From assembly GCA_028718125.1 (NCBI GenBank), contig JAQUMN010000008.1, forward strand, positions 1-64,000: a stretch of DNA of 64,000 nucleotides, read 5' to 3'. The position numbers and the translations under genes were made by a program. Below are positions 1-64,000 of this stretch, piece by piece (positions within the stretch are counted from its first letter, which is position 1; every line of letters begins with the position of its first letter). Under the pieces are notes generated by a model. That model ran no database searches. It was not told the DNA's origin and saw only the letters and a list, made by a program, of their open reading frames with translations. This DNA comes from Kiritimatiellia bacterium (lineage in GTDB: Bacteria; Verrucomicrobiota; Kiritimatiellia; JAAZAB01).

Positions 1-2102
1 CCGACGTTGGCGTGCTGGTGGGCACTGATGTGACCAACCCTGCGCCGCTGGTGGCGGTCCTGACCGAGCGCATCCGGCGTTACGGCGGCCAGGCAAACGT
101 GGAAGAATCGTTCAACGATAAGCATGGTGCCTGGATTACGCTGGGCCGGACCGCGCCGGGCGACAAGGTCGCGAATATTCCCGAAATCCCGGATAGACCC
201 GAAGGATATGTAATGGCCTCGGGCAAAGTGGACGGCAAGCCGGTGGTGGTCTTGCGGGGGCGCGACCGGCTGGGACTGTTGTGGGCTATCAGCTCCTTCA
301 ACCAGATCGTGCACGTGCAGGATGGCAAGACACTGGCCCGCACCGCGCGTGTTCGCGACTATCCCGTGTCTTTGCATCGGGGTTACCTGGGCGGGGAAGA
401 TACTCTCTGGAAATCCGTGCGGTACAATATTACCTTCAAGTTCAACAATCCCGTTTACAAACATTTGGCGTTCGGTCCGGGTATTGGCCATCCAAGCATC
501 GGCTTCCGCGACATTGACAACCAGCCAGTATTCGAGCGCGAGTATATCCGTCAGCTGGCAAAAACGCTGACGCCCTTGGGGATCAAGTGGATTGCGGGTA
601 TGCATCCTTACGGTAGCGCTCGTGAGTACAAGATGTCTGGCGCCCCGGAAGACATTGATCTCCTCGCGCAATATGCGGAGCGGATTGCCGCCGCGGGAGG
701 CAATTTCGGCATCTGGGCGGATGACGTCCGGCCCTTTCTGAATCCGTTTGATGCCAAAGCATTCGGGCTGATCTCCCGAACGGATGTCCATATTCTCAAT
801 ACCCTGGCTGACCGGGTCTGCGCTAAATATCCCGATGCCCGTTTCGTGTTTTGCCCGATGTGGTATTTTGGTCCGCGGGGCGATTTTTCAGCCGGCTATG
901 ACGCAATCTATACGGCCTATGACGCCAGTATGCTCCGGGGGGGCTTGTCCTGGTACGGCGAGTCGTCCCGGAAATACGGCGAGTATTTCGGCGACCATCT
1001 TTCCGATAAGGTTGATCTCACCTGGACCGGGCCCAATGTGAAATCCCCGGCCGCCAAAAAGGTGGAGCTCGAGGTGATCACCAAATGCTGGCGCCGTCCG
1101 CCGGTGTTTCATCAAAACTATGCCGGGTTCTGGCTCGTGACCGATCCGGTCAAGTCCTGGCCGGAATGGATGGACGTCTATTTCCTGGAAAATACGAGGG
1201 GCTACATGATTAACGAGTATCACCCGGTGCTCGAGGCGACGGTTGCCGATTTCTGCTGGAATCCTACCGCTTACGATCCAGAACGGTCCATTCGGGAGGC
1301 GCTGGGCAAGTTGGCCGGCGCCGAAAATTTTGACCACCTGCGCCGCGCCGACAGCATGCTGGTCTGTTTCCGCAAATACTCCGGGCGAATCCAGGAATTA
1401 CTGTACGATACCAACGTCTACAGACCCTGCCGAGAGGCGGCCATGGAAATCGAGACGCTTGAAGCCAGGCTGGCCGAGGTCAAAGCCATCCACCGCGAAA
1501 TCGTAAAACGGCGCCCCGGCTCCCTGGAATGGTTGATGAGTCGGGACTGGATACCAGCCGGCTACGAGATGTTCGTCAACCGGACCAGGCAGTGTGCCGC
1601 GCTGGAGTTGTATCTAAAGACCGGTGAACAACAAAGGCGCGCGATCAAAAAAGCCGGCTTTAACCCGGACGCCGACGTTTTCATGGCAAGCTGCAGCTTT
1701 AGCGGGGGAGAACTGCTTGAAGACCGTGACGTGCTCACCAAGGATAAACGCGTCGTGATGGTTTTGTCCGGCTACAAACGGTCGGCGCGCGCCGAATTCG
1801 AACTGGACCCCGCGACGTTGTCCAATGCCTGGACGCTGGTGATATCCGCCCAGGCCGGCGAGCGGGCGGAATCCTGCCCGCTCAAGGTGAAGGTTAACGA
1901 GATGGTCGTGCATCGGGGGAAGACGCCGTTCGTAAGCAAGGAGTGGGCCATCGGGAAATTCGAGGTGCCTGGCCAGGCGCTGGTGACGACCAATACGGTA
2001 TCGATCGAATGCCTGGATGCCGGGGATAGTTTCAGCCCCGAGCCGGACCTGAAGCTCGATTATATCTTCATGAAGCGACGCCCGGCCTTTGGTCCAAACT
2101 GA
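1..2102 (+). CDS. GH84-like beta-N-acetylglucosaminidase (5' end cut by window edge)
   Basis: Secreted-type glycoside hydrolase of the GH84 (O-GlcNAcase / hyaluronidase-like NAGase) type. The reading frame is open to base 1, so the true start and any signal peptide lie outside. An N-terminal GH20b-like domain (about 1-115, with RDRLGLLWAISSF) precedes a barrel. The barrel carries the adjacent acidic pair of GH84 (D237-D238 in IWADDV, counted from the GTG at base 12) and the WTGPNV motif at 338-343. A helical segment and a C-terminal beta domain (about 590-690) follow. Family knowledge: GH84 uses the two Asp residues in substrate-assisted cleavage of beta-GlcNAc. The exact substrate cannot be read; host or algal glycans or peptidoglycan fragments are possible. 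ruvB starts 123 bp downstream. Confidence 0.8.
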   Translation, partial: DVGVLVGTDVTNPAPLVAVLTERIRRYGGQANVEESFNDKHGAWITLGRTAPGDKVANIPEIPDRPEGYVMASGKVDGKPVVVLRGRDRLGLLWAISSFNQIVHVQDGKTLARTARVRDYPVSLHRGYLGGEDTLWKSVRYNITFKFNNPVYKHLAFGPGIGHPSIGFRDIDNQPVFEREYIRQLAKTLTPLGIKWIAGMHPYGSAREYKMSGAPEDIDLLAQYAERIAAAGGNFGIWADDVRPFLNPFDAKAFGLISRTDVHILNTLADRVCAKYPDARFVFCPMWYFGPRGDFSAGYDAIYTAYDASMLRGGLSWYGESSRKYGEYFGDHLSDKVDLTWTGPNVKSPAAKKVELEVITKCWRRPPVFHQNYAGFWLVTDPVKSWPEWMDVYFLENTRGYMINEYHPVLEATVADFCWNPTAYDPERSIREALGKLAGAENFDHLRRADSMLVCFRKYSGRIQELLYDTNVYRPCREAAMEIETLEARLAEVKAIHREIVKRRPGSLEWLMSRDWIPAGYEMFVNRTRQCAALELYLKTGEQQRRAIKKAGFNPDADVFMASCSFSGGELLEDRDVLTKDKRVVMVLSGYKRSARAEFELDPATLSNAWTLVISAQAGERAESCPLKVKVNEMVVHRGKTPFVSKEWAIGKFEVPGQALVTTNTVSIECLDAGDSFSPEPDLKLDYIFMKRRPAFGPN

Positions 2103-2225
2103 AAGTAAAAATCGCCAAGGTGGAGGATCTATCCGCCCGGGCATTGGCTCCGCTCCTGATGACACCCCGGGTGACCGGAAAAAAATCAACGTGCATTGGT
2201 TGGATGCACAAGGTATGCTTCCTCC

Positions 2226-3242
2226 ATGACCGAACGCCCGAAAACCGAGGAATTCAACAAGAAGGACCCGGCGCTGGATCTCAGCCTGCGGCCGAACAAG
2301 TTTTGTGACTTTGTGGGACAGGTTAGGGTCAAGGAGCGTCTGGAACTGTTCGTGGCAGCCGCCCGCGGCCGCCAGGATGTGCTGGATCACGTCCTGCTCT
2401 CCGGCCCGCCGGGTCTGGGTAAAACGACGCTGGCTTATATCCTGGCCGATGCCATGGGCGTCAACTTGCGGGCGACCTCCGGACCGGTGATCGAGAAGCC
2501 GGGGGACCTGGCGGGACTGCTTACCAGCGCCGAGCGCGGCGACATCATTTTTATTGATGAAATCCATCGCATGCAGAAATCGGTGGAGGAATACCTCTAC
2601 TCGGCCATGGAGGATTTCGTCATTGATATCATGATCGACCAGGGGCCGCATGCGCGCTCCGTGCGGCTCAATTTGCCCAAGTTTACCCTCATCGGCGCTA
2701 CGACCCGGAGCGGGTTGTTGTCGGCGCCCTTGCGCACGCGTTTCGGCATGAATTGCCGCCTGGATTATTATCAGGCCAACGAGTTGACCGACATTATCCG
2801 GCGTTCCGCGCGCATTCTCAACGTGGATGTTGACAATCCCGGGGCCCGTGAAATTGCCGGGCGCGCGCGCGGTACGCCGCGGATTGCCAACAACCTCCTG
2901 CGCTGGGTCCGCGATTTCGCCCAGGTCAAGGCCAATAATAAAATCGTGCATACGATCGCCGACCAGGCCCTGACCATGCTGGACATCGACAAGCACGGGC
3001 TCGACGAGATGGATAAGCGCCTTCTGCGGGTGATCGTCGAGAAGTTCGCGGGCGGACCGGTGGGGATCAGTTCGCTGGCCGTCTCCGTGGGCGAGGAGCC
3101 CGATACCCTGGAGGAAGTCTACGAGCCGTACCTGATCCAGGAAGGCTACCTCAAGCGCACCGCGCAGGGGCGCATGGCCACCGACTTGTGCTATCAAAGT
3201 CTGGGACTCAAGCCGAAGAATCAGCAAGGAAGCTTGCTGTAA
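2226..3242 (+). CDS. ruvB: Holliday junction branch migration ATPase RuvB
   Basis: Hexameric AAA+ motor that drives Holliday-junction branch migration with RuvA. From the chosen ATG the protein is 338 aa, the usual RuvB length. The Walker A motif GPPGLGKT is at 60-67, Walker B is FIDEIHR, sensor 1 is GATTRSG, and the arginine finger is in RTRFG. The C-terminal winged helix has [10 protein letters not shown], followed by the family tail with YLIQEGYL. The frame is open 10 codons further upstream, but [10 protein letters not shown] agrees with family N-termini. Neither ruvA nor ruvC is next to it, so the usual ruvABC cluster is split. Confidence 0.97.
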
Positions 3243-3245
3243 TAG

Positions 3246-4196
3246 TTAGCGGCGGAAGTCGCTCTTCTCCAGAAAATCTCCGCGTTTGACTTTTCCGGAG
3301 AGGATCACACCATCCGCGGCCTGGGGCCGCACCTGCGTAATCAGGACTTTCCCGACGACACTGCCTTCAATGTAATCGATGGCATTACCGGTGGTGGGGT
3401 CGGTGATCGAGCGTCCTGTTTCGCGGACGTTATACACCGCGCCGGTCTGCACTCCGAAATTTTCGCCGCCATTAATGATGACCTTGTCGGCGGCGGTTTC
3501 GGCGATCCGCGGGCGCCAGGTGGTCAGGGGAAGATGGCGCATAATTTCAATCACCGCCTGCTGGATGGCTTCGCGGGTGGCCGCGCCGATGGGGGTCTTG
3601 AAGAACGCGTCGCCGCCGAAGGAGACGTCCTTGTAATTAAACCTGGCCCAGTAAAATGAGGCATAGGCACTGCCTTCGGCCGGGACGGAGCAGAGCACTT
3701 CGCCGGTCTCGACATCGATAATAGTAAGGTTGATCATCACCAGGGCGCGCGCTCCCCAGATGCCGGTTTCAACTGTTGAGGAACGGAACCAGCCTGTGGA
3801 ATTGCCGGTCTGGGTGAAATCCGCAATAACCCCGCGAACGAGGTAACGCGCGTTTTTCAGGCGCCCGCGGGTTACCCCATCCTCCTTGCGGAACAGATCG
3901 TTGCCCTGGCGGGTAATTTCCCCGACTACTTCCGGGAGGTTCTGGCGATCCACAACCACGACCCGTTTGGTCTGCAGAAGTTCGGCCACGAGCAGGTCCG
4001 GAATCCCCCGGCCAAGTTCCCATTGGCCGGAAAAGCCCGTTTCATTGCGGAAGGTTGTTACGGCCACAACCGGCTTGATGGCGTCTTCCGGTAACGGGGG
4101 GAGCGAATGCCGATACGACAGGCAGCCCGGGTGAAGAACCAGAACCATGGTCAAGAAGCAAAAGGATAGAAACCGGGCGCAAGCCTTAGCGCTCAT
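3246..4196 (-). CDS. CsgG/HfaB-like putative lipoprotein
   Basis: Predicted envelope lipoprotein of 316 aa. The start at 4196 (MSAKACARF) was chosen because it gives a signal sequence ending in a lipobox-like LHPGC (C25; His at -3 is not canonical) and has an AGGAAG sequence upstream. The frame extends 63 codons further, but that part is low-complexity and overlaps the small gene in front. Residues about 38-150 match the CsgG/HfaB pattern: VVAVTTFRNETG, a DLLVAELL helix, and VVVVDRQNLPEVV before a GVIADF strand. A later domain may bind other envelope parts. In CsgG the family forms an outer-membrane secretion pore; here the role could be a curli-like pore or a general lipoprotein. It converges with ruvB, with a 3-bp gap. 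Confidence 0.75.
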   Translation of the reverse strand: MSAKACARFLSFCFLTMVLVLHPGCLSYRHSLPPLPEDAIKPVVAVTTFRNETGFSGQWELGRGIPDLLVAELLQTKRVVVVDRQNLPEVVGEITRQGNDLFRKEDGVTRGRLKNARYLVRGVIADFTQTGNSTGWFRSSTVETGIWGARALVMINLTIIDVETGEVLCSVPAEGSAYASFYWARFNYKDVSFGGDAFFKTPIGAATREAIQQAVIEIMRHLPLTTWRPRIAETAADKVIINGGENFGVQTGAVYNVRETGRSITDPTTGNAIDYIEGSVVGKVLITQVRPQAADGVILSGKVKRGDFLEKSDFRR

Positions 4197-4242
4197 TGCT
4201 TTTCCGCTTCCTAAGCGTGCTCCCAACCGGAAAAGGAGGGGG

Positions 4243-4437
4243 TCAGGCTTTGGCCGGCACGGCAGCTGTTGTCGGCGCGGCAGTTGCGGCGGCAGACACG
4301 GGAGCACTCGCCGGAGCCGGTTTAAGGTTGGCCTTGGCTTTAGTTTGAGCCGCCGCCAAATGGCCGGCCTTTTTTTTGCGATCAATCCAGCGTTTCCGCC
4401 GTTGCTGTTTTACACGAGTTCGTAATTGCTGTCCCAT
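4243..4437 (-). CDS. small Lys/Arg/Ala-rich basic protein
   Basis: A 64-aa frame beginning MGQQLRTRVKQQRRKRW and ending in an Ala/Pro-rich tail. The basic N-terminal block looks like the short, highly basic proteins found in PVC genomes, but I cannot name a family. It ends 46 bp before the CsgG-like gene on the same strand and could be co-transcribed. No clear Shine-Dalgarno sequence is seen before the ATG. Function unknown; nucleic-acid binding would fit the charge. Confidence 0.5.
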   Translation of the reverse strand: MGQQLRTRVKQQRRKRWIDRKKKAGHLAAAQTKAKANLKPAPASAPVSAAATAAPTTAAVPAKA

Positions 4438-4545
4438 AAGTGGCGTGCAATATGGCAAGCTTGGGCGCAAGCGTCAAGTAAAATCATTAGTGTCCAAAAT
4501 AATATCCCATCTCCCTTGGTAGAGGGTTTAAGGAACATTTCAGAA

Positions 4546-4586
4546 TGTAGCCGCCACTCTGTTGGGGCGCCTGCAAAGTTGTCCAC
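4546..4586 (+). repeat. dispersed 40-bp repeat (copy 1 of 2)
   Basis: This stretch, containing TGTAGCCGCC and CTGTTGGGGCG, closely resembles 20331-20372 between metK and ahcY, apart from a 2-base indel and a few substitutions. It lies in the 355-bp gene-free region 4438-4793, together with a second, longer repeat. No gene is seen in that region. Confidence 0.55.
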
Positions 4587-4603
4587 CCTTCGGGGCTTAA
4601 TTT

Positions 4604-4797
4604 AATGCACAGGAATTTTCCGCCGGAGGCGGATCCTATGGCGGACAATCCGTCTTTGTTGTCATTCCGAGCGTAGCGAGGAATCTCGCCGCGAGAGATC
4701 CCTTCGACTTCGCTCAGGGCAGGCTCTTCACTGCGTTCAGGATGACAATCCGAACAGAATAAAAGTCGCCCCGCCTTGCGGGGCTTAATTCAATCAG
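4604..4797 (+). repeat. ~195-bp dispersed repeat (copy 1; second copy at 33651-33845)
   Basis: Near-identical to 33651-33845 along its full length, in the same orientation. The order is AATGCA, a small palindrome TCCGCCGGAGGCGGA, a GTCATTCCGAGCGTAG block, a TCTCGCCGCGAGAGA palindrome, a TTCGACTTCGCTCAGGGCAG block, and a CCCCGC/GCGGGG hairpin at the end. It contains no coding frame. I recall similar text in many environmental bacterial genomes, so it is probably a widespread non-autonomous repeat. Its right end runs into the stop codon of hisH. Confidence 0.85.
4757..4784 (-). terminator. probable rho-independent terminator of hisH
   Basis: On the minus strand, ten bases after the hisH stop codon, a GCCCCGC-AAG-GCGGGGC hairpin (4768-4784) is followed by GACTTTTATT. 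It is part of the dispersed repeat, so the repeat may have supplied the terminator. Confidence 0.6.
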
Positions 4798-5414
4798 GCG
4801 GGGTTCCAGGCGGTGAAATTGGTCAAAACGCGCAACCCCAGCCGCCCCGATTTTTCGGGGTGAAACTGGGTGGCCGCCAGATTGCCCCGGGCTACAACCG
4901 ACGCAAAGCGGATATCGGCATATTCGGTTTCGCCCAATACGCAGGCGTGGTCGGCGGGCGCCGGGTAATAGCTGTGCACGAAATAAAATTCACTGCCGCT
5001 TTCAATTCCATCAAGCAGGGGGTGCGGCTTGATGATGGTTACGCTGTTCCAGCCGATCTGGGGAACTTTGTCGGCCCGGTTAGAAGGATTGAAGCGCTTG
5101 ACTGTGCCGGACAAAAGTCCCAGGCCCGGCACGCCGCCGTCTTCCTCGGAGGCCGCGAAAATAATCTGGGTACCCAGGCAGATGCCGAGAAACGGCGTGC
5201 CCCGCTGAACGACTCGCCGCAGGACATCGGCCAGTCCCAGGACGCGGATATTCTCCATGGCCGCGCCGGCCGATCCCACCCCGGGGAATATCACGCGATC
5301 AGCCGCGAGAATCCGTTCGGAGTTCCGCGTGATTTCGGAGGACGTGCCCAGATAGTCCAGGGCCAGCTTGACACTGGTCAAATTGCCTGCGTTATAATCC
5401 ACAATCGCAATCAT
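4794..5414 (-). CDS. hisH: imidazole glycerol phosphate synthase, glutaminase subunit HisH
   Basis: Class I glutamine amidotransferase (206 aa) that feeds ammonia to HisF in histidine biosynthesis. The nucleophile is C79 in LGICLGTQ and the dyad is H185/E187 in FHPEKS. The N-terminus IAIVDYNAGNL is typical, and the QIGWNSV motif and the HSYY strand (FVHSYY) are present. Length is normal. No hisF, hisA or other his gene is in the window, so the his genes are dispersed or this is a second HisH copy. It is divergent from the DUF2723 gene. Confidence 0.96.
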   Translation of the reverse strand: MIAIVDYNAGNLTSVKLALDYLGTSSEITRNSERILAADRVIFPGVGSAGAAMENIRVLGLADVLRRVVQRGTPFLGICLGTQIIFAASEEDGGVPGLGLLSGTVKRFNPSNRADKVPQIGWNSVTIIKPHPLLDGIESGSEFYFVHSYYPAPADHACVLGETEYADIRFASVVARGNLAATQFHPEKSGRLGLRVLTNFTAWNPA

Positions 5415-5497
5415 TTTTATCTGCTTTCTTTTGTTTGTTTATACCACGCGGACTGTTCGAAATACAGGTATTTTCCATGCGTTGGCTCCGGTAACGC

Positions 5498-5525
5498 TTG
5501 ACTTGACTTTAGCGCATGATAAATA
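5498..5525 (+). promoter_or_regulatory. putative sigma70-type promoter for the DUF2723 gene
   Basis: TTGACT (5498-5503), a 16-bp spacer and TAAATA (5520-5525) lie about 30 bp before the ATG at 5555, in the divergent gap with hisH. Consensus reading only. Confidence 0.4.
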
Positions 5526-5554
5526 TGTGCCGTAGTCTTATCCTGCGAGGGGGC

Positions 5555-7513
5555 ATGAACAAGTCAGCCTTTTATAAAACCATGGTATTTCCGCTGGCCG
5601 GCGCCATGGCGTTTTTAATCCCGCTGGTTGTCTATTTGTTGACGCTTGCCCCGACGGTGACATTTGAAGATTCCGGCAGTTTTATCGCGGCGGCTTATCA
5701 TCTGGGCGTGGCGCATCCACCCGGTTATCCGCTTTGGTGCCTGGTGGCGCATGCCTTCACGCATCTGCCGGTGGGCAGTGTTGCCCAGCGCGTTCATCTT
5801 TGTTCCGCCGTTTTTGCCGCCGCCACCGCGCTGATGATCTACCTGACGGCGTTGCGGCTTACCCGCGACTGGATCGCTGCCCTGGTGGCCGCCCTGGCGA
5901 TGGGTTTTTCCCGTCTGCTTTGGTCGCAGGCCGTGATTGCGGAAGTGTATGCGCTTAATGCATTTCTGACGATTGTTGCGGTGTATTGCGTCATTCGCTG
6001 GAGGGAACAGTTCCAGCCCGGCTGGCTTTACACGCTGGCCCTGACCATCGGCATGGGGTTGACCAACCACCTCCTTCTGGGACTGATCGCCCCGGTGTTG
6101 GCCGGCTGGCTGGTGATCCCGCACTGGCGACGGCTGTTCAAGCTGAAGGTCCTGGTTATTTGCGCGCTGCTGTTCACCATGGGATTTTCCGTTTATGCGT
6201 ATTTGCCCTTGCGCGCAAGGGCCGACCCGCCTGTCAACTGGGATAATCCCAGGACGTTGGCCAAAACCCTGCGACATATCCGGCGGACGGCATATTATAC
6301 CGAGGCGGAAAATGTGCGCTATTCAGGCAAAGCGGTTGATATATGGCGGTATTGTGCGGCGGCAGTTGTTGACAGCCGGAAGGCATTTACCTGGCCATTG
6401 ATGGCGCTCGCGATAGCCGGCGTTTTTCGGCTATGGCGTGGACGGCGCGATTTGTTCTGGATGTCCTGGGCGATAATTATCGTGAACGTGGCAGCGCTCA
6501 ATATCATCCTTAAAGCCCCATCCACGCCCAATGCGCTGTTTACGCACCGTGTTTTCTATATCCCCGGGCACATCATGCTTGCGCTCTGGATTGCGTATGG
6601 CTGCGCCTGGCTGCTTGCCGGTGTCCGTTATTATGCCGGCGTTGCCATGCCCATTGACCGACAGCCCGATACGCAAAGCGCAGCCGGAATAGTCCGCTGG
6701 CCGACGGCCGCGCTTTTAACTTGGCCACAAGTGGTTTCCCTGGTGCTGGCCGTTTGCCTGGCCTGGACGCTGACGACAAATTACCCGTATAACGACAAGT
6801 CGCGCTACCGGATGGCGCGCAACCTGGGGCTTGATTTTCTGGATTCTGCGCCCCCCAAGGCCGGGCTTCTGCTGGTAACCGACGATGTCCTGTTCGTTTG
6901 TGTCTACTTGAAGTGGGTTGAAGGGCTTCGTCCGGATATCGAGCTTGTCGATCCTTTTTTTGGCTACCGGGGCGGAGCCATCAGCGCCGTGATCAGCGAT
7001 ATGCCGGCCACCCCCGAGCTGGTCAAATATTTTCCTGCCTTGCAGGACGTTGTCTCCGTACCGTGCGGATTGGGTTACCGGCTGATCAAAGCGGACCTGA
7101 TTTCGCCGGTGACTTATCAATCCCTGCTTCCTCTGTCCCGGGCGCCCCATGATCCCGATTTGCCTCACTCCCGGGCTTACGACCCCGACGAGTCGGACAC
7201 CTGCGCCCGCTATGCCCGCTATCATGCCCGGCTTGGCGCCAAGCTGATGCTGAGCGCGCAAAATGCCGAAGCCGATGCGGAATTTTCCGCCAGCGAAAGG
7301 TTGCGCAATGACGATCCATATGCCTGTTTCCTGCTGGCTTCAATCTATCAGCATTTCGGCCTGCATCGCGATCGGGTGATCCCCATGCTGGAAGATGCCC
7401 TGGATTCCCTGGATCGGAATTATGATCCGGCGGATTATCGGTTCTATCCAATAACGCGGCGGGACATTGAGCGGGCGCTCATTGAGATGCAAACGAGGCC
7501 GGGCGTAAAATAA
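5555..7513 (+). CDS. DUF2723 multi-pass membrane protein (GT39-fold-like)
   Basis: Integral membrane protein of about 652 aa. The start at 5555 (MNKSAFYKT) has a GAGGGGG ribosome-binding site 4-10 bases upstream; the ORF extends 13 codons further without support. The N-terminus holds the DUF2723 signature: a hydrophobic helix, LAPTVTFEDSGSF, then HPPGYPLW. These resemble the D-E and HPP loops of lipid-dependent glycosyltransferases. About ten membrane helices are followed by a soluble C-terminus from about 430 with a TPR-like helical end (ASIYQHFGLHRD). Family knowledge: DUF2723 proteins are common in Bacteroidota and PVC bacteria and are thought to transfer sugars or modify proteins across the membrane; no substrate can be read here. 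Confidence 0.85.
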   Translation: MNKSAFYKTMVFPLAGAMAFLIPLVVYLLTLAPTVTFEDSGSFIAAAYHLGVAHPPGYPLWCLVAHAFTHLPVGSVAQRVHLCSAVFAAATALMIYLTALRLTRDWIAALVAALAMGFSRLLWSQAVIAEVYALNAFLTIVAVYCVIRWREQFQPGWLYTLALTIGMGLTNHLLLGLIAPVLAGWLVIPHWRRLFKLKVLVICALLFTMGFSVYAYLPLRARADPPVNWDNPRTLAKTLRHIRRTAYYTEAENVRYSGKAVDIWRYCAAAVVDSRKAFTWPLMALAIAGVFRLWRGRRDLFWMSWAIIIVNVAALNIILKAPSTPNALFTHRVFYIPGHIMLALWIAYGCAWLLAGVRYYAGVAMPIDRQPDTQSAAGIVRWPTAALLTWPQVVSLVLAVCLAWTLTTNYPYNDKSRYRMARNLGLDFLDSAPPKAGLLLVTDDVLFVCVYLKWVEGLRPDIELVDPFFGYRGGAISAVISDMPATPELVKYFPALQDVVSVPCGLGYRLIKADLISPVTYQSLLPLSRAPHDPDLPHSRAYDPDESDTCARYARYHARLGAKLMLSAQNAEADAEFSASERLRNDDPYACFLLASIYQHFGLHRDRVIPMLEDALDSLDRNYDPADYRFYPITRRDIERALIEMQTRPGVK

Positions 7514-7539
7514 CAGGGCCGAAAGCTGCTCGCGGCAGG

Positions 7540-8370
7540 CTAATCGCGGAAATATTGAACGGCATTCTCGAAGATTTTGAGACCCGAGCCGCGTCCATCA
7601 GCCGGCGGACACGATTTGGTGAGTTCGGCCTGAAGTCGCCGGGTCGGCCACAGGGGATGGTTTTCGGGGAAAAGATAGGCCTCGGGGTGGGGCATGAGCC
7701 CGAAAATCCGGCCGGTCGGGTCGCACAGTCCCGCAATGGCATTCAGCGACCCGTTGGGATTATCCGGGAAACGCATCGTGGGCACGCCGGTTTTGCGGTC
7801 CACATACCGGCAGGTGACGCAATGGGCGCGTTCCAGCGTGTCCAGCAGATTGCGGTCGGTGGTGAAAATTTTGCCTTCGCCGTGTCGGATGGGCAGGCTC
7901 AGGCGATCCAATCCCCGTGTAAATATGCAGGGGCATGCCGCCTCGAAGCGCAACTCCACCCAGAAATTCTGGAAAACGCCGCAATCATTCTGCATCAACG
8001 CGATCTTCTGGTTGAAATAATCGTGATCTAGGCCGGGTAATAGACCCAGCTTGACCATTACCTGGAATCCATTACAAACCCCCAGAATCAGGTTGCCGGC
8101 CTCAATAAATGCCTGCAGTTCGTCCCGCATGCGGTGACGGATGCGCAAAGCCAGGACGTGTCCGGACCCCATGTGGTCGCCAAACGAAAACCCGCCGATG
8201 AACATCAAGGCCTTGAACGACTGCAGCTTGGCCGGTTCGGCCAGCAGGTCGTGCAAATGGATGAGATGCGCATCGGCGCCGGCCATTTCCCAGGCGACCT
8301 TTGACTCGGCTTCGCAATTAACGCCGTAGCCGGTAATAATCAACACAGGCGGTTTTTTGGATGTGTTCAT
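7540..8370 (-). CDS. purQ: phosphoribosylformylglycinamidine synthase, glutaminase subunit PurQ
   Basis: Class I glutamine amidotransferase of 276 aa that supplies ammonia for the fourth purine step. It has LIITGYGVNCEAE at the N-terminus, GGFSFGDH, the nucleophile Cys in LGVCNGFQ, and the His/Glu pair in MPHPEA. It lies 131 bp downstream of the PurSL gene on the same strand, as expected for partners of one complex. The gap contains a REP-like palindrome (8424-8470). The length is somewhat above small bacterial PurQ (~230 aa). Confidence 0.93.
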   Translation of the reverse strand: MNTSKKPPVLIITGYGVNCEAESKVAWEMAGADAHLIHLHDLLAEPAKLQSFKALMFIGGFSFGDHMGSGHVLALRIRHRMRDELQAFIEAGNLILGVCNGFQVMVKLGLLPGLDHDYFNQKIALMQNDCGVFQNFWVELRFEAACPCIFTRGLDRLSLPIRHGEGKIFTTDRNLLDTLERAHCVTCRYVDRKTGVPTMRFPDNPNGSLNAIAGLCDPTGRIFGLMPHPEAYLFPENHPLWPTRRLQAELTKSCPPADGRGSGLKIFENAVQYFRD

Positions 8371-8423
8371 GAGGCGAAACGTTTTTTGCCAAGCACTATC
8401 CCCTTATTCGTGTTAATCCATGG

Positions 8424-8470
8424 TTTCCGCCATAGGTTTCCGCCATAGGCGGATCCGCCTGAGGCGGAAA
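8424..8470. repeat. REP-like GC palindrome between purSL and purQ
   Basis: TTTCCGCC at 8424 and GGCGGAAA at 8463-8470 bracket further TCCGCC/GGCGGA units (CCGCCATAGG twice, then GGCGGATCCGCC). The whole can fold on either strand. The same TCCGCC-GGCGGA unit opens the 195-bp repeats at 4604 and 33651. It may stabilise or attenuate the purSL-purQ transcript. Confidence 0.6.
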
Positions 8471-8501
8471 AATCTTGATTGTCAATGTTGTTTGATCCGC
8501 G

Positions 8502-11500
8502 TTAAATTCCATAAAGCGTGCCTTTAAATGCTTTGCGCAAGCCCGCAATCTTGGATGCAATCACCGTCTGTCCGTTTAATCCTTTAATCCGTAATGTCTG
8601 GTCGGCCGTTACCCGGCCAACGCAAGCGCAGGGCAAATTTACAAATAGCGCTTCAAGGTTGCGGGCAAGCTCCGGCGCAACAGTTACGACAAAACGGCTG
8701 TTGGATTCGGAAAAGAGCAGTTCGTCATTGGTAAACGACTCTGACACTGGGATTTTGGCCAAGTCCACTTCAACACCCAAATCCCCGCCCATGGCGCTCA
8801 AGGCCAATGCCACCGCCAGTCCGCCGCGGGTGGGCGTATGCGAGGAGCGCAACAGGCCCCGATCTGCGGCCTTGTTCATTGCCCGATAAATGTTCGTTGC
8901 CAGCGGGATATCCAGGCCGGGCACGGTGCCGCCTACATGGGTCGGCGTATTCTGGCGTTGAGCGAGCCAGCGGAAAAAGGCCGAAGCCCCAAGTTCGCGG
9001 CGTGTCAGGCCAATCACATAAATCAGGTCGCCGGCCTGCTTCATGTCCATGGTAACGGCCTTGCGCACGTCGGCGATCCTGGCGATGGTGGAGAACAAGA
9101 CGGTCGGCGGAATAGAAATCTTGCGGCCGCCGCGGGTGGAATCGTTTTTTACGCTGTCTTTGCCGGAAATGCAGGGCACGTTGAATGCCGTGGTGACATC
9201 ATAAAGGGCTTTATTGGCCCGCACCAGTTGCGCCAGTTTGTAGCGGCCGTCCGGCGTTTTCTCGGACTCCACCGGATCGGGCCAGCAGAAATTATCGAGC
9301 CCGGCGATCTGGCCCAGGCGGCCGCCGGCGCTGATCACACGCCGGACGCCTTCGTCAATTACCGATGCCATCATGGCGTAGGTGTCGAGATCGGAATAAA
9401 ACGGATTGATGCCTTCGCCCAGGATGATGCCTGCGGGGCTGTCATATTCCACGCGCATAACCGTGGCATCGCTCGGCATGTCGCTATATTTGCCGACATA
9501 AGGTTTGACCACGCTTAAGCCTTTGACTTCGCCATCATACTGGCGGCTTTTGAATTCCTTGGAGCAGAGATTAAGATCAGCCAGCAGTTCGGTCAGCACG
9601 GCGTCGTATGTGCCGGCGGGCAAGGGCAGGGGCGCAGGCACTTGCGGTGGCGTCCACCGGGCTTCCAGCGTCATGATCGGGCAGCCGTCATATAGAAAAT
9701 CCATGTCCAGACGTCCTGCCACGCGGTCCTTGTAGCGGGCCACCAGAACCCCGGAATCGGTGAATGTGCCCAGGACCGTGGCTTCCACGTCCCTTCGCCG
9801 GGCCAGGTCCAGGAAGGCCTTGACCTGTTCGGGCGCCACGGCCAGGGTCATGCGTTCCTGGGCCTCGGAAAGAAAAATTTCCCATGGCTGTAACCCCTGG
9901 TATTTCAAGGGTGCAAGGCCCAAGTCCACGTCGGCCCCGCCGCTCATCTTGCCCATTTCGCCGACGGAGCAGCTTAACCCCCCGGCGCCGTTATCGGTGA
10001 TGGCGCGATATAATCCCAGCTCGCGGGCCTCCATCAGGAATTCGTACATCTTGCGCTGGGTGATCGGGTCGCCGATTTGAACGGCTTGCACGGGGGATTC
10101 CGCCCGCAGTTCTTCCGACGAAAACGTGGCGCCATGAATGCCGTCTTTGCCGATGCGGCCGCCCAGCATCAATATGGCATCGCCGGGCTTGACTTCCTTG
10201 CGTTCCGATGCCCGCCCTTGCAGGGTAACCGGCAAGTAACCCACCGTGCCGCAAAACACCAGCGGCTTGCCAATATAGCGGTCGTCAAAGATTTCCCATC
10301 CACGCGTCCAGGGAATGCCGCTCTGGTTGCCGCCCTCGATCACGCCCTGATGCACGCCGTCGCGGATGCGGCGCGGATGCATGAGACCCGCCGGCAAATC
10401 GCCGGCATAGAAGGGCGAGCCCAGGCAATAACCCCAGACATTGCAAAGCACATTGGCGCCCAGACCAGTGCCCATCGGGTCGCGGTTGACGCCGACAATG
10501 CCCGTCATCGCTCCGCCATAAGGATCAAGGGCGGAGGGGCTGTTATGCGTTTCCACCTTGTAAACCAGGTTCAGGCGCTCGTTGAATTTGATGATCCCGG
10601 CATTGTCCGTGAAGACGGAAACCAGCCAATCCAGCGACTTGGCGATTTTCTCCGTCGAGGCCTTGATGTAAGTTTTAAACAGCGACGTGATCGATTCCGC
10701 GCGGCTATGTTCGTCCACGTAATTGATTTTGGCCGCAAAAACCTTGTGACTGCAATGCTCCGACCAGGTTTGCGCCACACATTCCACTTCTACGTCCGTC
10801 GGCTGTTCCGGCAGTCCAAGCGCCGAGCGTGCGGCGCATACTGCCGGTTTGGTAAAATAATTCCGAATAGCCCGCATCTCGTCCAGACTCAGCGACAGAA
10901 TGTGCTCGCGGCTTATTCGCAGGAGGTCATCGTCCGAAACGCCGAGATCGTAGGTTTTGACCATTGGCTCGGCCTGCTCGTGAATGGCCGGAGCACTTTC
11001 ATCGGTCGGTTCTTGTTTCCATTCGTCCGGCGAAAAAATCCGGATCGTTTGAATCAGCGGATTGGCCAGCAGGTCCTTGGCCAGATGCTCGATCTGGTTG
11101 CGGGTCAAGAGACCCGCGACGGCCGTAGACTGAAGACCGTGGGCTGAGAGCTCTTTTTCAGAGTCCGTCGGTTGACATTGGGCGTTGGGTGTTGGATGTT
11201 GAATGTTCGACGTTTGCTTCTCTTCCTCCCCTCCGTCGTCTGTCCTCCGTCTTCCCGCAGCGCCGCGCACAAAGTATTGAATGGCCGTATAGACATCTTC
11301 TTCCTCGGCCAACGGACGGGCCAGGACGTCCTGCAGGGCGACGCGCGCCGTGCGGCCGACGTTATCCGTAACCCCGGGCTTGAAGCCAACCTCGATGAGC
11401 CAGTCGAACGGCGGCGGGCGCAATCGGCCGATGGCGGAGGTTTCAATCACGGGATCGGTAAAAGCTTCTCGCACGGCGGCGAGTTTCGCCCGGCTCAGTC

Positions 11501-11639
11501 GGGCGTCAAGCTTATAGACCGTGCGGGTCTGGATGGATTTAACCTCCAGACGCAGTACGCTAACCGCCCGGGCAGCCGCGCTGCGACCACGGGCATCGGG
11601 CACCCCGTGTTTTAAGCCGATTTCAAGGCGCAAAGCCAT
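8502..11639 (-). CDS. purL: PurS-PurS-PurL fusion, phosphoribosylformylglycinamidine synthase
   Basis: Converts FGAR, ATP and ammonia (from PurQ) to FGAM. The 1045-aa protein begins with two PurS-like domains: about 1-70 (EIGLKHGVPDARGR) and 78-215 (EVGFKPGVTDNVGR, ending DLLANPLIQTIRIFS). A PurL body follows with VAQTWSEHCSHK, YKVETHNSPSALDPYGGA, GGRIGKDGIHGATFSS, ITDNGAGGLSCSVGEM and GKDSVKND. A 45-residue loop (about 130-176, bases 11114-11252) in the second PurS domain is coded by degenerate heptanucleotide repeats and reads as TSNIQHPTPNAQ-type sequence. AGGA precedes the ATG. PurSL fusions are known in some bacteria; the repeat insert is the odd part. Confidence 0.93.
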   Translation of the reverse strand: MALRLEIGLKHGVPDARGRSAAARAVSVLRLEVKSIQTRTVYKLDARLSRAKLAAVREAFTDPVIETSAIGRLRPPPFDWLIEVGFKPGVTDNVGRTARVALQDVLARPLAEEEDVYTAIQYFVRGAAGRRRTDDGGEEEKQTSNIQHPTPNAQCQPTDSEKELSAHGLQSTAVAGLLTRNQIEHLAKDLLANPLIQTIRIFSPDEWKQEPTDESAPAIHEQAEPMVKTYDLGVSDDDLLRISREHILSLSLDEMRAIRNYFTKPAVCAARSALGLPEQPTDVEVECVAQTWSEHCSHKVFAAKINYVDEHSRAESITSLFKTYIKASTEKIAKSLDWLVSVFTDNAGIIKFNERLNLVYKVETHNSPSALDPYGGAMTGIVGVNRDPMGTGLGANVLCNVWGYCLGSPFYAGDLPAGLMHPRRIRDGVHQGVIEGGNQSGIPWTRGWEIFDDRYIGKPLVFCGTVGYLPVTLQGRASERKEVKPGDAILMLGGRIGKDGIHGATFSSEELRAESPVQAVQIGDPITQRKMYEFLMEARELGLYRAITDNGAGGLSCSVGEMGKMSGGADVDLGLAPLKYQGLQPWEIFLSEAQERMTLAVAPEQVKAFLDLARRRDVEATVLGTFTDSGVLVARYKDRVAGRLDMDFLYDGCPIMTLEARWTPPQVPAPLPLPAGTYDAVLTELLADLNLCSKEFKSRQYDGEVKGLSVVKPYVGKYSDMPSDATVMRVEYDSPAGIILGEGINPFYSDLDTYAMMASVIDEGVRRVISAGGRLGQIAGLDNFCWPDPVESEKTPDGRYKLAQLVRANKALYDVTTAFNVPCISGKDSVKNDSTRGGRKISIPPTVLFSTIARIADVRKAVTMDMKQAGDLIYVIGLTRRELGASAFFRWLAQRQNTPTHVGGTVPGLDIPLATNIYRAMNKAADRGLLRSSHTPTRGGLAVALALSAMGGDLGVEVDLAKIPVSESFTNDELLFSESNSRFVVTVAPELARNLEALFVNLPCACVGRVTADQTLRIKGLNGQTVIASKIAGLRKAFKGTLYGI
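11118..11257. repeat. degenerate heptanucleotide arrays inside purSL
   Basis: The core at 11172-11217 reads as 7-mers TGGGCGT, TGGGTGT, TGGATGT, TGAATGT, TCGACGT. A second run at 11227-11252 has CTCCGTC/GTCTGTC units. Both keep the purSL frame open and encode a low-complexity loop of the second PurS domain. Confidence 0.8.
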
Positions 11640-11750
11640 AACAAAGTTTCCTGGGCATTGTCCGGATATTCCGTGACGAACGAATGTCGAGTTAGCCTAT
11701 CCGTATTTAATAAAAAGGGAAGCAAAAAGCATGCGTATTGGATGATAAGC

Positions 11751-11940
11751 CAGGCTGCGTCAAGAACGGTCTCGCGGGAGCTCCCTCCTTCGTCCGGCCA
11801 CTGCCGGACTATGGCGGGCAGGCTGCCCCTGGCACGAAGGCCAATTCTTTCGCGATATTGGAGAGCGTCCCGATCACGCCGTTGTGGTCGGGTATCTGGA
11901 CTGCGACGCCGCCGGTTTCAGCATGGATGACGCAGCCCTG
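11751..11940 (-). mobile_element. MITE-like element, copy A (long form)
   Basis: A 190-bp element bounded by CAGGCTGCGTCA on the left and TGACGCAGCCCTG (11928-11940) on the right. Its interior is the reverse complement of copy C at 31582-31766: a GTCTCGCGGGAGCTCCC block, a palindromic CCGGCCACTGCCGGACTATGG part, and CGATATTGGAGAGCGTCCCGATCACGC. No transposase is coded. It sits in the 451-bp divergent gap between purSL and kdsB (11640-12090). The remaining 150 bp up to kdsB shows no gene or clear motif. Confidence 0.8.
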
Positions 11941-12090
11941 TCCCGAAGAGTCGGTCCCGCAGGGGCGCGGCAGAAGAAACAGCGGCAGAAGAAAGCGTTG
12001 GCAAGGGCCGCAAAACAATGTATTCTGCCAACTATATCAACCAGTTTCGTGCATCGGGATTAAACAGGGTCGACTGATTTTTTTAAAGCC

Positions 12091-12834
12091 ATGCGTGTTG
12101 TAGGCGTTATTCCATCACGGTGGGGATCCACCCGGTTTCCGGGCAAGAGTTTGGCTTTGATCGCCGGCAAGCCCCTGATCCAGCGGGTTGTGGAGCAATG
12201 CCGCCAGGCCCGTCGCCTTGACGACCTGCTGGTGGCAACGGACGATGACCGTATCCGGAAGGCCGTGGAAGGATTCGGAGGCCGGGTTGCGATGACCCGC
12301 AGCGATCATCCGTCCGGTACCGACCGCGTGGCCGAAGCGTTGCGTAACGATCCGGCGGACGTGGTGGTCAACATTCAGGGCGATGAGCCGCTCATCGATC
12401 CGGACTTGATTGACCGCCTTGTTGCGGGTATGCTGTCTGCCGATGGATGGGATATGGCGACGGCGGCTTCGCCGCTGGCGAGGGAAGAGGCCGCGCGCGT
12501 CACGATCTGCAAAGTCGTGATGGACGCGGAAGGGCGGGCGCTTTATTTTTCTCGCGCCCCTATTCCCCATATCCGGGATCGTGATTTTCATGCCGAGGGG
12601 ACCGTGTATTGGCGGCATATCGGCCTGTATGTGTATCGCGCCGTCTTTTTAAAAAAGCTGGTGGCCGCGCCACCCTGTCTGTTAGAACGGGCAGAATGCC
12701 TGGAACAATTGCGGGCCTTGCATTTGGGCGGCCGCATCAAGGTCGAGACAACCCGGCATTCGGGCGTTGGCGTGGATACGCCCGCGGACGTGGCCGTGGT
12801 GGAAAATGCACTGTGCAATATGGGGTTAGCCTGA
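12091..12834 (+). CDS. kdsB: 3-deoxy-manno-octulosonate cytidylyltransferase KdsB
   Basis: Activates Kdo with CTP to CMP-Kdo for the inner core of LPS. The 247-aa protein starts VVGVIPSRWGSTRFPGK, the nucleotide-binding N-terminus of the family, followed by LLVATDDDRI, SGTDRVAEA and VVNIQGDEPL. Length is normal. No good Shine-Dalgarno sequence precedes the ATG. kdsA starts 3 bp after its stop, and the two lead a run of envelope genes to lptB. Confidence 0.97.
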   Translation: MRVVGVIPSRWGSTRFPGKSLALIAGKPLIQRVVEQCRQARRLDDLLVATDDDRIRKAVEGFGGRVAMTRSDHPSGTDRVAEALRNDPADVVVNIQGDEPLIDPDLIDRLVAGMLSADGWDMATAASPLAREEAARVTICKVVMDAEGRALYFSRAPIPHIRDRDFHAEGTVYWRHIGLYVYRAVFLKKLVAAPPCLLERAECLEQLRALHLGGRIKVETTRHSGVGVDTPADVAVVENALCNMGLA

Positions 12835-12837
12835 GCA

Positions 12838-13662
12838 ATGAAGCATCGCACTGTCCAAGTCGGCAATGTTATTCTCGGTGGTTCCCATCCCCTGGCGCTG
12901 ATTGCGGGCCCCTGTGTCATTGAAAGCCGCATGCAATGCCTGGCGCTGGCCGGTCGGCTGGCGCGTTTGGCGGAAACCGAGCACATTCCATTCATTTTCA
13001 AGGCTTCCTTTGACAAGGCCAACCGTTCCTCGCATATTTCGTTTCGCGGACCGGGTCTTGTGCGCGGCCTTGATATTTTGGCGGAGGTAAAGGCCCGCTA
13101 CGGCGTGCCGGTATTGACCGATGTGCATCATGAAGCCGAGGTTCCCCTGGCCGCCCGTGTGGCCGATATGCTGCAGTGTCCGGCTTTCCTGTGCCGGCAA
13201 ACCGATTTGGTCTTGGCATTAGGCCACAGCGGCAAGCCGGTGAACATCAAGAAGGGGCAGTTCCTGGCGCCGTGGGATGTCCGGAACATCTTGGCCAAAC
13301 TGGAGAGCACGGGCAATTCCCGGATCGTGATAACGGAACGGGGCGCAAGCTTCGGCTACAATAATCTCGTTGCGGACATGCGCAGCCTGCCGCTCCTGCG
13401 CGCTTTAGGCTATCCGGTGGTATTCGACGCCACCCACAGTGTGCAGTTGCCGGGTGGGGCGGGCGATCGCAGCGGCGGGAACGTGCGGATGGCGTCTGTT
13501 CTGGCGCGCGCCGCGGTGGCGGCGCGCTGTGATGCCATCTTTCTGGAGACGCATCTCAACCCATCCAAGGCGTTGTCCGACAAGGATACCCAAATGCCAT
13601 TTGCGCAGGTAAAACAATTATGGCGTCTGCTGAGCCGGATTGACCGGCTGGTTAGGGAATAA
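12838..13662 (+). CDS. kdsA: 3-deoxy-8-phosphooctulonate synthase KdsA
   Basis: Condenses PEP with D-arabinose 5-phosphate to Kdo 8-phosphate in the cytoplasm. The 274-aa TIM-barrel protein has LIAGPCVIES, FKASFDKANRSS, LTDVHHEAE, a CRQTDL segment and KKGQFLAPWD. FDATHSVQLPG and the C-terminal ETHLNPSKALSDKD motif are also present. CRQTD and PCVIES are typical of the family; metal dependence cannot be settled by eye. Almost directly follows kdsB. Confidence 0.97.
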   Translation: MKHRTVQVGNVILGGSHPLALIAGPCVIESRMQCLALAGRLARLAETEHIPFIFKASFDKANRSSHISFRGPGLVRGLDILAEVKARYGVPVLTDVHHEAEVPLAARVADMLQCPAFLCRQTDLVLALGHSGKPVNIKKGQFLAPWDVRNILAKLESTGNSRIVITERGASFGYNNLVADMRSLPLLRALGYPVVFDATHSVQLPGGAGDRSGGNVRMASVLARAAVAARCDAIFLETHLNPSKALSDKDTQMPFAQVKQLWRLLSRIDRLVRE

Positions 13663-13756
13663 TTAAAAGCAACCACGGGTGGGCATGGATAAGAAGGGGA
13701 CTTTATGTCTCGGATTGGATTCCAGCATCCGTAGTTTGCATTATTTTAGGTGCAGT

Positions 13757-14188
13757 ATGAATACGCGACGGAAGTGGGACCTGTTTGGTTTGACGGTGGT
13801 TTTCCTGCTGGCCATCGCGGCGACCGGACAGGTGCTGAAGGGTTTCCGCTATCCGGACTACGATGAAAAGGGGCAGTTGAAATTTGAGATTACGGGTGAA
13901 GAGGCGCAAGTGCAGCCCAGCGGGTTGATTCAAATTAAGAATCTGAAAATGACGTTTTATGAGCAGGGCAAGGTCATGATGCAGGTATCCACGCCACAGT
14001 GCCTGTTTGATCGTGTGAAACGGTCGGCCGTATCCACTTCCGACGTTTGCGTGGCCCGCAAGGAAATCGAGCTGACCGGCCGGGGTTTCGCGTGGGATGC
14101 GCAGGGCGGGCGAATGGATATTATGTCGAACGCGCGGGTGGTTATGCGGAACTTGAATACGAAGACTGCCATGGGAGGGGTTAAGTAA
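13757..14188 (+). CDS. lptC: LptC-like LPS transport protein
   Basis: A 143-aa bitopic protein. The start at 13757 (MNTRRKWD) has TTAGGTG upstream and puts one membrane helix (about 8-27, LFGLTVVFLLAIAATG) at the N-terminus; the track frame begins 26 codons earlier without support. The periplasmic part has the LptC/OstA pattern of short strands: LKFEITGEEAQV, IQIKNLKMTFYEQG, and a terminal SNARVVM. In LPS transport LptC links the inner-membrane ABC transporter to the LptA bridge. The assignment rests on topology, strand pattern and position before lptA-lptB. Confidence 0.8.
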   Translation: MNTRRKWDLFGLTVVFLLAIAATGQVLKGFRYPDYDEKGQLKFEITGEEAQVQPSGLIQIKNLKMTFYEQGKVMMQVSTPQCLFDRVKRSAVSTSDVCVARKEIELTGRGFAWDAQGGRMDIMSNARVVMRNLNTKTAMGGVK

Positions 14189-14190
14189 AC

Positions 14191-14682
14191 ATGGTGCGGA
14201 TGGTCATCCTGGCGAGCATGGGGCTGGCGTGGTGCGCGATGGCGGGCGAGCCCGTTAATTCCGCGCAAACCGGTGTGGACACCAACAGCACAGTGATCAC
14301 TTCCACGCGCCTGAGTTTCGATCAACAGAAGCGCCAGGCGGTGTTTGAGGAAAACGTGGTGGTCGCGGATCGCGAAATAAAAATACTGGCCGATTGCCTG
14401 AAAGTGTTTTTCACGGAAGACAACAAAGTGGACCGGATCGAGGCCGAAGGCCACGTGACGATTATCCGCGACGATTTGAAAGCTACCGGCAAAAAAGCCA
14501 CCTACGATATTAAAGACGGCAAGATGCAATTGACGGGCGATCCGCTCATCCAGCGGAACCAGGACCAGTTGACCGGCCAAACGATAACACTATGGCGGAA
14601 TTCAAAGCGGATTTTATGCGAACCGAACGCCCGCCTGGTGATTGTATCGGAACAGGACATTAACCGATCATTCAAGGAATAA
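14191..14682 (+). CDS. lptA: LptA-like periplasmic LPS transport protein
   Basis: Periplasmic bridge protein of LPS export (163 aa) with a short signal peptide (about 1-18, ending CAMAG). OstA-type repeats follow: ITSTRLSFDQQKRQAVFEENV, DCLKVFF, RIEAEGHVTI, ATGKKATYDIKDGKMQLTG, and DQLTGQTITLW. The start has a GGAGGGG site that overlaps the end of lptC, so translation is probably coupled. lptB follows after 9 bp. Confidence 0.9.
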   Translation: MVRMVILASMGLAWCAMAGEPVNSAQTGVDTNSTVITSTRLSFDQQKRQAVFEENVVVADREIKILADCLKVFFTEDNKVDRIEAEGHVTIIRDDLKATGKKATYDIKDGKMQLTGDPLIQRNQDQLTGQTITLWRNSKRILCEPNARLVIVSEQDINRSFKE

Positions 14683-14691
14683 ATCGGAGCC

Positions 14692-15417
14692 ATGGAATCA
14701 TTAATTACAACGCGCAATCTGGTTAAAGCCTACCACGGCCGCAATGTCGTGGATGGCGTCAGCATCCAGGTTGGGCGGGGCGAAGTGGTCGGCCTCTTGG
14801 GGCCCAACGGGGCGGGCAAAACTACAACCTTCTACATGATTGTGGGGCTCATTGCGCCGAACGGCGGTCAGGTGATATTCAATCAGCAGAACGTGACGCG
14901 TCTGCCGATGCACATGCGCTCGCGGCAGGGGCTGGGTTATCTTTCCCAGGAGCCGTCCATTTTCCGGAAGCTGACCGTAGAGGAAAACGTAATGGCGATC
15001 CTGGAAATGTTGCCGCTCTCGGCGGACGAGCGCCGCGAGCGAATGGAAAGCTTGCTGGATCAGCTCAACATCAAGCGCCTGGCCAAGCAGAAGGCCTATA
15101 CGCTCAGCGGCGGGGAGCGGCGGCGTCTGGAGATTACGCGGGCCCTGGTGACGAATCCTTTGGCCATCCTGCTGGATGAGCCGTTCAGCGGCGTAGACCC
15201 TTTGGCCGTATATGACGTGCAGGAAATTATTCGCGACTTGAAACGGCGCGGCCTCGGGATTTTGATAACGGACCACAACGTGCGGGAAACCCTGACCATC
15301 GTGGATCGGGCCTACCTGATTTGTGACGGCAAGGTGCTCCGCGAGGGAACCAGCCAGTTTCTCATTGAGGATCCGTTGAGCCGGGAGCTGTATCTGGGAG
15401 CCCGGTTCAGTATGTAA
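14692..15417 (+). CDS. lptB: LPS export ABC transporter ATPase LptB
   Basis: Cytoplasmic ATPase that powers LPS extraction with LptF and LptG. The 241-aa protein has Walker A GPNGAGKTT (about 38-46), LGYLSQEPSIFRKLTVEEN, which is the LptB-type Q-loop, signature LSGGERRRLEITRAL, Walker B AILLDEPFSGVDP, and the H-loop ITDHNVRETL. The C-terminus GTSQFLIEDPLSRELYLG is typical. It ends the kds-lpt run; the matching permease in the window is at 25362. Confidence 0.97.
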   Translation: MESLITTRNLVKAYHGRNVVDGVSIQVGRGEVVGLLGPNGAGKTTTFYMIVGLIAPNGGQVIFNQQNVTRLPMHMRSRQGLGYLSQEPSIFRKLTVEENVMAILEMLPLSADERRERMESLLDQLNIKRLAKQKAYTLSGGERRRLEITRALVTNPLAILLDEPFSGVDPLAVYDVQEIIRDLKRRGLGILITDHNVRETLTIVDRAYLICDGKVLREGTSQFLIEDPLSRELYLGARFSM

Positions 15418-15425
15418 CGGGCGGC

Positions 15426-15471
15426 GCCTGCAGAAGCGAACTTTTGCAGGCAGAAATCCGTCGGCTGACGG
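15426..15471 (+). terminator. tandem hairpins after lptB
   Basis: An 11-bp stem, GCCTGCAGAAG with CTTTTGCAGGC around CGAA (15426-15451, one G-U pair), is followed by CCGTC-GGCT-GACGG (15458-15471). There is no U-run, so this may be an RNA-stability or attenuating structure and not an intrinsic terminator. Confidence 0.4.
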
Positions 15472-15630
15472 AAGCGGCGCTGTGGGCAGCCAATCGTGGT
15501 TTGCGGATTTGGACGATACGACAACATGTTTGTTGTCAATGTTTTGTATTTATCAAGAATTCCTGTAAAACGTGATTTTTTAAAATACGTAATCATTCAG
15601 ACACACCAAAAACAAGGGAGAGGATGCGCT

Positions 15631-15981
15631 ATGACGATTAACATTACCAGCCGTCACGCGGATATTTCGGATACTCAGAAGGAACATGTTACCGCCAAGC
15701 TGGCGGCCGTATTGGAAGCCTATCCGGAAGTGGAATACGCCCACGTGATCATGGATACCCAGCGATTCAGGCATATTATCGAGATCGTTGTGCAGGGCAA
15801 ACATCATTTGCGCGTTGAGGCCAAGGAGGAATCGGACGATATGTACACATCCGTGGATAAAGTGGTGGATAAGGTTGATCGTCAGTTGCGGCGGTCGCGG
15901 GACAAGTTGGTGGATCACAAGGCCACAAAGCATCGCACCAAACTCGCGGATTTTGAGCAGAAACTGAACCGCCAGATTTAA
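15631..15981 (+). CDS. hpf: ribosome hibernation promoting factor HPF/RaiA
   Basis: Short HPF (116 aa) that binds the 30S decoding region and silences ribosomes in stationary phase. It begins MTINITSRHADIS, contains EVEYAHVIMDTQR and EIVVQGKHHLRVEAKEESDDMY, then VDKVVDKVDRQLRR, all family features. The start at 15631 follows AGGGAGAGG. It leads hpf-hprK-ptsH-ptsI. In many Gram-negative genomes rpoN lies between lptB and hpf; here that place is a 213-bp gap without a gene. Confidence 0.95.
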   Translation: MTINITSRHADISDTQKEHVTAKLAAVLEAYPEVEYAHVIMDTQRFRHIIEIVVQGKHHLRVEAKEESDDMYTSVDKVVDKVDRQLRRSRDKLVDHKATKHRTKLADFEQKLNRQI

Positions 15982-15990
15982 ACAGAAGCA

Positions 15991-16944
15991 ATGGAAAGCA
16001 AGCCCATGGCCATTACCATAAACGAGTTTTTCAAAAGCGCAAGTGGAAAAACGTCGCTGGAACTGATTGCCGGCAATCGGGGCATGGATCGGATTATCCA
16101 TGAGCCGGCCATTCATCGGCCCGGTTTGGCGCTGGCTGGCTTTTTTCAGCATTTTGCCTGCCGCCGGGTCCAGGTGATCGGCATGGCCGAGCATGATTAC
16201 CTGGCGTCGTTGTCGCGCGCGCGCCGGTATGCCGCCTTGCGCGGCCTGTTTAACCATCATATCCCCTGCCTGGTGATCTGCCGTAATCGGAAGCCCTGCC
16301 CGGAAATCATTGCCATCTCCCGAGCCTGCCGCGTGCCGGTATTTCGCTCGCCAATGATTACGGGCACATTCATCAACACGGCCACGGTCATCATGGAGAA
16401 CCTATTTGCTCCGACACTCACGGTTCAGGGTACCATGATTGACATTATGGGCATCGGCGTGTTGATCGAGGGCTGCCCCGGCATCGGCAAAAGCGAGGCG
16501 GCGCTGGCCCTCATTGTTCGGGGATACAGTCTCGTGGCCGATGACTTTGTTATCCTGCGGCGGCACGATGATCGCACGATTGTCGCCGCGTCGGCGCCGG
16601 TGACGCGCTATCACATGGAGCTTCGCGGGCTGGGAATCATTCACGTTCCCAGTCTGTTTGGCGTGGCTTCGGTGCGCGACGAAAAAACTTTGGATCTGAT
16701 CGTAACCCTGCGCAAGGTGAACGAATTGGAAGACCAGGGGTTGGGAATGGTGCCGGCCAGCCGCAACGTGCTCGGCGTGGAGCTTCCGCATGTCACGATT
16801 CCCGTGGCGCCGGGACGGGAACTGGCCAATATCATCGAGGTGGCCAGTATGAACGAAAAACTAAAACGTCTGGGTCATGACGCGGCCAAGGAACTGGACG
16901 AAAAATTAATGGCCGTTCTGGCGAAAGGGAATCGCTTAACATGA
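15991..16944 (+). CDS. hprK: HPr kinase/phosphorylase HprK
   Basis: Bifunctional enzyme that phosphorylates and dephosphorylates the regulatory Ser of HPr. The 317-aa protein has an N-terminal MurF-like domain (about 1-135), a P-loop GCPGIGKSE (161-169), and the HprK signature ELRGLGIIHV. Its C-terminal part, including GREL near 274, is typical. A second ATG at 16006 (MAITINEFF) is closer to family N-termini and has GGAAAG upstream, so the protein may be 5 residues shorter. Its stop overlaps the ptsH start by ATGA. Confidence 0.95.
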   Translation: MESKPMAITINEFFKSASGKTSLELIAGNRGMDRIIHEPAIHRPGLALAGFFQHFACRRVQVIGMAEHDYLASLSRARRYAALRGLFNHHIPCLVICRNRKPCPEIIAISRACRVPVFRSPMITGTFINTATVIMENLFAPTLTVQGTMIDIMGIGVLIEGCPGIGKSEAALALIVRGYSLVADDFVILRRHDDRTIVAASAPVTRYHMELRGLGIIHVPSLFGVASVRDEKTLDLIVTLRKVNELEDQGLGMVPASRNVLGVELPHVTIPVAPGRELANIIEVASMNEKLKRLGHDAAKELDEKLMAVLAKGNRLT

Positions 16945-17237
16945 CTCATTCCGCCGGCAAAAACGATTCGAAAATTTCCCGGGAATATGTGATCCGGAAC
17001 CGGTATGGCATCCACGCGCGACCGGCGGCCATGTTGGTCAAAACGGCATCCAAGTTCCAGTCGGATGTGACCGTGGAAAAGGGAGCGGTGCGGGTATCCG
17101 GGAAAAGCATAATGGGGCTGATGACCATGGAAGCCAGTTGCGGCGCTAAAGTCAGGATCGTGGCCGAGGGTGTGGATGCCGAGCAGGCCCTTGATGAAAT
17201 TGCGCTGCTGTTCGAGAACAAGTTTTACGAGGAGTAG
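16941..17237 (+). CDS. ptsH: phosphocarrier protein HPr
   Basis: Small PTS carrier (98 aa). H25 in GIHARPAAM is the EI phosphorylation site (His15 in E. coli numbering) and S56 in GKSIMGLM is the HprK target (Ser46). An extra N-terminal stretch of about ten residues precedes the fold. It is translationally coupled to hprK and followed by ptsI after 11 bp. Both phosphosites and both partner enzymes are present, so the regulatory loop is complete on sequence. Confidence 0.96.
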   Translation: MTHSAGKNDSKISREYVIRNRYGIHARPAAMLVKTASKFQSDVTVEKGAVRVSGKSIMGLMTMEASCGAKVRIVAEGVDAEQALDEIALLFENKFYEE

Positions 17238-17248
17238 TAACGCGAGCC

Positions 17249-19027
17249 ATGGATAATGTTCCTCCAGACACAATCGCCGCCGGCGAACAGATTTTTCGCG
17301 GTATCGGCGTGTCTGCCGGCATTGTCATCGGGCGTGCTTTTTTGCGGACGCCGCCGGATGACCACGTGATCGAAAGGGACATTTCACGCGCGGATGTGCC
17401 CCGCGAAATCGCGCGTTACGAAGCCGCCCTCATCGCGACGCGCCAGCAGATTCGTGCAATCCAGAAGGATTGCGATCCCGACGTGGCCGCCATATTTGAT
17501 GCCCACCTGCTGTTCCTGGACGATGGCCCCTTCATCAAGAATGTGTTCACGGGGATCGAGGGACGCCGTAAAAATGTGGAGGTCGTGCTCCGGGATGTGG
17601 CTGCCGGCTTTATGCAGTCACTGTCCCGGGTCCAGGATGAGTATTTGCGTGAACGGGCCAACGATATGCAGGACGTTGCCCGCCGCATTTTGCACAACCT
17701 GGCCGGCAAACAGGTGACGTTGGCGGACATTACCGAACCGGGCATGATTGTCGTGGCCAACGATCTGTCGCCTTCGGAAACGGTGTCCATCAACAAGGAT
17801 CGGGTGGGGGGTATCGTGCTGGACTTGGGCAGCCCGACGGCCCACACCGCCATTGTCGCCGCCAAGCTGGGCATCCCGGCGGTAGTCGGCCTGCATAATA
17901 TCAGCGTGGCTGTACATCCCGGCGACGAGTTGCTCGTGGATGGCGGCAAGGGGCTGGTTATTCTGCGTCCCACGCCCGAGCGGCGGACGCAGGCCATGCG
18001 CCAGGAGGAGTCCAAGCGCGGCATTAAGATCGAACTTGAGCGACTCAAGGATTTGCCGGCGGAAACGGCGGATGGATACCGGATCACTCTCTCGGCCAAT
18101 ATCGAGTTGCCGAAGGACGTGGACGCGGTGCTGGCCGGCGGCGCGGAAGGCGTCGGCCTGTTCCGGACGGAATATTTTTATATGTCGAGCAAGGAACTAC
18201 CCGCGGAAGAGGACCAATACGAGGCTTACCGGACCGTGGCCCAGCGCCTGGCGCCTGCGCCGGTCATCATTCGCACGCTGGATCTAGGCGGCGACAAGTT
18301 CCTTTCCAATCTGGACGTGAACTGGGAGGAATCCAATCCGTTCATGGGCTGGCGGGCGATCCGCTTCTGTTTGGCCCAGCCGGACTTGTTTCGCACGCAG
18401 CTGCGCGCCATCCTGCGCGCCAGCATCGTGGGCAATATCAAAATCATGTATCCAATGATCAGCAATCTGGACGAGATTGTCCGCGCCAACGTGATCCTGG
18501 ACCAGGCCAAAAAGGAATTGATGGAAAAAGGCCACCCGTTTAACCCCCATGTCGAGGTCGGCGCCATGATTGAAGTGCCATCGGCGGCGCTTGTGGCCGA
18601 TATGCTGGCGCCCTATGTCAGTTTTTTCAGCATTGGCACCAACGATCTCATCCAATACACGCTGGCCATTGACCGCGGCAACGAGCGGGTGGCCTATCTT
18701 TATGAGCCCACGCATCTGGCTATCCTGCGGCTGATCAAAAACACCATTGATATCGGTCATCGGCATGGCATCTGGACCGGCATCTGCGGCGGCATGGCCA
18801 GCGACCCGTTGATGACGCCGCTTCTGCTGGGGTTGGGCATCGACGAGTTGAGCGTCAGCTGCTCCGCGCTTCCCCTGGTCAAGGATGCCATCCGCCGGGT
18901 TAGTCTGTCGGAATCCCGCGAAATTGCGGAGCTTGCGTTGACTTCGCAATCGACGGTGGATGTGCATGACATGTTCCGGGAATTAACCAAAAAAATTGCT
19001 CCGGAAATTCTTGAACTGGTAGAATAA
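17249..19027 (+). CDS. ptsI: PTS enzyme I (PEP-protein phosphotransferase)
   Basis: Transfers phosphate from PEP to HPr. The 592-aa protein shows the swivelling domain with active His199 in DLGSPTAHTAIVAAKLGIP, TLDLGGDKF, RAIRFCL, the MIEVPSAAL segment, SIGTNDLIQYTLAIDR and the active Cys motif GICGGMASDP. Length is normal. No EII component, ptsN or dehydration-type permease is in the window, so the chain may be mainly regulatory, as reported for several PVC bacteria; that is inference. Confidence 0.97.
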   Translation: MDNVPPDTIAAGEQIFRGIGVSAGIVIGRAFLRTPPDDHVIERDISRADVPREIARYEAALIATRQQIRAIQKDCDPDVAAIFDAHLLFLDDGPFIKNVFTGIEGRRKNVEVVLRDVAAGFMQSLSRVQDEYLRERANDMQDVARRILHNLAGKQVTLADITEPGMIVVANDLSPSETVSINKDRVGGIVLDLGSPTAHTAIVAAKLGIPAVVGLHNISVAVHPGDELLVDGGKGLVILRPTPERRTQAMRQEESKRGIKIELERLKDLPAETADGYRITLSANIELPKDVDAVLAGGAEGVGLFRTEYFYMSSKELPAEEDQYEAYRTVAQRLAPAPVIIRTLDLGGDKFLSNLDVNWEESNPFMGWRAIRFCLAQPDLFRTQLRAILRASIVGNIKIMYPMISNLDEIVRANVILDQAKKELMEKGHPFNPHVEVGAMIEVPSAALVADMLAPYVSFFSIGTNDLIQYTLAIDRGNERVAYLYEPTHLAILRLIKNTIDIGHRHGIWTGICGGMASDPLMTPLLLGLGIDELSVSCSALPLVKDAIRRVSLSESREIAELALTSQSTVDVHDMFRELTKKIAPEILELVE

Positions 19028-19103
19028 TTCCGGCATAATGCCGCCCATTTTCGTGTAGACAATGATCCGGAGGAAGTTCGGTTATTACAAAGGAAATCAT
19101 ATA

Positions 19104-20273
19104 ATGGCTACCAGAAGGCACATGTTTACTTCGGAATCGGTGACGGAAGGGCATCCGGACAAGATCGCTGACGCGATTTCGGATGCTGTCCTGGACGCCA
19201 ACTTGGCCCAAGACAAGCATGCCCGTGTGGCGTGCGAAACACTGGTTGCCACGGGCATGGCGATCATCGCCGGTCAAATTACCAGCAAAGCATCCATCAA
19301 TTATGCCGATGTGGTGCGGGACACAATCCGGGATATCGGGTACGTAGATGCCGCCATGGGATTTGACGCCAATTCCTGCGCCGTGCTGGTGGCGTTGGAC
19401 CGTCAGTCGCCGGATATCTCCCAGGGTGTGACCGAGGGGCAGGGAATGTTCAAGGAGCAGGGGGCCGGTGACCAGGGCATGATGTTCGGGTATGCCTGCG
19501 ATGAGACTCCGGAACTGATGCCCATGCCGATCATGTATGCCCACCGCCTGACGCGAGCTCTGTCGGCCGCGCGGCGTAGCGGGAAGCTCCCTTTTTTGCG
19601 ACCGGACGGCAAATCCCAGGTCACGGTGATCTATGAGGATGACAAACCTGTGCGCGTGGACACGGTGGTTATCTCCTCCCAGCATTCGCCCGAGGTGGCT
19701 TACGGCAAATTGCGTAAGTCCATTATTGACGAAATCATTCGCAAGGTGATCCCGGCGAAGTATCTGAATGCGAAAACCCGCTTTCTGATCAATCCGACCG
19801 GCCGTTTTGTTGTCGGCGGCCCGCAGGGGGACACGGGGCTCACCGGACGCAAGATCATTGCCGATACCTACGGCGGCATGGGTCGGCATGGCGGCGGGGC
19901 CTTCTCCGGCAAGGATCCTTCCAAGGTGGACCGTAGCGCCGCCTACATGGCGCGGTATATTGCCAAAAATATCGTGGCGGCCAAGCTGGCCCGCCGGTGC
20001 GAAGTCCAGCTGGCCTATGCCATCGGGTTCGCGGAACCGGTCTCGGTGCTTGTACATACTTTCGGCACGGGACTTGTTGCCGATGAAAAGATCGAGAAGG
20101 CTGTAATCCGCATATTTGGGCTCAAGCCGGCCCAGATTATCGCGCACTTGAACTTGTTGCGGCCGATTTATCGGGACACCTGCGCCTATGGGCACTTCGG
20201 GCGGACAAGGGATCTTAATGCGTTCACGTGGGAAAAGACCGATAAGGTCGCTGAACTTCGCAAAGCCCTGTAA
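19104..20273 (+). CDS. metK: S-adenosylmethionine synthetase MetK
   Basis: Makes SAM from methionine and ATP. From the ATG at 19104 ([30 protein letters not shown] upstream) the protein has 389 aa. Signature pieces are [17 protein letters not shown], and [31 protein letters not shown] is also present. The frame extends 14 codons upstream without support. ahcY follows 125 bp later on the same strand, so making SAM and removing SAH are neighbours. Confidence 0.97.
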
Positions 20274-20300
20274 TGCAGGAATTTCGAAGACGCGGCAGCA

Positions 20301-20372
20301 GAGTGGCGGCTACAGGATGCATTGCAAAAAATGCAGCCGCCCCACTTTGTTGGGGCGTTGGACAAGTTGGGG
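20301..20372 (+). repeat. hairpin-forming repeat between metK and ahcY
   Basis: AGTGG-CGGCTACA (20302-20314) pairs imperfectly with TGCAGCCGCCCCACT (20332-20346), with an inner GCAT/ATGC stem. The second half (20331-20372) is a copy of the 4546-4586 repeat. It lies in the metK-ahcY leader and may shape the transcript, but I see no known riboswitch core. Confidence 0.55.
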
Positions 20373-20398
20373 CATAGCCGTCTAACGTAAAGGATTCC

Positions 20399-21805
20399 AT
20401 GACCAAACGCACAAAGCAATTTATCGTGGCCGACATGAAGTTGGCCGATTGGGGTCGCAAGGAAATTGATTACGCCGAGGTGGAAATGCCGGGCCTGATG
20501 GCCCTGCGCCGCGAATATGGCCGCCAGCGTCCGCTGCGCGGCGCGCGGATCACCGGTTCCCTGCACATGACCATCCAGACGGCCGTGCTGATTGAAACGC
20601 TGCAGGCTTTGGGTGCCCGGGTCCGCTGGTCGAGTTGCAATATTTTTTCGACCCAGGACCATGCTGCCGCCGCCGTTGCCGCGCGCGGCACACCGGTGTT
20701 TGCCTACAAGGGCGAATCCCTGACGGAATATTGGGAATACCTGGACCAAACTCTGGACTGGGGCCGCGGGCAGGGCCCCACCACCATCCTGGATGATGGC
20801 GGCGACGCCACGCTCTTTGTGCACCTGGGCCATCAGGCGGAGGAAACCCCGAAGATCCTGGACGCCAAACCGGGCAGTCCCGACGAGCGCGCCCTGCTGG
20901 GGCAGTTAAAGAAATCCCTGCGGCGGGATCCGAAACGGTTCCACCGCCTCGCGCCGTCCATCGTGGGCGTTTCCGAGGAAACCACCACGGGTGTTCACCG
21001 GCTGTACCAGATGATGGAACAAAAGCGTCTGCTGTTTCCCGCATTCAACGTCAACGATTCGGTCACAAAATCCAAGTTCGACAATCTTTACGGCTGCCGC
21101 CACTCGCTCGTGGATGGGATCATGCGCGCCACGGACGTCATGTTGGCGGGCAAAGTTGCCGTAGTGGCCGGATACGGCGACGTCGGCAAGGGCTGCTGCC
21201 AGTCCCTGCGCGGCCAGGGGGCGCGCGTGATGGTGACCGAGGTCGATCCGATTTGTGCCTTGCAGGCGTCCATGGAAGGATATGAGGTCGTAACGATGGA
21301 CCGGGCCTGCGCCATAGGCGATCTGTTCATCACGGCCACCGGCTGCTGCGCCGTTATTACCGAGCGGCACATGCGCCGCATGAAACACATGGCCGTGGTC
21401 TGCAATATCGGGCATTTCGATTCGGAAATTGAAGTCGAAAAAATCCGGCGATGCAAATGGACAAACATCAAGCCTCAGGTGGATAAAGTAACGTTCCCGA
21501 GCGGCCGGAGCATCGTTTTGCTGGCGGAGGGGCGCCTGGTCAACCTGGGCTGCGCCACGGGGCATCCCAGTTTTGTGATGTCGAACAGTTTTACCAACCA
21601 GGTGCTGGCGCAAATTGAACTCTTCACCCGTCCGGAGCAATACCCCGTCGGCGTTTTTGTCCTGCCCAAGATCCTGGACGAAAAAGTTGCCCGTTTACAT
21701 TTGGGCAAGCTGGGGGTCCAATTGGAAAAGCTCTCCCGCAAGCAGGCGGCCTATCTCGGCATTAAAAGCCAGGGCCCATACAAAACGGAGCATTACCGGT
21801 ACTAA
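20399..21805 (+). CDS. ahcY: S-adenosylhomocysteine hydrolase AhcY
   Basis: NAD-dependent hydrolysis of SAH to adenosine and homocysteine. The 468-aa protein has [43 protein letters not shown], the NAD-binding [18 protein letters not shown], and the family end [10 protein letters not shown] (the usual end is PDHYRY). AAAGGATTCC precedes the ATG. Together with metK it closes part of the methyl cycle. Confidence 0.97.
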
Positions 21806-21887
21806 GCAAGGTCCGGCGGCAAATTGACGGGGTATGTTGCATAAAAACAGCTTATCGCTCCGGTAGCGGCATCATGCCCGGGCTGCT

Positions 21888-24800
21888 TTACGGCAGCGGT
21901 TGCGACGGAGCCGTGTAGGTTTTTGACAGCGCTATCCGGAACCGGTCGCCGGGGGCGATGTTATTGATCACACCGCGGCTGTACTCCTTCTCGTCCCTGA
22001 ACCTCTCCGCGAGCGAGTTTGCGCCGATGCTGACGGTCTGGTCATCCACCACTTTCTCGATACGGTAGCTGGCGTCGGAACGCTCCGCGTTATCAAAGAT
22101 AATGTACTTGCCTTGCAGGGGCGCGGTGCCCAGCGGCGTGCTCAATTTCAGCAGTGTGTTCTGACTGTCGGATTCGTCGCCGCTGAGCAATTGCCCGGTA
22201 ATGGCCGGCTGCGGCAAGCTGAGTTGCACGGTCTGCGCGGTGAGCGAGGCCCCCTCGATAAGGCAGGCGGCAGCGACGGCCTGGCCGTCGAAACGCACCA
22301 GGCCAACGCGGCCGGTCATCTGCACGCCACCGGCCTCGATGGAACCGCCATGCTCCGTTACCAGGACTAAATCCCGGCGGCCGTCCTTCAGGGTGATTTC
22401 AACCGCCGCCGAACAGTTGTCGTCGTCGGCGTAACTTTTGATCGCGCGGGCAAACTTTATAAACGGCTCGCCGGCGTAAGCTTCAATCACGGAGACAAAC
22501 TGGGTATTGAGATTTTTGCCGAATCGCGTCCGCAGCATATACCTCAGCGACGGGGGATTGCCCCTGTATTCGGGAGGAATCCCGTCGCACAACGCGGCTT
22601 CATCAACCGGCGCGAGGTTATAAAGACGCAGGTGAGCATCATAGTCAGGCGGCATCTTGCGACGGGGCTCGACAATCTTCCAGTCCACCCAGAAATCACC
22701 ATCGGGCCTGGCTTTGGCCACGCGTTTGAGATACATAAAGCCCGATCCTTCATAAGACCGGTTCTTTAACCCGTCGTAGAATTCCCCGAAGCCGACGTTT
22801 TCGCCGGCGTAAGTGCCCTGCGCCTGCGGTTTCAACTGCAGGCCGCTGCTGGTTACTTCCGGTCCGCCGGCATTCTGGATGAGCCGGTGGTTTTCGCCGC
22901 CGCGCACCCAGAACAGGTCCAGCACATAAGAGTTCTGTTCGTCGGTATCCACCATAACCAGGCAGCGCCGATAGGTTTTGACGCCATCGTATATTTTGCC
23001 GCCCTGGCCATCGACATCGGCCACGCGCAGGAATCCGAGGTCCGCGAACAACTGCGTTTTGCCCGAATACGATCCGTCTTCCTGAGGCCCCTTGTCATTC
23101 ACCATGCAGGTATTGTGGCTGATGACGTGGCGCGTCCAGCCAATGCGTTTAGGCCAGGCGCCCATGAAAAGCGGGTATCCCATATCGGGAAGGGCAACCG
23201 CATTGTTGGCGATCATCTGCAGCGCAAGCCTGTCCTGATGACCGTGGGCGATCATTCGGCCATAATACATCATAATGCACCGCGGGTATTTGCGTGAAGG
23301 CGCCTGCAGGAAGGCGCAGCCGTACCCGCCGCTGTTATAGCTGCACAGCGGCTCCGGCTCCCCGGCCAAGTCGGTTTTAAGCTTAGCGATAATTGCTTCC
23401 GGTTGGTCCGCGTAGATGTCGAGTTGAATATTGTCGAGCGATATGCCGTTGGAAAGCCAGACCTCCCGCGCGATGTCTTTTCCGCCGTAGATGCGATAGC
23501 CGGTCAGGGACATATCCAGCGGGTTGACCATGCCGGTCGAACCCATGTTCATGCACTTATTGCCGTCACCCCAGTTGGGCGCGTAGACGTCGGCGGCGCG
23601 GACCTTGGCGCACATAGTAAAGCAGTTGCGCAACTTGGGAAAGTCCCGATACAGATTGTGATTGGTATACGCAGTGTTTTTTTGGAGCAATTCAGCTACG
23701 TTGTAATACGATCGGCCTGGAATTGAGGCATAGCCAAGTCCCGTTTCGTGGCTAAAACCTTCGCGACCGAGCAGGTTAACGATGACGTAAGGGATATTTC
23801 CGCCATCCGGCTTGAAGAGCCAGTCCAGATAGCGCGGCGTCAGACGGGCATCATCCAAGGCGATGGCGGCGCAAGTCATGGCCAACTCGCGCATGCCCGC
23901 ATTGCCATGAATCCGGCCATCCAGTATGCCGCAAATGAATTCATTGATGAGGTTGCTGCGGATGTGTTTGTTGATCATCTCCAAAGACGATTTATCACCG
24001 GTATGGTATTGGCTGGACATGTTACCGGCAAACTCCGCCAGTTGCTTGTCATCTGCAAGGCCATCAAATATATAATCATAGGCCTGGCTGAGTTTGTCCA
24101 CGGTGAAGCACTCCCAGATTTTGCCCTGCACCCGTCCCTTGCCGGAGCCGCCGGTTGAGGCTTCCATTCCGCGAGCGTGATGGGGCTTGTAATCCATCTC
24201 AGGGTAGAGGTCGGCCATGCGATCGAGCAACACGCCTGCCTTGTGTGCGTAAGCCGTGTCATCGGTCAGCGTGTACAAAATGGCAAGCTTTTTTGTAATA
24301 TCGATCAGGGTGGTCCACGATACGAATGAGTAATTGGCGGCAAAAAACCATTTGTGTCCGTCGATTTTTACGCCTGTGCCATCGTCAACCCATGTGCGGG
24401 CTGCGTTGCCCACGGGCTTAAGAAACTGCGCGTCGCCTTTGCCAAGCTGAAATTTATAGTGTTTGTCGAGCGCGCTTGCGTAGTAGGCGGCAAAGTCGTT
24501 TGCCGGGAACCACTGCCTGCAATTGCGGCACTGAACCTGCCAGGGGCGATTCGGAAAATCCACGAACCAGCGCGAAGGGTTATATGGGGCCTTGAAATGT
24601 TCATTGCCGCACTTTGGACAGCCGGCGCTATTGTTGAAATTCACGCCGGAGTCGCGCGGCATTGCCTGGGCGGGCAATAGTTTCCATAATGTCTCGTCGG
24701 GCATCTCCATGTATGGCTTGACCTGCGCGATAAGGCGGTCACGATATTTCCGGGCCCAGGCAAAACGCGCGCAGTTGCGCACCGCATTGGCCCGCATCTG

Positions 24801-24992
24801 GTGGGTGATCATCACGCTGCCCGATTTGGCGGCAAGCGTTTCCTTAAGCAGTTCAGGCGCAGCCGTTTCTTTTTTTACATTTACCCGGGCATACGCTGTT
24901 TCAACAAAAGGACCCGTTGCCAAGCCGATGAGCAAGATCGCAAAAAGCACGAAAAACAACCGGTGTGCGCTTCGCATCAGGGCATTAAACAT
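21888..24992 (-). CDS. secreted heparinase II/III-like polysaccharide lyase
   Basis: Large predicted periplasmic or secreted lyase, 1034 aa from the ATG at 24992 (GGGAACTATA upstream; the ORF's TTG 4 codons earlier is less likely). A signal peptide spans about 1-35 (hydrophobic core FFVLFAILLIGLATG). A CPKC...CRNC pair (CPKCGNEHF, QCRNCRQWF) suggests a bound metal. An alpha-toroid follows with RGMEASTGGSGKGR and NEFICGILDGRIHGNAG. The beta-sandwich begins at YYGRMIAHGHQDRLAL and has VISHNTCMVN, as in heparinase II/III. Substrate unknown; acidic algal or host glycans are possible. Monocistronic as far as seen. Confidence 0.82.
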   Translation of the reverse strand: MFNALMRSAHRLFFVLFAILLIGLATGPFVETAYARVNVKKETAAPELLKETLAAKSGSVMITHQMRANAVRNCARFAWARKYRDRLIAQVKPYMEMPDETLWKLLPAQAMPRDSGVNFNNSAGCPKCGNEHFKAPYNPSRWFVDFPNRPWQVQCRNCRQWFPANDFAAYYASALDKHYKFQLGKGDAQFLKPVGNAARTWVDDGTGVKIDGHKWFFAANYSFVSWTTLIDITKKLAILYTLTDDTAYAHKAGVLLDRMADLYPEMDYKPHHARGMEASTGGSGKGRVQGKIWECFTVDKLSQAYDYIFDGLADDKQLAEFAGNMSSQYHTGDKSSLEMINKHIRSNLINEFICGILDGRIHGNAGMRELAMTCAAIALDDARLTPRYLDWLFKPDGGNIPYVIVNLLGREGFSHETGLGYASIPGRSYYNVAELLQKNTAYTNHNLYRDFPKLRNCFTMCAKVRAADVYAPNWGDGNKCMNMGSTGMVNPLDMSLTGYRIYGGKDIAREVWLSNGISLDNIQLDIYADQPEAIIAKLKTDLAGEPEPLCSYNSGGYGCAFLQAPSRKYPRCIMMYYGRMIAHGHQDRLALQMIANNAVALPDMGYPLFMGAWPKRIGWTRHVISHNTCMVNDKGPQEDGSYSGKTQLFADLGFLRVADVDGQGGKIYDGVKTYRRCLVMVDTDEQNSYVLDLFWVRGGENHRLIQNAGGPEVTSSGLQLKPQAQGTYAGENVGFGEFYDGLKNRSYEGSGFMYLKRVAKARPDGDFWVDWKIVEPRRKMPPDYDAHLRLYNLAPVDEAALCDGIPPEYRGNPPSLRYMLRTRFGKNLNTQFVSVIEAYAGEPFIKFARAIKSYADDDNCSAAVEITLKDGRRDLVLVTEHGGSIEAGGVQMTGRVGLVRFDGQAVAAACLIEGASLTAQTVQLSLPQPAITGQLLSGDESDSQNTLLKLSTPLGTAPLQGKYIIFDNAERSDASYRIEKVVDDQTVSIGANSLAERFRDEKEYSRGVINNIAPGDRFRIALSKTYTAPSQPLP

Positions 24993-25114
24993 TATAGTTC
25001 CCAAGCCTGATAATTATGAAAAAATGCCAATATTGCCCGAAGGCGGATGTCGCCCGATGGCACATGTAAAATGGATAGGCTGCCACCTTTCCCGGGGTAC
25101 GCAAGCAAAAAAAT

Positions 25115-25235
25115 CAGGGCTGCGTCATCCATGCCAAAACCAGCTGCGTCGCGGAACTCCACCCTCCAATATCGCGAAAATATTGGCATTCAGGGAGGAT
25201 CGAACTCCCGCGAGACCGTTCTTGACGCAGCCCTG
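25115..25235 (+). mobile_element. MITE-like element, copy B (short form)
   Basis: A 121-bp element with perfect 13-bp terminal inverted repeats, CAGGGCTGCGTCA (25115-25127) and TGACGCAGCCCTG (25223-25235). The interior shares CATGCCAAAACCAGCTGCGTCG, CTCCAATATCGCGAAAATATTGGCATTC and the GCGAGACCGTTCT end block with copy C, but lacks about 60 bp of its middle. It has no coding capacity. It is in the 369-bp gap (24993-25361) between the heparinase-like gene and the lptF-like gene. Confidence 0.85.
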
Positions 25236-25265
25236 GCAAAAACATATTCAGGGGAAACTACCAGC

Positions 25266-25294
25266 TTGTCAAAATCATGTTAATCCTGTATTTT
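25266..25294 (+). promoter_or_regulatory. putative sigma70-type promoter for the LptF/G-like gene
   Basis: TTGTCA (25266-25271), a 17-bp spacer and TATTTT (25289-25294) lie just right of MITE copy B and about 65 bp before the start codon. Consensus reading only. Confidence 0.4.
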
Positions 25295-25361
25295 TTGATA
25301 AAAAACGTCTTGAGCGGCACTTGTAATTCATCGTTCCGCATTCTGTATGCCGGTCTTCACC

Positions 25362-26834
25362 ATGCGCATCCTAACGACTTATATCACCCGCCAGTTTCTG
25401 CTGACGTTTATCGTTACCTTGGCGGTATTCCTGTTCGTCATGGCGGTGGGGAATATTTTCAAGGTCATCGACCTGTTTTCGCGGGGGGTGCCGGGGCTTC
25501 TGATCCTTCAAGTTTTTTCCTATGGCATTCCCTTTTCGCTGATTTTTGCCATTCCCATGAGCGTAATGGCCGCGGCGTTTCTGGTCTTCAGCCGCATGGC
25601 CAGCGATCGCGAACTTATTGCCATGAAGGCATGCGGGATCAGCCTCTGGCAGGTCGTTCAAGCGCCGGTCTTGATCGCCGCAGTGCTCAGTCTGGTCTGC
25701 ATCTATATCAACTGCAATCTGGCGCCCGACAGCCACTATGCCCGCCGCACCGTACTGGGCAAGCTGGGCGTGGAAACGCCTCTGTCACTCCTCGACGAGG
25801 GCCGCTTCATCCGTGATTTTCCGGGATTCACCATTTATATTTCCCGCAAAGACGGGTACCGCATGTCCGACATCGTCATTTATGAGTTCAACAGCAAGGG
25901 CGTCAAACAGACCGTGCGGGCCAAATCGGGCACGATCGAGCCTGATAAACAGAATCCGGGCAAGATCATTATCCACTTGTTCCAGGTGCGCATCGATCAG
26001 GCTGACGATCAGTTCCCCAACGATTTGAGCCGTACGAAGCGCCTGAGCGCCGATGAATATCCGGTAACCATCGATGTGGCCGAACTGGTGCATCGCGGCG
26101 TTGTCTGGAAAAAGCGGGCCGATTTGACCATGCTGGAAATATTCCAAACTATTCGCGGATCGATGCTGATTGCGGCCGATGATTTTACTGACCTGACTGG
26201 CCTGGCGCGGGTGCTGGCCGATCCGCCTGACCAATTAGCCGATTTTATTCAGGCCCACCTGACTGATAATACCCTGGCGTGGCTTGATCGCTACGACGGT
26301 TCGCCGGCGGCCCGCGCGGGCTTGCAGGCGGCGTTGGGCGTGGATTTGAACCGGCTGCTGGCCGGGCCGTGCCTTTATACGGCCCAACGTTTCCAGGGGG
26401 TGACCCTGAACAGCAACACCAGCATCCTGTTGGAGCATAAGCCGGCCGGGGACGCCCTCCTGCGCCTTAATCGCATGCTGTTGGAAGACGCCTATCCGGA
26501 ATTTCTGGCGCGCAATTTCCTCTCCAATCTCAAGGCGGAGGATGCCGTGGTGCACCGGATGTCGCTGATGGTGGAGGCCAGCACCCGCCTTGCGTTGTCG
26601 CTCTCGTGTTATGCCTTTGTCCTGCTGGGTGCGGCGCTGGGCATGAAGATTCACCGCAAGGAATCATCCATCGGCATTGCGGTGTCGCTCCTGCTGGTCT
26701 TCGTCTTTTATTTTTTCATTATCATTGCGGATGCCATGGTTAATCATCCCCAATTCCAGCCGCACTTGATTGTCTGGATCCCGTTTGTGGCCTCGGAAAT
26801 CATCGGCTACGTGCTCATCAAACGGGCGAATTAG
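25362..26834 (+). CDS. LptF/LptG family LPS export permease (with long insertion)
   Basis: Inner-membrane permease of the YjgP/YjgQ type that works with LptB. The start at 25362 (MRILTTYITRQFLLTF) matches the family; an ATG 15 bp upstream is also in frame. Three or so N-terminal helices (to about 115) precede a periplasmic beta-jellyroll (about 120-250: RFIRDFPGFTIYISRKDGY, RAKSGTIEP, IHLFQVRID). C-terminal helices follow from about 400 (MKIHRKESSIGIAVSLLLV). At 490 aa it is about 120 residues longer than usual; the extra part is a soluble segment at about 265-390. It is separated from lptCAB by 10 kb, and its end overlaps the convergent QueG-like gene by 17 bp. Confidence 0.85.
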   Translation: MRILTTYITRQFLLTFIVTLAVFLFVMAVGNIFKVIDLFSRGVPGLLILQVFSYGIPFSLIFAIPMSVMAAAFLVFSRMASDRELIAMKACGISLWQVVQAPVLIAAVLSLVCIYINCNLAPDSHYARRTVLGKLGVETPLSLLDEGRFIRDFPGFTIYISRKDGYRMSDIVIYEFNSKGVKQTVRAKSGTIEPDKQNPGKIIIHLFQVRIDQADDQFPNDLSRTKRLSADEYPVTIDVAELVHRGVVWKKRADLTMLEIFQTIRGSMLIAADDFTDLTGLARVLADPPDQLADFIQAHLTDNTLAWLDRYDGSPAARAGLQAALGVDLNRLLAGPCLYTAQRFQGVTLNSNTSILLEHKPAGDALLRLNRMLLEDAYPEFLARNFLSNLKAEDAVVHRMSLMVEASTRLALSLSCYAFVLLGAALGMKIHRKESSIGIAVSLLLVFVFYFFIIIADAMVNHPQFQPHLIVWIPFVASEIIGYVLIKRAN

Positions 26835-27897
26835 CCTGGTGCTGTTTTGGGCCGGGCACCTTGGCGGGCAGCAGCCAGCGTCGGCGCTTGATAAAGTCCC
26901 CGTTGTGGAAGGTCTGTCCGATCGTTCCTTTTTTCTCGAGGTGATTAAAACAGCTGCGCATGCAGCCGCGCGAACCTTCGACGCCGAAGCTCCCCGCCTC
27001 GCCCCATTTCAGGAGATAGTGGTGCCCTTCGATTATCCAGCCCGACGGAAATTCCTTGCACTTTCCCCACGGCTGCTGCGAAAGCGTCCACGCGAATTTA
27101 TACGCGGCCTCCTCGCTCATATCCTGCTGCGTGACATCGAAGTTCCATCCGGGGAAATCGCGATGAATAAACGGCGAGTTCATCGCATCGCCGCCGTGAT
27201 AACTTAGCGTACAGCGGCCCATATGCACGTCGCCCCACTCGTAGGTCTTGTCGTCGATCCTGATTTTCACCGTCTTTTGCTCTTTCCTGTGCGGAATGGC
27301 GCAGGCGCTGCAGCCTTTCACGCATTGCATGCATTTGTCGCAGATGGAGTTGGGCTCAATAAGCGGATCGGGCGCGAGTTCCAGATCCGTGATGATGCAG
27401 GCCAGGCGTACGCGCGGGCCGAATTGCTTCGTCAGGAATACTTTCGCCCAGCCGATCTCGCCGAGGCCGGCGGCAACGCCCGCAATGCGGATGCTGATAT
27501 TCACATCCGGAGCTGCGCCACCCTTGCGGAGCGGTTCACGGAGCAGTTCACGGTCGCTTGCCGTGACGCCCGGGTATAGCGGCGCCGCCTCAAAGCCGAA
27601 GTCCTCGATGAAACACGCCGTTTCGAACATGGGTGTGTGAATGAATGTGGTGTTCAACTGCCCGTGATACCCGAAGTAGGTATAGGACGGCCAGTAGGTG
27701 CCTTCCTCAATGCCGCGCCAGTTGCCGCGCAGGATCCGTTTGCCGACGACGATCACCGATTTTGCCTTCGGGAATATCGACGCCGGATTCATGCTGGGCG
27801 GGGCATCCTTGAAACGCGCAATGTTGGCGACGCCGCAAAGGTCGAGCCCTTGCGAAATTACAAAATCCTTGATCATCTGTTTGGTCAGTGTTTTCAT
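26818..27897 (-). CDS. QueG-like iron-sulfur protein, intact cluster (paralogue 1)
   Basis: Predicted oxidoreductase related to epoxyqueuosine reductase QueG (COG1600-like) and, more remotely, reductive dehalogenases; 359 aa from the ATG at 27897. It shares with the next gene the blocks LCGVANIARF, PASIFPKAKSVIVVGKRI, GLGEIGWAKVFLTKQFGPR and a ferredoxin-type Cys run C186-x2-C189-x2-C192-x3-C196-x2-C199. A further Cys pair is near the end (RGCMRSC). It lacks a Tat signal, so it should act in the cytoplasm. True QueG is unlikely because the C-terminal part differs. It forms an apparent operon with an IclR regulator and the paralogue. Confidence 0.7.
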   Translation of the reverse strand: MKTLTKQMIKDFVISQGLDLCGVANIARFKDAPPSMNPASIFPKAKSVIVVGKRILRGNWRGIEEGTYWPSYTYFGYHGQLNTTFIHTPMFETACFIEDFGFEAAPLYPGVTASDRELLREPLRKGGAAPDVNISIRIAGVAAGLGEIGWAKVFLTKQFGPRVRLACIITDLELAPDPLIEPNSICDKCMQCVKGCSACAIPHRKEQKTVKIRIDDKTYEWGDVHMGRCTLSYHGGDAMNSPFIHRDFPGWNFDVTQQDMSEEAAYKFAWTLSQQPWGKCKEFPSGWIIEGHHYLLKWGEAGSFGVEGSRGCMRSCFNHLEKKGTIGQTFHNGDFIKRRRWLLPAKVPGPKQHQANSPV

Positions 27898-27925
27898 ATT
27901 GGTTTTTTCCCGTGCCGGGCAGGCG

Positions 27926-28795
27926 TTATTCGATATCGGACCCTTCGCCGATGATCTCTCTTTCACCCTGGACAACCCACGGCGGCCGGGTGCGGAATTG
28001 ATTGACAAATTTATTCTCAACCCGTCCCGCCTTTTCGAGATGCGCCATGTAAGTGCGCATGCACAACGCGGCGAGACGATCAGGCTTCCCCGACGGATGG
28101 CGGCGGTTGGGCATGGCGCCGTTCTTGCACTGTGCGCACTTTTTGAAGTCGATCGCGGCGACCTTCATCTTTTTGCCCGCAATCTCAATCGTTTCTTCGT
28201 TGGAAGCATCAATTGCGCCGAGCGGGCAATATTCCGCGAATTTCTTTGATCGCTCGCAGAGATCCTCTTTCAAGACCGGGGTCGGGTCCAGGACGGCGTC
28301 GGTGAGAATGATGTAAAAGCGCTGGCGTGCGCCGAATTGCGGCGTAACAAAGGCGCGCAGATAGCCGATTTCGCCGAGGCCGGCGCGCACGGCGGCATCG
28401 TCAAAGTCAATAAGCACATTCGGCGCGGGATTCCCCGGTTGTACCGGCACGCCCATCGGCCCCATTTCCACGGGAAGGTTGATCATCGGGATTGCTTCCC
28501 ATTTGTTGTTCTCAAGGAATTCGGCCGTTTTTACGGTAATCATGGAAAGGAACCGGTCTTCGAGCCATGCATACCCATAGCAGTTGTAGGTGTTGAACTG
28601 CGTGCCTTCTTCGACGCCGCGCAGCGCCCCGCGCGGGATGCGCTTGCCGACTACGATGACCGATTTAACTTCGGGAAAGATCGATGCGGGGTGGCGTTCC
28701 GGCGCGAGGCCGGCGAAACGTTCAATCGGCGCGATCCCCACGAGATCGCATCCGATGCTCGCGGCATATTCCTTGAATTGCTTCGTGAACTCCAT
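27926..28795 (-). CDS. QueG-like protein with degenerate cluster site (paralogue 2)
   Basis: A 289-aa paralogue of the downstream gene: CDLVGIAPIERF, PASIFPEVKSVIVVGKRI, RAGLGEIGYLRAFVTPQFGAR. At the position of the ferredoxin motif only the outer cysteines remain (C180 and C190 in CERSKKFAEYCP); the two middle ones are replaced by S183 and F186. A CAQC pair at 220-223 could partly compensate. Either the cluster is lost or different, or this is a non-catalytic partner. It is first in the operon after the IclR gene (42-bp gap) and 28 bp before paralogue 1. Confidence 0.7.
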   Translation of the reverse strand: MEFTKQFKEYAASIGCDLVGIAPIERFAGLAPERHPASIFPEVKSVIVVGKRIPRGALRGVEEGTQFNTYNCYGYAWLEDRFLSMITVKTAEFLENNKWEAIPMINLPVEMGPMGVPVQPGNPAPNVLIDFDDAAVRAGLGEIGYLRAFVTPQFGARQRFYIILTDAVLDPTPVLKEDLCERSKKFAEYCPLGAIDASNEETIEIAGKKMKVAAIDFKKCAQCKNGAMPNRRHPSGKPDRLAALCMRTYMAHLEKAGRVENKFVNQFRTRPPWVVQGEREIIGEGSDIE

Positions 28796-28837
28796 GATGA
28801 TCCTCCGTTTATTATCTTTTACTTCGTTTTGTCCGTC

Positions 28838-29644
28838 TTATGCGCCGGGAGCCCCGCAGACATTCCTGCGCAATATTTTTCCTGGTGTTTCATTGTTTCC
28901 ATTTACCGACAAGCGTTTGCTGATGGCAGTGGCCGTCGTTGACATTCTTTTCAGAATTGCGGCCTTATGGGCGCCCTTAAAACGAAAACGGGGCAGGAAC
29001 AGTCCGAGGGCAGCGGTTACTTCCTGCCGATGATCGTGGATCGGGAAGGCCAGGCCAACCACCTCGGCGTTGGGCGCATGGTATACCCAGCCGGTTTTCC
29101 TGATATCCGCCAGGGCTTGTTTGAGCGCCGCCGGGTTGCCGGCTTCAGGCCATTCTTTTCCCGGCATCCCGTGTTCCTGGGCAATTTGCTCCAATTCGTG
29201 TTCCAGCAGGAAGGCCATTAACAGCCGCCCCGTGGCGGTCTCGTATATGTTGTCTTGAATCAATGCCTGGGGCCCGACTTGGATTTGCTGTTGCCCGTTG
29301 ATCTGCGCAAGAATAAAACGCCGGCCCAGGCGCAAGGTAGTCAGGAGAACCGTCTCGTTGACGGACTTGGCCAGGTCAGCCATCAACGGCTCGGCCGCGG
29401 CAATCAGGTCCTGGCGATAGGGTGCCTGGCGGGAGATTTGAAACAATGCCGGTCCCAGCAGGTACCCCTTTTTCGGTGCAACCTGCTCGACATAATGGCG
29501 GCATACCATGGTCTTGAGAATATTGGCGCAGGTGGCGGGATGCTGGCCCAGGTGGACGGCGATTTCCTTCAGGGCCCACGGCCGTTCCGGCGTTTCCGCC
29601 AGGAGCTCGAGGATGTCAAATACCTTGTATAGCACCTTGATCAC
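28838..29644 (-). CDS. IclR-family transcriptional regulator
   Basis: DNA-binding repressor or activator, 268 aa. A GTG start at 29644 (MIKVLYKVFDIL) is preferred because AAAGGA lies 7 bases upstream; the ORF also opens at a TTG 15 bp earlier. An N-terminal winged helix-turn-helix (WALKEIAVHLGQHPATCANILKTM, about 26-50) is followed by the IclR effector domain (ETVLLTTLRLGRRFILAQI, ATGRLLMAF, GLAFPIHD). It heads the operon with two QueG-like genes and probably controls them. Its ligand is unknown. Confidence 0.92.
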   Translation of the reverse strand: MIKVLYKVFDILELLAETPERPWALKEIAVHLGQHPATCANILKTMVCRHYVEQVAPKKGYLLGPALFQISRQAPYRQDLIAAAEPLMADLAKSVNETVLLTTLRLGRRFILAQINGQQQIQVGPQALIQDNIYETATGRLLMAFLLEHELEQIAQEHGMPGKEWPEAGNPAALKQALADIRKTGWVYHAPNAEVVGLAFPIHDHRQEVTAALGLFLPRFRFKGAHKAAILKRMSTTATAISKRLSVNGNNETPGKILRRNVCGAPGA

Positions 29645-29668
29645 AGGTTTTCCTTTCAAATCAGGTCC

Positions 29669-29697
29669 ACGCTATGCCCGGAGCGTTAATTTGTCAA
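29669..29697 (-). promoter_or_regulatory. putative promoter of the iclR-queG-like operon
   Basis: On the minus strand TTGACA (29692-29697), a 17-bp spacer and TAGCGT (29669-29674) precede the GTG start. Upstream lies a very AT-rich run (29694-29735), a plausible UP-element or operator zone for autoregulation. The -10 is weak. Confidence 0.4.
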
Positions 29698-29782
29698 TAT
29701 AATAATTAGTTTTATAATATAAAAATTAAATTACCCGGCGCGGACGGGATTATTGACGCAGGGATCGATCGAAAATAGCGAA

Positions 29783-31477
29783 TCACGGGCGCGGTGAGCG
29801 TAAAAGTTCCAGTATGATAGTGTCGGGGTCGCACGGGATCGTTGTGGGGGCCGTAGCCAAAGCCAGCGGTTTAAATCGCTTTTCAATGTCCTGGGGCTCG
29901 ATAACCGCAAATACACGGCCGGTGGCTTTCTGCAGAAAAGCTTCCAGCTGGGCCTTATCCTTCAATTCCCAGGCGCGCTCCGGTTCCGCCTGCATGCCGT
30001 AAAGCAATTCATTCGTGTCCTGGAAGGGAACGTAGATATTCCGGGTATAGAAGGGCAGGGCGGGCCGATAGGACCAGAACACCACGACCTGGTCATCCGG
30101 TTTGAGCTCGGCGGCCAATTGCTTGTATACGTGGGATGAGTTGATGTGCAGAAGTACGTTGAAATCCTTGCCGGCCAAAGGCGATAGCAACAGCGCCGCG
30201 GCCAGCATGATCCCGGCATTCAAGCCCAGCAGGCCAGCAAACGAGCGATAGCCCCGTGTTGCGATCAGCGCGATCAATATGGCCGCGATCGGAAACAGCG
30301 CCACAACGCTCCGTCCGCTGATCGGGTATATATCTTCGGGAATTATTTTAAAAAAGCTGATCAACCACACAGTCATGATTGTTGCCGCCACGATGAACAA
30401 GCCGGCGACGCCAATGTTCCACAGGATTTGGTCGCGCCGGGTATCCTCGCGGTCGGCCAGGCCCCAGCGCCCCAGCAGGAGACCAAGCGCGGGAATAGCC
30501 GGCAAAATGTAGGACATCAGTTTGCCGGTGCTGGCGGAGAAAAACCCTACCACGACCACGATCCAGACCAGCAGGAACCGGGTCAAGGTGTCTGTGCGCC
30601 ATCCCCACCGGGCGATCATCCGCCATGCAGCGCGCACAATAAACAGAGTCCAGGGTGCAATCAACAGGGGGATCACCATGCCGAAAAACCAGAAAGGCTC
30701 CGGGTGAAGTTGAACCTCGCGCGTGCCCGTGAAACGCGAGAAATGCTCGTCAATGACGAAAAAATGGAAAAAGCCAGGATTATGCTTCTCCAAGAGCAAC
30801 ATGACCGGGGTCAGCAGTCCGACACACAGGAGAATAACCCAGGGCACGGACCAGGTCCGGAGGGTCGCCGGGCGCCGTTCCCAGATAAGCCAGATAAAAA
30901 TAATGGCTGGCGGCAAAACGATGGCGACCGCGCCTTTTGTAAGAAAACCCATGGCGGCGGCTATGGATGCGACGGAAAACAGCAGAAAACGCGCTCCGGC
31001 AGACACGCCCGGCTGACATCCGAAAAAAAGCGCGATACAGGTCAGGGCGAACCACATAACCAGGAATGAGTCGGTCAACAGCAATCCCGTGCCGGCCAGG
31101 AAACCGATCATGGACAGCATAGTCAACGTGGCGATGTCGGCCCGGGTGCGCTCCCATTTGCGCCGCGCCAGGAGCCAGAAAATGCCGGCCAACATGAGTC
31201 CGCTTACCAGGAGCGGCACGCGCACGGCCCAGTCCCTGGCGCCGAACACCTTGATCGCCGGCGCCACCAGCCAGTAAGTCAGCGGCGGTTTTTCGTAGTA
31301 CCGGTAACCCAGCATGTGCATTTCCAGCCAGTTGCCGCCGGCGACCATTTCCCGGGGGATCTCGGAATAGCGGCCCTCATCGGGATCGTTGAAGCCGCGG
31401 TAGAATAGAACAATCAGAAACGCGCAGACGATGACTACCAGGGACAGGCTGAACAATTTGTTTTGCAGGTTGCTCAT
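29783..31477 (-). CDS. ArnT-like lipid-linked glycosyltransferase (GT83/PMT fold), 1
   Basis: Polytopic membrane transferase, 564 aa from the ATG at 31477 (MSNLQNKLF). The first periplasmic loop has the catalytic-type sequence FNDPDEGRYSEIPREM and the second YRYYEKPPLTYW, both hallmarks of ArnT. About eleven membrane helices are followed by a soluble C-terminus (WSYRPALPFYTRNIYV). ArnT moves 4-amino-4-deoxy-L-arabinose from undecaprenyl phosphate to lipid A. Divergent from the second ArnT-like gene, with MITE copy C between them, and near ArnB- and ArnC-like genes. Confidence 0.88.
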   Translation of the reverse strand: MSNLQNKLFSLSLVVIVCAFLIVLFYRGFNDPDEGRYSEIPREMVAGGNWLEMHMLGYRYYEKPPLTYWLVAPAIKVFGARDWAVRVPLLVSGLMLAGIFWLLARRKWERTRADIATLTMLSMIGFLAGTGLLLTDSFLVMWFALTCIALFFGCQPGVSAGARFLLFSVASIAAAMGFLTKGAVAIVLPPAIIFIWLIWERRPATLRTWSVPWVILLCVGLLTPVMLLLEKHNPGFFHFFVIDEHFSRFTGTREVQLHPEPFWFFGMVIPLLIAPWTLFIVRAAWRMIARWGWRTDTLTRFLLVWIVVVVGFFSASTGKLMSYILPAIPALGLLLGRWGLADREDTRRDQILWNIGVAGLFIVAATIMTVWLISFFKIIPEDIYPISGRSVVALFPIAAILIALIATRGYRSFAGLLGLNAGIMLAAALLLSPLAGKDFNVLLHINSSHVYKQLAAELKPDDQVVVFWSYRPALPFYTRNIYVPFQDTNELLYGMQAEPERAWELKDKAQLEAFLQKATGRVFAVIEPQDIEKRFKPLALATAPTTIPCDPDTIILELLRSPRP

Positions 31478-31581
31478 GATGCCGGCAATAATTTCCGAGT
31501 TGCGTTTGAAACCATGACTGCCTTTGTACACCAAAATTCATTCCGGGCGCAAGTTATTTGCACGGACATACCCTTGCCTTT

Positions 31582-31766
31582 CAGGGCTGCGTCATTCATG
31601 CTGAAACCAGCGGCGTCGCAGTCCCGATACCCGCCCAAAGCGGCGTGATCGGGACGCCCTCCAATATCGCGAAGAAATTGGCATTCGTGCCAGGGGCAGC
31701 TTGCCCGCCATAGTCCGGCAGTTGCCGGACGCCGGCGGGAGCTCCCGCGAGACCGTTCTTGACGCA
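31582..31766 (+). mobile_element. MITE-like element, copy C (long form)
   Basis: Left end CAGGGCTGCGTCA (31582-31594); right end CTTGACGCA at 31766, where the last bases have diverged. The interior is the reverse complement of copy A (11751-11940). It occupies half of the 356-bp divergent gap between the two ArnT-like genes (31478-31833). The remainder carries a loose inverted AGGCCTT/AAGGCCT pair (31770-31805) and no gene. Confidence 0.8.
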
Positions 31767-31833
31767 CTTAGGCCTTGCCTTTTTGCTTGTGAAAGTAAAA
31801 GGCCTTAGACTACAGTAGGTCAAAAGGATTGGC

Positions 31834-33651
31834 ATGAACGAAAATTGTACTTCGACCACAACCTCCATACCGCCTTGGATCGTCATCCTGTGCCTGCTGA
31901 TCTCGCTGTCGGGGATTGCCGATCACGACCTGTGGACGCCGGATGAGCCGCGCGAAGCGGCGATCATGTTGAGCATGAGCCGCACCGGCAATCTGCTTAT
32001 TCCCGATCTGGCGGGTGCGCCCTTCGTCGAAAAGCCGCCTTTATATTACATTGTCGGTGCCGGCGCATTGCACCTGCTTGCTTCCCTGCTGGGGCCTACT
32101 ACGGCCTTGCGGCTGACATCGGCCCTATGGGGGTTGGGCGCTCTGGCCATGACGTGGCTGATGGCCCGGCGTCTGCTGGGACGCGCGCAGGGGATATTGG
32201 CCATGGTGCTCCTGGCCACCATGCCCGGGTTTATTCACGTCACGCATTGGATGCTGGTGGATAACGCGCTCCTGTTTTTCGTCACGGCGGCATTGTGGTG
32301 TTTTACCGAGGCCTATATCGGCTCGCGCCTGGGATTCCTTCCGTGGGCGGCGCTCTTTACCGGAGGGGCTTTCCTTTCAAAGGGATTCATCGGTCCCCTG
32401 ATCGTTCTGCTGGGCTGGTTGGGCCTGGTATTTTCCTGGGGGCGGCAGGTGGGCTGGCGAGGGATGAGCCAACCGCGCAGTCTCGGCCTGCATGGCCTGG
32501 CTTTATTATTTTGCCTGGCCCTGATGCTGAGTTGGATGTTGGCCTTGCGCATGTTCGGCGGGCCGGAACTGTGGAACGAATGGTTCTGGGCAAATCATGT
32601 CGGGCGTTTTTCCGGAGGCGCGACCCAGTTAGGCCATATGCAAGGTCCGTGGTATTACTTGCAGGTTATTCCCGTTTATCTTCTGCCCTGGCTGGTGGTT
32701 GTGCTGGTAGGGATTAAAAACCTGCTGGTGGCGCTGTGCCGCGGGCAGATGACGCCGGCGGGCCGGGTGCTGGCCGCCTGGGCGCTGGGCGGCTTGCTGG
32801 TGCTTTCGATTACGGCCACCAAACGTGACATTTATCTGTCGGTTTTACTGCCGGCATGTGCCATGATCGGCGCCCAGGTATTGCATGCGCCGATGACACG
32901 GCCGCTTCAAAATACCCTTTGGATGTGGGTCGGATGCATGCTGGGCGGGTTGCTGGTTCTTGTTATCGCGCCGTTGTTGGGCCCGCAGGCCCACCTGTTG
33001 ACGGGCGGGTGGGGGTGGTACCAGGTAATCGCGGGGCTTACCGCACTGGGTTGCATTAGTCTTGTTTATGTGCCTCGAATTCGGTTTGGGAAAGGCGTCC
33101 CCCTTCGCGAAGACGCTTCGGCGGGACACGGTGGCGATCCCGCGAAGCGCGGGATAAATCTTGGGCCGTGTTCTGTGTTCTTATGCCGTTATCTGTCCTC
33201 CGGCGTCCGGCGTCCGGCGTCTGGCGTCTGGTGTCTGTCTTTTCTTCACCGGGTGTTGGCCGCCACGGCCGTGTTTTTTATTGGCGTCCTGATGGTCCTG
33301 TTTCCCATGCTTGACCGGGTAAAAAGTTACGGGGCCGCCTTTCGCAATATGGCTGGGTATGTTGCGGCCGATCCCTCCGCCTGCGTGGCCGGCTGGCGAT
33401 TTGATGAAACCACGCGTGCCGGTTTTTATTACTATTGTGACTTGGTATTTCCGGCGCTTTCCGATATAAACGATCTCAACCATGTTCTGGGCCGGCGGCA
33501 TTCCCGGTTTGACGGGGTCTTGGCGCTATCCCGGAATTTTATGCCGGAAGCGGAATCCCTGCCGCCCTGGCAGGTGCGTGCGGAAGTCCGGATGGGGCCG
33601 CGCCGGGCGTTGCAATGGATCGAAGGGGCCGTCAGGGCAAAGCCGCCTTAA
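31834..33651 (+). CDS. ArnT-like lipid-linked glycosyltransferase, 2 (with repeat-coded insert)
   Basis: A 605-aa polytopic transferase with HDLWTPDEPREAAIM and AGAPFVEKPPLYY, the two ArnT-type loops. AAAAGGATTGGC precedes the ATG. Between membrane helices, residues about 418-470 are replaced or extended by repeat-derived sequence. First comes a GC palindromic part (CCCGCGAAGCGCGGGA in 33130-33160), then heptamers (33196-33240) read as SGVRRPASGVWCLSF. The frame is kept open, so the enzyme may still fold with a long loop. Its stop codon touches the 195-bp repeat. Upstream of arnB/arnC-like genes on the same strand. Confidence 0.85.
   Translation: MNENCTSTTTSIPPWIVILCLLISLSGIADHDLWTPDEPREAAIMLSMSRTGNLLIPDLAGAPFVEKPPLYYIVGAGALHLLASLLGPTTALRLTSALWGLGALAMTWLMARRLLGRAQGILAMVLLATMPGFIHVTHWMLVDNALLFFVTAALWCFTEAYIGSRLGFLPWAALFTGGAFLSKGFIGPLIVLLGWLGLVFSWGRQVGWRGMSQPRSLGLHGLALLFCLALMLSWMLALRMFGGPELWNEWFWANHVGRFSGGATQLGHMQGPWYYLQVIPVYLLPWLVVVLVGIKNLLVALCRGQMTPAGRVLAAWALGGLLVLSITATKRDIYLSVLLPACAMIGAQVLHAPMTRPLQNTLWMWVGCMLGGLLVLVIAPLLGPQAHLLTGGWGWYQVIAGLTALGCISLVYVPRIRFGKGVPLREDASAGHGGDPAKRGINLGPCSVFLCRYLSSGVRRPASGVWCLSFLHRVLAATAVFFIGVLMVLFPMLDRVKSYGAAFRNMAGYVAADPSACVAGWRFDETTRAGFYYYCDLVFPALSDINDLNHVLGRRHSRFDGVLALSRNFMPEAESLPPWQVRAEVRMGPRRALQWIEGAVRAKPP
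33196..33240. repeat. degenerate heptanucleotide array inside an ArnT-like gene
   Basis: Units read CCGGCGT three times, then CTGGCGT, CTGGTGT, CTGTCTT. In frame it codes GVRRPASGVWCL. Similar GCCGGAC-type units recur in both orientations after topB (38532-38690). Confidence 0.8.
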
Positions 33652-33845
33652 ATGCATAGGAATTTTCCGCCGGAGGCGGACCCGCCTATGGCGGACAATC
33701 CGTCTTTGTTGTCATTCCGAGCGTAGAAGAGGAATCTCGCCGCGAGAGATCCCTTCGACTTCGCTCAGGGCAGGCCTTTCACTGCGTTCAGGATGACAAT
33801 CCGAACGGAATAAAAGTCGCCCCGCCTTGCGGGGCCTAATTGATC
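33651..33845 (+). repeat. ~195-bp dispersed repeat (copy 2)
   Basis: Same orientation and nearly the same sequence as 4604-4797, with small differences (an extra CCCGCC in the first palindrome, GTAGAAGAGG for GTAGCGAGG). It fills the gap between an ArnT-like gene and the arnB-like gene. No coding frame. Confidence 0.85.
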
Positions 33846-33865
33846 AGAACAGCCAATGGAGTATT

Positions 33866-35020
33866 ATGCGCAAAGAATTTTTACCTTTTACAAGGCCCAG
33901 CATCAGCGAAGAAGATATCCAAGCCGTGGGCGCGGTGCTCCGTTCCGGCTGGATCACCACCGGACCGCATGCCGCCAAATTCGAGCAGGAATTTGCCGCA
34001 TACGTGGGAACGCGCGGCGCCGTGGCGTTGGCCTCAGCCACCGGCGGCATGCATGTGACCCTTAAGGCCCTGAACATCGGTCCCGGTGACGAGGTTGTGA
34101 CGCCATCGATGACCTGGGCCTCCACCGTCAATCTCATTGTGCTCTCCGGCGCCCGGCCGGTTTTTGCCGATGTTGACCGCGACACGCTCATGGCCGGGCC
34201 CGACCAGATCGCCGCCGTGCTGACATCAAAAACCCGGCTGGTCATCCCCGTCCATTTTGCGGGCGCGCCTGCGGATGTTGATCCTATCCGCCAGTTGGCG
34301 GCCAAGCGCGGCATTCCGATCGTGGAGGATGCTGCCCACGCCGCCGGCACGGAATACCGCGGGCGTCGTATCGGCGCAAAGGGCGCCGCCATTTTTTCGT
34401 TTCATCCCATCAAGAATATAACTACGGGCGAAGGCGGCATGGTCTGCGCCGAGGACACCGCCTTCCTGGATGCCGTCCGGCGGCTGAAATTCCACGGCCT
34501 GGGAGTGGATGCCTTCGACCGCACCATGCAAGGGCGTTCCCCGCAAGCGGAAGTGGTCGAGCCGGGATACAAATACAACCTGACCGATATCGCCGCCGTG
34601 CTCGGCCGGCGGCAGCTGGCGCGGCTGGATGAATTCAACCGCCGACGCACGGAACTGGCGCTGTATTATCGCCGGCGTCTGGCCGAAGTGAACGAAATTT
34701 TGCCGCTAAAAGACCCGTCCTATCCGATGCGGCACACATGGCACCTGTTTATCGTGCGGTTGGATGCTGATCGTGCCGGCCTAAACCGCGATGCGTTCAT
34801 GGAGGCTCTAAAAAAGAATAACATCGGCACGGGCTTGCATTTTCGCGCCGTCCATTTACAGAAATATTATCGCGAGAAGATGGGCTGTGCACGGGGCATG
34901 TTGCCGGCCACGGAATGGAATTCCGATCGGATCTGCTCCCTGCCGCTGTTCCCGGATATGCATCCGGAGGATGTGGATGACGTAGTCGCGGCGATCAAGG
35001 ATGTTCTGAAAAAAGGATGA
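33866..35020 (+). CDS. ArnB-like PLP aminotransferase (DegT/DnrJ/EryC1 family)
   Basis: PLP-dependent sugar aminotransferase, 384 aa from the ATG at 33866 ([13 protein letters not shown]). K183 in [16 protein letters not shown] is the PLP lysine; [10 protein letters not shown] binds the phosphate, and [10 protein letters not shown] holds the pyridoxal-N Asp. The whole resembles UDP-4-keto-pentose aminotransferase ArnB. Neither ArnA nor ArnD is seen, so the sugar made could differ from L-Ara4N. arnC-like follows with one base between stop and start, so the two are surely co-translated. Confidence 0.9.
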
Positions 35021-35021
35021 A

Positions 35022-35987
35022 ATGCCCATGAATACCCCCGTCCCTCTTTCCGTCGTAATCCCCGTATTTAATGAGGAGGACAATCTGCCGGAACTCATGC
35101 GTCGGACGCTTGCCGTCTGCCGTTCGTTGGGCCGGCCGTTCGAGATCATCCTGGTTGATGACGGCAGCCGGGACGCGTCCCGGGATATCATCTACCGGGC
35201 CGCGGAGGCCAACCCGGGCGCGCTGGTCGGGGTGTTTTTGAACCGGAATTACGGCCAGCATTCGGCGGTTATGGCCGGGTTCGCGCAGGCCCGGGGCGAG
35301 ATTGTCGTAACGCTCGATGCCGATCTTCAGAATCCGCCGGAGGAGATCACGGCGCTGGTGAAAAAAATGGATGAGGGCATGGATGTGGTCGGTTCCATTC
35401 GTGTGCCGCGCCGCGACAGCATCTTCCGCCGTTTTTCCTCTTTCCTGGTGAACAAAATGACGGCGCAAGTGACGGGCGTGGTCATGCACGATTATGGCTG
35501 TATGCTGAGGGCTTACCGTCGGCAGGTGATCCAGGCCATGCTCCAATGCCATGAACGCAGCACATTTATTCCGGTGCTGGCCAACAGTTTCGCGCGCCAC
35601 ACGGCGGAAATCGAAGTCCGCCATGCCGAACGCCGCGCGGGGCAATCCAAATACGGCCTGTGGAAACTGGTCAACCTGCAATTCGATCTCCTGACCAGTA
35701 TCACTACTTTGCCCTTGAGGCTCCTGTCCATAGCCGGGGTGCTGATCAGTATGATGGGCGTCGGCCTGGGCGTGATGATCCTGATCCTGCGCTTCATCTG
35801 GGGCCCGGAATGGGCGGCCAAGGGCGTGTTTACCCTGTTTGCCATCCTGTTCATTTTTGTCGGTGGCCAGTTTATTGCCATGGGCTTCCTGGGCGAGTAT
35901 ATCGGCCGCATGTATCAGGATGTCCGTGGCCGGCCCCGATACTTCATCGAAATCGTTGCCGGCAAAAGCGCCCTGGAAGCGCCCTGA
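35022..35987 (+). CDS. ArnC-like undecaprenyl-phosphate glycosyltransferase (GT2)
   Basis: A 321-aa GT-A transferase that should load an amino sugar onto undecaprenyl phosphate. The N-terminal domain has [37 protein letters not shown] and [13 protein letters not shown] (DXD-like). [12 protein letters not shown] follows, and two C-terminal membrane helices (about 225-290, [20 protein letters not shown] and [19 protein letters not shown]) are as in ArnC. It sits directly after the arnB-like gene. With the ArnT-like enzymes it would make a build-load-transfer path. Confidence 0.9.
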
Positions 35988-36062
35988 TTTTTCTGCTGGC
36001 TAAAAAAACGGAAACGTGGTTTCATCATTGCCTTTTGCGTCCATGTCGCCGCTGGCATCACT

Positions 36063-38618
36063 ATGAGCAAGCAATTAATCATCGCCGAAAAACCGTCCGT
36101 GGCCGCCGACATTGCCAAGGCGCTCGGCGGCTTCAGCAAGAAGGGCGAATTTTACGAAAGCGAGGCGTTCGTCCTGTCTTCGGCTGTCGGTCATCTGCTG
36201 GGAATCATGGTGCCGGAAGGGCAGGAAGTTAAACGCGGCAAATGGAATCTGGTCAACCTGCCGATTATCCCCACGCATTTCGACCTCCGCCCGATCGAGA
36301 AAAGCGCGCCGCGGCTCAAGGTGCTGCTCCGGCTGATCAAGCGCAAGGATGTGGATGCGCTCATTAACGCCTGCGATGCCGGCCGCGAGGGCGAGCTGAT
36401 TTTTCGCTATATCGTGCAGTTTGTCGGCACGAATAAGCCTATTCAACGATTGTGGCTCCAATCCATGACCCGGAACGCCATCCGCGAGGCCTTCGCCGCC
36501 TTGCGCACCGATGCCGACATGAAGCCCCTGGCGGACGCCGCCATCTGCCGGTCCGAGGCCGACTGGCTGGTGGGCATCAACGGCACGCGCGCCATGACGG
36601 CATTCAACTCCAAGCTGGGCGGCTTCCAGCTCACGACGGTCGGCCGCGTACAGACCCCGACGCTGATGATCGTCGTCGAGCGCGAGGAAAAGATCAAAAA
36701 ATTTGTGCCGCGGGATTACTGGGAACTCCACGCCACGTTCCAGGCCGCGGCCGGGGAATATCCGGGCCGCTGGTTTGATGAAGCCTTCCAAAAAGGCAAA
36801 TCGGAAAATGGCGATGCCAAGCCCGAACGCCTTTGGGATGCCCCCCGCGCCGAAGCCATACGCTTAAAGTGCCTGGGCAAGAGCGGCGTGGTCACCGAGG
36901 AAAACAAGCCCGCCTCCCAGCTTTCACCCCTGCTGTTCGACCTTACCAGCCTCCAGCGGGAAGCCAACGGGCGTTTCGGGTTTTCCGCCAAGCGCACGCT
37001 GCAGCTTGCCCAGGCGCTTTACGAGCGCCACAAAGTCCTGACCTATCCGCGCACGGATGCCCGCGCTCTGCCGGAGGATTATCTGGGTACAGTTAAGAAA
37101 ACCCTCGCGGTCATGGCCTCCGCCAGGTACGGCGAATCAGCCGAACGTATTTTGAAGCAGGGCTGGGTTCACCCGAACAAGCGGATTTTCAATAACGCCA
37201 AAATTTCCGACCACTTTGCCATCATTCCGACGGTGCAAACGCCTGGAGTTTTAAGCGAAGAAGAAAGCAAGATTTATGACATGGTAGCCAAGCGATTCCT
37301 GGCGGTATTTTACCCCGCTGCCGAGTTCCTGGTGACGACGCGCATTACCCGCGTCGAAGGGGAGCCCTTCAAAAGCGAAGGCAAGGTCCTGGTGAATCCG
37401 GGATGGATGGCGGTTTACGGCAAAGAAGCCCATAATGAGGAGACGCCCAATCTGACGGCGGTGCAGGCGGGCGAAATTGTGCAGACCCTTGCCGTCGAAT
37501 GTGTCGGCACGCAGACTAAGCCGCCGCCCCGCTATACGGAAGCCACCTTGCTGTCCGCCATGGAAGGCGCGGGCAAGCTTGTCGAGGACGATGAATTGCG
37601 CGAAGCCATGAGCGCCAAGGGCCTGGGCACGCCGGCGACGCGCGCCTCCATTATTGAGGGCCTGATCTATGAGAAATACATGGTCCGGCGGGGAAGGGAA
37701 CTGCAGGCCACGGCCAAGGCGTTTTCGCTGGCGGCGCTCCTGCGCGGCCTTCAGATCCCCGAACTTTGTTCGCCCGAGTTGACCGGCGACTGGGAGTTCA
37801 AATTAAAGCAGATGGAGCACAATCAGTTGCCGCGCGCCGAGTTCATGCAGGAAATCGCGGAAATGACCCGCCGCATCGTGGATCAGACCAAAAAGTTTGA
37901 GCATGATACCGTTCCCGGAGACTTCGGCATCCTGAAAGCGCCCTGCCCGAAATGTGCGGGCGTCATGCACGAGAATTACCGGAGGTTCCAGTGCCGGAAG
38001 TGCGATTTCTTTATCTGGAAGACACTGGCCGGCCGGCAGTTCGAAGTCGACGAAATGGAAGACCTGCTGAACAAAAAGTCGGTCGGGCCCCTGGATAATT
38101 TCCACAGCCATAAGGGCAAAGTCTTTGCGGCCACAGTTAAGTTGAGCCCCGAATATAAAGTGGAGTTTGATTTCGGCACGGCGTCCGGCTCCGAGGCCGT
38201 TGATTTCAGCGGCAAGGAATCGCTGGGCAAATGCCCGAAGTGCGGCGCCGGCGTCTTCGAAAACGGCTCCAGCTATGTTTGCGAAAAAGCGGTCGGTGCG
38301 AAGCGCACCTGTACATTCCGGTGCGGAGCCGTTATCCTGAAACAGATAGTGGATAAGACCCAACTGATCAAACTGCTGACCACCGGCAAAACCGACCTGT
38401 TGAACCGCTTTATCTCCCGCAAAGGGCGTCCGTTCCGCGCCTATCTTGTCGTCCGCGACGGCCAAGTGGGCTTTGAATTTGTCAACGCCAAGAAAAAACC
38501 GGCCGCTGCCGGAAGCACATCGAAGCAGAAGTCAGACGCCGGCCCAAAGAAGAATGACGTCGGATACCAGACGCCGGATGCCAGCCCAGAAAGAAAGAAG
38601 ACGGACGACAAATTGTAG
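36063..38618 (+). CDS. topB: DNA topoisomerase III TopB
   Basis: Type IA topoisomerase, 851 aa. The Toprim start is KQLIIAEKPSVAADIAKALGG; ACDAGREGELIF carries the acidic metal ligands; the active Tyr is Y328 in VLTYPRTDARALP. RVQTPTL, GLGTPATRASII and ELTGDWEFKLKQ are present. The C-terminus has two zinc-ribbon-like modules (CPKC...CRKC and CPKCG...CTFRC). The last ~35 residues (KSDAGPKKNDVG...) are low-complexity and coded by degenerate repeats, so the original end was probably shorter. Confidence 0.96.
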   Translation: MSKQLIIAEKPSVAADIAKALGGFSKKGEFYESEAFVLSSAVGHLLGIMVPEGQEVKRGKWNLVNLPIIPTHFDLRPIEKSAPRLKVLLRLIKRKDVDALINACDAGREGELIFRYIVQFVGTNKPIQRLWLQSMTRNAIREAFAALRTDADMKPLADAAICRSEADWLVGINGTRAMTAFNSKLGGFQLTTVGRVQTPTLMIVVEREEKIKKFVPRDYWELHATFQAAAGEYPGRWFDEAFQKGKSENGDAKPERLWDAPRAEAIRLKCLGKSGVVTEENKPASQLSPLLFDLTSLQREANGRFGFSAKRTLQLAQALYERHKVLTYPRTDARALPEDYLGTVKKTLAVMASARYGESAERILKQGWVHPNKRIFNNAKISDHFAIIPTVQTPGVLSEEESKIYDMVAKRFLAVFYPAAEFLVTTRITRVEGEPFKSEGKVLVNPGWMAVYGKEAHNEETPNLTAVQAGEIVQTLAVECVGTQTKPPPRYTEATLLSAMEGAGKLVEDDELREAMSAKGLGTPATRASIIEGLIYEKYMVRRGRELQATAKAFSLAALLRGLQIPELCSPELTGDWEFKLKQMEHNQLPRAEFMQEIAEMTRRIVDQTKKFEHDTVPGDFGILKAPCPKCAGVMHENYRRFQCRKCDFFIWKTLAGRQFEVDEMEDLLNKKSVGPLDNFHSHKGKVFAATVKLSPEYKVEFDFGTASGSEAVDFSGKESLGKCPKCGAGVFENGSSYVCEKAVGAKRTCTFRCGAVILKQIVDKTQLIKLLTTGKTDLLNRFISRKGRPFRAYLVVRDGQVGFEFVNAKKKPAAAGSTSKQKSDAGPKKNDVGYQTPDASPERKKTDDKL

Positions 38619-38690
38619 AAGAAAACGTATCGTCCTTGTGTCGTCTTTTTATGTCTGGCGTCCGGTGTCCGGCATAGGGTGTCATATTCC
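38532..38690. repeat. inverted degenerate heptamer arrays across the topB 3' end
   Basis: Units of the GACGCCGGATACCAGACGCC type on the left (38532-38585) recur reverse-complemented on the right (TCTGGCGTCCGGTGTCCGGC, 38653-38672). The inner part, AAGACGGACGAC and GTGTCGTCTTT, can also pair. The topB stop codon lies inside. The fold could end or protect the transcript. Confidence 0.65.
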
Positions 38691-38701
38691 GGTTTTTTCG
38701 C

Positions 38702-39532
38702 CTAAGCCGGCTGGCAATTCGGACAAATATGCGTGGCGCGCTGGCTGATTATCATCCGGCGGATTGATTTTCCGCAGCGCAAGCAGGGCACCCCCGTTCG
38801 TCGAAAGACCTTTAATCCCGCCTGGTTCTGACCGCGGTTGCCCCCGGGCCGCTTGAAATTCGATTTGCCGGATCCGAGTGTTGTCCCCTTGTTCTGGATG
38901 CCGCGGCGCAAAACACGGCGGATGGCCCCATGCAGGCGGCGCGCTTCCATTGCGCTGAGCGTGGATGCGACGCGCCCGGGATGCAAGCGCGCGTCCCAGA
39001 GAGCCTCGTCGGCATAAATGTTGCCTAATCCGGCCAGGAAGGTTTGATCCAGAAGGAGGGGCTTCAATTGCCGCCGCCGGGATCGCAGTTGGCTGATAAA
39101 TACCTTCCGGTCAAAATGCTCCGAAAGCGGTTCCGGGCCCAGGCGACCCAGGATCGTGTCCGGCGCGCGCGTCAATATCCAGCGCCCGAACTTGCGCGTA
39201 TCCCGGTAGCGCAAGTCGCGACCGTCATCCAGGCACAGTACGATATGCTGATGCGGGTCTCGTGGCGCTCCCTTGCGGACCAGGTTCAACTGGCCGGTCA
39301 TGCGCAGGTGAATCAACAGCGTGTTGCCGTTGGCAAGCGTGATAACGATATATTTGGCGCGCCGCTGTATGGCTTGAACGCGCCGGCCCTTCAGTTGCGC
39401 CGCAAAGGCGGCGGGCGTCAGCGGCGCAATCATAGGCTTCCAGAACGCCTGTGCCCGGGTGATGGACCGGCCGATAAGGCCGTCCGCACGCAACTCGCGA
39501 ACCACTGTTTCGACTTCGGGCAATTCCGGCAT
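38702..39532 (-). CDS. mutM: formamidopyrimidine-DNA glycosylase MutM (Fpg)
   Basis: Base-excision repair glycosylase/AP lyase that removes 8-oxoguanine. The N-terminus PELPEVETVVREL gives the catalytic Pro and Glu. Lys in RRAKYIVI and HLRMTGQL, then the helix-two-turn-helix (LAGLGNIYADEALW), are typical. A C-terminal zinc finger CLRCGKS...CPNC includes the QRATHICPNC hallmark. 276 aa, normal length. Convergent with topB, with the repeat region between. Confidence 0.97.
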   Translation of the reverse strand: MPELPEVETVVRELRADGLIGRSITRAQAFWKPMIAPLTPAAFAAQLKGRRVQAIQRRAKYIVITLANGNTLLIHLRMTGQLNLVRKGAPRDPHQHIVLCLDDGRDLRYRDTRKFGRWILTRAPDTILGRLGPEPLSEHFDRKVFISQLRSRRRQLKPLLLDQTFLAGLGNIYADEALWDARLHPGRVASTLSAMEARRLHGAIRRVLRRGIQNKGTTLGSGKSNFKRPGGNRGQNQAGLKVFRRTGVPCLRCGKSIRRMIISQRATHICPNCQPA

Positions 39533-39716
39533 GGCTTTTTCCTCCAGGCTTCACTATAGGCGCATTCATATTTTGCTCAACCAAAATCCGCGCTGATTAG
39601 GTCTGTCAAATTTATGCAGATTAATTCGCATTGCCAGAAACGGGACCTTCCGATACAGTAACAACGATTTTAGCGGCCTCTATTGTCTGGAGTGATTTTA
39701 GCCCTGGAGATGTTTC

Positions 39717-41033
39717 ATGTCGGCAACGATCATCGGGCGCAGGTTTATATGGCTGGTCGTGGTGTCTTTTCTGGGCATCAACCTGGTGGTGGGCGCCAAG
39801 ATGGCCGCCCGGGCTGATAAGACTAACGACACCGACTCGGTGGCCTTTGAAAAAATGCAGTTGCTGACGGAAGTGATGATGCTGATCCGCCAGAATTACG
39901 TGGACGAAGACAAGACGCAATATAAGGACCTCATTTACGGCGCGTTGCGCGGTATGCTCCAGTCCCTGGATCCCCATAGCCAGTTCATGGAACCGGAAAT
40001 ATTTTCCGACATGAAGAATGATACTGCCGGCGAATTCGGCGGGCTGGGCATCATCATCGGCATGCGCGACGGCGTTCTGACCGTCATTGCGCCCATGGAA
40101 GATACGCCGGCCTTTCGTGCCGGCATCATGCAAGGCGACAAGATTATGGCGATTGAAGGCGCATCCACCGAAAACATCTCGCTGCAGGAGGCGGTCCGTA
40201 AAATGCGGGGCGAGCCCGGCACAAAAGTTAAAATAAAAATCCTGCGCGTTAAGCCCCAGGAGGTCAAGGAGATCGAAATAGTCCGTGCCGTCATCAAGGT
40301 TGCGAGCGTCAAGGGCGCGGCCATCCTGGAAGACCATATCGGGTATATCCGCATTGTCCAGTTCAACGAGCCGACGGCCGATGCCTTGCAGAAGTCCCTG
40401 GACGAGTTGTCGGCCAAGGGCATGAACGCCCTGGTTCTGGATTTGCGGAACAATCCCGGCGGATTGCTGGTCTCGGCTGTGGATGTCAGTCAGAAATTTT
40501 TGAAGCGCGGCGCCAAGATCGTGTCTACCAAGGGACGCCCGGGGGTCGGTCTCCAGTCCGAATATGAGTCCAAGGGCAACGTCCATTTGCTTGATTATCC
40601 CATCGTCGTGCTGGTCAATGGCGGGAGCGCAAGCGCATCGGAAATCGTGGCCGGCGCCTTGCAGGATCATCGCCGTGCCATTTTGATCGGCGAAAAAACT
40701 TTTGGCAAAGGCTCCGTGCAGAGTGTCCAGCCGCTGGACGATGGCTCGGCCATCCGCCTGACCACGGCCAAGTATTACACGCCCAGCGGACGTATGATCC
40801 ATGAAAAAGGCATTGAACCGGATGTCGTAGTTCCGATGTCGGCCGAACAATGGCAAAGAGTCCTGATTAAGCGCTCGCGGGAAGAATTGGGCGATGAAGA
40901 GCAGGATGACATCAAACTTGACCTCGAACATGTGACGGACACCCAACTGGAGCGTGCTATAGATGTTTTAAAAGGCATCCGTCTGTTTCAATCCCGCGCC
41001 GATATTCATCAGCAATATGCCCGGCAGCAATAA
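39717..41033 (+). CDS. C-terminal processing peptidase (S41, CtpA-like)
   Basis: Periplasmic serine protease, 438 aa. An N-terminal signal or anchor helix (about 9-30) precedes a PDZ domain (about 100-185, GGLGIIIGMRDGVLTV and RAGIMQGDKIMAI). The protease core has S306 in NGGSASASEI and K331 in TFGKGSVQ as the Ser/Lys dyad, plus LDLRNNPGGLL. Family members trim envelope proteins and affect peptidoglycan hydrolases. CTGGAGATG precedes the ATG. tsaD starts 6 bp downstream, so the two are probably co-transcribed. Confidence 0.95.
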   Translation: MSATIIGRRFIWLVVVSFLGINLVVGAKMAARADKTNDTDSVAFEKMQLLTEVMMLIRQNYVDEDKTQYKDLIYGALRGMLQSLDPHSQFMEPEIFSDMKNDTAGEFGGLGIIIGMRDGVLTVIAPMEDTPAFRAGIMQGDKIMAIEGASTENISLQEAVRKMRGEPGTKVKIKILRVKPQEVKEIEIVRAVIKVASVKGAAILEDHIGYIRIVQFNEPTADALQKSLDELSAKGMNALVLDLRNNPGGLLVSAVDVSQKFLKRGAKIVSTKGRPGVGLQSEYESKGNVHLLDYPIVVLVNGGSASASEIVAGALQDHRRAILIGEKTFGKGSVQSVQPLDDGSAIRLTTAKYYTPSGRMIHEKGIEPDVVVPMSAEQWQRVLIKRSREELGDEEQDDIKLDLEHVTDTQLERAIDVLKGIRLFQSRADIHQQYARQQ

Positions 41034-41039
41034 GGCCGT

Positions 41040-42083
41040 ATGAATGTACTGGGCATCGAAACCTCATGTGACGAAACTGCTGCCGCCGTGGTTGCCGAGG
41101 GGCGCGTGGTGCTTTCCAGCGCGGTTTTCAGCCAGGTGGTCTTGCATCGTCCCCATGGCGGGGTGGTCCCGGAAATTGCCTCCCGCCAGCACGTTGAACA
41201 CTTGCCGCGAATACTTGACAAAGCCCTGGCGCAGTCCGGGCTGGAATGGACGCAACTGCAGGCCGTGGCCGTGACCTACGGCCCCGGATTGGCCAGTTCC
41301 CTGCTGGTGGGGCTATCCGCGGCAAAAGCCCTGGCCCTGCGGCTGGATATTCCCCTGATCGGCATCAATCACCTGGAAGCCCACCTGTATTCGGTCTTCC
41401 TGGCGCGCGATGCCCGGAGCTATGAATCCGCCTGTCCGCTGTTGGCGCTCATTGTATCCGGCGGCCATACCTGCCTGGTTCGTGTAGATGCGCCCGGGCA
41501 ATACCGGCGACTGGGCCAGACCATTGACGATGCCGCCGGCGAGGCTTTTGACAAGGGCGCCAAACTGCTGGGCCTGGAGTATCCCGGTGGCCCGGTGATT
41601 GACCGCATCGGAGCGCTCGGCGATGCCGCCTGTATCGCTTTTCCACGGACGCGCGTGTTGATGGCAAACTTCACGGGCGGGTTGTCGCCGGCGTTATGTT
41701 TCAGCTTCAGCGGCCTGAAAACTTCGTTGTTATATTACCTGCGGGACCATCCGGAGGCCGTCCATGAGCCGATTTTGCAGGATGTGGCCGCAGGCTACCA
41801 GGAAGCCATCGTGGATGTGCTGGTACGCGGGGCGCAGCGGGCGCTTAAGCGGGAAAAAGTGCAGTCGCTGGTGGTGGCCGGCGGTGTTTCTTTGAATCGC
41901 CGCCTGCGCGCCAGACTGCTCGATATGGCCGCCAGCTTAAATGTCAGCGTCCTGTTGCCGGAGCCATCGTATTGCGCTGACAATGCCGCCATGGTGGCCG
42001 GCCTGGCGGGCATCGGTCAGGGGATTACGGGCGAGGCGTGCTGGTCGTTGGATGCCTGCCCTAGTCTCGATATTGGCGGCTGA
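41040..42083 (+). CDS. tsaD: tRNA N6-adenosine threonylcarbamoyltransferase TsaD
   Basis: Makes t6A37 in ANN-decoding tRNAs with TsaB and TsaE. The 347-aa ASKHA-fold protein has LGIETSCDETAAAVV, HGGVVPEIASRQH, and metal ligands H111/H115 in INHLEAH. SGGHTCLV, the DDAAGEAFDKGAKLLGL loop, VAGGVSLNRRLR and CADNAAMVAGLA are also present. Length is normal. Confidence 0.97.
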   Translation: MNVLGIETSCDETAAAVVAEGRVVLSSAVFSQVVLHRPHGGVVPEIASRQHVEHLPRILDKALAQSGLEWTQLQAVAVTYGPGLASSLLVGLSAAKALALRLDIPLIGINHLEAHLYSVFLARDARSYESACPLLALIVSGGHTCLVRVDAPGQYRRLGQTIDDAAGEAFDKGAKLLGLEYPGGPVIDRIGALGDAACIAFPRTRVLMANFTGGLSPALCFSFSGLKTSLLYYLRDHPEAVHEPILQDVAAGYQEAIVDVLVRGAQRALKREKVQSLVVAGGVSLNRRLRARLLDMAASLNVSVLLPEPSYCADNAAMVAGLAGIGQGITGEACWSLDACPSLDIGG

Positions 42084-42281
42084 AAATAATTTTACCCCAT
42101 GACAGTGCAAAGCGCACCAAGCTTCGGACTCAATACCGCCAGTCCCTGGCGCTGCGTGGCCGACTTGTCCTTCTTCGGGTCTTTCCCTCGATATTTGCAA
42201 AGACTATTTAACGGAAGTTTAAGGATGACATTTCATCCGCAGGGTGGTAGTTTATATATGTGAATATGTAAAGGAACGGCC

Positions 42282-42938
42282 ATGAATTACAGTTGTGTGC
42301 GCCCGTGGTTCCGGCATAACATGCGCGCATTGTGTATTGCTGCAACTTTGGCGGGTTTCCTTTCGGTAGGTCACGCCGCGATAACATGGAACGGCACGAG
42401 CGGGGACTGGTCCGACGGCGTCAAGTGGAATCCCGCGGGAGTTCCCGGATCCGGAACGGAAGTAATCATCACCAACGGCAGCGTGCGGCTGACCAACACC
42501 ACCGATTATCTCGCCTCGCTGACGATCTCCAATGCCACGCTGATATTCTCGAATTGGGATACGGCGTTAACCGCGACCAACGTTATCATTCAAAACGGCG
42601 CGACAGTCACGCACGCGCCCAACACGGCCATGACCACGAACGCTGATGGCAGTTGGCCGACATACGGTCGCGTTTATATTGTCTGCACGAATTTCGAGTT
42701 GCAGCCGGGAGGGACGATTGACGCCGCGGGGAAGGGATTTCTTGGGGGCGGCCCTGCCAGCGGGTACGCCTATGGTCCGGGAGCCGGGGGAGTCTACGTT
42801 GACGGCACCTGGGGTGCCGGCGCCAAGCGGAACAATATTTTTAATGCGTTGAATTCGCCATCCAGGGGCATCATGGTATTCGGTGCCGCATTCTCCCGGA
42901 AACCATGGAGGTTAATATCGGACGCTGAATTGTCATGA
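42282..42938 (+). CDS. short secreted surface protein, probably truncated N-terminal fragment
   Basis: A 218-aa frame with an AAAGGA site and a signal peptide (about 1-33, ending GHAA). Then follows ITWNGTSGDWSDGVKWNPAG and strand repeats (LTISNATLIFSNWDTALTA, VIIQNGATVTH), the opening of the large beta-structured adhesins common in PVC genomes. A Gly-rich stretch (GGGPASGYAYGPGAGG) is broken off, and the last ~25 residues look unlike the rest. Such proteins usually run to a thousand residues, so this is likely a deletion remnant. Its stop overlaps the next start (ATGA). Confidence 0.55.
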   Translation: MNYSCVRPWFRHNMRALCIAATLAGFLSVGHAAITWNGTSGDWSDGVKWNPAGVPGSGTEVIITNGSVRLTNTTDYLASLTISNATLIFSNWDTALTATNVIIQNGATVTHAPNTAMTTNADGSWPTYGRVYIVCTNFELQPGGTIDAAGKGFLGGGPASGYAYGPGAGGVYVDGTWGAGAKRNNIFNALNSPSRGIMVFGAAFSRKPWRLISDAELS

Positions 42939-43960
42939 GCAAACATGTAGATCTTTCCGTTGTTATACCAACGCTCGGCCGGCCGATTTTGATTCAAACG
43001 CTTCAATCGCTGATTGACGCCGAAGGATTCGATCGGCTGGATATCATTGTTGCCGGTCAGATTGCCGACAGAAGTGTGCGCGATGCAGTCCGGAGCCTGA
43101 GTGAATGTTATCCCAATATCCGCAACCTGGAAGTTGCTTTCGCCCGGGGCGATTCCAGCGAGAAAAAGAATGCCGGCTGGCGCGCCGCTAAGTCCGACCT
43201 GATCGCGTTTATTGATGATGATGTCGTGGTGGCGCACAACTGGCCGGAACAAGTGCGCCTTCCTTTCCATCGGTTTGACGTGGGCCTAGTCAGCGGCCCG
43301 GGACTGGTCCCGGATGATCTTCCCCTGATGGCCCGCCTGGCGGGCATTGTTCTGGCCTCAAAAGCTGCCGGATATGTGGCGGAGCGCTACATGGTCGGCG
43401 ATCCGGCTCCGCGTGAAATACGCTGGTCAGGCTTGATCGGATGCAACATGGCGTATCGCCGGGCGGTCTTGGAACGCCTGGGAGGTTTTGATCCTGCCTT
43501 TTGGCCGGGTGAAGAAATGATTGCCGCATATCGCGCGACGCGCCTTGGTTACAAGCTGATATTCCAGCCGCAGGCGCTATTGTATCATTATCCGCGCGCC
43601 AGTTTCTGGCGATTCTGTCGGCAAATGTATGGCTATGGTGCCACACGGATCCGCTTGATCCGCGCCGGTGTGGATCTCGAGGCGGCAACCATTATCCCGG
43701 CCGTCCTGGTGCTGGCCCTGGTAGTGCTGGGGGTCACGGTATTTTTCTGCCGATGGGCGCGGGTTATTCTGCTCGCGGGAACGACGCTTTACGCGCTGGC
43801 AGCTCTCTGGGTTACGTTCGCCAAGTGCCGGGAAACGCGCCGGGCGCTCGACCTGCTGATTCTTTTCCTCATCCCCATTATGCACATCAGTTACGGCCTG
43901 GCCGAATGGGTGGAGTTAGTTCGCCCCGGCAAGGATTTGAGCGAGCCGCCGCTACAATGA
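42935..43960 (+). CDS. family 2 glycosyltransferase with C-terminal membrane helices
   Basis: A 341-aa GT-A enzyme: LSVVIPTLGRPILIQTLQSL, KKNAGWRAAKSDLIAFIDDDV (DXD-type), GCNMAYRRAVLERLGGFD and WPGEEMIAAYRATRLGYKL. Three hydrophobic segments at about 255-330 place it in the inner membrane. It is probably an exopolysaccharide or O-antigen sugar transferase; donor unknown. Its end overlaps the convergent nucleotidyltransferase by 9 bp. Its upstream neighbour seems to be a truncated gene, so the promoter may have been rewired by a deletion. Confidence 0.85.
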   Translation: MSKHVDLSVVIPTLGRPILIQTLQSLIDAEGFDRLDIIVAGQIADRSVRDAVRSLSECYPNIRNLEVAFARGDSSEKKNAGWRAAKSDLIAFIDDDVVVAHNWPEQVRLPFHRFDVGLVSGPGLVPDDLPLMARLAGIVLASKAAGYVAERYMVGDPAPREIRWSGLIGCNMAYRRAVLERLGGFDPAFWPGEEMIAAYRATRLGYKLIFQPQALLYHYPRASFWRFCRQMYGYGATRIRLIRAGVDLEAATIIPAVLVLALVVLGVTVFFCRWARVILLAGTTLYALAALWVTFAKCRETRRALDLLILFLIPIMHISYGLAEWVELVRPGKDLSEPPLQ

Positions 43961-44677
43961 AGGCGTCACCGGATTCGGTGCCGCCGGATTCCGCAAATAA
44001 CGTTCCATAGCCAGGAGCCCGTCCGGCGTGCCCATATCCAGGAGCGGGGGCTCGGAAAGAAACACGCCCATCCGACCCTCGGCGCATAAGGCGGGGAACA
44101 CATCGGTTTCCAGTGAAATGGCGTTGTCCGGGGCTATCCTGCCCATGAGGGTTTGGCGCGCCAGGTATACGCCGCCGTTAATCCAGCCTTCGGCGCGTGC
44201 AGCCTTTTCATGGAAGGCGGTCACGCGTTTCCGGGCATCAAATTCCACGGTTCCGTAGCGGCCGGTTGATTCAATCCGGGTTATTGCCATGGTGATGAGC
44301 GTGCCGGGCGTTTGGCCCGCGTCCGCAAGAGCATGAAAGTCGAGGTTCGGCATGAGGCTGTCCCCGTTCAAAATCAGGAAGGGGTCCGAGCGCACAAACG
44401 GTTCCGCGAATTTCAGTCCGCCGCCGGTGCCCAGCGGAGAAGGCTCGGCCGATACCGTAATAGTGTTGCTCGCTCCGGCGGTGGCTGCCCAGTCCCGGAT
44501 GCCCCGGGCTAAATGACCGGCGGCAAGGTGCGCGTCGCGAATGCCGTGCCGCGCCAGCCACGCCAATTGCCATTCCAAAAACGGACGTCCGGCGATTGGC
44601 GCCAGGGCTTTCGGCCGGTCAGGATACAGGCTTTGCAGCCGCGTGCCTTTGCCGCCGAGTAAAATAATCGCCTGCAT
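43952..44677 (-). CDS. sugar-1-phosphate nucleotidyltransferase (HddC/RfbA-type fold)
   Basis: A 241-aa nucleotidyltransferase from the ATG at 44677: AIILLGGKGTRLQSLYPDRPKAL (G-x-G-T-R-L signature and Lys), LNGDSLMPNLDF (metal Asp), and EGWINGGVYLA. The size and RPKALAPIAGRPFLEW resemble D-glycero-D-manno-heptose-1-phosphate guanylyltransferase HddC, but the nucleotide cannot be fixed by eye. Likely feeds the surface-glycan genes around it. Confidence 0.85.
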   Translation of the reverse strand: MQAIILLGGKGTRLQSLYPDRPKALAPIAGRPFLEWQLAWLARHGIRDAHLAAGHLARGIRDWAATAGASNTITVSAEPSPLGTGGGLKFAEPFVRSDPFLILNGDSLMPNLDFHALADAGQTPGTLITMAITRIESTGRYGTVEFDARKRVTAFHEKAARAEGWINGGVYLARQTLMGRIAPDNAISLETDVFPALCAEGRMGVFLSEPPLLDMGTPDGLLAMERYLRNPAAPNPVTPSL

Positions 44678-44690
44678 GGTTATCAACAGA

Positions 44691-44725
44691 ATGGGGAATG
44701 GTTAATGATCGATGGTCAATGCCTT
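44691..44725. repeat. degenerate heptanucleotide array
   Basis: Units AATGGGG, AATGGTT, AATGATC, GATGGTC, AATGCC lie in the 231-bp gap between the nucleotidyltransferase and SDR genes, about 80 bp left of a branched palindrome. Confidence 0.65.
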
Positions 44726-44803
44726 CTGCCGTCCGGTTGCAGTCTGCAGCCTTCTGGCCGCGCTTACCTAATGTGGTATGGTCACAACCAAAGCGGCGCA
44801 TGG

Positions 44804-44869
44804 TTATGGAGGGCGGCAGGCCCCTGCCGCCGTTGACTGCGGCGACGGAGGCCCGTCGCCCTCCCATAA
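44804..44869. repeat. branched palindrome (three-way-junction-like element)
   Basis: TTATGGAGGGCG (44804-44815) pairs with CGCCCTCCCATAA (44857-44869; one bulged base). Inside are two perfect hairpins: GGCGGCAGG-CCCCTGCCGCC and GGCGACGG-AGG-CCCGTCGCC. The whole is a 66-bp unit with an outer stem and two arms. I recall related GGAGGGCGACGG units in other PVC genomes, so it is probably a REP-type repeat. Confidence 0.75.
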
Positions 44870-44908
44870 TGTTCTCCGCAAAGAACGTGCATGTTACAGA
44901 TATAGACC

Positions 44909-45859
44909 CTACACGTTTGAAAATTGCCGGTGCTGTATGATCTGGTAGCCCTTGATCAGTTCAGCGATGCCTTTTGGCAAGGACCATTGCGGCTGGAATC
45001 CGGCGGCTTCAATCTTGGCGTTGCTGACCATGTAGTCGCGCTGATCGGGGTCTTTGCCGATGGGCGCCTCCATGATCGTGAAGGCGGGGACCTGCTTTTT
45101 GATTTCCAGGCACAATTCCATCTTGGAAAGGTTGGCGTTACTCAAGCCCACGTTGTAAGCCTCATTCTTCATGCGATCGAAATTATCGAGCGCGTGCATA
45201 AACGCCCGCGCAATGTCGCGCACATGAATGAAATTGCGCTTGAAATGGGCCTCAAACAGCACGATAAAGCGATCCGTCACCGCGCGGTACGTGAAGTCAT
45301 TGACCAGTAAATCCAGCCGCATGCGCGGGCTGATGCCGAAGGCCGTGGCCAGCCTCAAAGAGATGGCATGCCCGGAGTTCAACAAGTGCTGCTCCAGCTC
45401 GACTTTCAACCGGCCGTATAAAGAGATGGGCTGTAAGGGGGATTTTTCAGTGCACATGCCGGCCGTGCCGATCCCATACCCGCTGTTCGTGATCGGGAGA
45501 ATGAATGCCTGCTGCCGGCTGCTCATGGCCAGGAGCGCCTTGACCGCTTCCAGGTTAATGCTCCGCGCTTCCAATGGCTTTTGCGCGCAAACCGGCGCGC
45601 CAACCAGGCAGGCCAGCGGGATCACCGCGTCGGCGCCGGTCATCAGGGGACGCATCAATTCCATGTCCCGAACGTCGCCGCGCACAAGGGTCAGGCCGTC
45701 GTCCTGGCAGCAGTCCAGGAGCGAGGTCTGGCGATACATGAAATTGTCAACCGCCGTGACCGCATGGCCGCGCCGCAGCAATTCCGGCACAAGCACGGAA
45801 CCGATGTAGCCGGCGGCGCCGGTCACCAATATTTTTTTTGTTGCAACGGTGGTGCTCAT
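44909..45859 (-). CDS. NAD-dependent sugar epimerase/dehydratase (extended SDR)
   Basis: A 316-aa Rossmann enzyme: KILVTGAAGYIGSVLVPEL (NAD motif), AVDNFMYRQTSL, RGDVRDMEL and catalytic SLYGRLKVELE (Y-x-x-x-K as YGRLK). The usual Ser/Thr motif is NSGYGIG. HFKRNFIHVRDIARAF and YNVGLSNANLSK are also present. The start at 45859 (MSTTVATKK) was preferred over the upstream frame. Substrate unknown; probably a nucleotide sugar for the surface glycan. Confidence 0.88.
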   Translation of the reverse strand: MSTTVATKKILVTGAAGYIGSVLVPELLRRGHAVTAVDNFMYRQTSLLDCCQDDGLTLVRGDVRDMELMRPLMTGADAVIPLACLVGAPVCAQKPLEARSINLEAVKALLAMSSRQQAFILPITNSGYGIGTAGMCTEKSPLQPISLYGRLKVELEQHLLNSGHAISLRLATAFGISPRMRLDLLVNDFTYRAVTDRFIVLFEAHFKRNFIHVRDIARAFMHALDNFDRMKNEAYNVGLSNANLSKMELCLEIKKQVPAFTIMEAPIGKDPDQRDYMVSNAKIEAAGFQPQWSLPKGIAELIKGYQIIQHRQFSNV

Positions 45860-45953
45860 AAACGAATATAAGCATATCAACACGTTTATGGTTTGTCAAC
45901 CGGTGTAGATGATGAATGACGGGGAACGGTAAAAATAATCAAGGGAACAGGCA

Positions 45954-47012
45954 ATGATTAGAGCAAAAATTGTCGGTGCGGGCGGGTATGGCGGGGTCGG
46001 GATCATCGAGCTGTTGCTGGGCCATCCGGGGGCGAAGATCGCCTGCCTGGTGGATGTTGAAAGCGTGGGCTTGCCCATCAGCAGTCTATATCCGCATTTG
46101 ACCGGATTTTGCGACATGCCGATCGTTGCGGCGTCGGATGCAAAAGCCCGTGAGCCGGTGGACGTTACGTTTATGGCCACTCCCGACGGGGTTGGCATGA
46201 AGCTTGCCCCGGCGGAATTGGCTGCCGGCGCCAAGGTGATTGATTACAGCGGCGACTTCCGTTTCAATACCCCCGAAAGTTACGCCGATTATGCCACGCG
46301 GATCGACAAAGACCCCAAGCATGCCTCGCCGCAGTTGCTGGCGGAGGCGGTCTATGGTGTGGCCGAATTGCATCGGCAGGCATTGACCGGCAAAACGCGC
46401 CTGGTGGGCAACCCGGGCTGTTTTGCCGTCAGTTGCATCCTGGGCCTGGCGCCTGCCGTCAAAAACGGACTTGTGCGGCTGGAGAGCCTGATTTGCGATT
46501 GCAAGACGGGGGTGTCCGGCGCCGGCAAGAAACCCAGCGCCGGCTTTCACTATCCGGCGCGCTATGATCACATGAATGCCTACAAGCTGGCGGGCCACCA
46601 GCATGTCTGCGAAATTGAGCGGGAGCTGGGATCGCAGGCCGGCAAGACGCTGCGGGTCACCTTCACCGCCCAGGTTGTGCCGATCTGCCGGGGCATCATG
46701 TCGTCGCTCTATGGCGAACTGCTGCCCGGCGTGAAGCCCGCGGACGTGCAGGCGGCCTACCGGGCCTTTTATCCGGCCGGCGGGTTTGTTCGCCTGTTCA
46801 ACCGCGAGGCCGGCATCGGCAGCGCTCATGTACGGGGCACCAATTACTGCAACCTGATCGTGGATGTGGATGAGCGCACCGGCAAACTGCGGGTGATCTC
46901 GCACATTGATAATCTGATAAAAGGACAGGCCGGCTCTGCGCTTCAGAACATGAACCTGATCTGCGGCCTTCCGGAAAAAGCCGGCCTTACCCAGCCGGGA
47001 AAATACCCGTAG
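45954..47012 (+). CDS. argC: N-acetyl-gamma-glutamyl-phosphate reductase ArgC
   Basis: Third step of arginine synthesis. The 352-aa protein has IVGAGGYGGVGIIELLLGHP, ATPDGVGM, VIDYSGDFR and nucleophile C156 in VGNPGCFAVS. SGAGKKPSAGFHY and HQHVCEIE (substrate His) follow, and the C-terminal GSALQNMNLICGLPEKAGL is typical of long-type ArgC. No other arg gene is nearby. Its end lies 16 bp before a heptamer array. Confidence 0.96.
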   Translation: MIRAKIVGAGGYGGVGIIELLLGHPGAKIACLVDVESVGLPISSLYPHLTGFCDMPIVAASDAKAREPVDVTFMATPDGVGMKLAPAELAAGAKVIDYSGDFRFNTPESYADYATRIDKDPKHASPQLLAEAVYGVAELHRQALTGKTRLVGNPGCFAVSCILGLAPAVKNGLVRLESLICDCKTGVSGAGKKPSAGFHYPARYDHMNAYKLAGHQHVCEIERELGSQAGKTLRVTFTAQVVPICRGIMSSLYGELLPGVKPADVQAAYRAFYPAGGFVRLFNREAGIGSAHVRGTNYCNLIVDVDERTGKLRVISHIDNLIKGQAGSALQNMNLICGLPEKAGLTQPGKYP

Positions 47013-47027
47013 CATTATTTTCGATTT

Positions 47028-47065
47028 GCGATTGCTGATTTTCGATTTTAGATCGAACGTGTCTG
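47028..47065. repeat. heptamer array, left arm (TTTCGAT type)
   Basis: Units TTTCGAT, TTGCGAT, TGCTGAT, TTTCGAT, TTTAGAT. It is the inverted counterpart of the ATCGAAA array at 47150-47209. The ~85 bp between the arms holds AAGGATTCCTTCCGGAATAT, a small palindromic stretch. Confidence 0.75.
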
Positions 47066-47149
47066 TCGTATTGAGATATTGCGATTGTTGTGTAGGTATG
47101 CGCATGCAGATATCAGAAGGATTCCTTCCGGAATATGTTAGCCATCGGC

Positions 47150-47209
47150 AATCGAAAATTCTTCCATATGTCTTCAATCGAAAATCGAAAATCGGCAATC
47201 GAAAATTCC
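47150..47209. repeat. heptamer array, right arm (ATCGAAA type), reaching into a CDS
   Basis: Units ATCGGCA, ATCGAAA, then ATCGAAA, ATCGAAA, ATCGGCA, ATCGAAA. In frame it codes the first residues (SIENRKSAIENS) of the Mur-ligase-like protein and includes its likely start codon. Confidence 0.8.
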
Positions 47210-48514
47210 TCCTACCACCTTGTCGGCATTGCGGGCGTCGGCATGAACGCCCTGGCGCAGGTCTTGCTGGAGCAAGGGTGCCGGGTTTCCGGTTCCGACA
47301 GGTACCTGGATACCGGCCGGCCCTTGGATGTGCTGGACAAACTGAGATCCGCCGGCGCCACCCTCATGCCCCAGGACGGGAGCGGGGTGACTGACAGTCT
47401 GACGGGGCTAGTGATCAGCTCGGCCATCGAGGCGGATAATCCGGACATCGCCGCGGCGCGGCGACGCCGGGTTCCGATCCTGCACCGGGCCGAATGCCTG
47501 GCGCAATGGGCAAATGCCAAAAAATGCATTGCCGTTACGGGCACGGCCGGCAAAACCACCGTGACCGGCATGATCGGCTGGGTGCTCACCCGGTCAGGCG
47601 CCGATCCCACCGTGGTCAATGGCGGGGCGTTGCTTAACTGGGTTGACCCGCGTCGGATCGGGAATGTCCGCACAGGCCGATCGGACGTCTGGGTGGTGGA
47701 AGTGGATGAAAGCGATCGCTCCCTTTTGCGGTTTCGCCCGGACTGGGCGGTCATCACCAACATGTCGAAGGATCATTTTGAGCTCTCGGAAGTCCGCCAT
47801 TTATTCAAGGCTTTTGCCGGGCAAGTCAATCGCGGGGTGGTGGGGTGTTACGGCGACGCGGCGGATGCTGAAGTCCTTAACGGGTTTAAACCCGATCTAT
47901 CGGCGGATGGAATTCATTTCGTATATCGTGGCGTGGACTTTAATCTGCCGCTTCTCGGGAGGCATAACGCCGAGAACGGCTTGCAGGCGGTCCTGTTGTG
48001 CGAGCGATTAGGCTACGCGTTGCCGGCAATCAGCAGGGCGCTTGTCAGCTTCGCCGGCATTCAGCGGCGATTGGAAAGGGTCGGGACAGGGCGCGGAGTC
48101 ACGGTGATTGACGACTATGCGCATAATCCGGCAAAAATTGCGGCTGCTTGGGATGCAATTGCCCCCCATTACCGACGCGTTCTGGCCGTATGGCGCCCGC
48201 ATGGTTTTGGTCCGCTGGCCTTGATGCTTGGCGAACTGGTCCAGTCTTTTTGCGCGCGGGCAACTGCGGCCGACAGGATCTTCATTCTTCCGGTCTATTT
48301 TGTCGGCGGCACGACCCGGCGGACGGTAACCTCGGAGACCTTGATGAATATGCTGCGTGAACGCGGAGTGTGCGCCGAACTGGCGGCGACCTATAACGAC
48401 CTGCTTGTGCGGCTGAAGTCCGAGGCGCAGGCGGGCGATTGCGTGCTATGGATGGGGGCGCGCGACCCGGATATTGGCGTCTATGCTCGACGCTTCGGAG
48501 CGGAGCTTCTGTAA
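47168..48514 (+). CDS. MurC/Mpl-like Mur ligase paralogue
   Basis: ATP-dependent amide ligase of the Mur family, 448 aa from the ATG at 47168. The first ~14 residues come from a heptamer array, so the native start was probably replaced. YHLVGIAGVGMNALAQVL is the MurC/Mpl-type Rossmann start. The P-loop reads VTGTAGKTTVTGM, where MurC has His in place of the Ala. EVDESDRSLL, TNMSKDHFE, RHNAENGLQAV and VIDDYAHNPAKI follow. It is shorter in the C-terminal domain than some MurC. A true MurC would normally sit in the dcw cluster; a role in recycling or another UDP-MurNAc-like substrate is possible. Its 3' end overlaps the convergent flippase gene by 69 bp. Confidence 0.8.
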   Translation: MSSIENRKSAIENSSYHLVGIAGVGMNALAQVLLEQGCRVSGSDRYLDTGRPLDVLDKLRSAGATLMPQDGSGVTDSLTGLVISSAIEADNPDIAAARRRRVPILHRAECLAQWANAKKCIAVTGTAGKTTVTGMIGWVLTRSGADPTVVNGGALLNWVDPRRIGNVRTGRSDVWVVEVDESDRSLLRFRPDWAVITNMSKDHFELSEVRHLFKAFAGQVNRGVVGCYGDAADAEVLNGFKPDLSADGIHFVYRGVDFNLPLLGRHNAENGLQAVLLCERLGYALPAISRALVSFAGIQRRLERVGTGRGVTVIDDYAHNPAKIAAAWDAIAPHYRRVLAVWRPHGFGPLALMLGELVQSFCARATAADRIFILPVYFVGGTTRRTVTSETLMNMLRERGVCAELAATYNDLLVRLKSEAQAGDCVLWMGARDPDIGVYARRFGAELL

Positions 48515-49504
48515 TTCCTCGTGGGCCTTGCGGCCGGTGCCGGCTGTGTAGCCCAGGAAAATCATTCCCCCGAACAAACTCCAGACCACCGAAATCAGGT
48601 AAAGCATCAATGATAGCGGCAGGGACTGCGTGCTGCCGATGCCCAGCGTTCCGAACAGGGCCACCGCCAGCCCTTCGCGAATGCCCAGGCCGCCGGGGGT
48701 AATGGGCAGGGCCGCGATGGCCAGGATCATTGGAATGATCGTAAGATACGCAATCAGCCCCAAGTGTATCTGGAAACTACGGCCCAGGCAGTAACATTCA
48801 AGGACAACCAGCAGGTGGATGGCCAGCGAAAGCAGGAAGGTCTTGAGCAATACGCCGGTTTTGCGGCGATACAGGAAAATGGAAATCAGGGTGCGTTTGA
48901 CAATCGGCCCGACGACAGGATGGTTGGTAATGCGCCGAAACAACGACCAGTGTTGAAAGTGTTTAAGGTTGAACAGAGCCACCAGGACAATGGCGGTCAT
49001 CAGGTTCATGCCCAGCATCAGGAGGGCCGGCACGTGCGTGACCCAGTGATTGATATAAAACCCGGCACGCCCAATCAGCATGACAAGCGCAATGAAGTCG
49101 AGCAAAACAAGGCCGATCATGCGGTCAATCAGCACGGTGGCGACGGCTTCAGTTTTCTTGTGGTTAGTCTCCTGGGCGGCATAAAACGCGCGGGCCAGGT
49201 CGCCCCCTGTGGATCCGAACATGAACGCGTTGAAAAACTGGCCGATGAAAAAAACGCTGAATACGCGGCCCCAGGACATGTGCAGGCCGCGCCCATCGAG
49301 AATGATTTTCCAGCGGATTACGCCGATGCACAGGCAGATAAAACAAATTATGCCGCCGCACAGCAGCCAGGGCCATCGGGTCAGGCTTTCGCGGAGGACC
49401 GCTATCAGGCTGTGCAGATCCATTCGTGAAAACAAGTAGGCGATAATACCCACGCCGGCGGCCAGACGCAAAAAGGCATAAGGCGCTTTTTTGGGAAATT
49501 TCAT
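48446..49504 (-). CDS. flippase-like membrane protein (LPG synthase TM / UPF0104 family)
   Basis: A 352-aa polytopic protein with about eight helices: RLAAGVGIIAYLFSRMDL, the VIRWKIILDGRGL loop, FFIGQFFNAFMFGSTGGDLARAFY and ALPITPGGLGIREGLAVALF, the family signature segments. Related to the N-terminal domain of MprF/AglD and to putative lipid or glycolipid flippases. It is last in the gmd-rmd group (8 bp after rmd), so it may move or help make the rhamnose-containing glycolipid; that is inference from position. Confidence 0.87.
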   Translation of the reverse strand: MKFPKKAPYAFLRLAAGVGIIAYLFSRMDLHSLIAVLRESLTRWPWLLCGGIICFICLCIGVIRWKIILDGRGLHMSWGRVFSVFFIGQFFNAFMFGSTGGDLARAFYAAQETNHKKTEAVATVLIDRMIGLVLLDFIALVMLIGRAGFYINHWVTHVPALLMLGMNLMTAIVLVALFNLKHFQHWSLFRRITNHPVVGPIVKRTLISIFLYRRKTGVLLKTFLLSLAIHLLVVLECYCLGRSFQIHLGLIAYLTIIPMILAIAALPITPGGLGIREGLAVALFGTLGIGSTQSLPLSLMLYLISVVWSLFGGMIFLGYTAGTGRKAHEELQKLRSEASSIDANIRVARPHP

Positions 49505-49512
49505 ATGCGTTG

Positions 49513-50448
49513 TCAGGTGCGGAGCGTCCGGGTAGCCTCCGCGAGGATATCCCGGAGCGTGGCGCTTATAGGGATTTCCGGCTTCCAGTGAATTTCCGTT
49601 TCAATCCGGGTCGTGTCCAGGGCCGGGCGTTCGCCGGCGGGGCGATAGCGCTGGGGATCCACTTCGACCGCGGGGTGCGCGCCGCTCAAGTCGCATAGCT
49701 GGTCCAGAATCGCGCGGATGGTTGTAGCCTTCTGCGAACAGAGGTTATACGCCTGGGCCTGCCTGCCGCGTTCCAGCAGGAGGCGGTAGGCGCAAGCTAC
49801 GTCCCGCACGTCGGTAAAGTCGCAGCGGCTATCCAGGTTGCCGACCCTGAGGACTGCCGGAGCCTGCCCTCGGGCAATGGCCGCCAGTTGTGTTGCAAAG
49901 GAAGCTACCACAAAACGGGGGTTCTGGCCGGGGCCGATGTGATTGTAGGGGCGGACGGTCATGACCTTCAGGCCATGCTGACGGGCATACAGGAGTGCCA
50001 TCCGGTCAGCCGCAGCCTTGGAGATGGCATACGGATTGTCCGGATCCAGCGGATCGTCTTCCCGGACCGGCCGGGGCCGTGCGCGCAGCCCGTATACCTC
50101 GGCGGAACTGACGACCAGGATGTGCGCGCCGGGCGCCTGCCGGCGGAAAGCTTCCAACAGATTGATCGTTCCCAGCAGGTTGATGGAAAAAAGGATTTCA
50201 GGATTACGCCAGCCTTCCGGGACAAAGGCAATGGCGCTTAAATGCACGCAAGCCTCCGGCTGAGTTTTTGCCACCACGTCGCTGACGGCATCCTTGTCCC
50301 GGATATCGCCGGTGTGAAGGTCAAGGATGGAAACAGTGCCGGGTGAGGTGGAGAGATCGAACCCGGATACGGTATGACCGGCCTGCTGGAGGTCGTTGAC
50401 CGTATAACGGCCGACAAATCCATTGGCGCCTGTAACGAGTACACGCAT
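49513..50448 (-). CDS. rmd: GDP-6-deoxy-4-keto-D-mannose reductase (RMD-like)
   Basis: Extended SDR, 311 aa: RVLVTGANGFVGRYTVNDL (NAD(P) motif), CVHLSAIAFVPEGW, VVSSAEVYG and catalytic NPYAISKAAADRMA. RPYNHIGPGQNPRFVVASF is characteristic of RMD. It would reduce the GMD product to GDP-D-rhamnose. Upstream on the same strand lies gmd, separated by a frameshifted four-helix-bundle gene. The 10 bases before the ATG are next to an octamer array, and no clean ribosome-binding site is left. Confidence 0.9.
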   Translation of the reverse strand: MRVLVTGANGFVGRYTVNDLQQAGHTVSGFDLSTSPGTVSILDLHTGDIRDKDAVSDVVAKTQPEACVHLSAIAFVPEGWRNPEILFSINLLGTINLLEAFRRQAPGAHILVVSSAEVYGLRARPRPVREDDPLDPDNPYAISKAAADRMALLYARQHGLKVMTVRPYNHIGPGQNPRFVVASFATQLAAIARGQAPAVLRVGNLDSRCDFTDVRDVACAYRLLLERGRQAQAYNLCSQKATTIRAILDQLCDLSGAHPAVEVDPQRYRPAGERPALDTTRIETEIHWKPEIPISATLRDILAEATRTLRT

Positions 50449-50457
50449 GGCAAGAAA

Positions 50458-50495
50458 TTCAGCGATTCAGTGATTTAGCGATTGAGTGATTTAGG
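50458..50495. repeat. octanucleotide array, left of the four-helix-bundle gene
   Basis: Units AGCGATTC, AGTGATTT, AGCGATTG, AGTGATTT. The period is eight bases, unlike the 7-nt arrays elsewhere. It appears inverted at 50911-50953 on the other side of the gene. Confidence 0.8.
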
Positions 50496-50505
50496 AAACG
50501 GAACG

Positions 50506-50881
50506 TTAAGATCGGCCATTGGAGTTTTTGGCGGTGTGTAACGACTTTGAGAAAATTCCCAATAATTCCGTTGCTTCCATGACCATAATTTGGGTTTGAT
50601 CTTTCTTGGCAAGTCCGGCTTCGATCAGCAACTCAAGCCAAAGCAGCGTTTCATCGGTTTCCTCAACAACGGCCCCCATTTTATTAAATGAAGTCTGATT
50701 GTGATTTCGAGCGGCAAACTGCGCGGTAATTGGCTGCAACGGACGTGCCGGAACGTAGTATTTGCCGGCCTACGATGCGAGCGGCGTCCGATTGGGGCAA
50801 AGTCAGATAAAGCCGGATAACATGGACAGCAAACGTTTTTGTGCGGGCCTGTAATTCCCCGGCTTTATCCAAGTTGCTCAC
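50506..50881 (-). pseudogene. four-helix-bundle (S23 / TIGR02436-type) protein, one frameshift
   Basis: Two overlapping frames together give a ~120-aa four-helix-bundle protein. The first (GTG at 50881) reads to SGTSVAANYRAVCRSKSQSDFI and stops; the second continues NKMGAVVEETDETLLWLELLIEAGL. Deleting one T in the run at about 50690 joins DFI to NKMGAV, giving the family motif. GAGAGAG precedes the start. It sits between gmd and rmd, both on the same strand. Such proteins occur in 23S rRNA intervening sequences and as isolated genes of unknown function; related folds serve as Avd in diversity-generating retroelements. Decay or a sequencing error are equally possible. Confidence 0.8.
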
Positions 50882-50910
50882 ACGTCTCTCTCAATCTCCG
50901 GATCACGGAA

Positions 50911-50953
50911 TTTCTTAAATCGCTCAATCACTGAATCATTCAATCGCTTAATT
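50911..50953. repeat. octanucleotide array, right of the four-helix-bundle gene (inverted)
   Basis: On the minus strand units read AAGCGATT, GAATGATT, CAGTGATT, GAGCGATT, then TAAG. It starts inside the gmd coding end, where it codes KLSD and the stop. It mirrors 50458-50495. Confidence 0.8.
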
Positions 50954-51896
50954 TTTTCAGGTCGGCGTCCACCATCATGTCCACCAGTTCGTCAAACCCC
51001 ACGATGGGTTCCCAGCCCAGGACACGGCGGGCCTTGGAACTGTCGCCCAGCAAATGATCCACTTCGGCCGGGCGGACAAACTGACTGTCCTGGACGACGT
51101 AACGTTTCCAATCCAGCCCTGCGCGCGCAAATGCCCGCTCAACAAAATTGCGGACGGAGTGATCCGTGCCTGTGGCAACTACGTAATCATCCGGTTGCGG
51201 TTGTTGGAGCATCATCCACATGGCCCGAACGTAATCGCCGGCAAAGCCCCAGTCACGCTTTGATTCAAGGTTGCCCATGCGCAAATCGCGTTCCAATCCG
51301 AGCTTGATGCGGGCCACGCCGTCGCTGATTTTGCGGGTCACAAATTCGCGCCCGCGGCGCGGACTTTCATGGTTAAAGAGAATGCCGGAGACGGCATACA
51401 GGTTATAGCTTTCGCGATAGTTGACCGTGATGTAATGCCCGTAGGCCTTGGCCGCGCCGTAGGGACTGCGCGGGTGAAACGCGGTCAGTTCGGTCTGGGG
51501 AACTTCGCGGACTTTGCCGAACATTTCGCTGCTCGAAGCCTGGTAAAAGCGGGCTTTTGGGCAGATCTGCCGCATGGCTTCCAGCACGCGGGTGACACCG
51601 ATGGCCGTGAACTCGCCGGTCAGCATGGGCTGGGTCCAGGAAGTCGGCACAAACGACATGGCGGCCAGGTTATAAATCTCGTCCGGCTGCGCCTCCTCCA
51701 TGACCTTGATCAGGGAAAGCTGGTCCAGCAAGTCGGCCTGCTTCAATACCACGCGGCCGGCCAGGTGGGCAATGCGTTCGAAATTTTCCGTGCTGGAGCG
51801 GCGTACCATGCCATACACAGTGTAGCCTTTTTCCAGGAGGAATTCCGCCAGATAAGATCCGTCCTGGCCAGTGATGCCGGTAATAAGTGCATTCAT
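50940..51896 (-). CDS. gmd: GDP-mannose 4,6-dehydratase
   Basis: Converts GDP-D-mannose to GDP-4-keto-6-deoxymannose. The 318-aa SDR has [44 protein letters not shown], the QASSSEMFG motif, catalytic [29 protein letters not shown] and [14 protein letters not shown]. All are hallmarks of GMD. With rmd it gives GDP-D-rhamnose. The last four residues come from the octamer array. A terminator separates it from rpsU upstream. Confidence 0.97.
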
Positions 51897-51906
51897 GGCT
51901 TGTTTG

Positions 51907-51938
51907 TAAAAAGAAAGCTCCCCACCGGAGGAGCTTTC
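51907..51938 (-). terminator. rho-independent terminator of rpsU
   Basis: On the minus strand GAAAGCTCC-TCCGGTGG-GGAGCTTTC (51913-51938) is followed by TTTTTAC. It lies 20 bp after the rpsU stop and just before gmd, so gmd needs its own promoter or read-through. Confidence 0.85.
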
Positions 51939-51957
51939 GGCCGGGTTGCCGGCAAAA

Positions 51958-52125
51958 TTACATCATGCGCGCGCGCGCCATCTTTTTCCGGCGTTTTTCA
52001 CTCGGCTTTTCGAAGTAACGATGATTACGGATTTCCTTCATCGTCCCTTCCTTATCCATCTTCTTTTTCAGGCGCCGCAAGGCCTTGTCAACGTTTTCAC
52101 CTTTTTTAAGTTTTATTTCAACCAC
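51958..52125 (-). CDS. rpsU: 30S ribosomal protein S21
   Basis: A 55-aa protein with a GTG start at 52125, supported by AAGGGGGTG 8 bases upstream. Sequence includes [38 protein letters not shown] and a basic tail ending ARMM, all typical of S21. It is followed by a strong terminator. S21 helps 30S subunits at initiation. Confidence 0.93.
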
Positions 52126-52267
52126 GATGTGTTTGCACCCCCTTCATGCCGTTTGTCTGGTTTGTCTGTTCTATTTGCCGCTAAACGTCAGGCTAATGCG
52201 CATCCTTTATAATCCAAGCGCCTTGCCGGCGTCAACTGCTTTTTCAAGGGTCTGCAAGTTCGCCGCG

Positions 52268-52310
52268 GCGGCGTCATTCATGTTAAAACCAACTGCGTCG
52301 CAGCCCCGGC
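52268..52310 (+). mobile_element. MITE-like element, copy D (remnant)
   Basis: GGCGGCGTCATTCATGTTAAAACC followed by AACTGCGTCGCAG matches the left ~40 bp of copies B and C (GCTGCGTCATTCATGCTGAAACCAGCGGCGTCGCAG). The rest is missing. It is in the 204-bp gap between fadL-like and rpsU. Confidence 0.6.
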
Positions 52311-52329
52311 AAGTTTGCTTTCCCCCCGG

Positions 52330-53595
52330 TTAAAAATAGTAGGCCGTGTTGACCGTGAACAAAATCTGCTGTTCCCAGGCTTTCACTACGGTCTTGGCCG
52401 GTGAGTTCTGGGCATCGACCTCGTAGCCCAGGTCATAGCCGCGGCCGAAGATGTAGTTGATCCCTATGTTGACGGCCACGTTGCTGACTTCCCGGCCCAC
52501 GCTTAGCGTCAGGCCGTAAGTATCCACATTGGAGGACGCGTAACTTTCCTCTTCATTGACATCCGGCACCGAGGAAAACCCGGTGTAAAAGCCAGCCCGC
52601 ACCGGGTAGATTTTATTAATATAGTATTCGCCGCCGAGGTTTACATCCAGCACGGGCGCCCGCACGACACGGGCGTAGGCGTCCTCGCCCAGTTCCTGCC
52701 ATTCCTGAAGATTGTAGCTTGTCGGCAGGTGATAGGTCAGGTCCAGGCCGAAGGCGTAGTTGCCCTTGACTTGACGACCGACGCCAATGGCGATCTTGGT
52801 AGGCAGCCGATTGTCCGTGTCGACGTCTTCCGTGTAATAGTAGTTATTCGATAAGATGTTGCGGCCCAAAACATGCACCATGGTCCTGCCGTTGTCATAA
52901 ATATGCCCGGTGGGCGGTTGAATGGTCAGGCCGATGTTCCAGTCGCGGCCGGGACGATATTGCATGCCCAGCACCGCCGCCAGGGCGACGTCATTGAATT
53001 TGCGGCCCTGTGCGTAGGAGGCGTCATAATCCTCGTAAAATAAACTGAGATATTCGCTGTAGGAGCGGTAAACGCCGAAGATCGATAGGCCGATCGAGAG
53101 CGACGGGCAGATCTCATAGGCCGCCGACGGTCCGAACCAGATAGTCTGGTCGTCCATGTTGAACTGGTACAAATGCTGGCTGTCGTTGTAAGCCACAATT
53201 TCATTAAAGGAAGACCGATCCGGCACCAGGACCGAAAAGGCCAGGGACAACTCGGGGCTGTATTTCCATATGCCGCCCATTGTGGAGGGGATGGTCACGA
53301 AGGAGTTGCCGCGCACGTTTTCCCCGGGGAACAGGCCGTTCTCGACATGATACAGTTGCCATCCGTAAAGGTTGGCCGAAAGCGATACCGTGCTGGACTT
53401 AACCATGTTCAATCCAGCCGGGTTGTAATAACAGGCATCCACGGAATCGGCGATGGACACCACGGCGCCGCCCATGCCGGCCGCACGATCGCCTACAATG
53501 TAAGTCTGATATTTACTGTCGGTGGCCCATGCCGCCGTGGCCAGGCTCAGGCCTATTCCTATCGCGAGCATCCGCTTCATCATTCTTGTTGTCAT
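52330..53595 (-). CDS. FadL/OmpP1-family outer-membrane porin
   Basis: A 421-aa beta-barrel precursor. Signal peptide about 1-24 (ending ATAAWA). VGDRAAGMGGAVVSIADSVDACYYNPAGLNM, the FadL-type N-terminal hatch with its NPAGL motif, is clear. Many alternating strands follow, ending in NTAYYF with a terminal Phe for the BAM complex. GACAGGAAC precedes the ATG. Family members carry hydrophobic compounds; the substrate here is unknown. The gene follows the FHA-MoxR gene, with a heptamer array between. Confidence 0.9.
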   Translation of the reverse strand: MTTRMMKRMLAIGIGLSLATAAWATDSKYQTYIVGDRAAGMGGAVVSIADSVDACYYNPAGLNMVKSSTVSLSANLYGWQLYHVENGLFPGENVRGNSFVTIPSTMGGIWKYSPELSLAFSVLVPDRSSFNEIVAYNDSQHLYQFNMDDQTIWFGPSAAYEICPSLSIGLSIFGVYRSYSEYLSLFYEDYDASYAQGRKFNDVALAAVLGMQYRPGRDWNIGLTIQPPTGHIYDNGRTMVHVLGRNILSNNYYYTEDVDTDNRLPTKIAIGVGRQVKGNYAFGLDLTYHLPTSYNLQEWQELGEDAYARVVRAPVLDVNLGGEYYINKIYPVRAGFYTGFSSVPDVNEEESYASSNVDTYGLTLSVGREVSNVAVNIGINYIFGRGYDLGYEVDAQNSPAKTVVKAWEQQILFTVNTAYYF

Positions 53596-53621
53596 GTTCC
53601 TGTCATCCTTCCCCGTATTGT

Positions 53622-53668
53622 CGGTAATCGCAAATCCTAAATCTTAAATATGAAATCGGCAATCAGAT
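53622..53668. repeat. degenerate heptanucleotide array
   Basis: Units AATCGCA, AATCCTA, AATCTTA, AATATGA, AATCGGC, AATCAGA fill the gap between the FHA-MoxR and FadL-like genes. Confidence 0.7.
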
Positions 53669-53669
53669 A

Positions 53670-55022
53670 TTATGCGGTGTAGTCGGATTCCGCGGGTTCC
53701 GGGATGGCCGCCAGCAGTTTTTTGATCAGGTCCATCGAGGTCAGGCCTTCGGAATCGGCGGCAAAATTAGTATAGATCCGATGCTTCAGAACGGGAATCG
53801 CTGCGATTTTAATGTCGTTGCAGCTGACGTGAATCCGTCCGCCCAGAACGGCCTGGGCCTTGGCGGCCAGAATTAAAAACTGCCCGGCCCGCGGCCCCGC
53901 ACCGATGTGCACGTATTCCTTGATAAAATCCGGCGCCTTTTCGTTTCCTGGCCGGGTGGCGCGCACCAGGCGGATTGCGTATTTGATCACGTGTTCGGAT
54001 ACCGGGATCTTGCGGACGACCTGCTGGAGCTGGATTACCTGCTGTTTGTTCAGGACTTTTTGCGGCTTGGCGGTCTGCGTCACGGTTGTCGTGCGGATAA
54101 TGACTTCCTCTTCATGCTCGAGCGGATAATCCACCCAGATGTTGAACATGAAACGGTCCATCTGGGCCTCCGGCAGGGGGTAGGTGCCTTCCTGTTCAAT
54201 GGGATTCTGTGTCGCCAGCACAAAAAATGGCGCATCGAGGGTGTAGGTCACATTGCCGACTGTGACCCGCTTTTCCTGCATGGCCTCCAGCAGGGCTGCC
54301 TGGGTCTTCGGCGGCGTGCGGTTGATTTCATCCGCCAGCAGGAGATTGCAGAAAATCGGGCCGCGCATGAAGCGAAAAGACTTTTCGTTCGTGGTCCGGT
54401 TGGTCTCCAGAACCTCGGTGCCGGTGATGTCCGTCGGCATCAGGTCGGGCGTGAATTGGATGCGCTTGAAATCCATGTCCAGGACCTTGGCGATCGTGCT
54501 GACCATCAGGGTCTTGGCCATGCCGGGCATGCCGACCAGCAGGGCGTGCCCGCCGGCAATCATGCACATGAGTATCTGCTCGAGCACCTCGCGCTGCCCG
54601 ACAATGACCTTGGCCGTTTCCGAGCGAATGACATCCATGTGCTTGCTCATCTGCTCGACCAGCGCCAAGTCGTCCGCCGTGGCCGCCGATGCCGGGGTCG
54701 CGCCGGCTTTGTCCGGCGGCGCCTGTTCCGCGTGCCCATCGGCATGGAAAAGGATTTTGGTGTCGCCGATTTCAATCAGGTCGTTGTCCCGCAGGGTAAC
54801 CGTGGAAATCTTCCGCTGGTTGACCAGCGTGCCGTTTGTGCTGCTCAGGTCGGTCAGCATCCATTCGTCCTTTTCGCGATAGAGTCGCGCGTGGTGCGAG
54901 GATGCGCGGTTGTCTTCCATGATCAGGTCGCAATCGTCGTGCCGTCCGAGTACGAGGTCGGCGGACTGCAGGTCGATAATTTCGTTGTTGGTTACGCCGC
55001 CGGTAATTATGATTTTAGCCAT
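53670..55022 (-). CDS. FHA-MoxR AAA+ ATPase fusion
   Basis: A 450-aa cytoplasmic ATPase with a phosphopeptide-reading domain. The start at 55022 (MAKIIITGGV) has a strong AAGGAG. FHA domain about 1-95: G26-R27 in LVLGRHDDCD, SSHHARL at 41-47, and the SSTNGTLVN loop. Linker to about 125. MoxR core: VGMPGMAKT (Walker A), LLADEINRTPPKTQAALLEAMQE (Walker B) and ATQNPIEQEGTYPLPEAQMDRF. MoxR proteins act as chaperone ATPases for envelope complexes; the FHA domain suggests control by Ser/Thr phosphorylation. In front on the same strand are the secreted and membrane genes 55196-64000. Confidence 0.95.
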   Translation of the reverse strand: MAKIIITGGVTNNEIIDLQSADLVLGRHDDCDLIMEDNRASSHHARLYREKDEWMLTDLSSTNGTLVNQRKISTVTLRDNDLIEIGDTKILFHADGHAEQAPPDKAGATPASAATADDLALVEQMSKHMDVIRSETAKVIVGQREVLEQILMCMIAGGHALLVGMPGMAKTLMVSTIAKVLDMDFKRIQFTPDLMPTDITGTEVLETNRTTNEKSFRFMRGPIFCNLLLADEINRTPPKTQAALLEAMQEKRVTVGNVTYTLDAPFFVLATQNPIEQEGTYPLPEAQMDRFMFNIWVDYPLEHEEEVIIRTTTVTQTAKPQKVLNKQQVIQLQQVVRKIPVSEHVIKYAIRLVRATRPGNEKAPDFIKEYVHIGAGPRAGQFLILAAKAQAVLGGRIHVSCNDIKIAAIPVLKHRIYTNFAADSEGLTSMDLIKKLLAAIPEPAESDYTA

Positions 55023-55195
55023 AGATAATAACTCCTTGCTGTGTTCGGTTCTGTGCAGGCGTTTAGGAACGCCGAAATTGGGCCGGGAACCCGACAAATC
55101 CTATGCCGGCTTGACAACATCCGGCTCGCTGGCCCGTTTAAGCGCTCGCCTTAGTTTCTAATTTCACGTTTTCAATTTCAAGCCGTAAACGGCAT

Positions 55196-55987
55196 TCATT
55201 GCTTGGATATTGATGCTCCCTGCCTCAGGTTGATTTCCCCCAGGTCCTTTTCTGTGTCCACCACCCGGATGCCGCCCAGCACGGGAAAATAATAATGGAG
55301 CAGGAGCCCTTTGACATCCCCGGGGTCCACCTCCGTTCGCAAAATCTCGCGCGTCATTACCAGCTGCCAGCCGGTGTCCCCGACGTCTTCCAGGAATGCC
55401 AGTTTTAGGCTGCGCACCTGGATGTCAGTGCGGGTCGTGTGGTCCTGCAGGGTTATGGGGAGTGTGCGCGCTTCCTGCAGAACACAGCGAGCCTTGCCGC
55501 TGCGCCCGGTCGTGCCTTCACAGCGATGGATTTTCTTCGTGTCGAAAAACGGAACGGACTTATTAACCATGAAGGCAATGGCCTGCCGATCCCGGTCGGT
55601 CAGCGTATCGGGGTCGCGTGCCAGCCGGCAACCTTCGTAAAAGCTGTCGCGGGTCACCAGCATCAGGTCGTAAATCGCCGTCGGCAGCCCGGTGAACCGA
55701 ATTTCTTTCCCGTCCTTCGAAACCGCGCCCTGATAAACCAGTTTCGGGTTGCCGCTGTCAATCGCAAACGCCTGCTGAATGGGCTTGGCGGTGAGCGCCA
55801 TTTTGGCGTAAATGCCGCCCGACGCGGCGGGATCGCTCCTGGTATACAGCCGGGAGGACTGCTTGGTGCCCGTAAATTCGCCGGCCGGAAGCTCGGGAGC
55901 AGGCGATAGAAATGAGAGGCCGACGAAAAAACACGCAAACTTCAATGGAATGCGCCGCCGTAAAAGCGTCAAACCGGAATTGAACAT
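55196..55987 (-). CDS. secreted protein of unknown function
   Basis: A 263-aa protein with an N-terminal signal-like helix (about 16-35, FACFFVGLSFLSPAP). Features include GGIYAKMALTAKPIQQAF, RFTGLPTAIYDLMLVTRDSFYEGCRL and ITREILRTEVDPG-like C-terminal strands (seen as VMTREILRTEVDPGDVKG). I do not recognise a family. It lies 20 bp after the PA14-like gene and 173 bp before the FHA-MoxR gene, so it is in the same operon-like run and may be part of an envelope complex. Confidence 0.6.
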   Translation of the reverse strand: MFNSGLTLLRRRIPLKFACFFVGLSFLSPAPELPAGEFTGTKQSSRLYTRSDPAASGGIYAKMALTAKPIQQAFAIDSGNPKLVYQGAVSKDGKEIRFTGLPTAIYDLMLVTRDSFYEGCRLARDPDTLTDRDRQAIAFMVNKSVPFFDTKKIHRCEGTTGRSGKARCVLQEARTLPITLQDHTTRTDIQVRSLKLAFLEDVGDTGWQLVMTREILRTEVDPGDVKGLLLHYYFPVLGGIRVVDTEKDLGEINLRQGASISKQ

Positions 55988-56007
55988 GGTGGTTTCCCCT
56001 GTCGCAA

Positions 56008-58512
56008 TTATTCCGCCGGATTTTCATCCGTGGTTTTAGCCCCTTCCGGATCATCGGTCCCGGCCGGCGCAGGCTTTATCTTGAACTCTTTGATTCCGAA
56101 TAGTTTGGTCAGGCCGGCGCCGTCCACCTTTTCGGAGGCCGTCCAATCCTGCGACCAGGCATCAATATCGACTGCCAACTTGCCGTCGGCCGGGGCCGCG
56201 GCCAGCATGCCCTTGACTTCTGCGGCCAGCGGATGATTGGGGAGTCGCTTGATGATCTGCGCGGCAAGTTCCCGCGCCTCTTTGTCCCGATCCAACATGG
56301 TCAGGCAATATAATTCCATTCGCATAATCTGCGGGAGAGAGTTGCTCAGGTCTACCGCCTGCCGGTAGGTCATCAGAATTTTCTGGGCCCGTTTAAACTG
56401 CTTGAGCGCAAGGTAATATTCCGCTTCGGCCAGCGGAAAATCGCCGGCCAACTTGTCGAGCGGCAATTCCATCTCCCATTGGTCCAGTGTGTTCCGGGCT
56501 TCGAAATATGCCTGCTGGCCGATAAGGCTGCGCACGGTTGAATAAAAGGCCGCTGCGCGCACCGCGGAAACTTTCCATGTATCAATGGTTTTTGGTGCGC
56601 CAGAATCCATTGCCGCGCCGGCCGGAGCGATGGTCTTCACGGCTTGCTGACGCCCCCTGCTTTGTTCCGCCGCGCCGACCGGCTTGCTGCCGGGCCGCGG
56701 ACTAAACGCGGCATTGTGCGTGCGCTGATTATCATCCGGCTTAATGTATGCCCCGGGCGTGGCCGGATGGGCCTGGCTCTGGCGGGATTCCTGGGCCTGG
56801 GCATAAAAGCGCTGGGCCAGCTCCGGATGCCCGTTGAACAGGTCCACGTCCCCCATGCGGATCATGGCCAGTTCCGTCTGCTGCAGTCCGGCCGCTGCGC
56901 CGGAAAATGCATTCGCCGCCAAGCGTGCCTGGTCAATATTGCCGGCCTCAAAAATATAGAACTCCACCCGGCGGGCTTTCCATGCCCCAATTCGCGCCGC
57001 GGTTTTCTCCTCTTTCTCGAACCGGTTCAGCCAAGTAACCGTTAATTTAGGGTTCGCCTGGCGCAGCGCCGCATAAAAGATGTCTTCCAACAGCCAGCGC
57101 CTGGTATCGTCCAGCCTCAAAATATCAGCGCGCGACCGCTCAAACAGTTCGCTCAGCAGGGCGTAGTCGCTATGGAAATCAATGGCGGACATGAAGCCCT
57201 CCCACAGCGTCGCATTCCACAGTTCGCATGGCCGCTTGCCGGCGGGAGTGGCGCGGCACATGGCCAGGAACAGGTCCCGTACCTTGCTCCGATCCTCTGC
57301 GCTGTTGATTGATAGCCACCCCGGTTCGCCAATCGAATCAAGCATTTTCGGGAAGATAAGTTTGGAACAGGTGGATTTGCCGTTGCCGCCGGACATGGTC
57401 AGGGAAACCCGCTGGCTGCCCGTGCCGCCGTAAAGCCAGTCCGCCTGCGGGCCGAGCAGTTTTCGGCCGCCGCCAAAGTCCCACTCGTAGACCGTGTTGG
57501 TCGGCAGTTTGTCGCTGCCGAAGGCATCAAACCGGATGAGGCAGACGGGGTCTTGGCCGGGTTTAAGAGTTGCCTCCCACCGGTAGGCGATAATCGCCAA
57601 TGGCCCCTGTCTGGAGTATGCTGCCGTCGGCGCGGCTACGCCGGAATGGACAAAGTCATACTCCTCCATTGGCGCGGTCACCCTTCGGTTGGGAAGTTTC
57701 GGATTGGTCGGTTCATTGGGCTGGGCCTCGCCGGCCTGTTGCCAGCCAAGCTGGCATTCCCGGCCTTTGGCTGTCTGCGTAAAATGAAAATACTCGATCC
57801 GATGGTTCCCGACGCTGAGGTCAATCCAGGCGCCTTTATCCGCATACTGGCCGCCTGTGCGGTTGTGCAGACCAGGCCAGCCGCAGACCAGTTTGCCGTC
57901 AATGGAAAATTCGGAGCCGTCCTTTGAGACAGTATAGAAATATGTCTTGCCGGCCTTTTTTATGTCAAACCAGCCGGAATAATACGAGGAAGAATTCTCG
58001 TCCTGGCCGACCGGGGAAATGGAATGGAATATTCGTTCCACGAGCGCGAAATGCACGTCCGGCCCAACGGGCATTTTTGCGGCCAGTGCATGCGCCTGGT
58101 CCAGTCCCGGGTTTCTGCCGTTATGCACGAAGAGCATCAGACTGGGACGCAGCGGCGCGCTGGCCTTGGGGTAGTCCGGGGAAGGTGAAACGTAAATCCA
58201 GGCTCGCACTGCGGGGCTGTCCTCGAACACGAGGGCCAGGCCCTCTTCCGGATTATGCCACAGGAGGTTGGCTTTCAGCGGCTTGCCGGCTTCATCCAGA
58301 ACGTCGGCCTTGAGTTTGCCTTTGGGCAGAATGCCGCCGTCCGGCAGGATGGCCACAATGCCGGCCTCGGGAATTGCCGGGCGGGAAGTAATTTGCACGT
58401 CGAACCGCGCGCCCGCGCCGGCTATTTGCCAGGAGTCCTGCGCCCAGACGGTGATTCCGCCAAGGAGAATCAACGACCACATTCCTATGCGCCAATGTTT
58501 GTTCATAATCAT
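56008..58512 (-). CDS. large secreted PA14/PKD/TPR-like protein
   Basis: An 834-aa periplasmic or surface protein (ATG 58512, MIMNKHWRIG; a second ATG 6 bp on is possible). A signal peptide is followed by an N-terminal beta domain. A PA14-like domain (about 170-250) has SSSYYSGWFDIKKAGKTYFY and SKDGSEFSIDGKLVCGWPG. A PKD-like segment has VYEWDFGGG and SQRVSLTMSGGNG. The C-terminal half is helical TPR-type repeats (about 500-770). Pro/Ala-rich tail. Function unknown; it fits carbohydrate or protein binding in an envelope complex. Confidence 0.7.
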   Translation of the reverse strand: MIMNKHWRIGMWSLILLGGITVWAQDSWQIAGAGARFDVQITSRPAIPEAGIVAILPDGGILPKGKLKADVLDEAGKPLKANLLWHNPEEGLALVFEDSPAVRAWIYVSPSPDYPKASAPLRPSLMLFVHNGRNPGLDQAHALAAKMPVGPDVHFALVERIFHSISPVGQDENSSSYYSGWFDIKKAGKTYFYTVSKDGSEFSIDGKLVCGWPGLHNRTGGQYADKGAWIDLSVGNHRIEYFHFTQTAKGRECQLGWQQAGEAQPNEPTNPKLPNRRVTAPMEEYDFVHSGVAAPTAAYSRQGPLAIIAYRWEATLKPGQDPVCLIRFDAFGSDKLPTNTVYEWDFGGGRKLLGPQADWLYGGTGSQRVSLTMSGGNGKSTCSKLIFPKMLDSIGEPGWLSINSAEDRSKVRDLFLAMCRATPAGKRPCELWNATLWEGFMSAIDFHSDYALLSELFERSRADILRLDDTRRWLLEDIFYAALRQANPKLTVTWLNRFEKEEKTAARIGAWKARRVEFYIFEAGNIDQARLAANAFSGAAAGLQQTELAMIRMGDVDLFNGHPELAQRFYAQAQESRQSQAHPATPGAYIKPDDNQRTHNAAFSPRPGSKPVGAAEQSRGRQQAVKTIAPAGAAMDSGAPKTIDTWKVSAVRAAAFYSTVRSLIGQQAYFEARNTLDQWEMELPLDKLAGDFPLAEAEYYLALKQFKRAQKILMTYRQAVDLSNSLPQIMRMELYCLTMLDRDKEARELAAQIIKRLPNHPLAAEVKGMLAAAPADGKLAVDIDAWSQDWTASEKVDGAGLTKLFGIKEFKIKPAPAGTDDPEGAKTTDENPAE

Positions 58513-58549
58513 TTTTTCAAACTTGCCCTCGTGCCCGTCCATTCGCGCT

Positions 58550-61500
58550 TCAAGGTGCCGCGCTCAAGGACTTGAAATATTCCGACACTAATTCACGGTA
58601 AGCGGCCGGCGCTTCGTCGCGCACGCCGGCCAATTGATCGTCAAGCGGCGGCGCGCCTGGTGCCGCGCTGTCGGCCGATTCCATGGCCGCGCCGCCAAGT
58701 TCGGTCTGTGTTTTTTTCAGGGAGGCCACGGCGCGCCGCTGGAATTCGCGCACCTGCTGGATGGGATATCCCTTGGCGATGGCGTCCTCGGCCTTCTGCA
58801 TCCAGAGGATTGCTTCATCCAGAGATCCGGTTCGCACGTGGGACAACTCGGAGCGGGCATACAGCGCCTGCGCATTGCGCTTAAGCATGGCCTGCAGGCC
58901 TACTTCGGAGCCTTGCTTGATCTTGGAATCGCGGCGCGGGCCCGAGCCGGACATACCGAGCTCGTCGCCGTATCCGGCGCCCTTGCCGCCGCCGGTGGCC
59001 TTGGCTTCAGAGTGGCCATCCTCCTGTACCTGGCCCGATTGCGCGGCGTCCTGCGTCATGCGCTTCTCGATGTTTTCGTCGCCTTCGTTAATTTTGCCGG
59101 AGCCGGCCGAGGTCTCGCCGTTGGCCATGCCTTTGCGGCCGACGATTGAGCGGCCGTCCTGCTCCCTGTGATCGGGCGTGGTGTTGCCTGATTTGCCCTT
59201 GGCCGAATATGACGCCGTGAGCCCTTCCATAATATCCGCGCCCATTTCCGAGTCGGGATTGAGCAGGTTGAGCGCCGAATCAGCCTTTTCCTTGGCGATA
59301 CTCTCTTCCTGTTTTAACAGGTCGCCGATGATATCTTCCATTTCCGATGCCAGGGGAATAATCGGGACCTTGGGCATTTCCTGCTGATCGAAGTTCTCGA
59401 AATCGTTCTTTGTTGTTTTGGGCTGGTCCCGCAGCCATGACTCGACGTCGTCGAGTCTTTTCTTGGTATTTTGCATGGCTTCGGTCGATTCCAGGTAAAA
59501 ATCCTCCTTCTGCCAGCCCTTTCTTGCGGCGATGCCGAATTTGTCCGAGCCTATTTTCTGCTTCACTTCTTCAAATACCTGGAAGACGTCCGTCACCAGG
59601 TCGTTGCCCACGGGCAGCTCGGGAAATATTTGCAGGTCGGTGGCAATCTGCAGGAGCGATTCTTTCATCTGCTCGTGCAATTCCACGTATTCCTCCTCGA
59701 GATCGTTCGTCGCTTTCTTGGATTTGTCTTCCTGCCGCAGGGTTTCCCGGATGGCGTCCACGCTCTTTGATTCCAATTCGAGCAACTTATCCATTTTCTT
59801 GCTGGCTTCCTGCAATGCCTCGCACGCGTCGGCCGTCTTTTGGGTGGCCGCCTGAATGCGCCAGTTGTTGAGCAATTTCTGGAATTCCATGAGCGATGTC
59901 AGTGTCCTGGCCTGCGGCGGAATTGCCAGGTCCGGTTGTTTGTTCTGGAGGCACTCGGCGGCTTTCAGCATCAGGGCCGCCAGCTTGTTGCTTTCGCAGC
60001 CGTCGGCAATCAGGGTTAAAAACTTGCTGAATTCCATTTCGCTCGCAGTCAGGGTTGTGGCGTCTTTCCGGCAGGACTGAACGAACTCCGTCAGTTCGCC
60101 GGCCAGCCGGTCCTGCTTATCCACCAGGGCCGTGTTAAGCGCCGCGGCGTTGGTGACCCCGGCCTTGGTCTGGGCGAGGGCGCTGCCCTGGCCCTTAACC
60201 AGGGCGTCCAGCTGGCCCAGCAATCCGGTGATCTCCTGGTTGCGCTTGACGGTATCAACCGCGGATTCCGTGCCGGTCAGGACGCGCAAAATCTGCGTTT
60301 CCAGCAGGATGGCGCGCCTGGCAAGCACGAGTTTTTGGGTAGTTTCGGCGCCTGGAATGCGCGTCAGAACATCAATAACCTCCGTCATCATGCCAAGGTA
60401 CAGTTTGCGGACCGGCGCGGTCAATGTCCCCAGCGGCTTTTTGGGATCGGCAATTAATTGACCGGCAATGCTGCGGATGACCTGCTGGGCCTGGGCCGCG
60501 TCCCGCCACTCGGAGGGCTTGACCGTCCCCACTGCATCGCCCTGCGCAGCACTGCGGGCAGGTTGCAGAGCAGTTTCCAGGCTGGTTGTCTTTTCCAGGT
60601 TCTCACGCTGGCGCTCCACCAGACCTTTCATCGTTTCCGACAGCTTATCGGCCGCAGCCTTGCTTTGCACGGCAACTGCCCTGGGCGTGGGCCATTCAAA
60701 TACGATCGGCGCCGAAATCGTCCGGTTCGGCTCGCTGCCGGAGCGGTTATCCACGGCCACGATCCGGAAAGCCAGCGGCTCGTTCATTCGGAACGGCAAT
60801 CCCTCGCCGTTCCAATTTGTGGCAAATGCGCGTGTTCCGTCCAGCGACCACGCCTGGATCTCTGTGCCGGAAATATTATCCCGTCCCGCGCTTTTTTCCT
60901 GGGACGGAATCGTTTCCAGGCGAACGGACACGAGCCCGAAATCATCGCTGACTTCCCAATGGATGCGCGGCGCGGCGCCGGCTGCCAGCCGGATGCGGGT
61001 TGTGGGCGCTATGACGTGGATCGCCGGGGCGGCATCCGGAATAATCTCGATCTTCAATGTTGTTTCGGTGGTGGCGCCGTGTGCATCGCGGGCCGTGATA
61101 ACGAGCGGATGGGTAGACGCCAGCACAACCCGTCCGCTCCACGATTGGCCGCGGTCGGGCGACTCCAGCGCCACGGGGTTGGTGGTCACCGCCGTGGCGG
61201 AGACAAGCGCCCGGTTGCACTCCAAGTCTAAGGTCAGGATCGAATCCTGGGGCAGGGCTGGTGTTGCGGTCAGGCCGTTAAAGCGCAGGGCGCCCAGGCG
61301 GGTCATGGCCGGCGGCGTCGCCTCAACCTCCAGCCGTGAAAATGCCAGCGGCGGCAACGCCTGCACGGTAAAGCGTTCCGACACGGCATCCCCGGCGCGG
61401 AAGCGGTACTGATACCCGGTGGCGATGCGCGGGATCTGGTGGGCATAGGTTTCCTCGCCATCCCCGGTCAATCGTCCCAATTTTATGACACTGCGCTTGT

Positions 61501-62179
61501 CGTCCTCCGGCCAGAGGTCAAGATAAACCATCTGGCCTTTCTTGCCCGACACTTTGCAGGCCAGCGCCAGGGAGGAGCCCTTGAGAACAGCGCTGTCGCC
61601 CGGCGTGACGCCATGGATGACAGCCAGAGTAATCGGCGCGCGCGGCGAGAACGGGTTGAGCATGCGCGCCAGGGCGTTGTTCCAGGCGCCGCCGACCAAT
61701 GCGCCGGTGGCAACGAGCGCCAAACACGCCAGGAATAACAAGGCATATGCGCGCAATCGGGCCTTGCGGTCCTGCAGGGCTTTTATGTTGACTATTCTCC
61801 AGTCAGGCGCGTTGCGCTCAACGTATTTCTGCTCCATCGGGTCGGCATTCGCGTGCTGGGAAAATTGAAGCGTGTTGATGAGGTGGTTATCCAGCTTCGG
61901 AAACGAGTTCTCGATCCGCGCCGCCACGCCGCAGGGCGTGCGTTTGTTCCTGAGCGCGGCGGCGATATACCATAATCCGACTGCGGCTCCGGCCAGCAAA
62001 AACAGCCAGGCGGTCAGCCGCCCCGTGCGCTGGTAGCGGAAGAATATGTCGGAAAGCGCCAGTAGCCACAGCCATATTATGGCGGAGGCGACAAGCAGAA
62101 CGGCCCTAATCTCCGCCTGCCAGCGATTAAGGATTCGCCCGATGCGGGTCAATTCGTTTTGTAATCCGAGCGGAGACAT
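58550..62179 (-). CDS. DUF4175-like giant membrane protein with coiled coils
   Basis: A 1209-aa protein. Three N-terminal membrane helices (about 25-75 and 145-165: VLLVASAIIWLWLLALSDIFF, LTAWLFLLAGAAVGLWYIAA, ALLFLACLALVATGALVGG) frame a segment with ARIENSFPKLDNHLINTL. Beta-sandwich repeats to about 500 include the HWEVSDDFGLVSVRLE motif common in DUF4175-like and related PVC proteins. A long alpha-helical, coiled-coil-rich region (about 510-950) and a Gly-rich acidic segment (MGADIMEGLTASYSAKGKSG) follow. Such genes accompany MoxR-DUF58-VWA sets. It probably works as a scaffold in the inner membrane. Confidence 0.75.
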   Translation of the reverse strand: MSPLGLQNELTRIGRILNRWQAEIRAVLLVASAIIWLWLLALSDIFFRYQRTGRLTAWLFLLAGAAVGLWYIAAALRNKRTPCGVAARIENSFPKLDNHLINTLQFSQHANADPMEQKYVERNAPDWRIVNIKALQDRKARLRAYALLFLACLALVATGALVGGAWNNALARMLNPFSPRAPITLAVIHGVTPGDSAVLKGSSLALACKVSGKKGQMVYLDLWPEDDKRSVIKLGRLTGDGEETYAHQIPRIATGYQYRFRAGDAVSERFTVQALPPLAFSRLEVEATPPAMTRLGALRFNGLTATPALPQDSILTLDLECNRALVSATAVTTNPVALESPDRGQSWSGRVVLASTHPLVITARDAHGATTETTLKIEIIPDAAPAIHVIAPTTRIRLAAGAAPRIHWEVSDDFGLVSVRLETIPSQEKSAGRDNISGTEIQAWSLDGTRAFATNWNGEGLPFRMNEPLAFRIVAVDNRSGSEPNRTISAPIVFEWPTPRAVAVQSKAAADKLSETMKGLVERQRENLEKTTSLETALQPARSAAQGDAVGTVKPSEWRDAAQAQQVIRSIAGQLIADPKKPLGTLTAPVRKLYLGMMTEVIDVLTRIPGAETTQKLVLARRAILLETQILRVLTGTESAVDTVKRNQEITGLLGQLDALVKGQGSALAQTKAGVTNAAALNTALVDKQDRLAGELTEFVQSCRKDATTLTASEMEFSKFLTLIADGCESNKLAALMLKAAECLQNKQPDLAIPPQARTLTSLMEFQKLLNNWRIQAATQKTADACEALQEASKKMDKLLELESKSVDAIRETLRQEDKSKKATNDLEEEYVELHEQMKESLLQIATDLQIFPELPVGNDLVTDVFQVFEEVKQKIGSDKFGIAARKGWQKEDFYLESTEAMQNTKKRLDDVESWLRDQPKTTKNDFENFDQQEMPKVPIIPLASEMEDIIGDLLKQEESIAKEKADSALNLLNPDSEMGADIMEGLTASYSAKGKSGNTTPDHREQDGRSIVGRKGMANGETSAGSGKINEGDENIEKRMTQDAAQSGQVQEDGHSEAKATGGGKGAGYGDELGMSGSGPRRDSKIKQGSEVGLQAMLKRNAQALYARSELSHVRTGSLDEAILWMQKAEDAIAKGYPIQQVREFQRRAVASLKKTQTELGGAAMESADSAAPGAPPLDDQLAGVRDEAPAAYRELVSEYFKSLSAAP

Positions 62180-62197
62180 TGCAGCATTCCCGTAAGT

Positions 62198-62905
62198 TCA
62201 GTTAATCATTTCCAGTATGACATCGTCCACGTAAAGGACGCCGAATTCCTGGCCGCCGGTGTTGCCGCCGATGGCGAATAGGTGGACAACCAAAAATTGA
62301 ATTTTATCACAATTTTCCCTGGCCAGTTTGCTCATCTTGGGATCGGGAAACGCATATGAGGCGCTGGTCCAGCCCTGATTCCGCGTGATCCCGCCCATGA
62401 TGCCGGATTTATCCGCGCCGAAATAAAGCCGGTCGAACCGGTAGCATTTGCGCAATTCCGCGAGTTTCGGGTGGGCGTGCGGTTTAATGCCCGGCCGCCA
62501 GCGATAGCCTTCCACGAAAATGCGGCAATCCGGCCCGGAGGTTTTTGCGATAGCCGTGAGCTTGTAGCGGGCGCCGGGAACGATGGGAATAGGGTCGCTA
62601 TCCACCGTCACGCCCTGGTTCCAAAGGTGGTCCTGATCGGCCTTCAGGGCGAGCACATGCTTCTTCGAGCCTTCATTCGTGACGCACACGAAAGTGTGGT
62701 TGGCGGCAAGCCATTCGTTGCCGGTGTCCTCGTAGTTATATTTCCAGCCATGCAGAAATTCGTTCGTATCGTCGAAATGGCCGTTGACTGCCAGGTTCGG
62801 TCCCGCCCAGGCAGAGGAAAGAAGAAATGCAGAATGCAGAATGAAGAATGCAGAATGAAGAACACCGGAACGAATCTTTCGCCCTTTAAATAAATATTGC
62901 GACAT
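62198..62905 (-). CDS. secreted carbohydrate-binding-like protein with repeat-derived signal peptide
   Basis: A 235-aa protein. The signal peptide (about 1-34) has the core HSAFFILHSAFLLSS, coded by a heptamer array at 62825-62860. The mature part starts GPNLAVNGHFDDTNEFLHGW, a CBM4/9-like (galactose-binding-like) opening, with a later FGVLYVDDVILEMI strand, as in that fold. AATATTTATTT-like AT-rich sequence precedes the start; no good ribosome-binding site. It stands between the GATase-like and DUF4175-like genes. Confidence 0.7.
   Translation of the reverse strand: MSQYLFKGRKIRSGVLHSAFFILHSAFLLSSAWAGPNLAVNGHFDDTNEFLHGWKYNYEDTGNEWLAANHTFVCVTNEGSKKHVLALKADQDHLWNQGVTVDSDPIPIVPGARYKLTAIAKTSGPDCRIFVEGYRWRPGIKPHAHPKLAELRKCYRFDRLYFGADKSGIMGGITRNQGWTSASYAFPDPKMSKLARENCDKIQFLVVHLFAIGGNTGGQEFGVLYVDDVILEMIN
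62825..62860. repeat. degenerate heptanucleotide array coding a signal peptide core
   Basis: Units AATGCAG, AATGCAG, AATGAAG, AATGCAG, AATGAAG on the plus strand; on the minus strand they read as HSAFFILHSAF in the signal peptide of 62198-62905. Confidence 0.85.
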
Positions 62906-62978
62906 ATGCTTGCGCCCTCATTGTGTAAATTATGTGCTTTTTGCGGATAATTGTACGGCCTTGTAATTTTGCCTGTCT

Positions 62979-63015
62979 GTAAATCGCAAATCCGATATCG
63001 AAAATCGAAAATTCT
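62979..63015. repeat. degenerate heptanucleotide array
   Basis: Units AATCGCA, AATCCGA, TATCGAA, AATCGAA, AATTCTT end right at the stop codon of the gene at 63020. Same family as the arrays at 47028, 47150 and 53622. Confidence 0.7.
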
Positions 63016-63019
63016 TCCG

Positions 63020-64000
63020 TCAGGCCATATTGCGCAGCTTTCGAAACAGCCATTCTAAGCTGAAAAGTCCAATCAAACAACCCAAAACCAGGATGTTGTT
63101 CCAGAGCGGAAGGTAAGTGACGCGCTCGTCCTCGCTGACCGGCAGGATGATTTCGGAAAGCACCTTGTCGATTTCGTTGGTCTCGCAGAACCGGCCCTTG
63201 CTGGCATCGGCGATTGAGTTCAGGGCGCCGATGTTGGCTGCGCACGGCCTGGTTTCCGGGGTGAAGGGTTGGACAAAGAGCGAGAACGGAGCGGAGACTA
63301 TCTTCTGGCCGTTGATTTCGCAGGATGCCGTGGCGTTGTGCAGGCCGGGTTTCTGCAGGGTCGGGCTAACGCTGTAACCGGGATATTTCTTGCCCGTTGT
63401 GGTGGTGACGTCCTGGTTGATCATCCGGAATGGGATTATGCGGCCATCCGGTTCCTGCACATCGCAGGTTACGACCACGTCCTTGGGCACAACACTGGCC
63501 GGTGTTGTAAGGCGTGCCTTCAGGTCAACGGCCTCGCCCGGGAATACTTTGTCCGCGTCGGCGGTCAGATCCAGTTGATACGCATTAACATCCGTTTCGG
63601 TCGGGGAGAGCCAGGCCAGCAGGGGGTTCCAGAGGCGCTGGTAATAATTGTCTTTACCCGGCGCCAGCTGCCAGCGCCAAAGCGAATCGGTCAGGAGCGC
63701 CGCCACTTTGCCCTGGCCGTATTTCTGGACCACCAGCACAGGTTGACGGCCGCCGGGCGCTTCGGCGGTTAACAGTGTCGTCGCTCCCGGCGAGAGCGCG
63801 CCGCCCGTAAAAATGGATAGAATTGGAGGGATCTTGTTCCAGGCGGCGGCATCTTCCGTTGTAAAAACCGGGTGGGCCCGGCCTTCGCCGGTTAACGCCA
63901 GGTCTACCTGATTCTCCTGTAGCGTCAGTTGTTCGGCGGCTTTGATGGGCATGATCTTACTGAGCGGGCCGGCCATCAGACCCTGGGCGCCCCAGGCCTT
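63020..64000 (-). CDS. GATase-like membrane protein, C-terminal part (cut by window edge)
   Basis: At least 326 codons, open to base 64000 on the minus strand, so the N-terminus lies outside. LPKGY-type features are absent; visible are GATTLLTAEAPGGRQPVLVVQKYGQGKVAALLTDSLWRW and YYQRLWNPLLAWLSP, which are typical of the class I GATase-like domain of large membrane proteins in MoxR/BatA-type operons. Two Ig-like segments follow, and a C-terminal helix (LWNNILVLGCLIGLFSLEWLFRKLR) anchors it. It is the most upstream visible gene of the FHA-MoxR operon; a DUF58 and VWA protein may lie beyond the edge. Confidence 0.75.
   Translation of the reverse strand, partial: KAWGAQGLMAGPLSKIMPIKAAEQLTLQENQVDLALTGEGRAHPVFTTEDAAAWNKIPPILSIFTGGALSPGATTLLTAEAPGGRQPVLVVQKYGQGKVAALLTDSLWRWQLAPGKDNYYQRLWNPLLAWLSPTETDVNAYQLDLTADADKVFPGEAVDLKARLTTPASVVPKDVVVTCDVQEPDGRIIPFRMINQDVTTTTGKKYPGYSVSPTLQKPGLHNATASCEINGQKIVSAPFSLFVQPFTPETRPCAANIGALNSIADASKGRFCETNEIDKVLSEIILPVSEDERVTYLPLWNNILVLGCLIGLFSLEWLFRKLRNMA

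Follow-up and report, generated by a model that had tools for sequence, protein, structure and literature searches.

The closest described systems are the GGGAATC and GGGGA(C/T)T repeats of Xanthomonas and Nostoc, which consist of about four 7-nt units and are mostly intergenic (PMC4692102). Their purine-rich strand is the coding strand where the repeats follow stop codons and the opposite strand where they precede start codons, the nearest gene is about 28 nt away on one side and about 160 nt on the other, and inverted pairs are convergent (PMC4692102). TAACTGA repeats in Beggiatoaceae, Cyanobacteria, and Bacteroidetes form 7-nt arrays just 5′ of start codons; they are sometimes located within ORFs near the ends, and their reverse strand is stop-free (PMC4679880). 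In Yersinia, the RU-2/YPAL MITE makes up part of the signal peptide of YPO1552, the relatives of which have unrelated signal peptides (PMC2759123, PMC2229807).

The repeat considered here was found in a 64,000-nt stretch of a Kiritimatiellia bacterium (contig JAQUMN010000008.1, positions 1 to 64,000; the window), where a CTKCATT array (AATGMAG on the opposite strand) encodes the core of a predicted signal peptide. It shares with the Xanthomonas/Nostoc heptamers the 7-nt tandem units, usually about four, the polar placement, and the inverted pairs in spacers. The unit itself differs, and tandem AATGMAG contains no GG and therefore lacks the G-tracts of those repeats, which could form G-quadruplexes. 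This places it outside the GGGAATC family, as a member of the wider kind only, and signal peptides are not mentioned for the known repeats (PMC4692102). The TAACTGA repeats are likewise 7-nt arrays near starts, at times inside ORF ends, with one stop-free strand; they differ in the unit, in a forward strand with stops in all frames, and in the role proposed in the sections consulted, which is translational regulation and not export. RU-2/YPAL is alike in being a dispersed intergenic repeat turned into part of a signal peptide, but it is a 168-bp element at few loci, whereas here a frame-independent 7-nt array is involved in many families and phyla. Earlier reports of heptamer-derived signal peptides were not found in the open-licence literature. 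Polar inverted arrays and one MITE-derived signal peptide are thus known, and the recurrent, frame-independent recruitment of a heptamer array as signal-peptide core appears to be new.

The AATGCAG/AATGAAG array claimed in the initial annotation is real. Five units occupy 62826–62860 (minus strand in the CTKCATT sense), and TRF reports a period of 7 and 5.3 copies at 62826–62862. Three-unit matches occur at this site only within the window and in none of 100 dinucleotide shuffles. The window's own genome (G000, 4.13 Mb) was compared with congeners (G001, G002, G003, and G004), all draft assemblies. G000 holds 6 exact pattern matches and the congeners 9–33, which suggests a rapid turnover of the repeat among these species. 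A second heptamer family, ATTTTCG, lies at 62981–63012 on the minus strand, a few nt past the upstream stop codon, and G003 and G004 carry AATGCAG units at this site.

Arrays in the genus are mostly intergenic and contain 3–8 units, usually 4–5. In 66 of 71 arrays, the closer gene boundary, either the start or the end of a gene, is found on the 3′ side of CTKCATT (p about 1e-14, with orthologous sites all counted), and the median distance is 5 nt on this side versus 126 nt on the other. The other sets show this bias less strongly (45/72 and 30/47). Many spacers contain inverted pairs, with AATGMAG after the stop and CTKCATT before the start; a partner is located upstream in 38 of 79 arrays and downstream in none (both arms of a pair counted), and the arms vary in unit number and spacer length. 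The array in the window, unlike many in the genus, has no inverted partner. RNA folding of the inverted pair of G003:C16 was better than that of shuffles (z −3.0). The leader in the window folded no better than shuffles (z +1.1), and a hairpin role for it was set aside. The TCGTCYG family as a general coder of n-regions was also dropped, being upstream in only 2 of 79 arrays.

Other heptamers are found elsewhere. A membrane protein of the PMT family (Pfam PMT/PMT_2, 31834–33651) has TCCGGCG/TCTGGCG heptamers in its coding sequence (array at 33199–33237), and its G002 relative L107, 77% identical, has CTGCATT units at the matching place, so that different heptamer families occupy one site. An ATTTTCG/CGAAAAT inverted pair (47017–47053 and 47176–47206) lies just past a gene ending at 47012. 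The reversed control pattern TTACKTC gave 5–17 matches per genome in G303, G304, G053, and G307 (family f7), which suggests the spread of a further heptamer family in these genomes.

The array lies within an ORF at 62198–62905 (minus strand) for a 235-aa predicted exported protein. As judged from 14 other genomes with an orthologue (E values between 1e-104 and 1e-18; identity ranging from 69% in the genus to about 30% elsewhere), this ORF is a genuine gene. The start codon and basic n-region MSQYLFKGRKIRSGV (62861–62905) are preceded by GAGG (62916–62919), a possible ribosome-binding site 10 nt before the ATG. The array begins 15 codons in and encodes the putative h-region LHSAFFILHSAF, which is followed by LLSSAWA and GPNLAVN. 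The complete N-terminal segment reads MSQYLFKGRKIRSGVLHSAFFILHSAFLLSSAWA, and cleavage is read between it and GPNLAVN. The layout of basic N-terminus, array-coded core, and AWA-type site described in the initial annotation is therefore seen on the minus strand. The label “carbohydrate-binding-like” is weak for the mature part (62198–62803). Pfam gave no match for the window protein, which did not reach the CBM_4_9 cut-off, and CBM_4_9 matched 5 of 15 orthologues with a best E of 0.002. A PDB profile search returned one weak match, to hyaluronate lyase (E = 0.035), and an AlphaFold model of the mature protein computed with no alignment supplied was unusable (pLDDT 33).

Whichever of the three sense frames is read, a 7-nt unit encodes a single cyclic heptapeptide. 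The peptide had been described as hydrophobic “in this phase”; the hydrophobicity stands, but it is the property of every sense frame and not of one. Translated CTKCATT gives LHSAFCI/LHSSFFI throughout, forming the predicted h-region ahead of AWA/G. Among the heptamer classes free of stops, the CTGCATT form (ILHSAFC, KD 1.63) ranks within the top 9%, and CTTCATT yields ILHSSFF (KD 1.30). The heptapeptide is only moderately hydrophobic because it contains His and Ser. The reverse strand encodes the hydrophilic NAECRMQ, and pure AATGAAG gives a stop. In a simple KD calculation, deletion of the array lowers the best 12-residue hydrophobicity of the window protein from 1.92 to 0.77, which agrees with its proposed function as the core of a predicted signal peptide; across the three array carriers, values of 1.92/2.20/2.18 fall to 0.77/1.28/1.20, and array-free orthologues have 1.65–2.34. 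Regarding Sec signal peptides, the n-region is basic with a net charge of +4 before the hydrophobic h-region, and small residues are present at −3 and −1 of the signal peptidase I site as read from the sequence (A32-W33-A34/G35, with A-W-A at 62804–62812, minus strand, in the same register as in array-free orthologues). We infer recognition by SecA or SRP and cleavage after AWA.

The array, GAGG, and ATG are common to G000, G003, and G004, the N-termini of the latter two being MSLYPLSFVRRPASGLFRHSAFCILHSAFFLLSASAWAGSN and MSPCFLRKGWTTRAGILHSAFCILNSAFFLLTASAGWAGSN, respectively. Between the ATG and the mature domain, the pairwise gaps among the three are 3, 3, 6; 3, 9; and 3, 3 nt, whereas those in the 5′UTR are 12, 1, 2, 14, 1; 16, 1, 14; and 4, 2, 1 nt. 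Gaps in multiples of 3 downstream of the ATG and not in the 5′UTR are expected if the reading frame is protected. This evidence indicates that the array is translated as part of the 235-aa ORF.

A 7-nt unit near a start codon could also act as a phase-variation switch, in which gain or loss of a unit shifts the frame of the gene and turns export off, possibly besides a role as h-region. The Haemophilus HMW1A locus is phase-variable via a heptanucleotide repeat, according to the abstract of PMC8262952. Such a switch is improbable here, as the array has only 4–5 imperfect units, the three orthologues all keep the frame and their arrays contain no 7-nt indels, and the majority of arrays are untranslated and lie next to housekeeping genes. 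In the genus, arrays are for the most part untranslated and directly adjoin start or stop codons, which would fit an untranslated 5′ leader with the start codon located 3′ of the array. Translation starting past the array had been named in the initial annotation as an outcome that would contradict it, and it is unsupported: in G000, no ATG, GTG, or TTG occurs between the ATG at 62905 and the mature domain. The protein would then also miss the signal peptide present in its orthologues; together with the ATG and GAGG kept in three species and the confinement of 3-nt-multiple indels to the region downstream of the ATG, this makes a leader very unlikely.

Array-free orthologues show what stands at this place otherwise. 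G001, from the same genus, has the ordinary signal peptide MKTWLIIPTACLLLTATAHGGSN and no array, and ordinary signal peptides in the same register also begin the orthologues from other families, for example MKTGVFLRLSLWLLILPTAFGASN (among distant orthologues only clear N-termini were counted, and a few, such as L017, are ambiguous). Because array-free orthologues carry ordinary signal peptides there, the array is best read as a replacement of the h-region in an already predicted-exported protein, that is, as the remodelling of an existing signal. That a noncoding repeat had become the export signal holds in so far as it forms the predicted core; it was swapped into an existing signal and is not its origin, and the proposed “cheap route to new secreted proteins” does not hold. 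The array does supply the h-region, but that it first gave an export signal to a protein until then cytoplasmic is hardly credible given these orthologues and the other recipients (M16, lipoprotein, SusD, BatD), which are typically exported. In the gene tree, G001 is weakly placed outside G000, G003, and G004 (support 0.365), so that a single gain of the array and a gain plus a loss are inseparable.

The array recurs as a core in three further families of the genus. An M16 protease (Pfam E = 5e-47) has it in G001, G003, and G004, with no array of this family in G000. A TSP3-repeat protein has it in two G004 copies and in G000, with an ordinary signal peptide in G001. A lipoprotein uses it in G001 (MKFLKYFFILHSAFCILFLAGC) and not in G003, G004, or G000; the G003 protein (MKIYLQFIGLIFCVLTLAGC) is 68% identical to that of G001 and has an untranslated array 17 nt upstream of its ATG. 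This pair shows the putative captured and uncaptured states together, and is neutral as to the direction of change. About 98 nt comprising 5′UTR, ATG, array, and cleavage region are common to a G004 TSP3 protein and a G002 protein with an unrelated mature part.

Genes of the genus in which the array is left upstream of the coding sequence mainly encode cytoplasmic proteins or membrane proteins that have no signal peptide. The neighbors of untranslated arrays include ParB, XerC, GspE, GlmS, a PolA-type exonuclease, RibD, and IGPS, among others, and are mostly not exported. Counted by family, 4 of 4 captured versus 1 of 15 uncaptured cases are exported (Fisher p = 0.001; hand classification made after seeing the data, with two prepilin/TadE-like cases left out as ambiguous and, outside the main family, the array assigned inside or outside the coding sequence partly by judgement of the start codon). 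XerC in G003 and G004 has an additional in-frame ATG upstream of the array. Prepilin-like (ILHSAFTLIEVLL) and TadE-like genes (L125 1478–2044, L122 1486–2124, and L111 2006–2632) run in frame into an array and have no clear start codon.

The recurrence extends to other bacterial groups. A scan of GTDB genomes gave at least 118 stretches, many in Bacteroidales and others in Planctomycetota, Verrucomicrobia, Acidobacteria, Cyanobacteria, and Clostridia. Three Bacteroidales genomes contain 78 arrays, 17 of which overlap an N-terminus in the sense direction; about ten of these overlaps are clear signal peptides by eye. They belong to four SusD-family lipoproteins (e.g., MKSYHIKSFATPLLAFFILHSSFFVFSSC), a GH106 protein, an arabinofuranosidase, a TPR protein, a lipoprotein, and BatD with a neighboring TPR protein. 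A histidine kinase (Bacteroidetes sensor kinase) has one more array-containing N-terminus. In a Prevotella-type genome (L399 1253–3942), the adjacent BatD and TPR genes have a nearly identical array-containing N-terminus (WRCMLCMSFFILHSSFF), which suggests that a signal peptide was copied between neighboring genes.

These sites are probably explained by capture, in which a polar intergenic (CTKCATT)n array, aimed into the adjacent gene, would be taken up by the 5′ end of the gene for a predicted-exported protein and replace the h-region of its existing Sec signal peptide. As the arrays are directed out of the spacer and towards genes, any that overlap a 5′ end would be read in the hydrophobic sense; how they spread is presumed rather than shown. 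Capture would be tolerated because the unit is stop-free and encodes one hydrophobic heptapeptide in every sense frame; the number of units would thus be irrelevant to hydrophobicity, provided that the downstream frame is kept.

A wider reading is offered tentatively and is rather doubtful: CTKCATT arrays may serve generally as mobile donors of signal-peptide cores, being polar, intergenic, hydrophobic in any frame, and recurrently captured by exported proteins of several phyla. They may also move cassettes of start codon plus signal from one gene to an unrelated one, the 98-nt cassette of G004 and G002 being an example. Signal peptides tolerate a wide variety of sequences, and the birth of new ones is seldom observed. 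Near relatives with and without a repeat-derived core, found several times, make the replacement of an export signal by a noncoding repeat directly testable. For annotators, N-termini of the ILHSAF or ILHSSFF type can represent either a real signal peptide or an untranslated leader.
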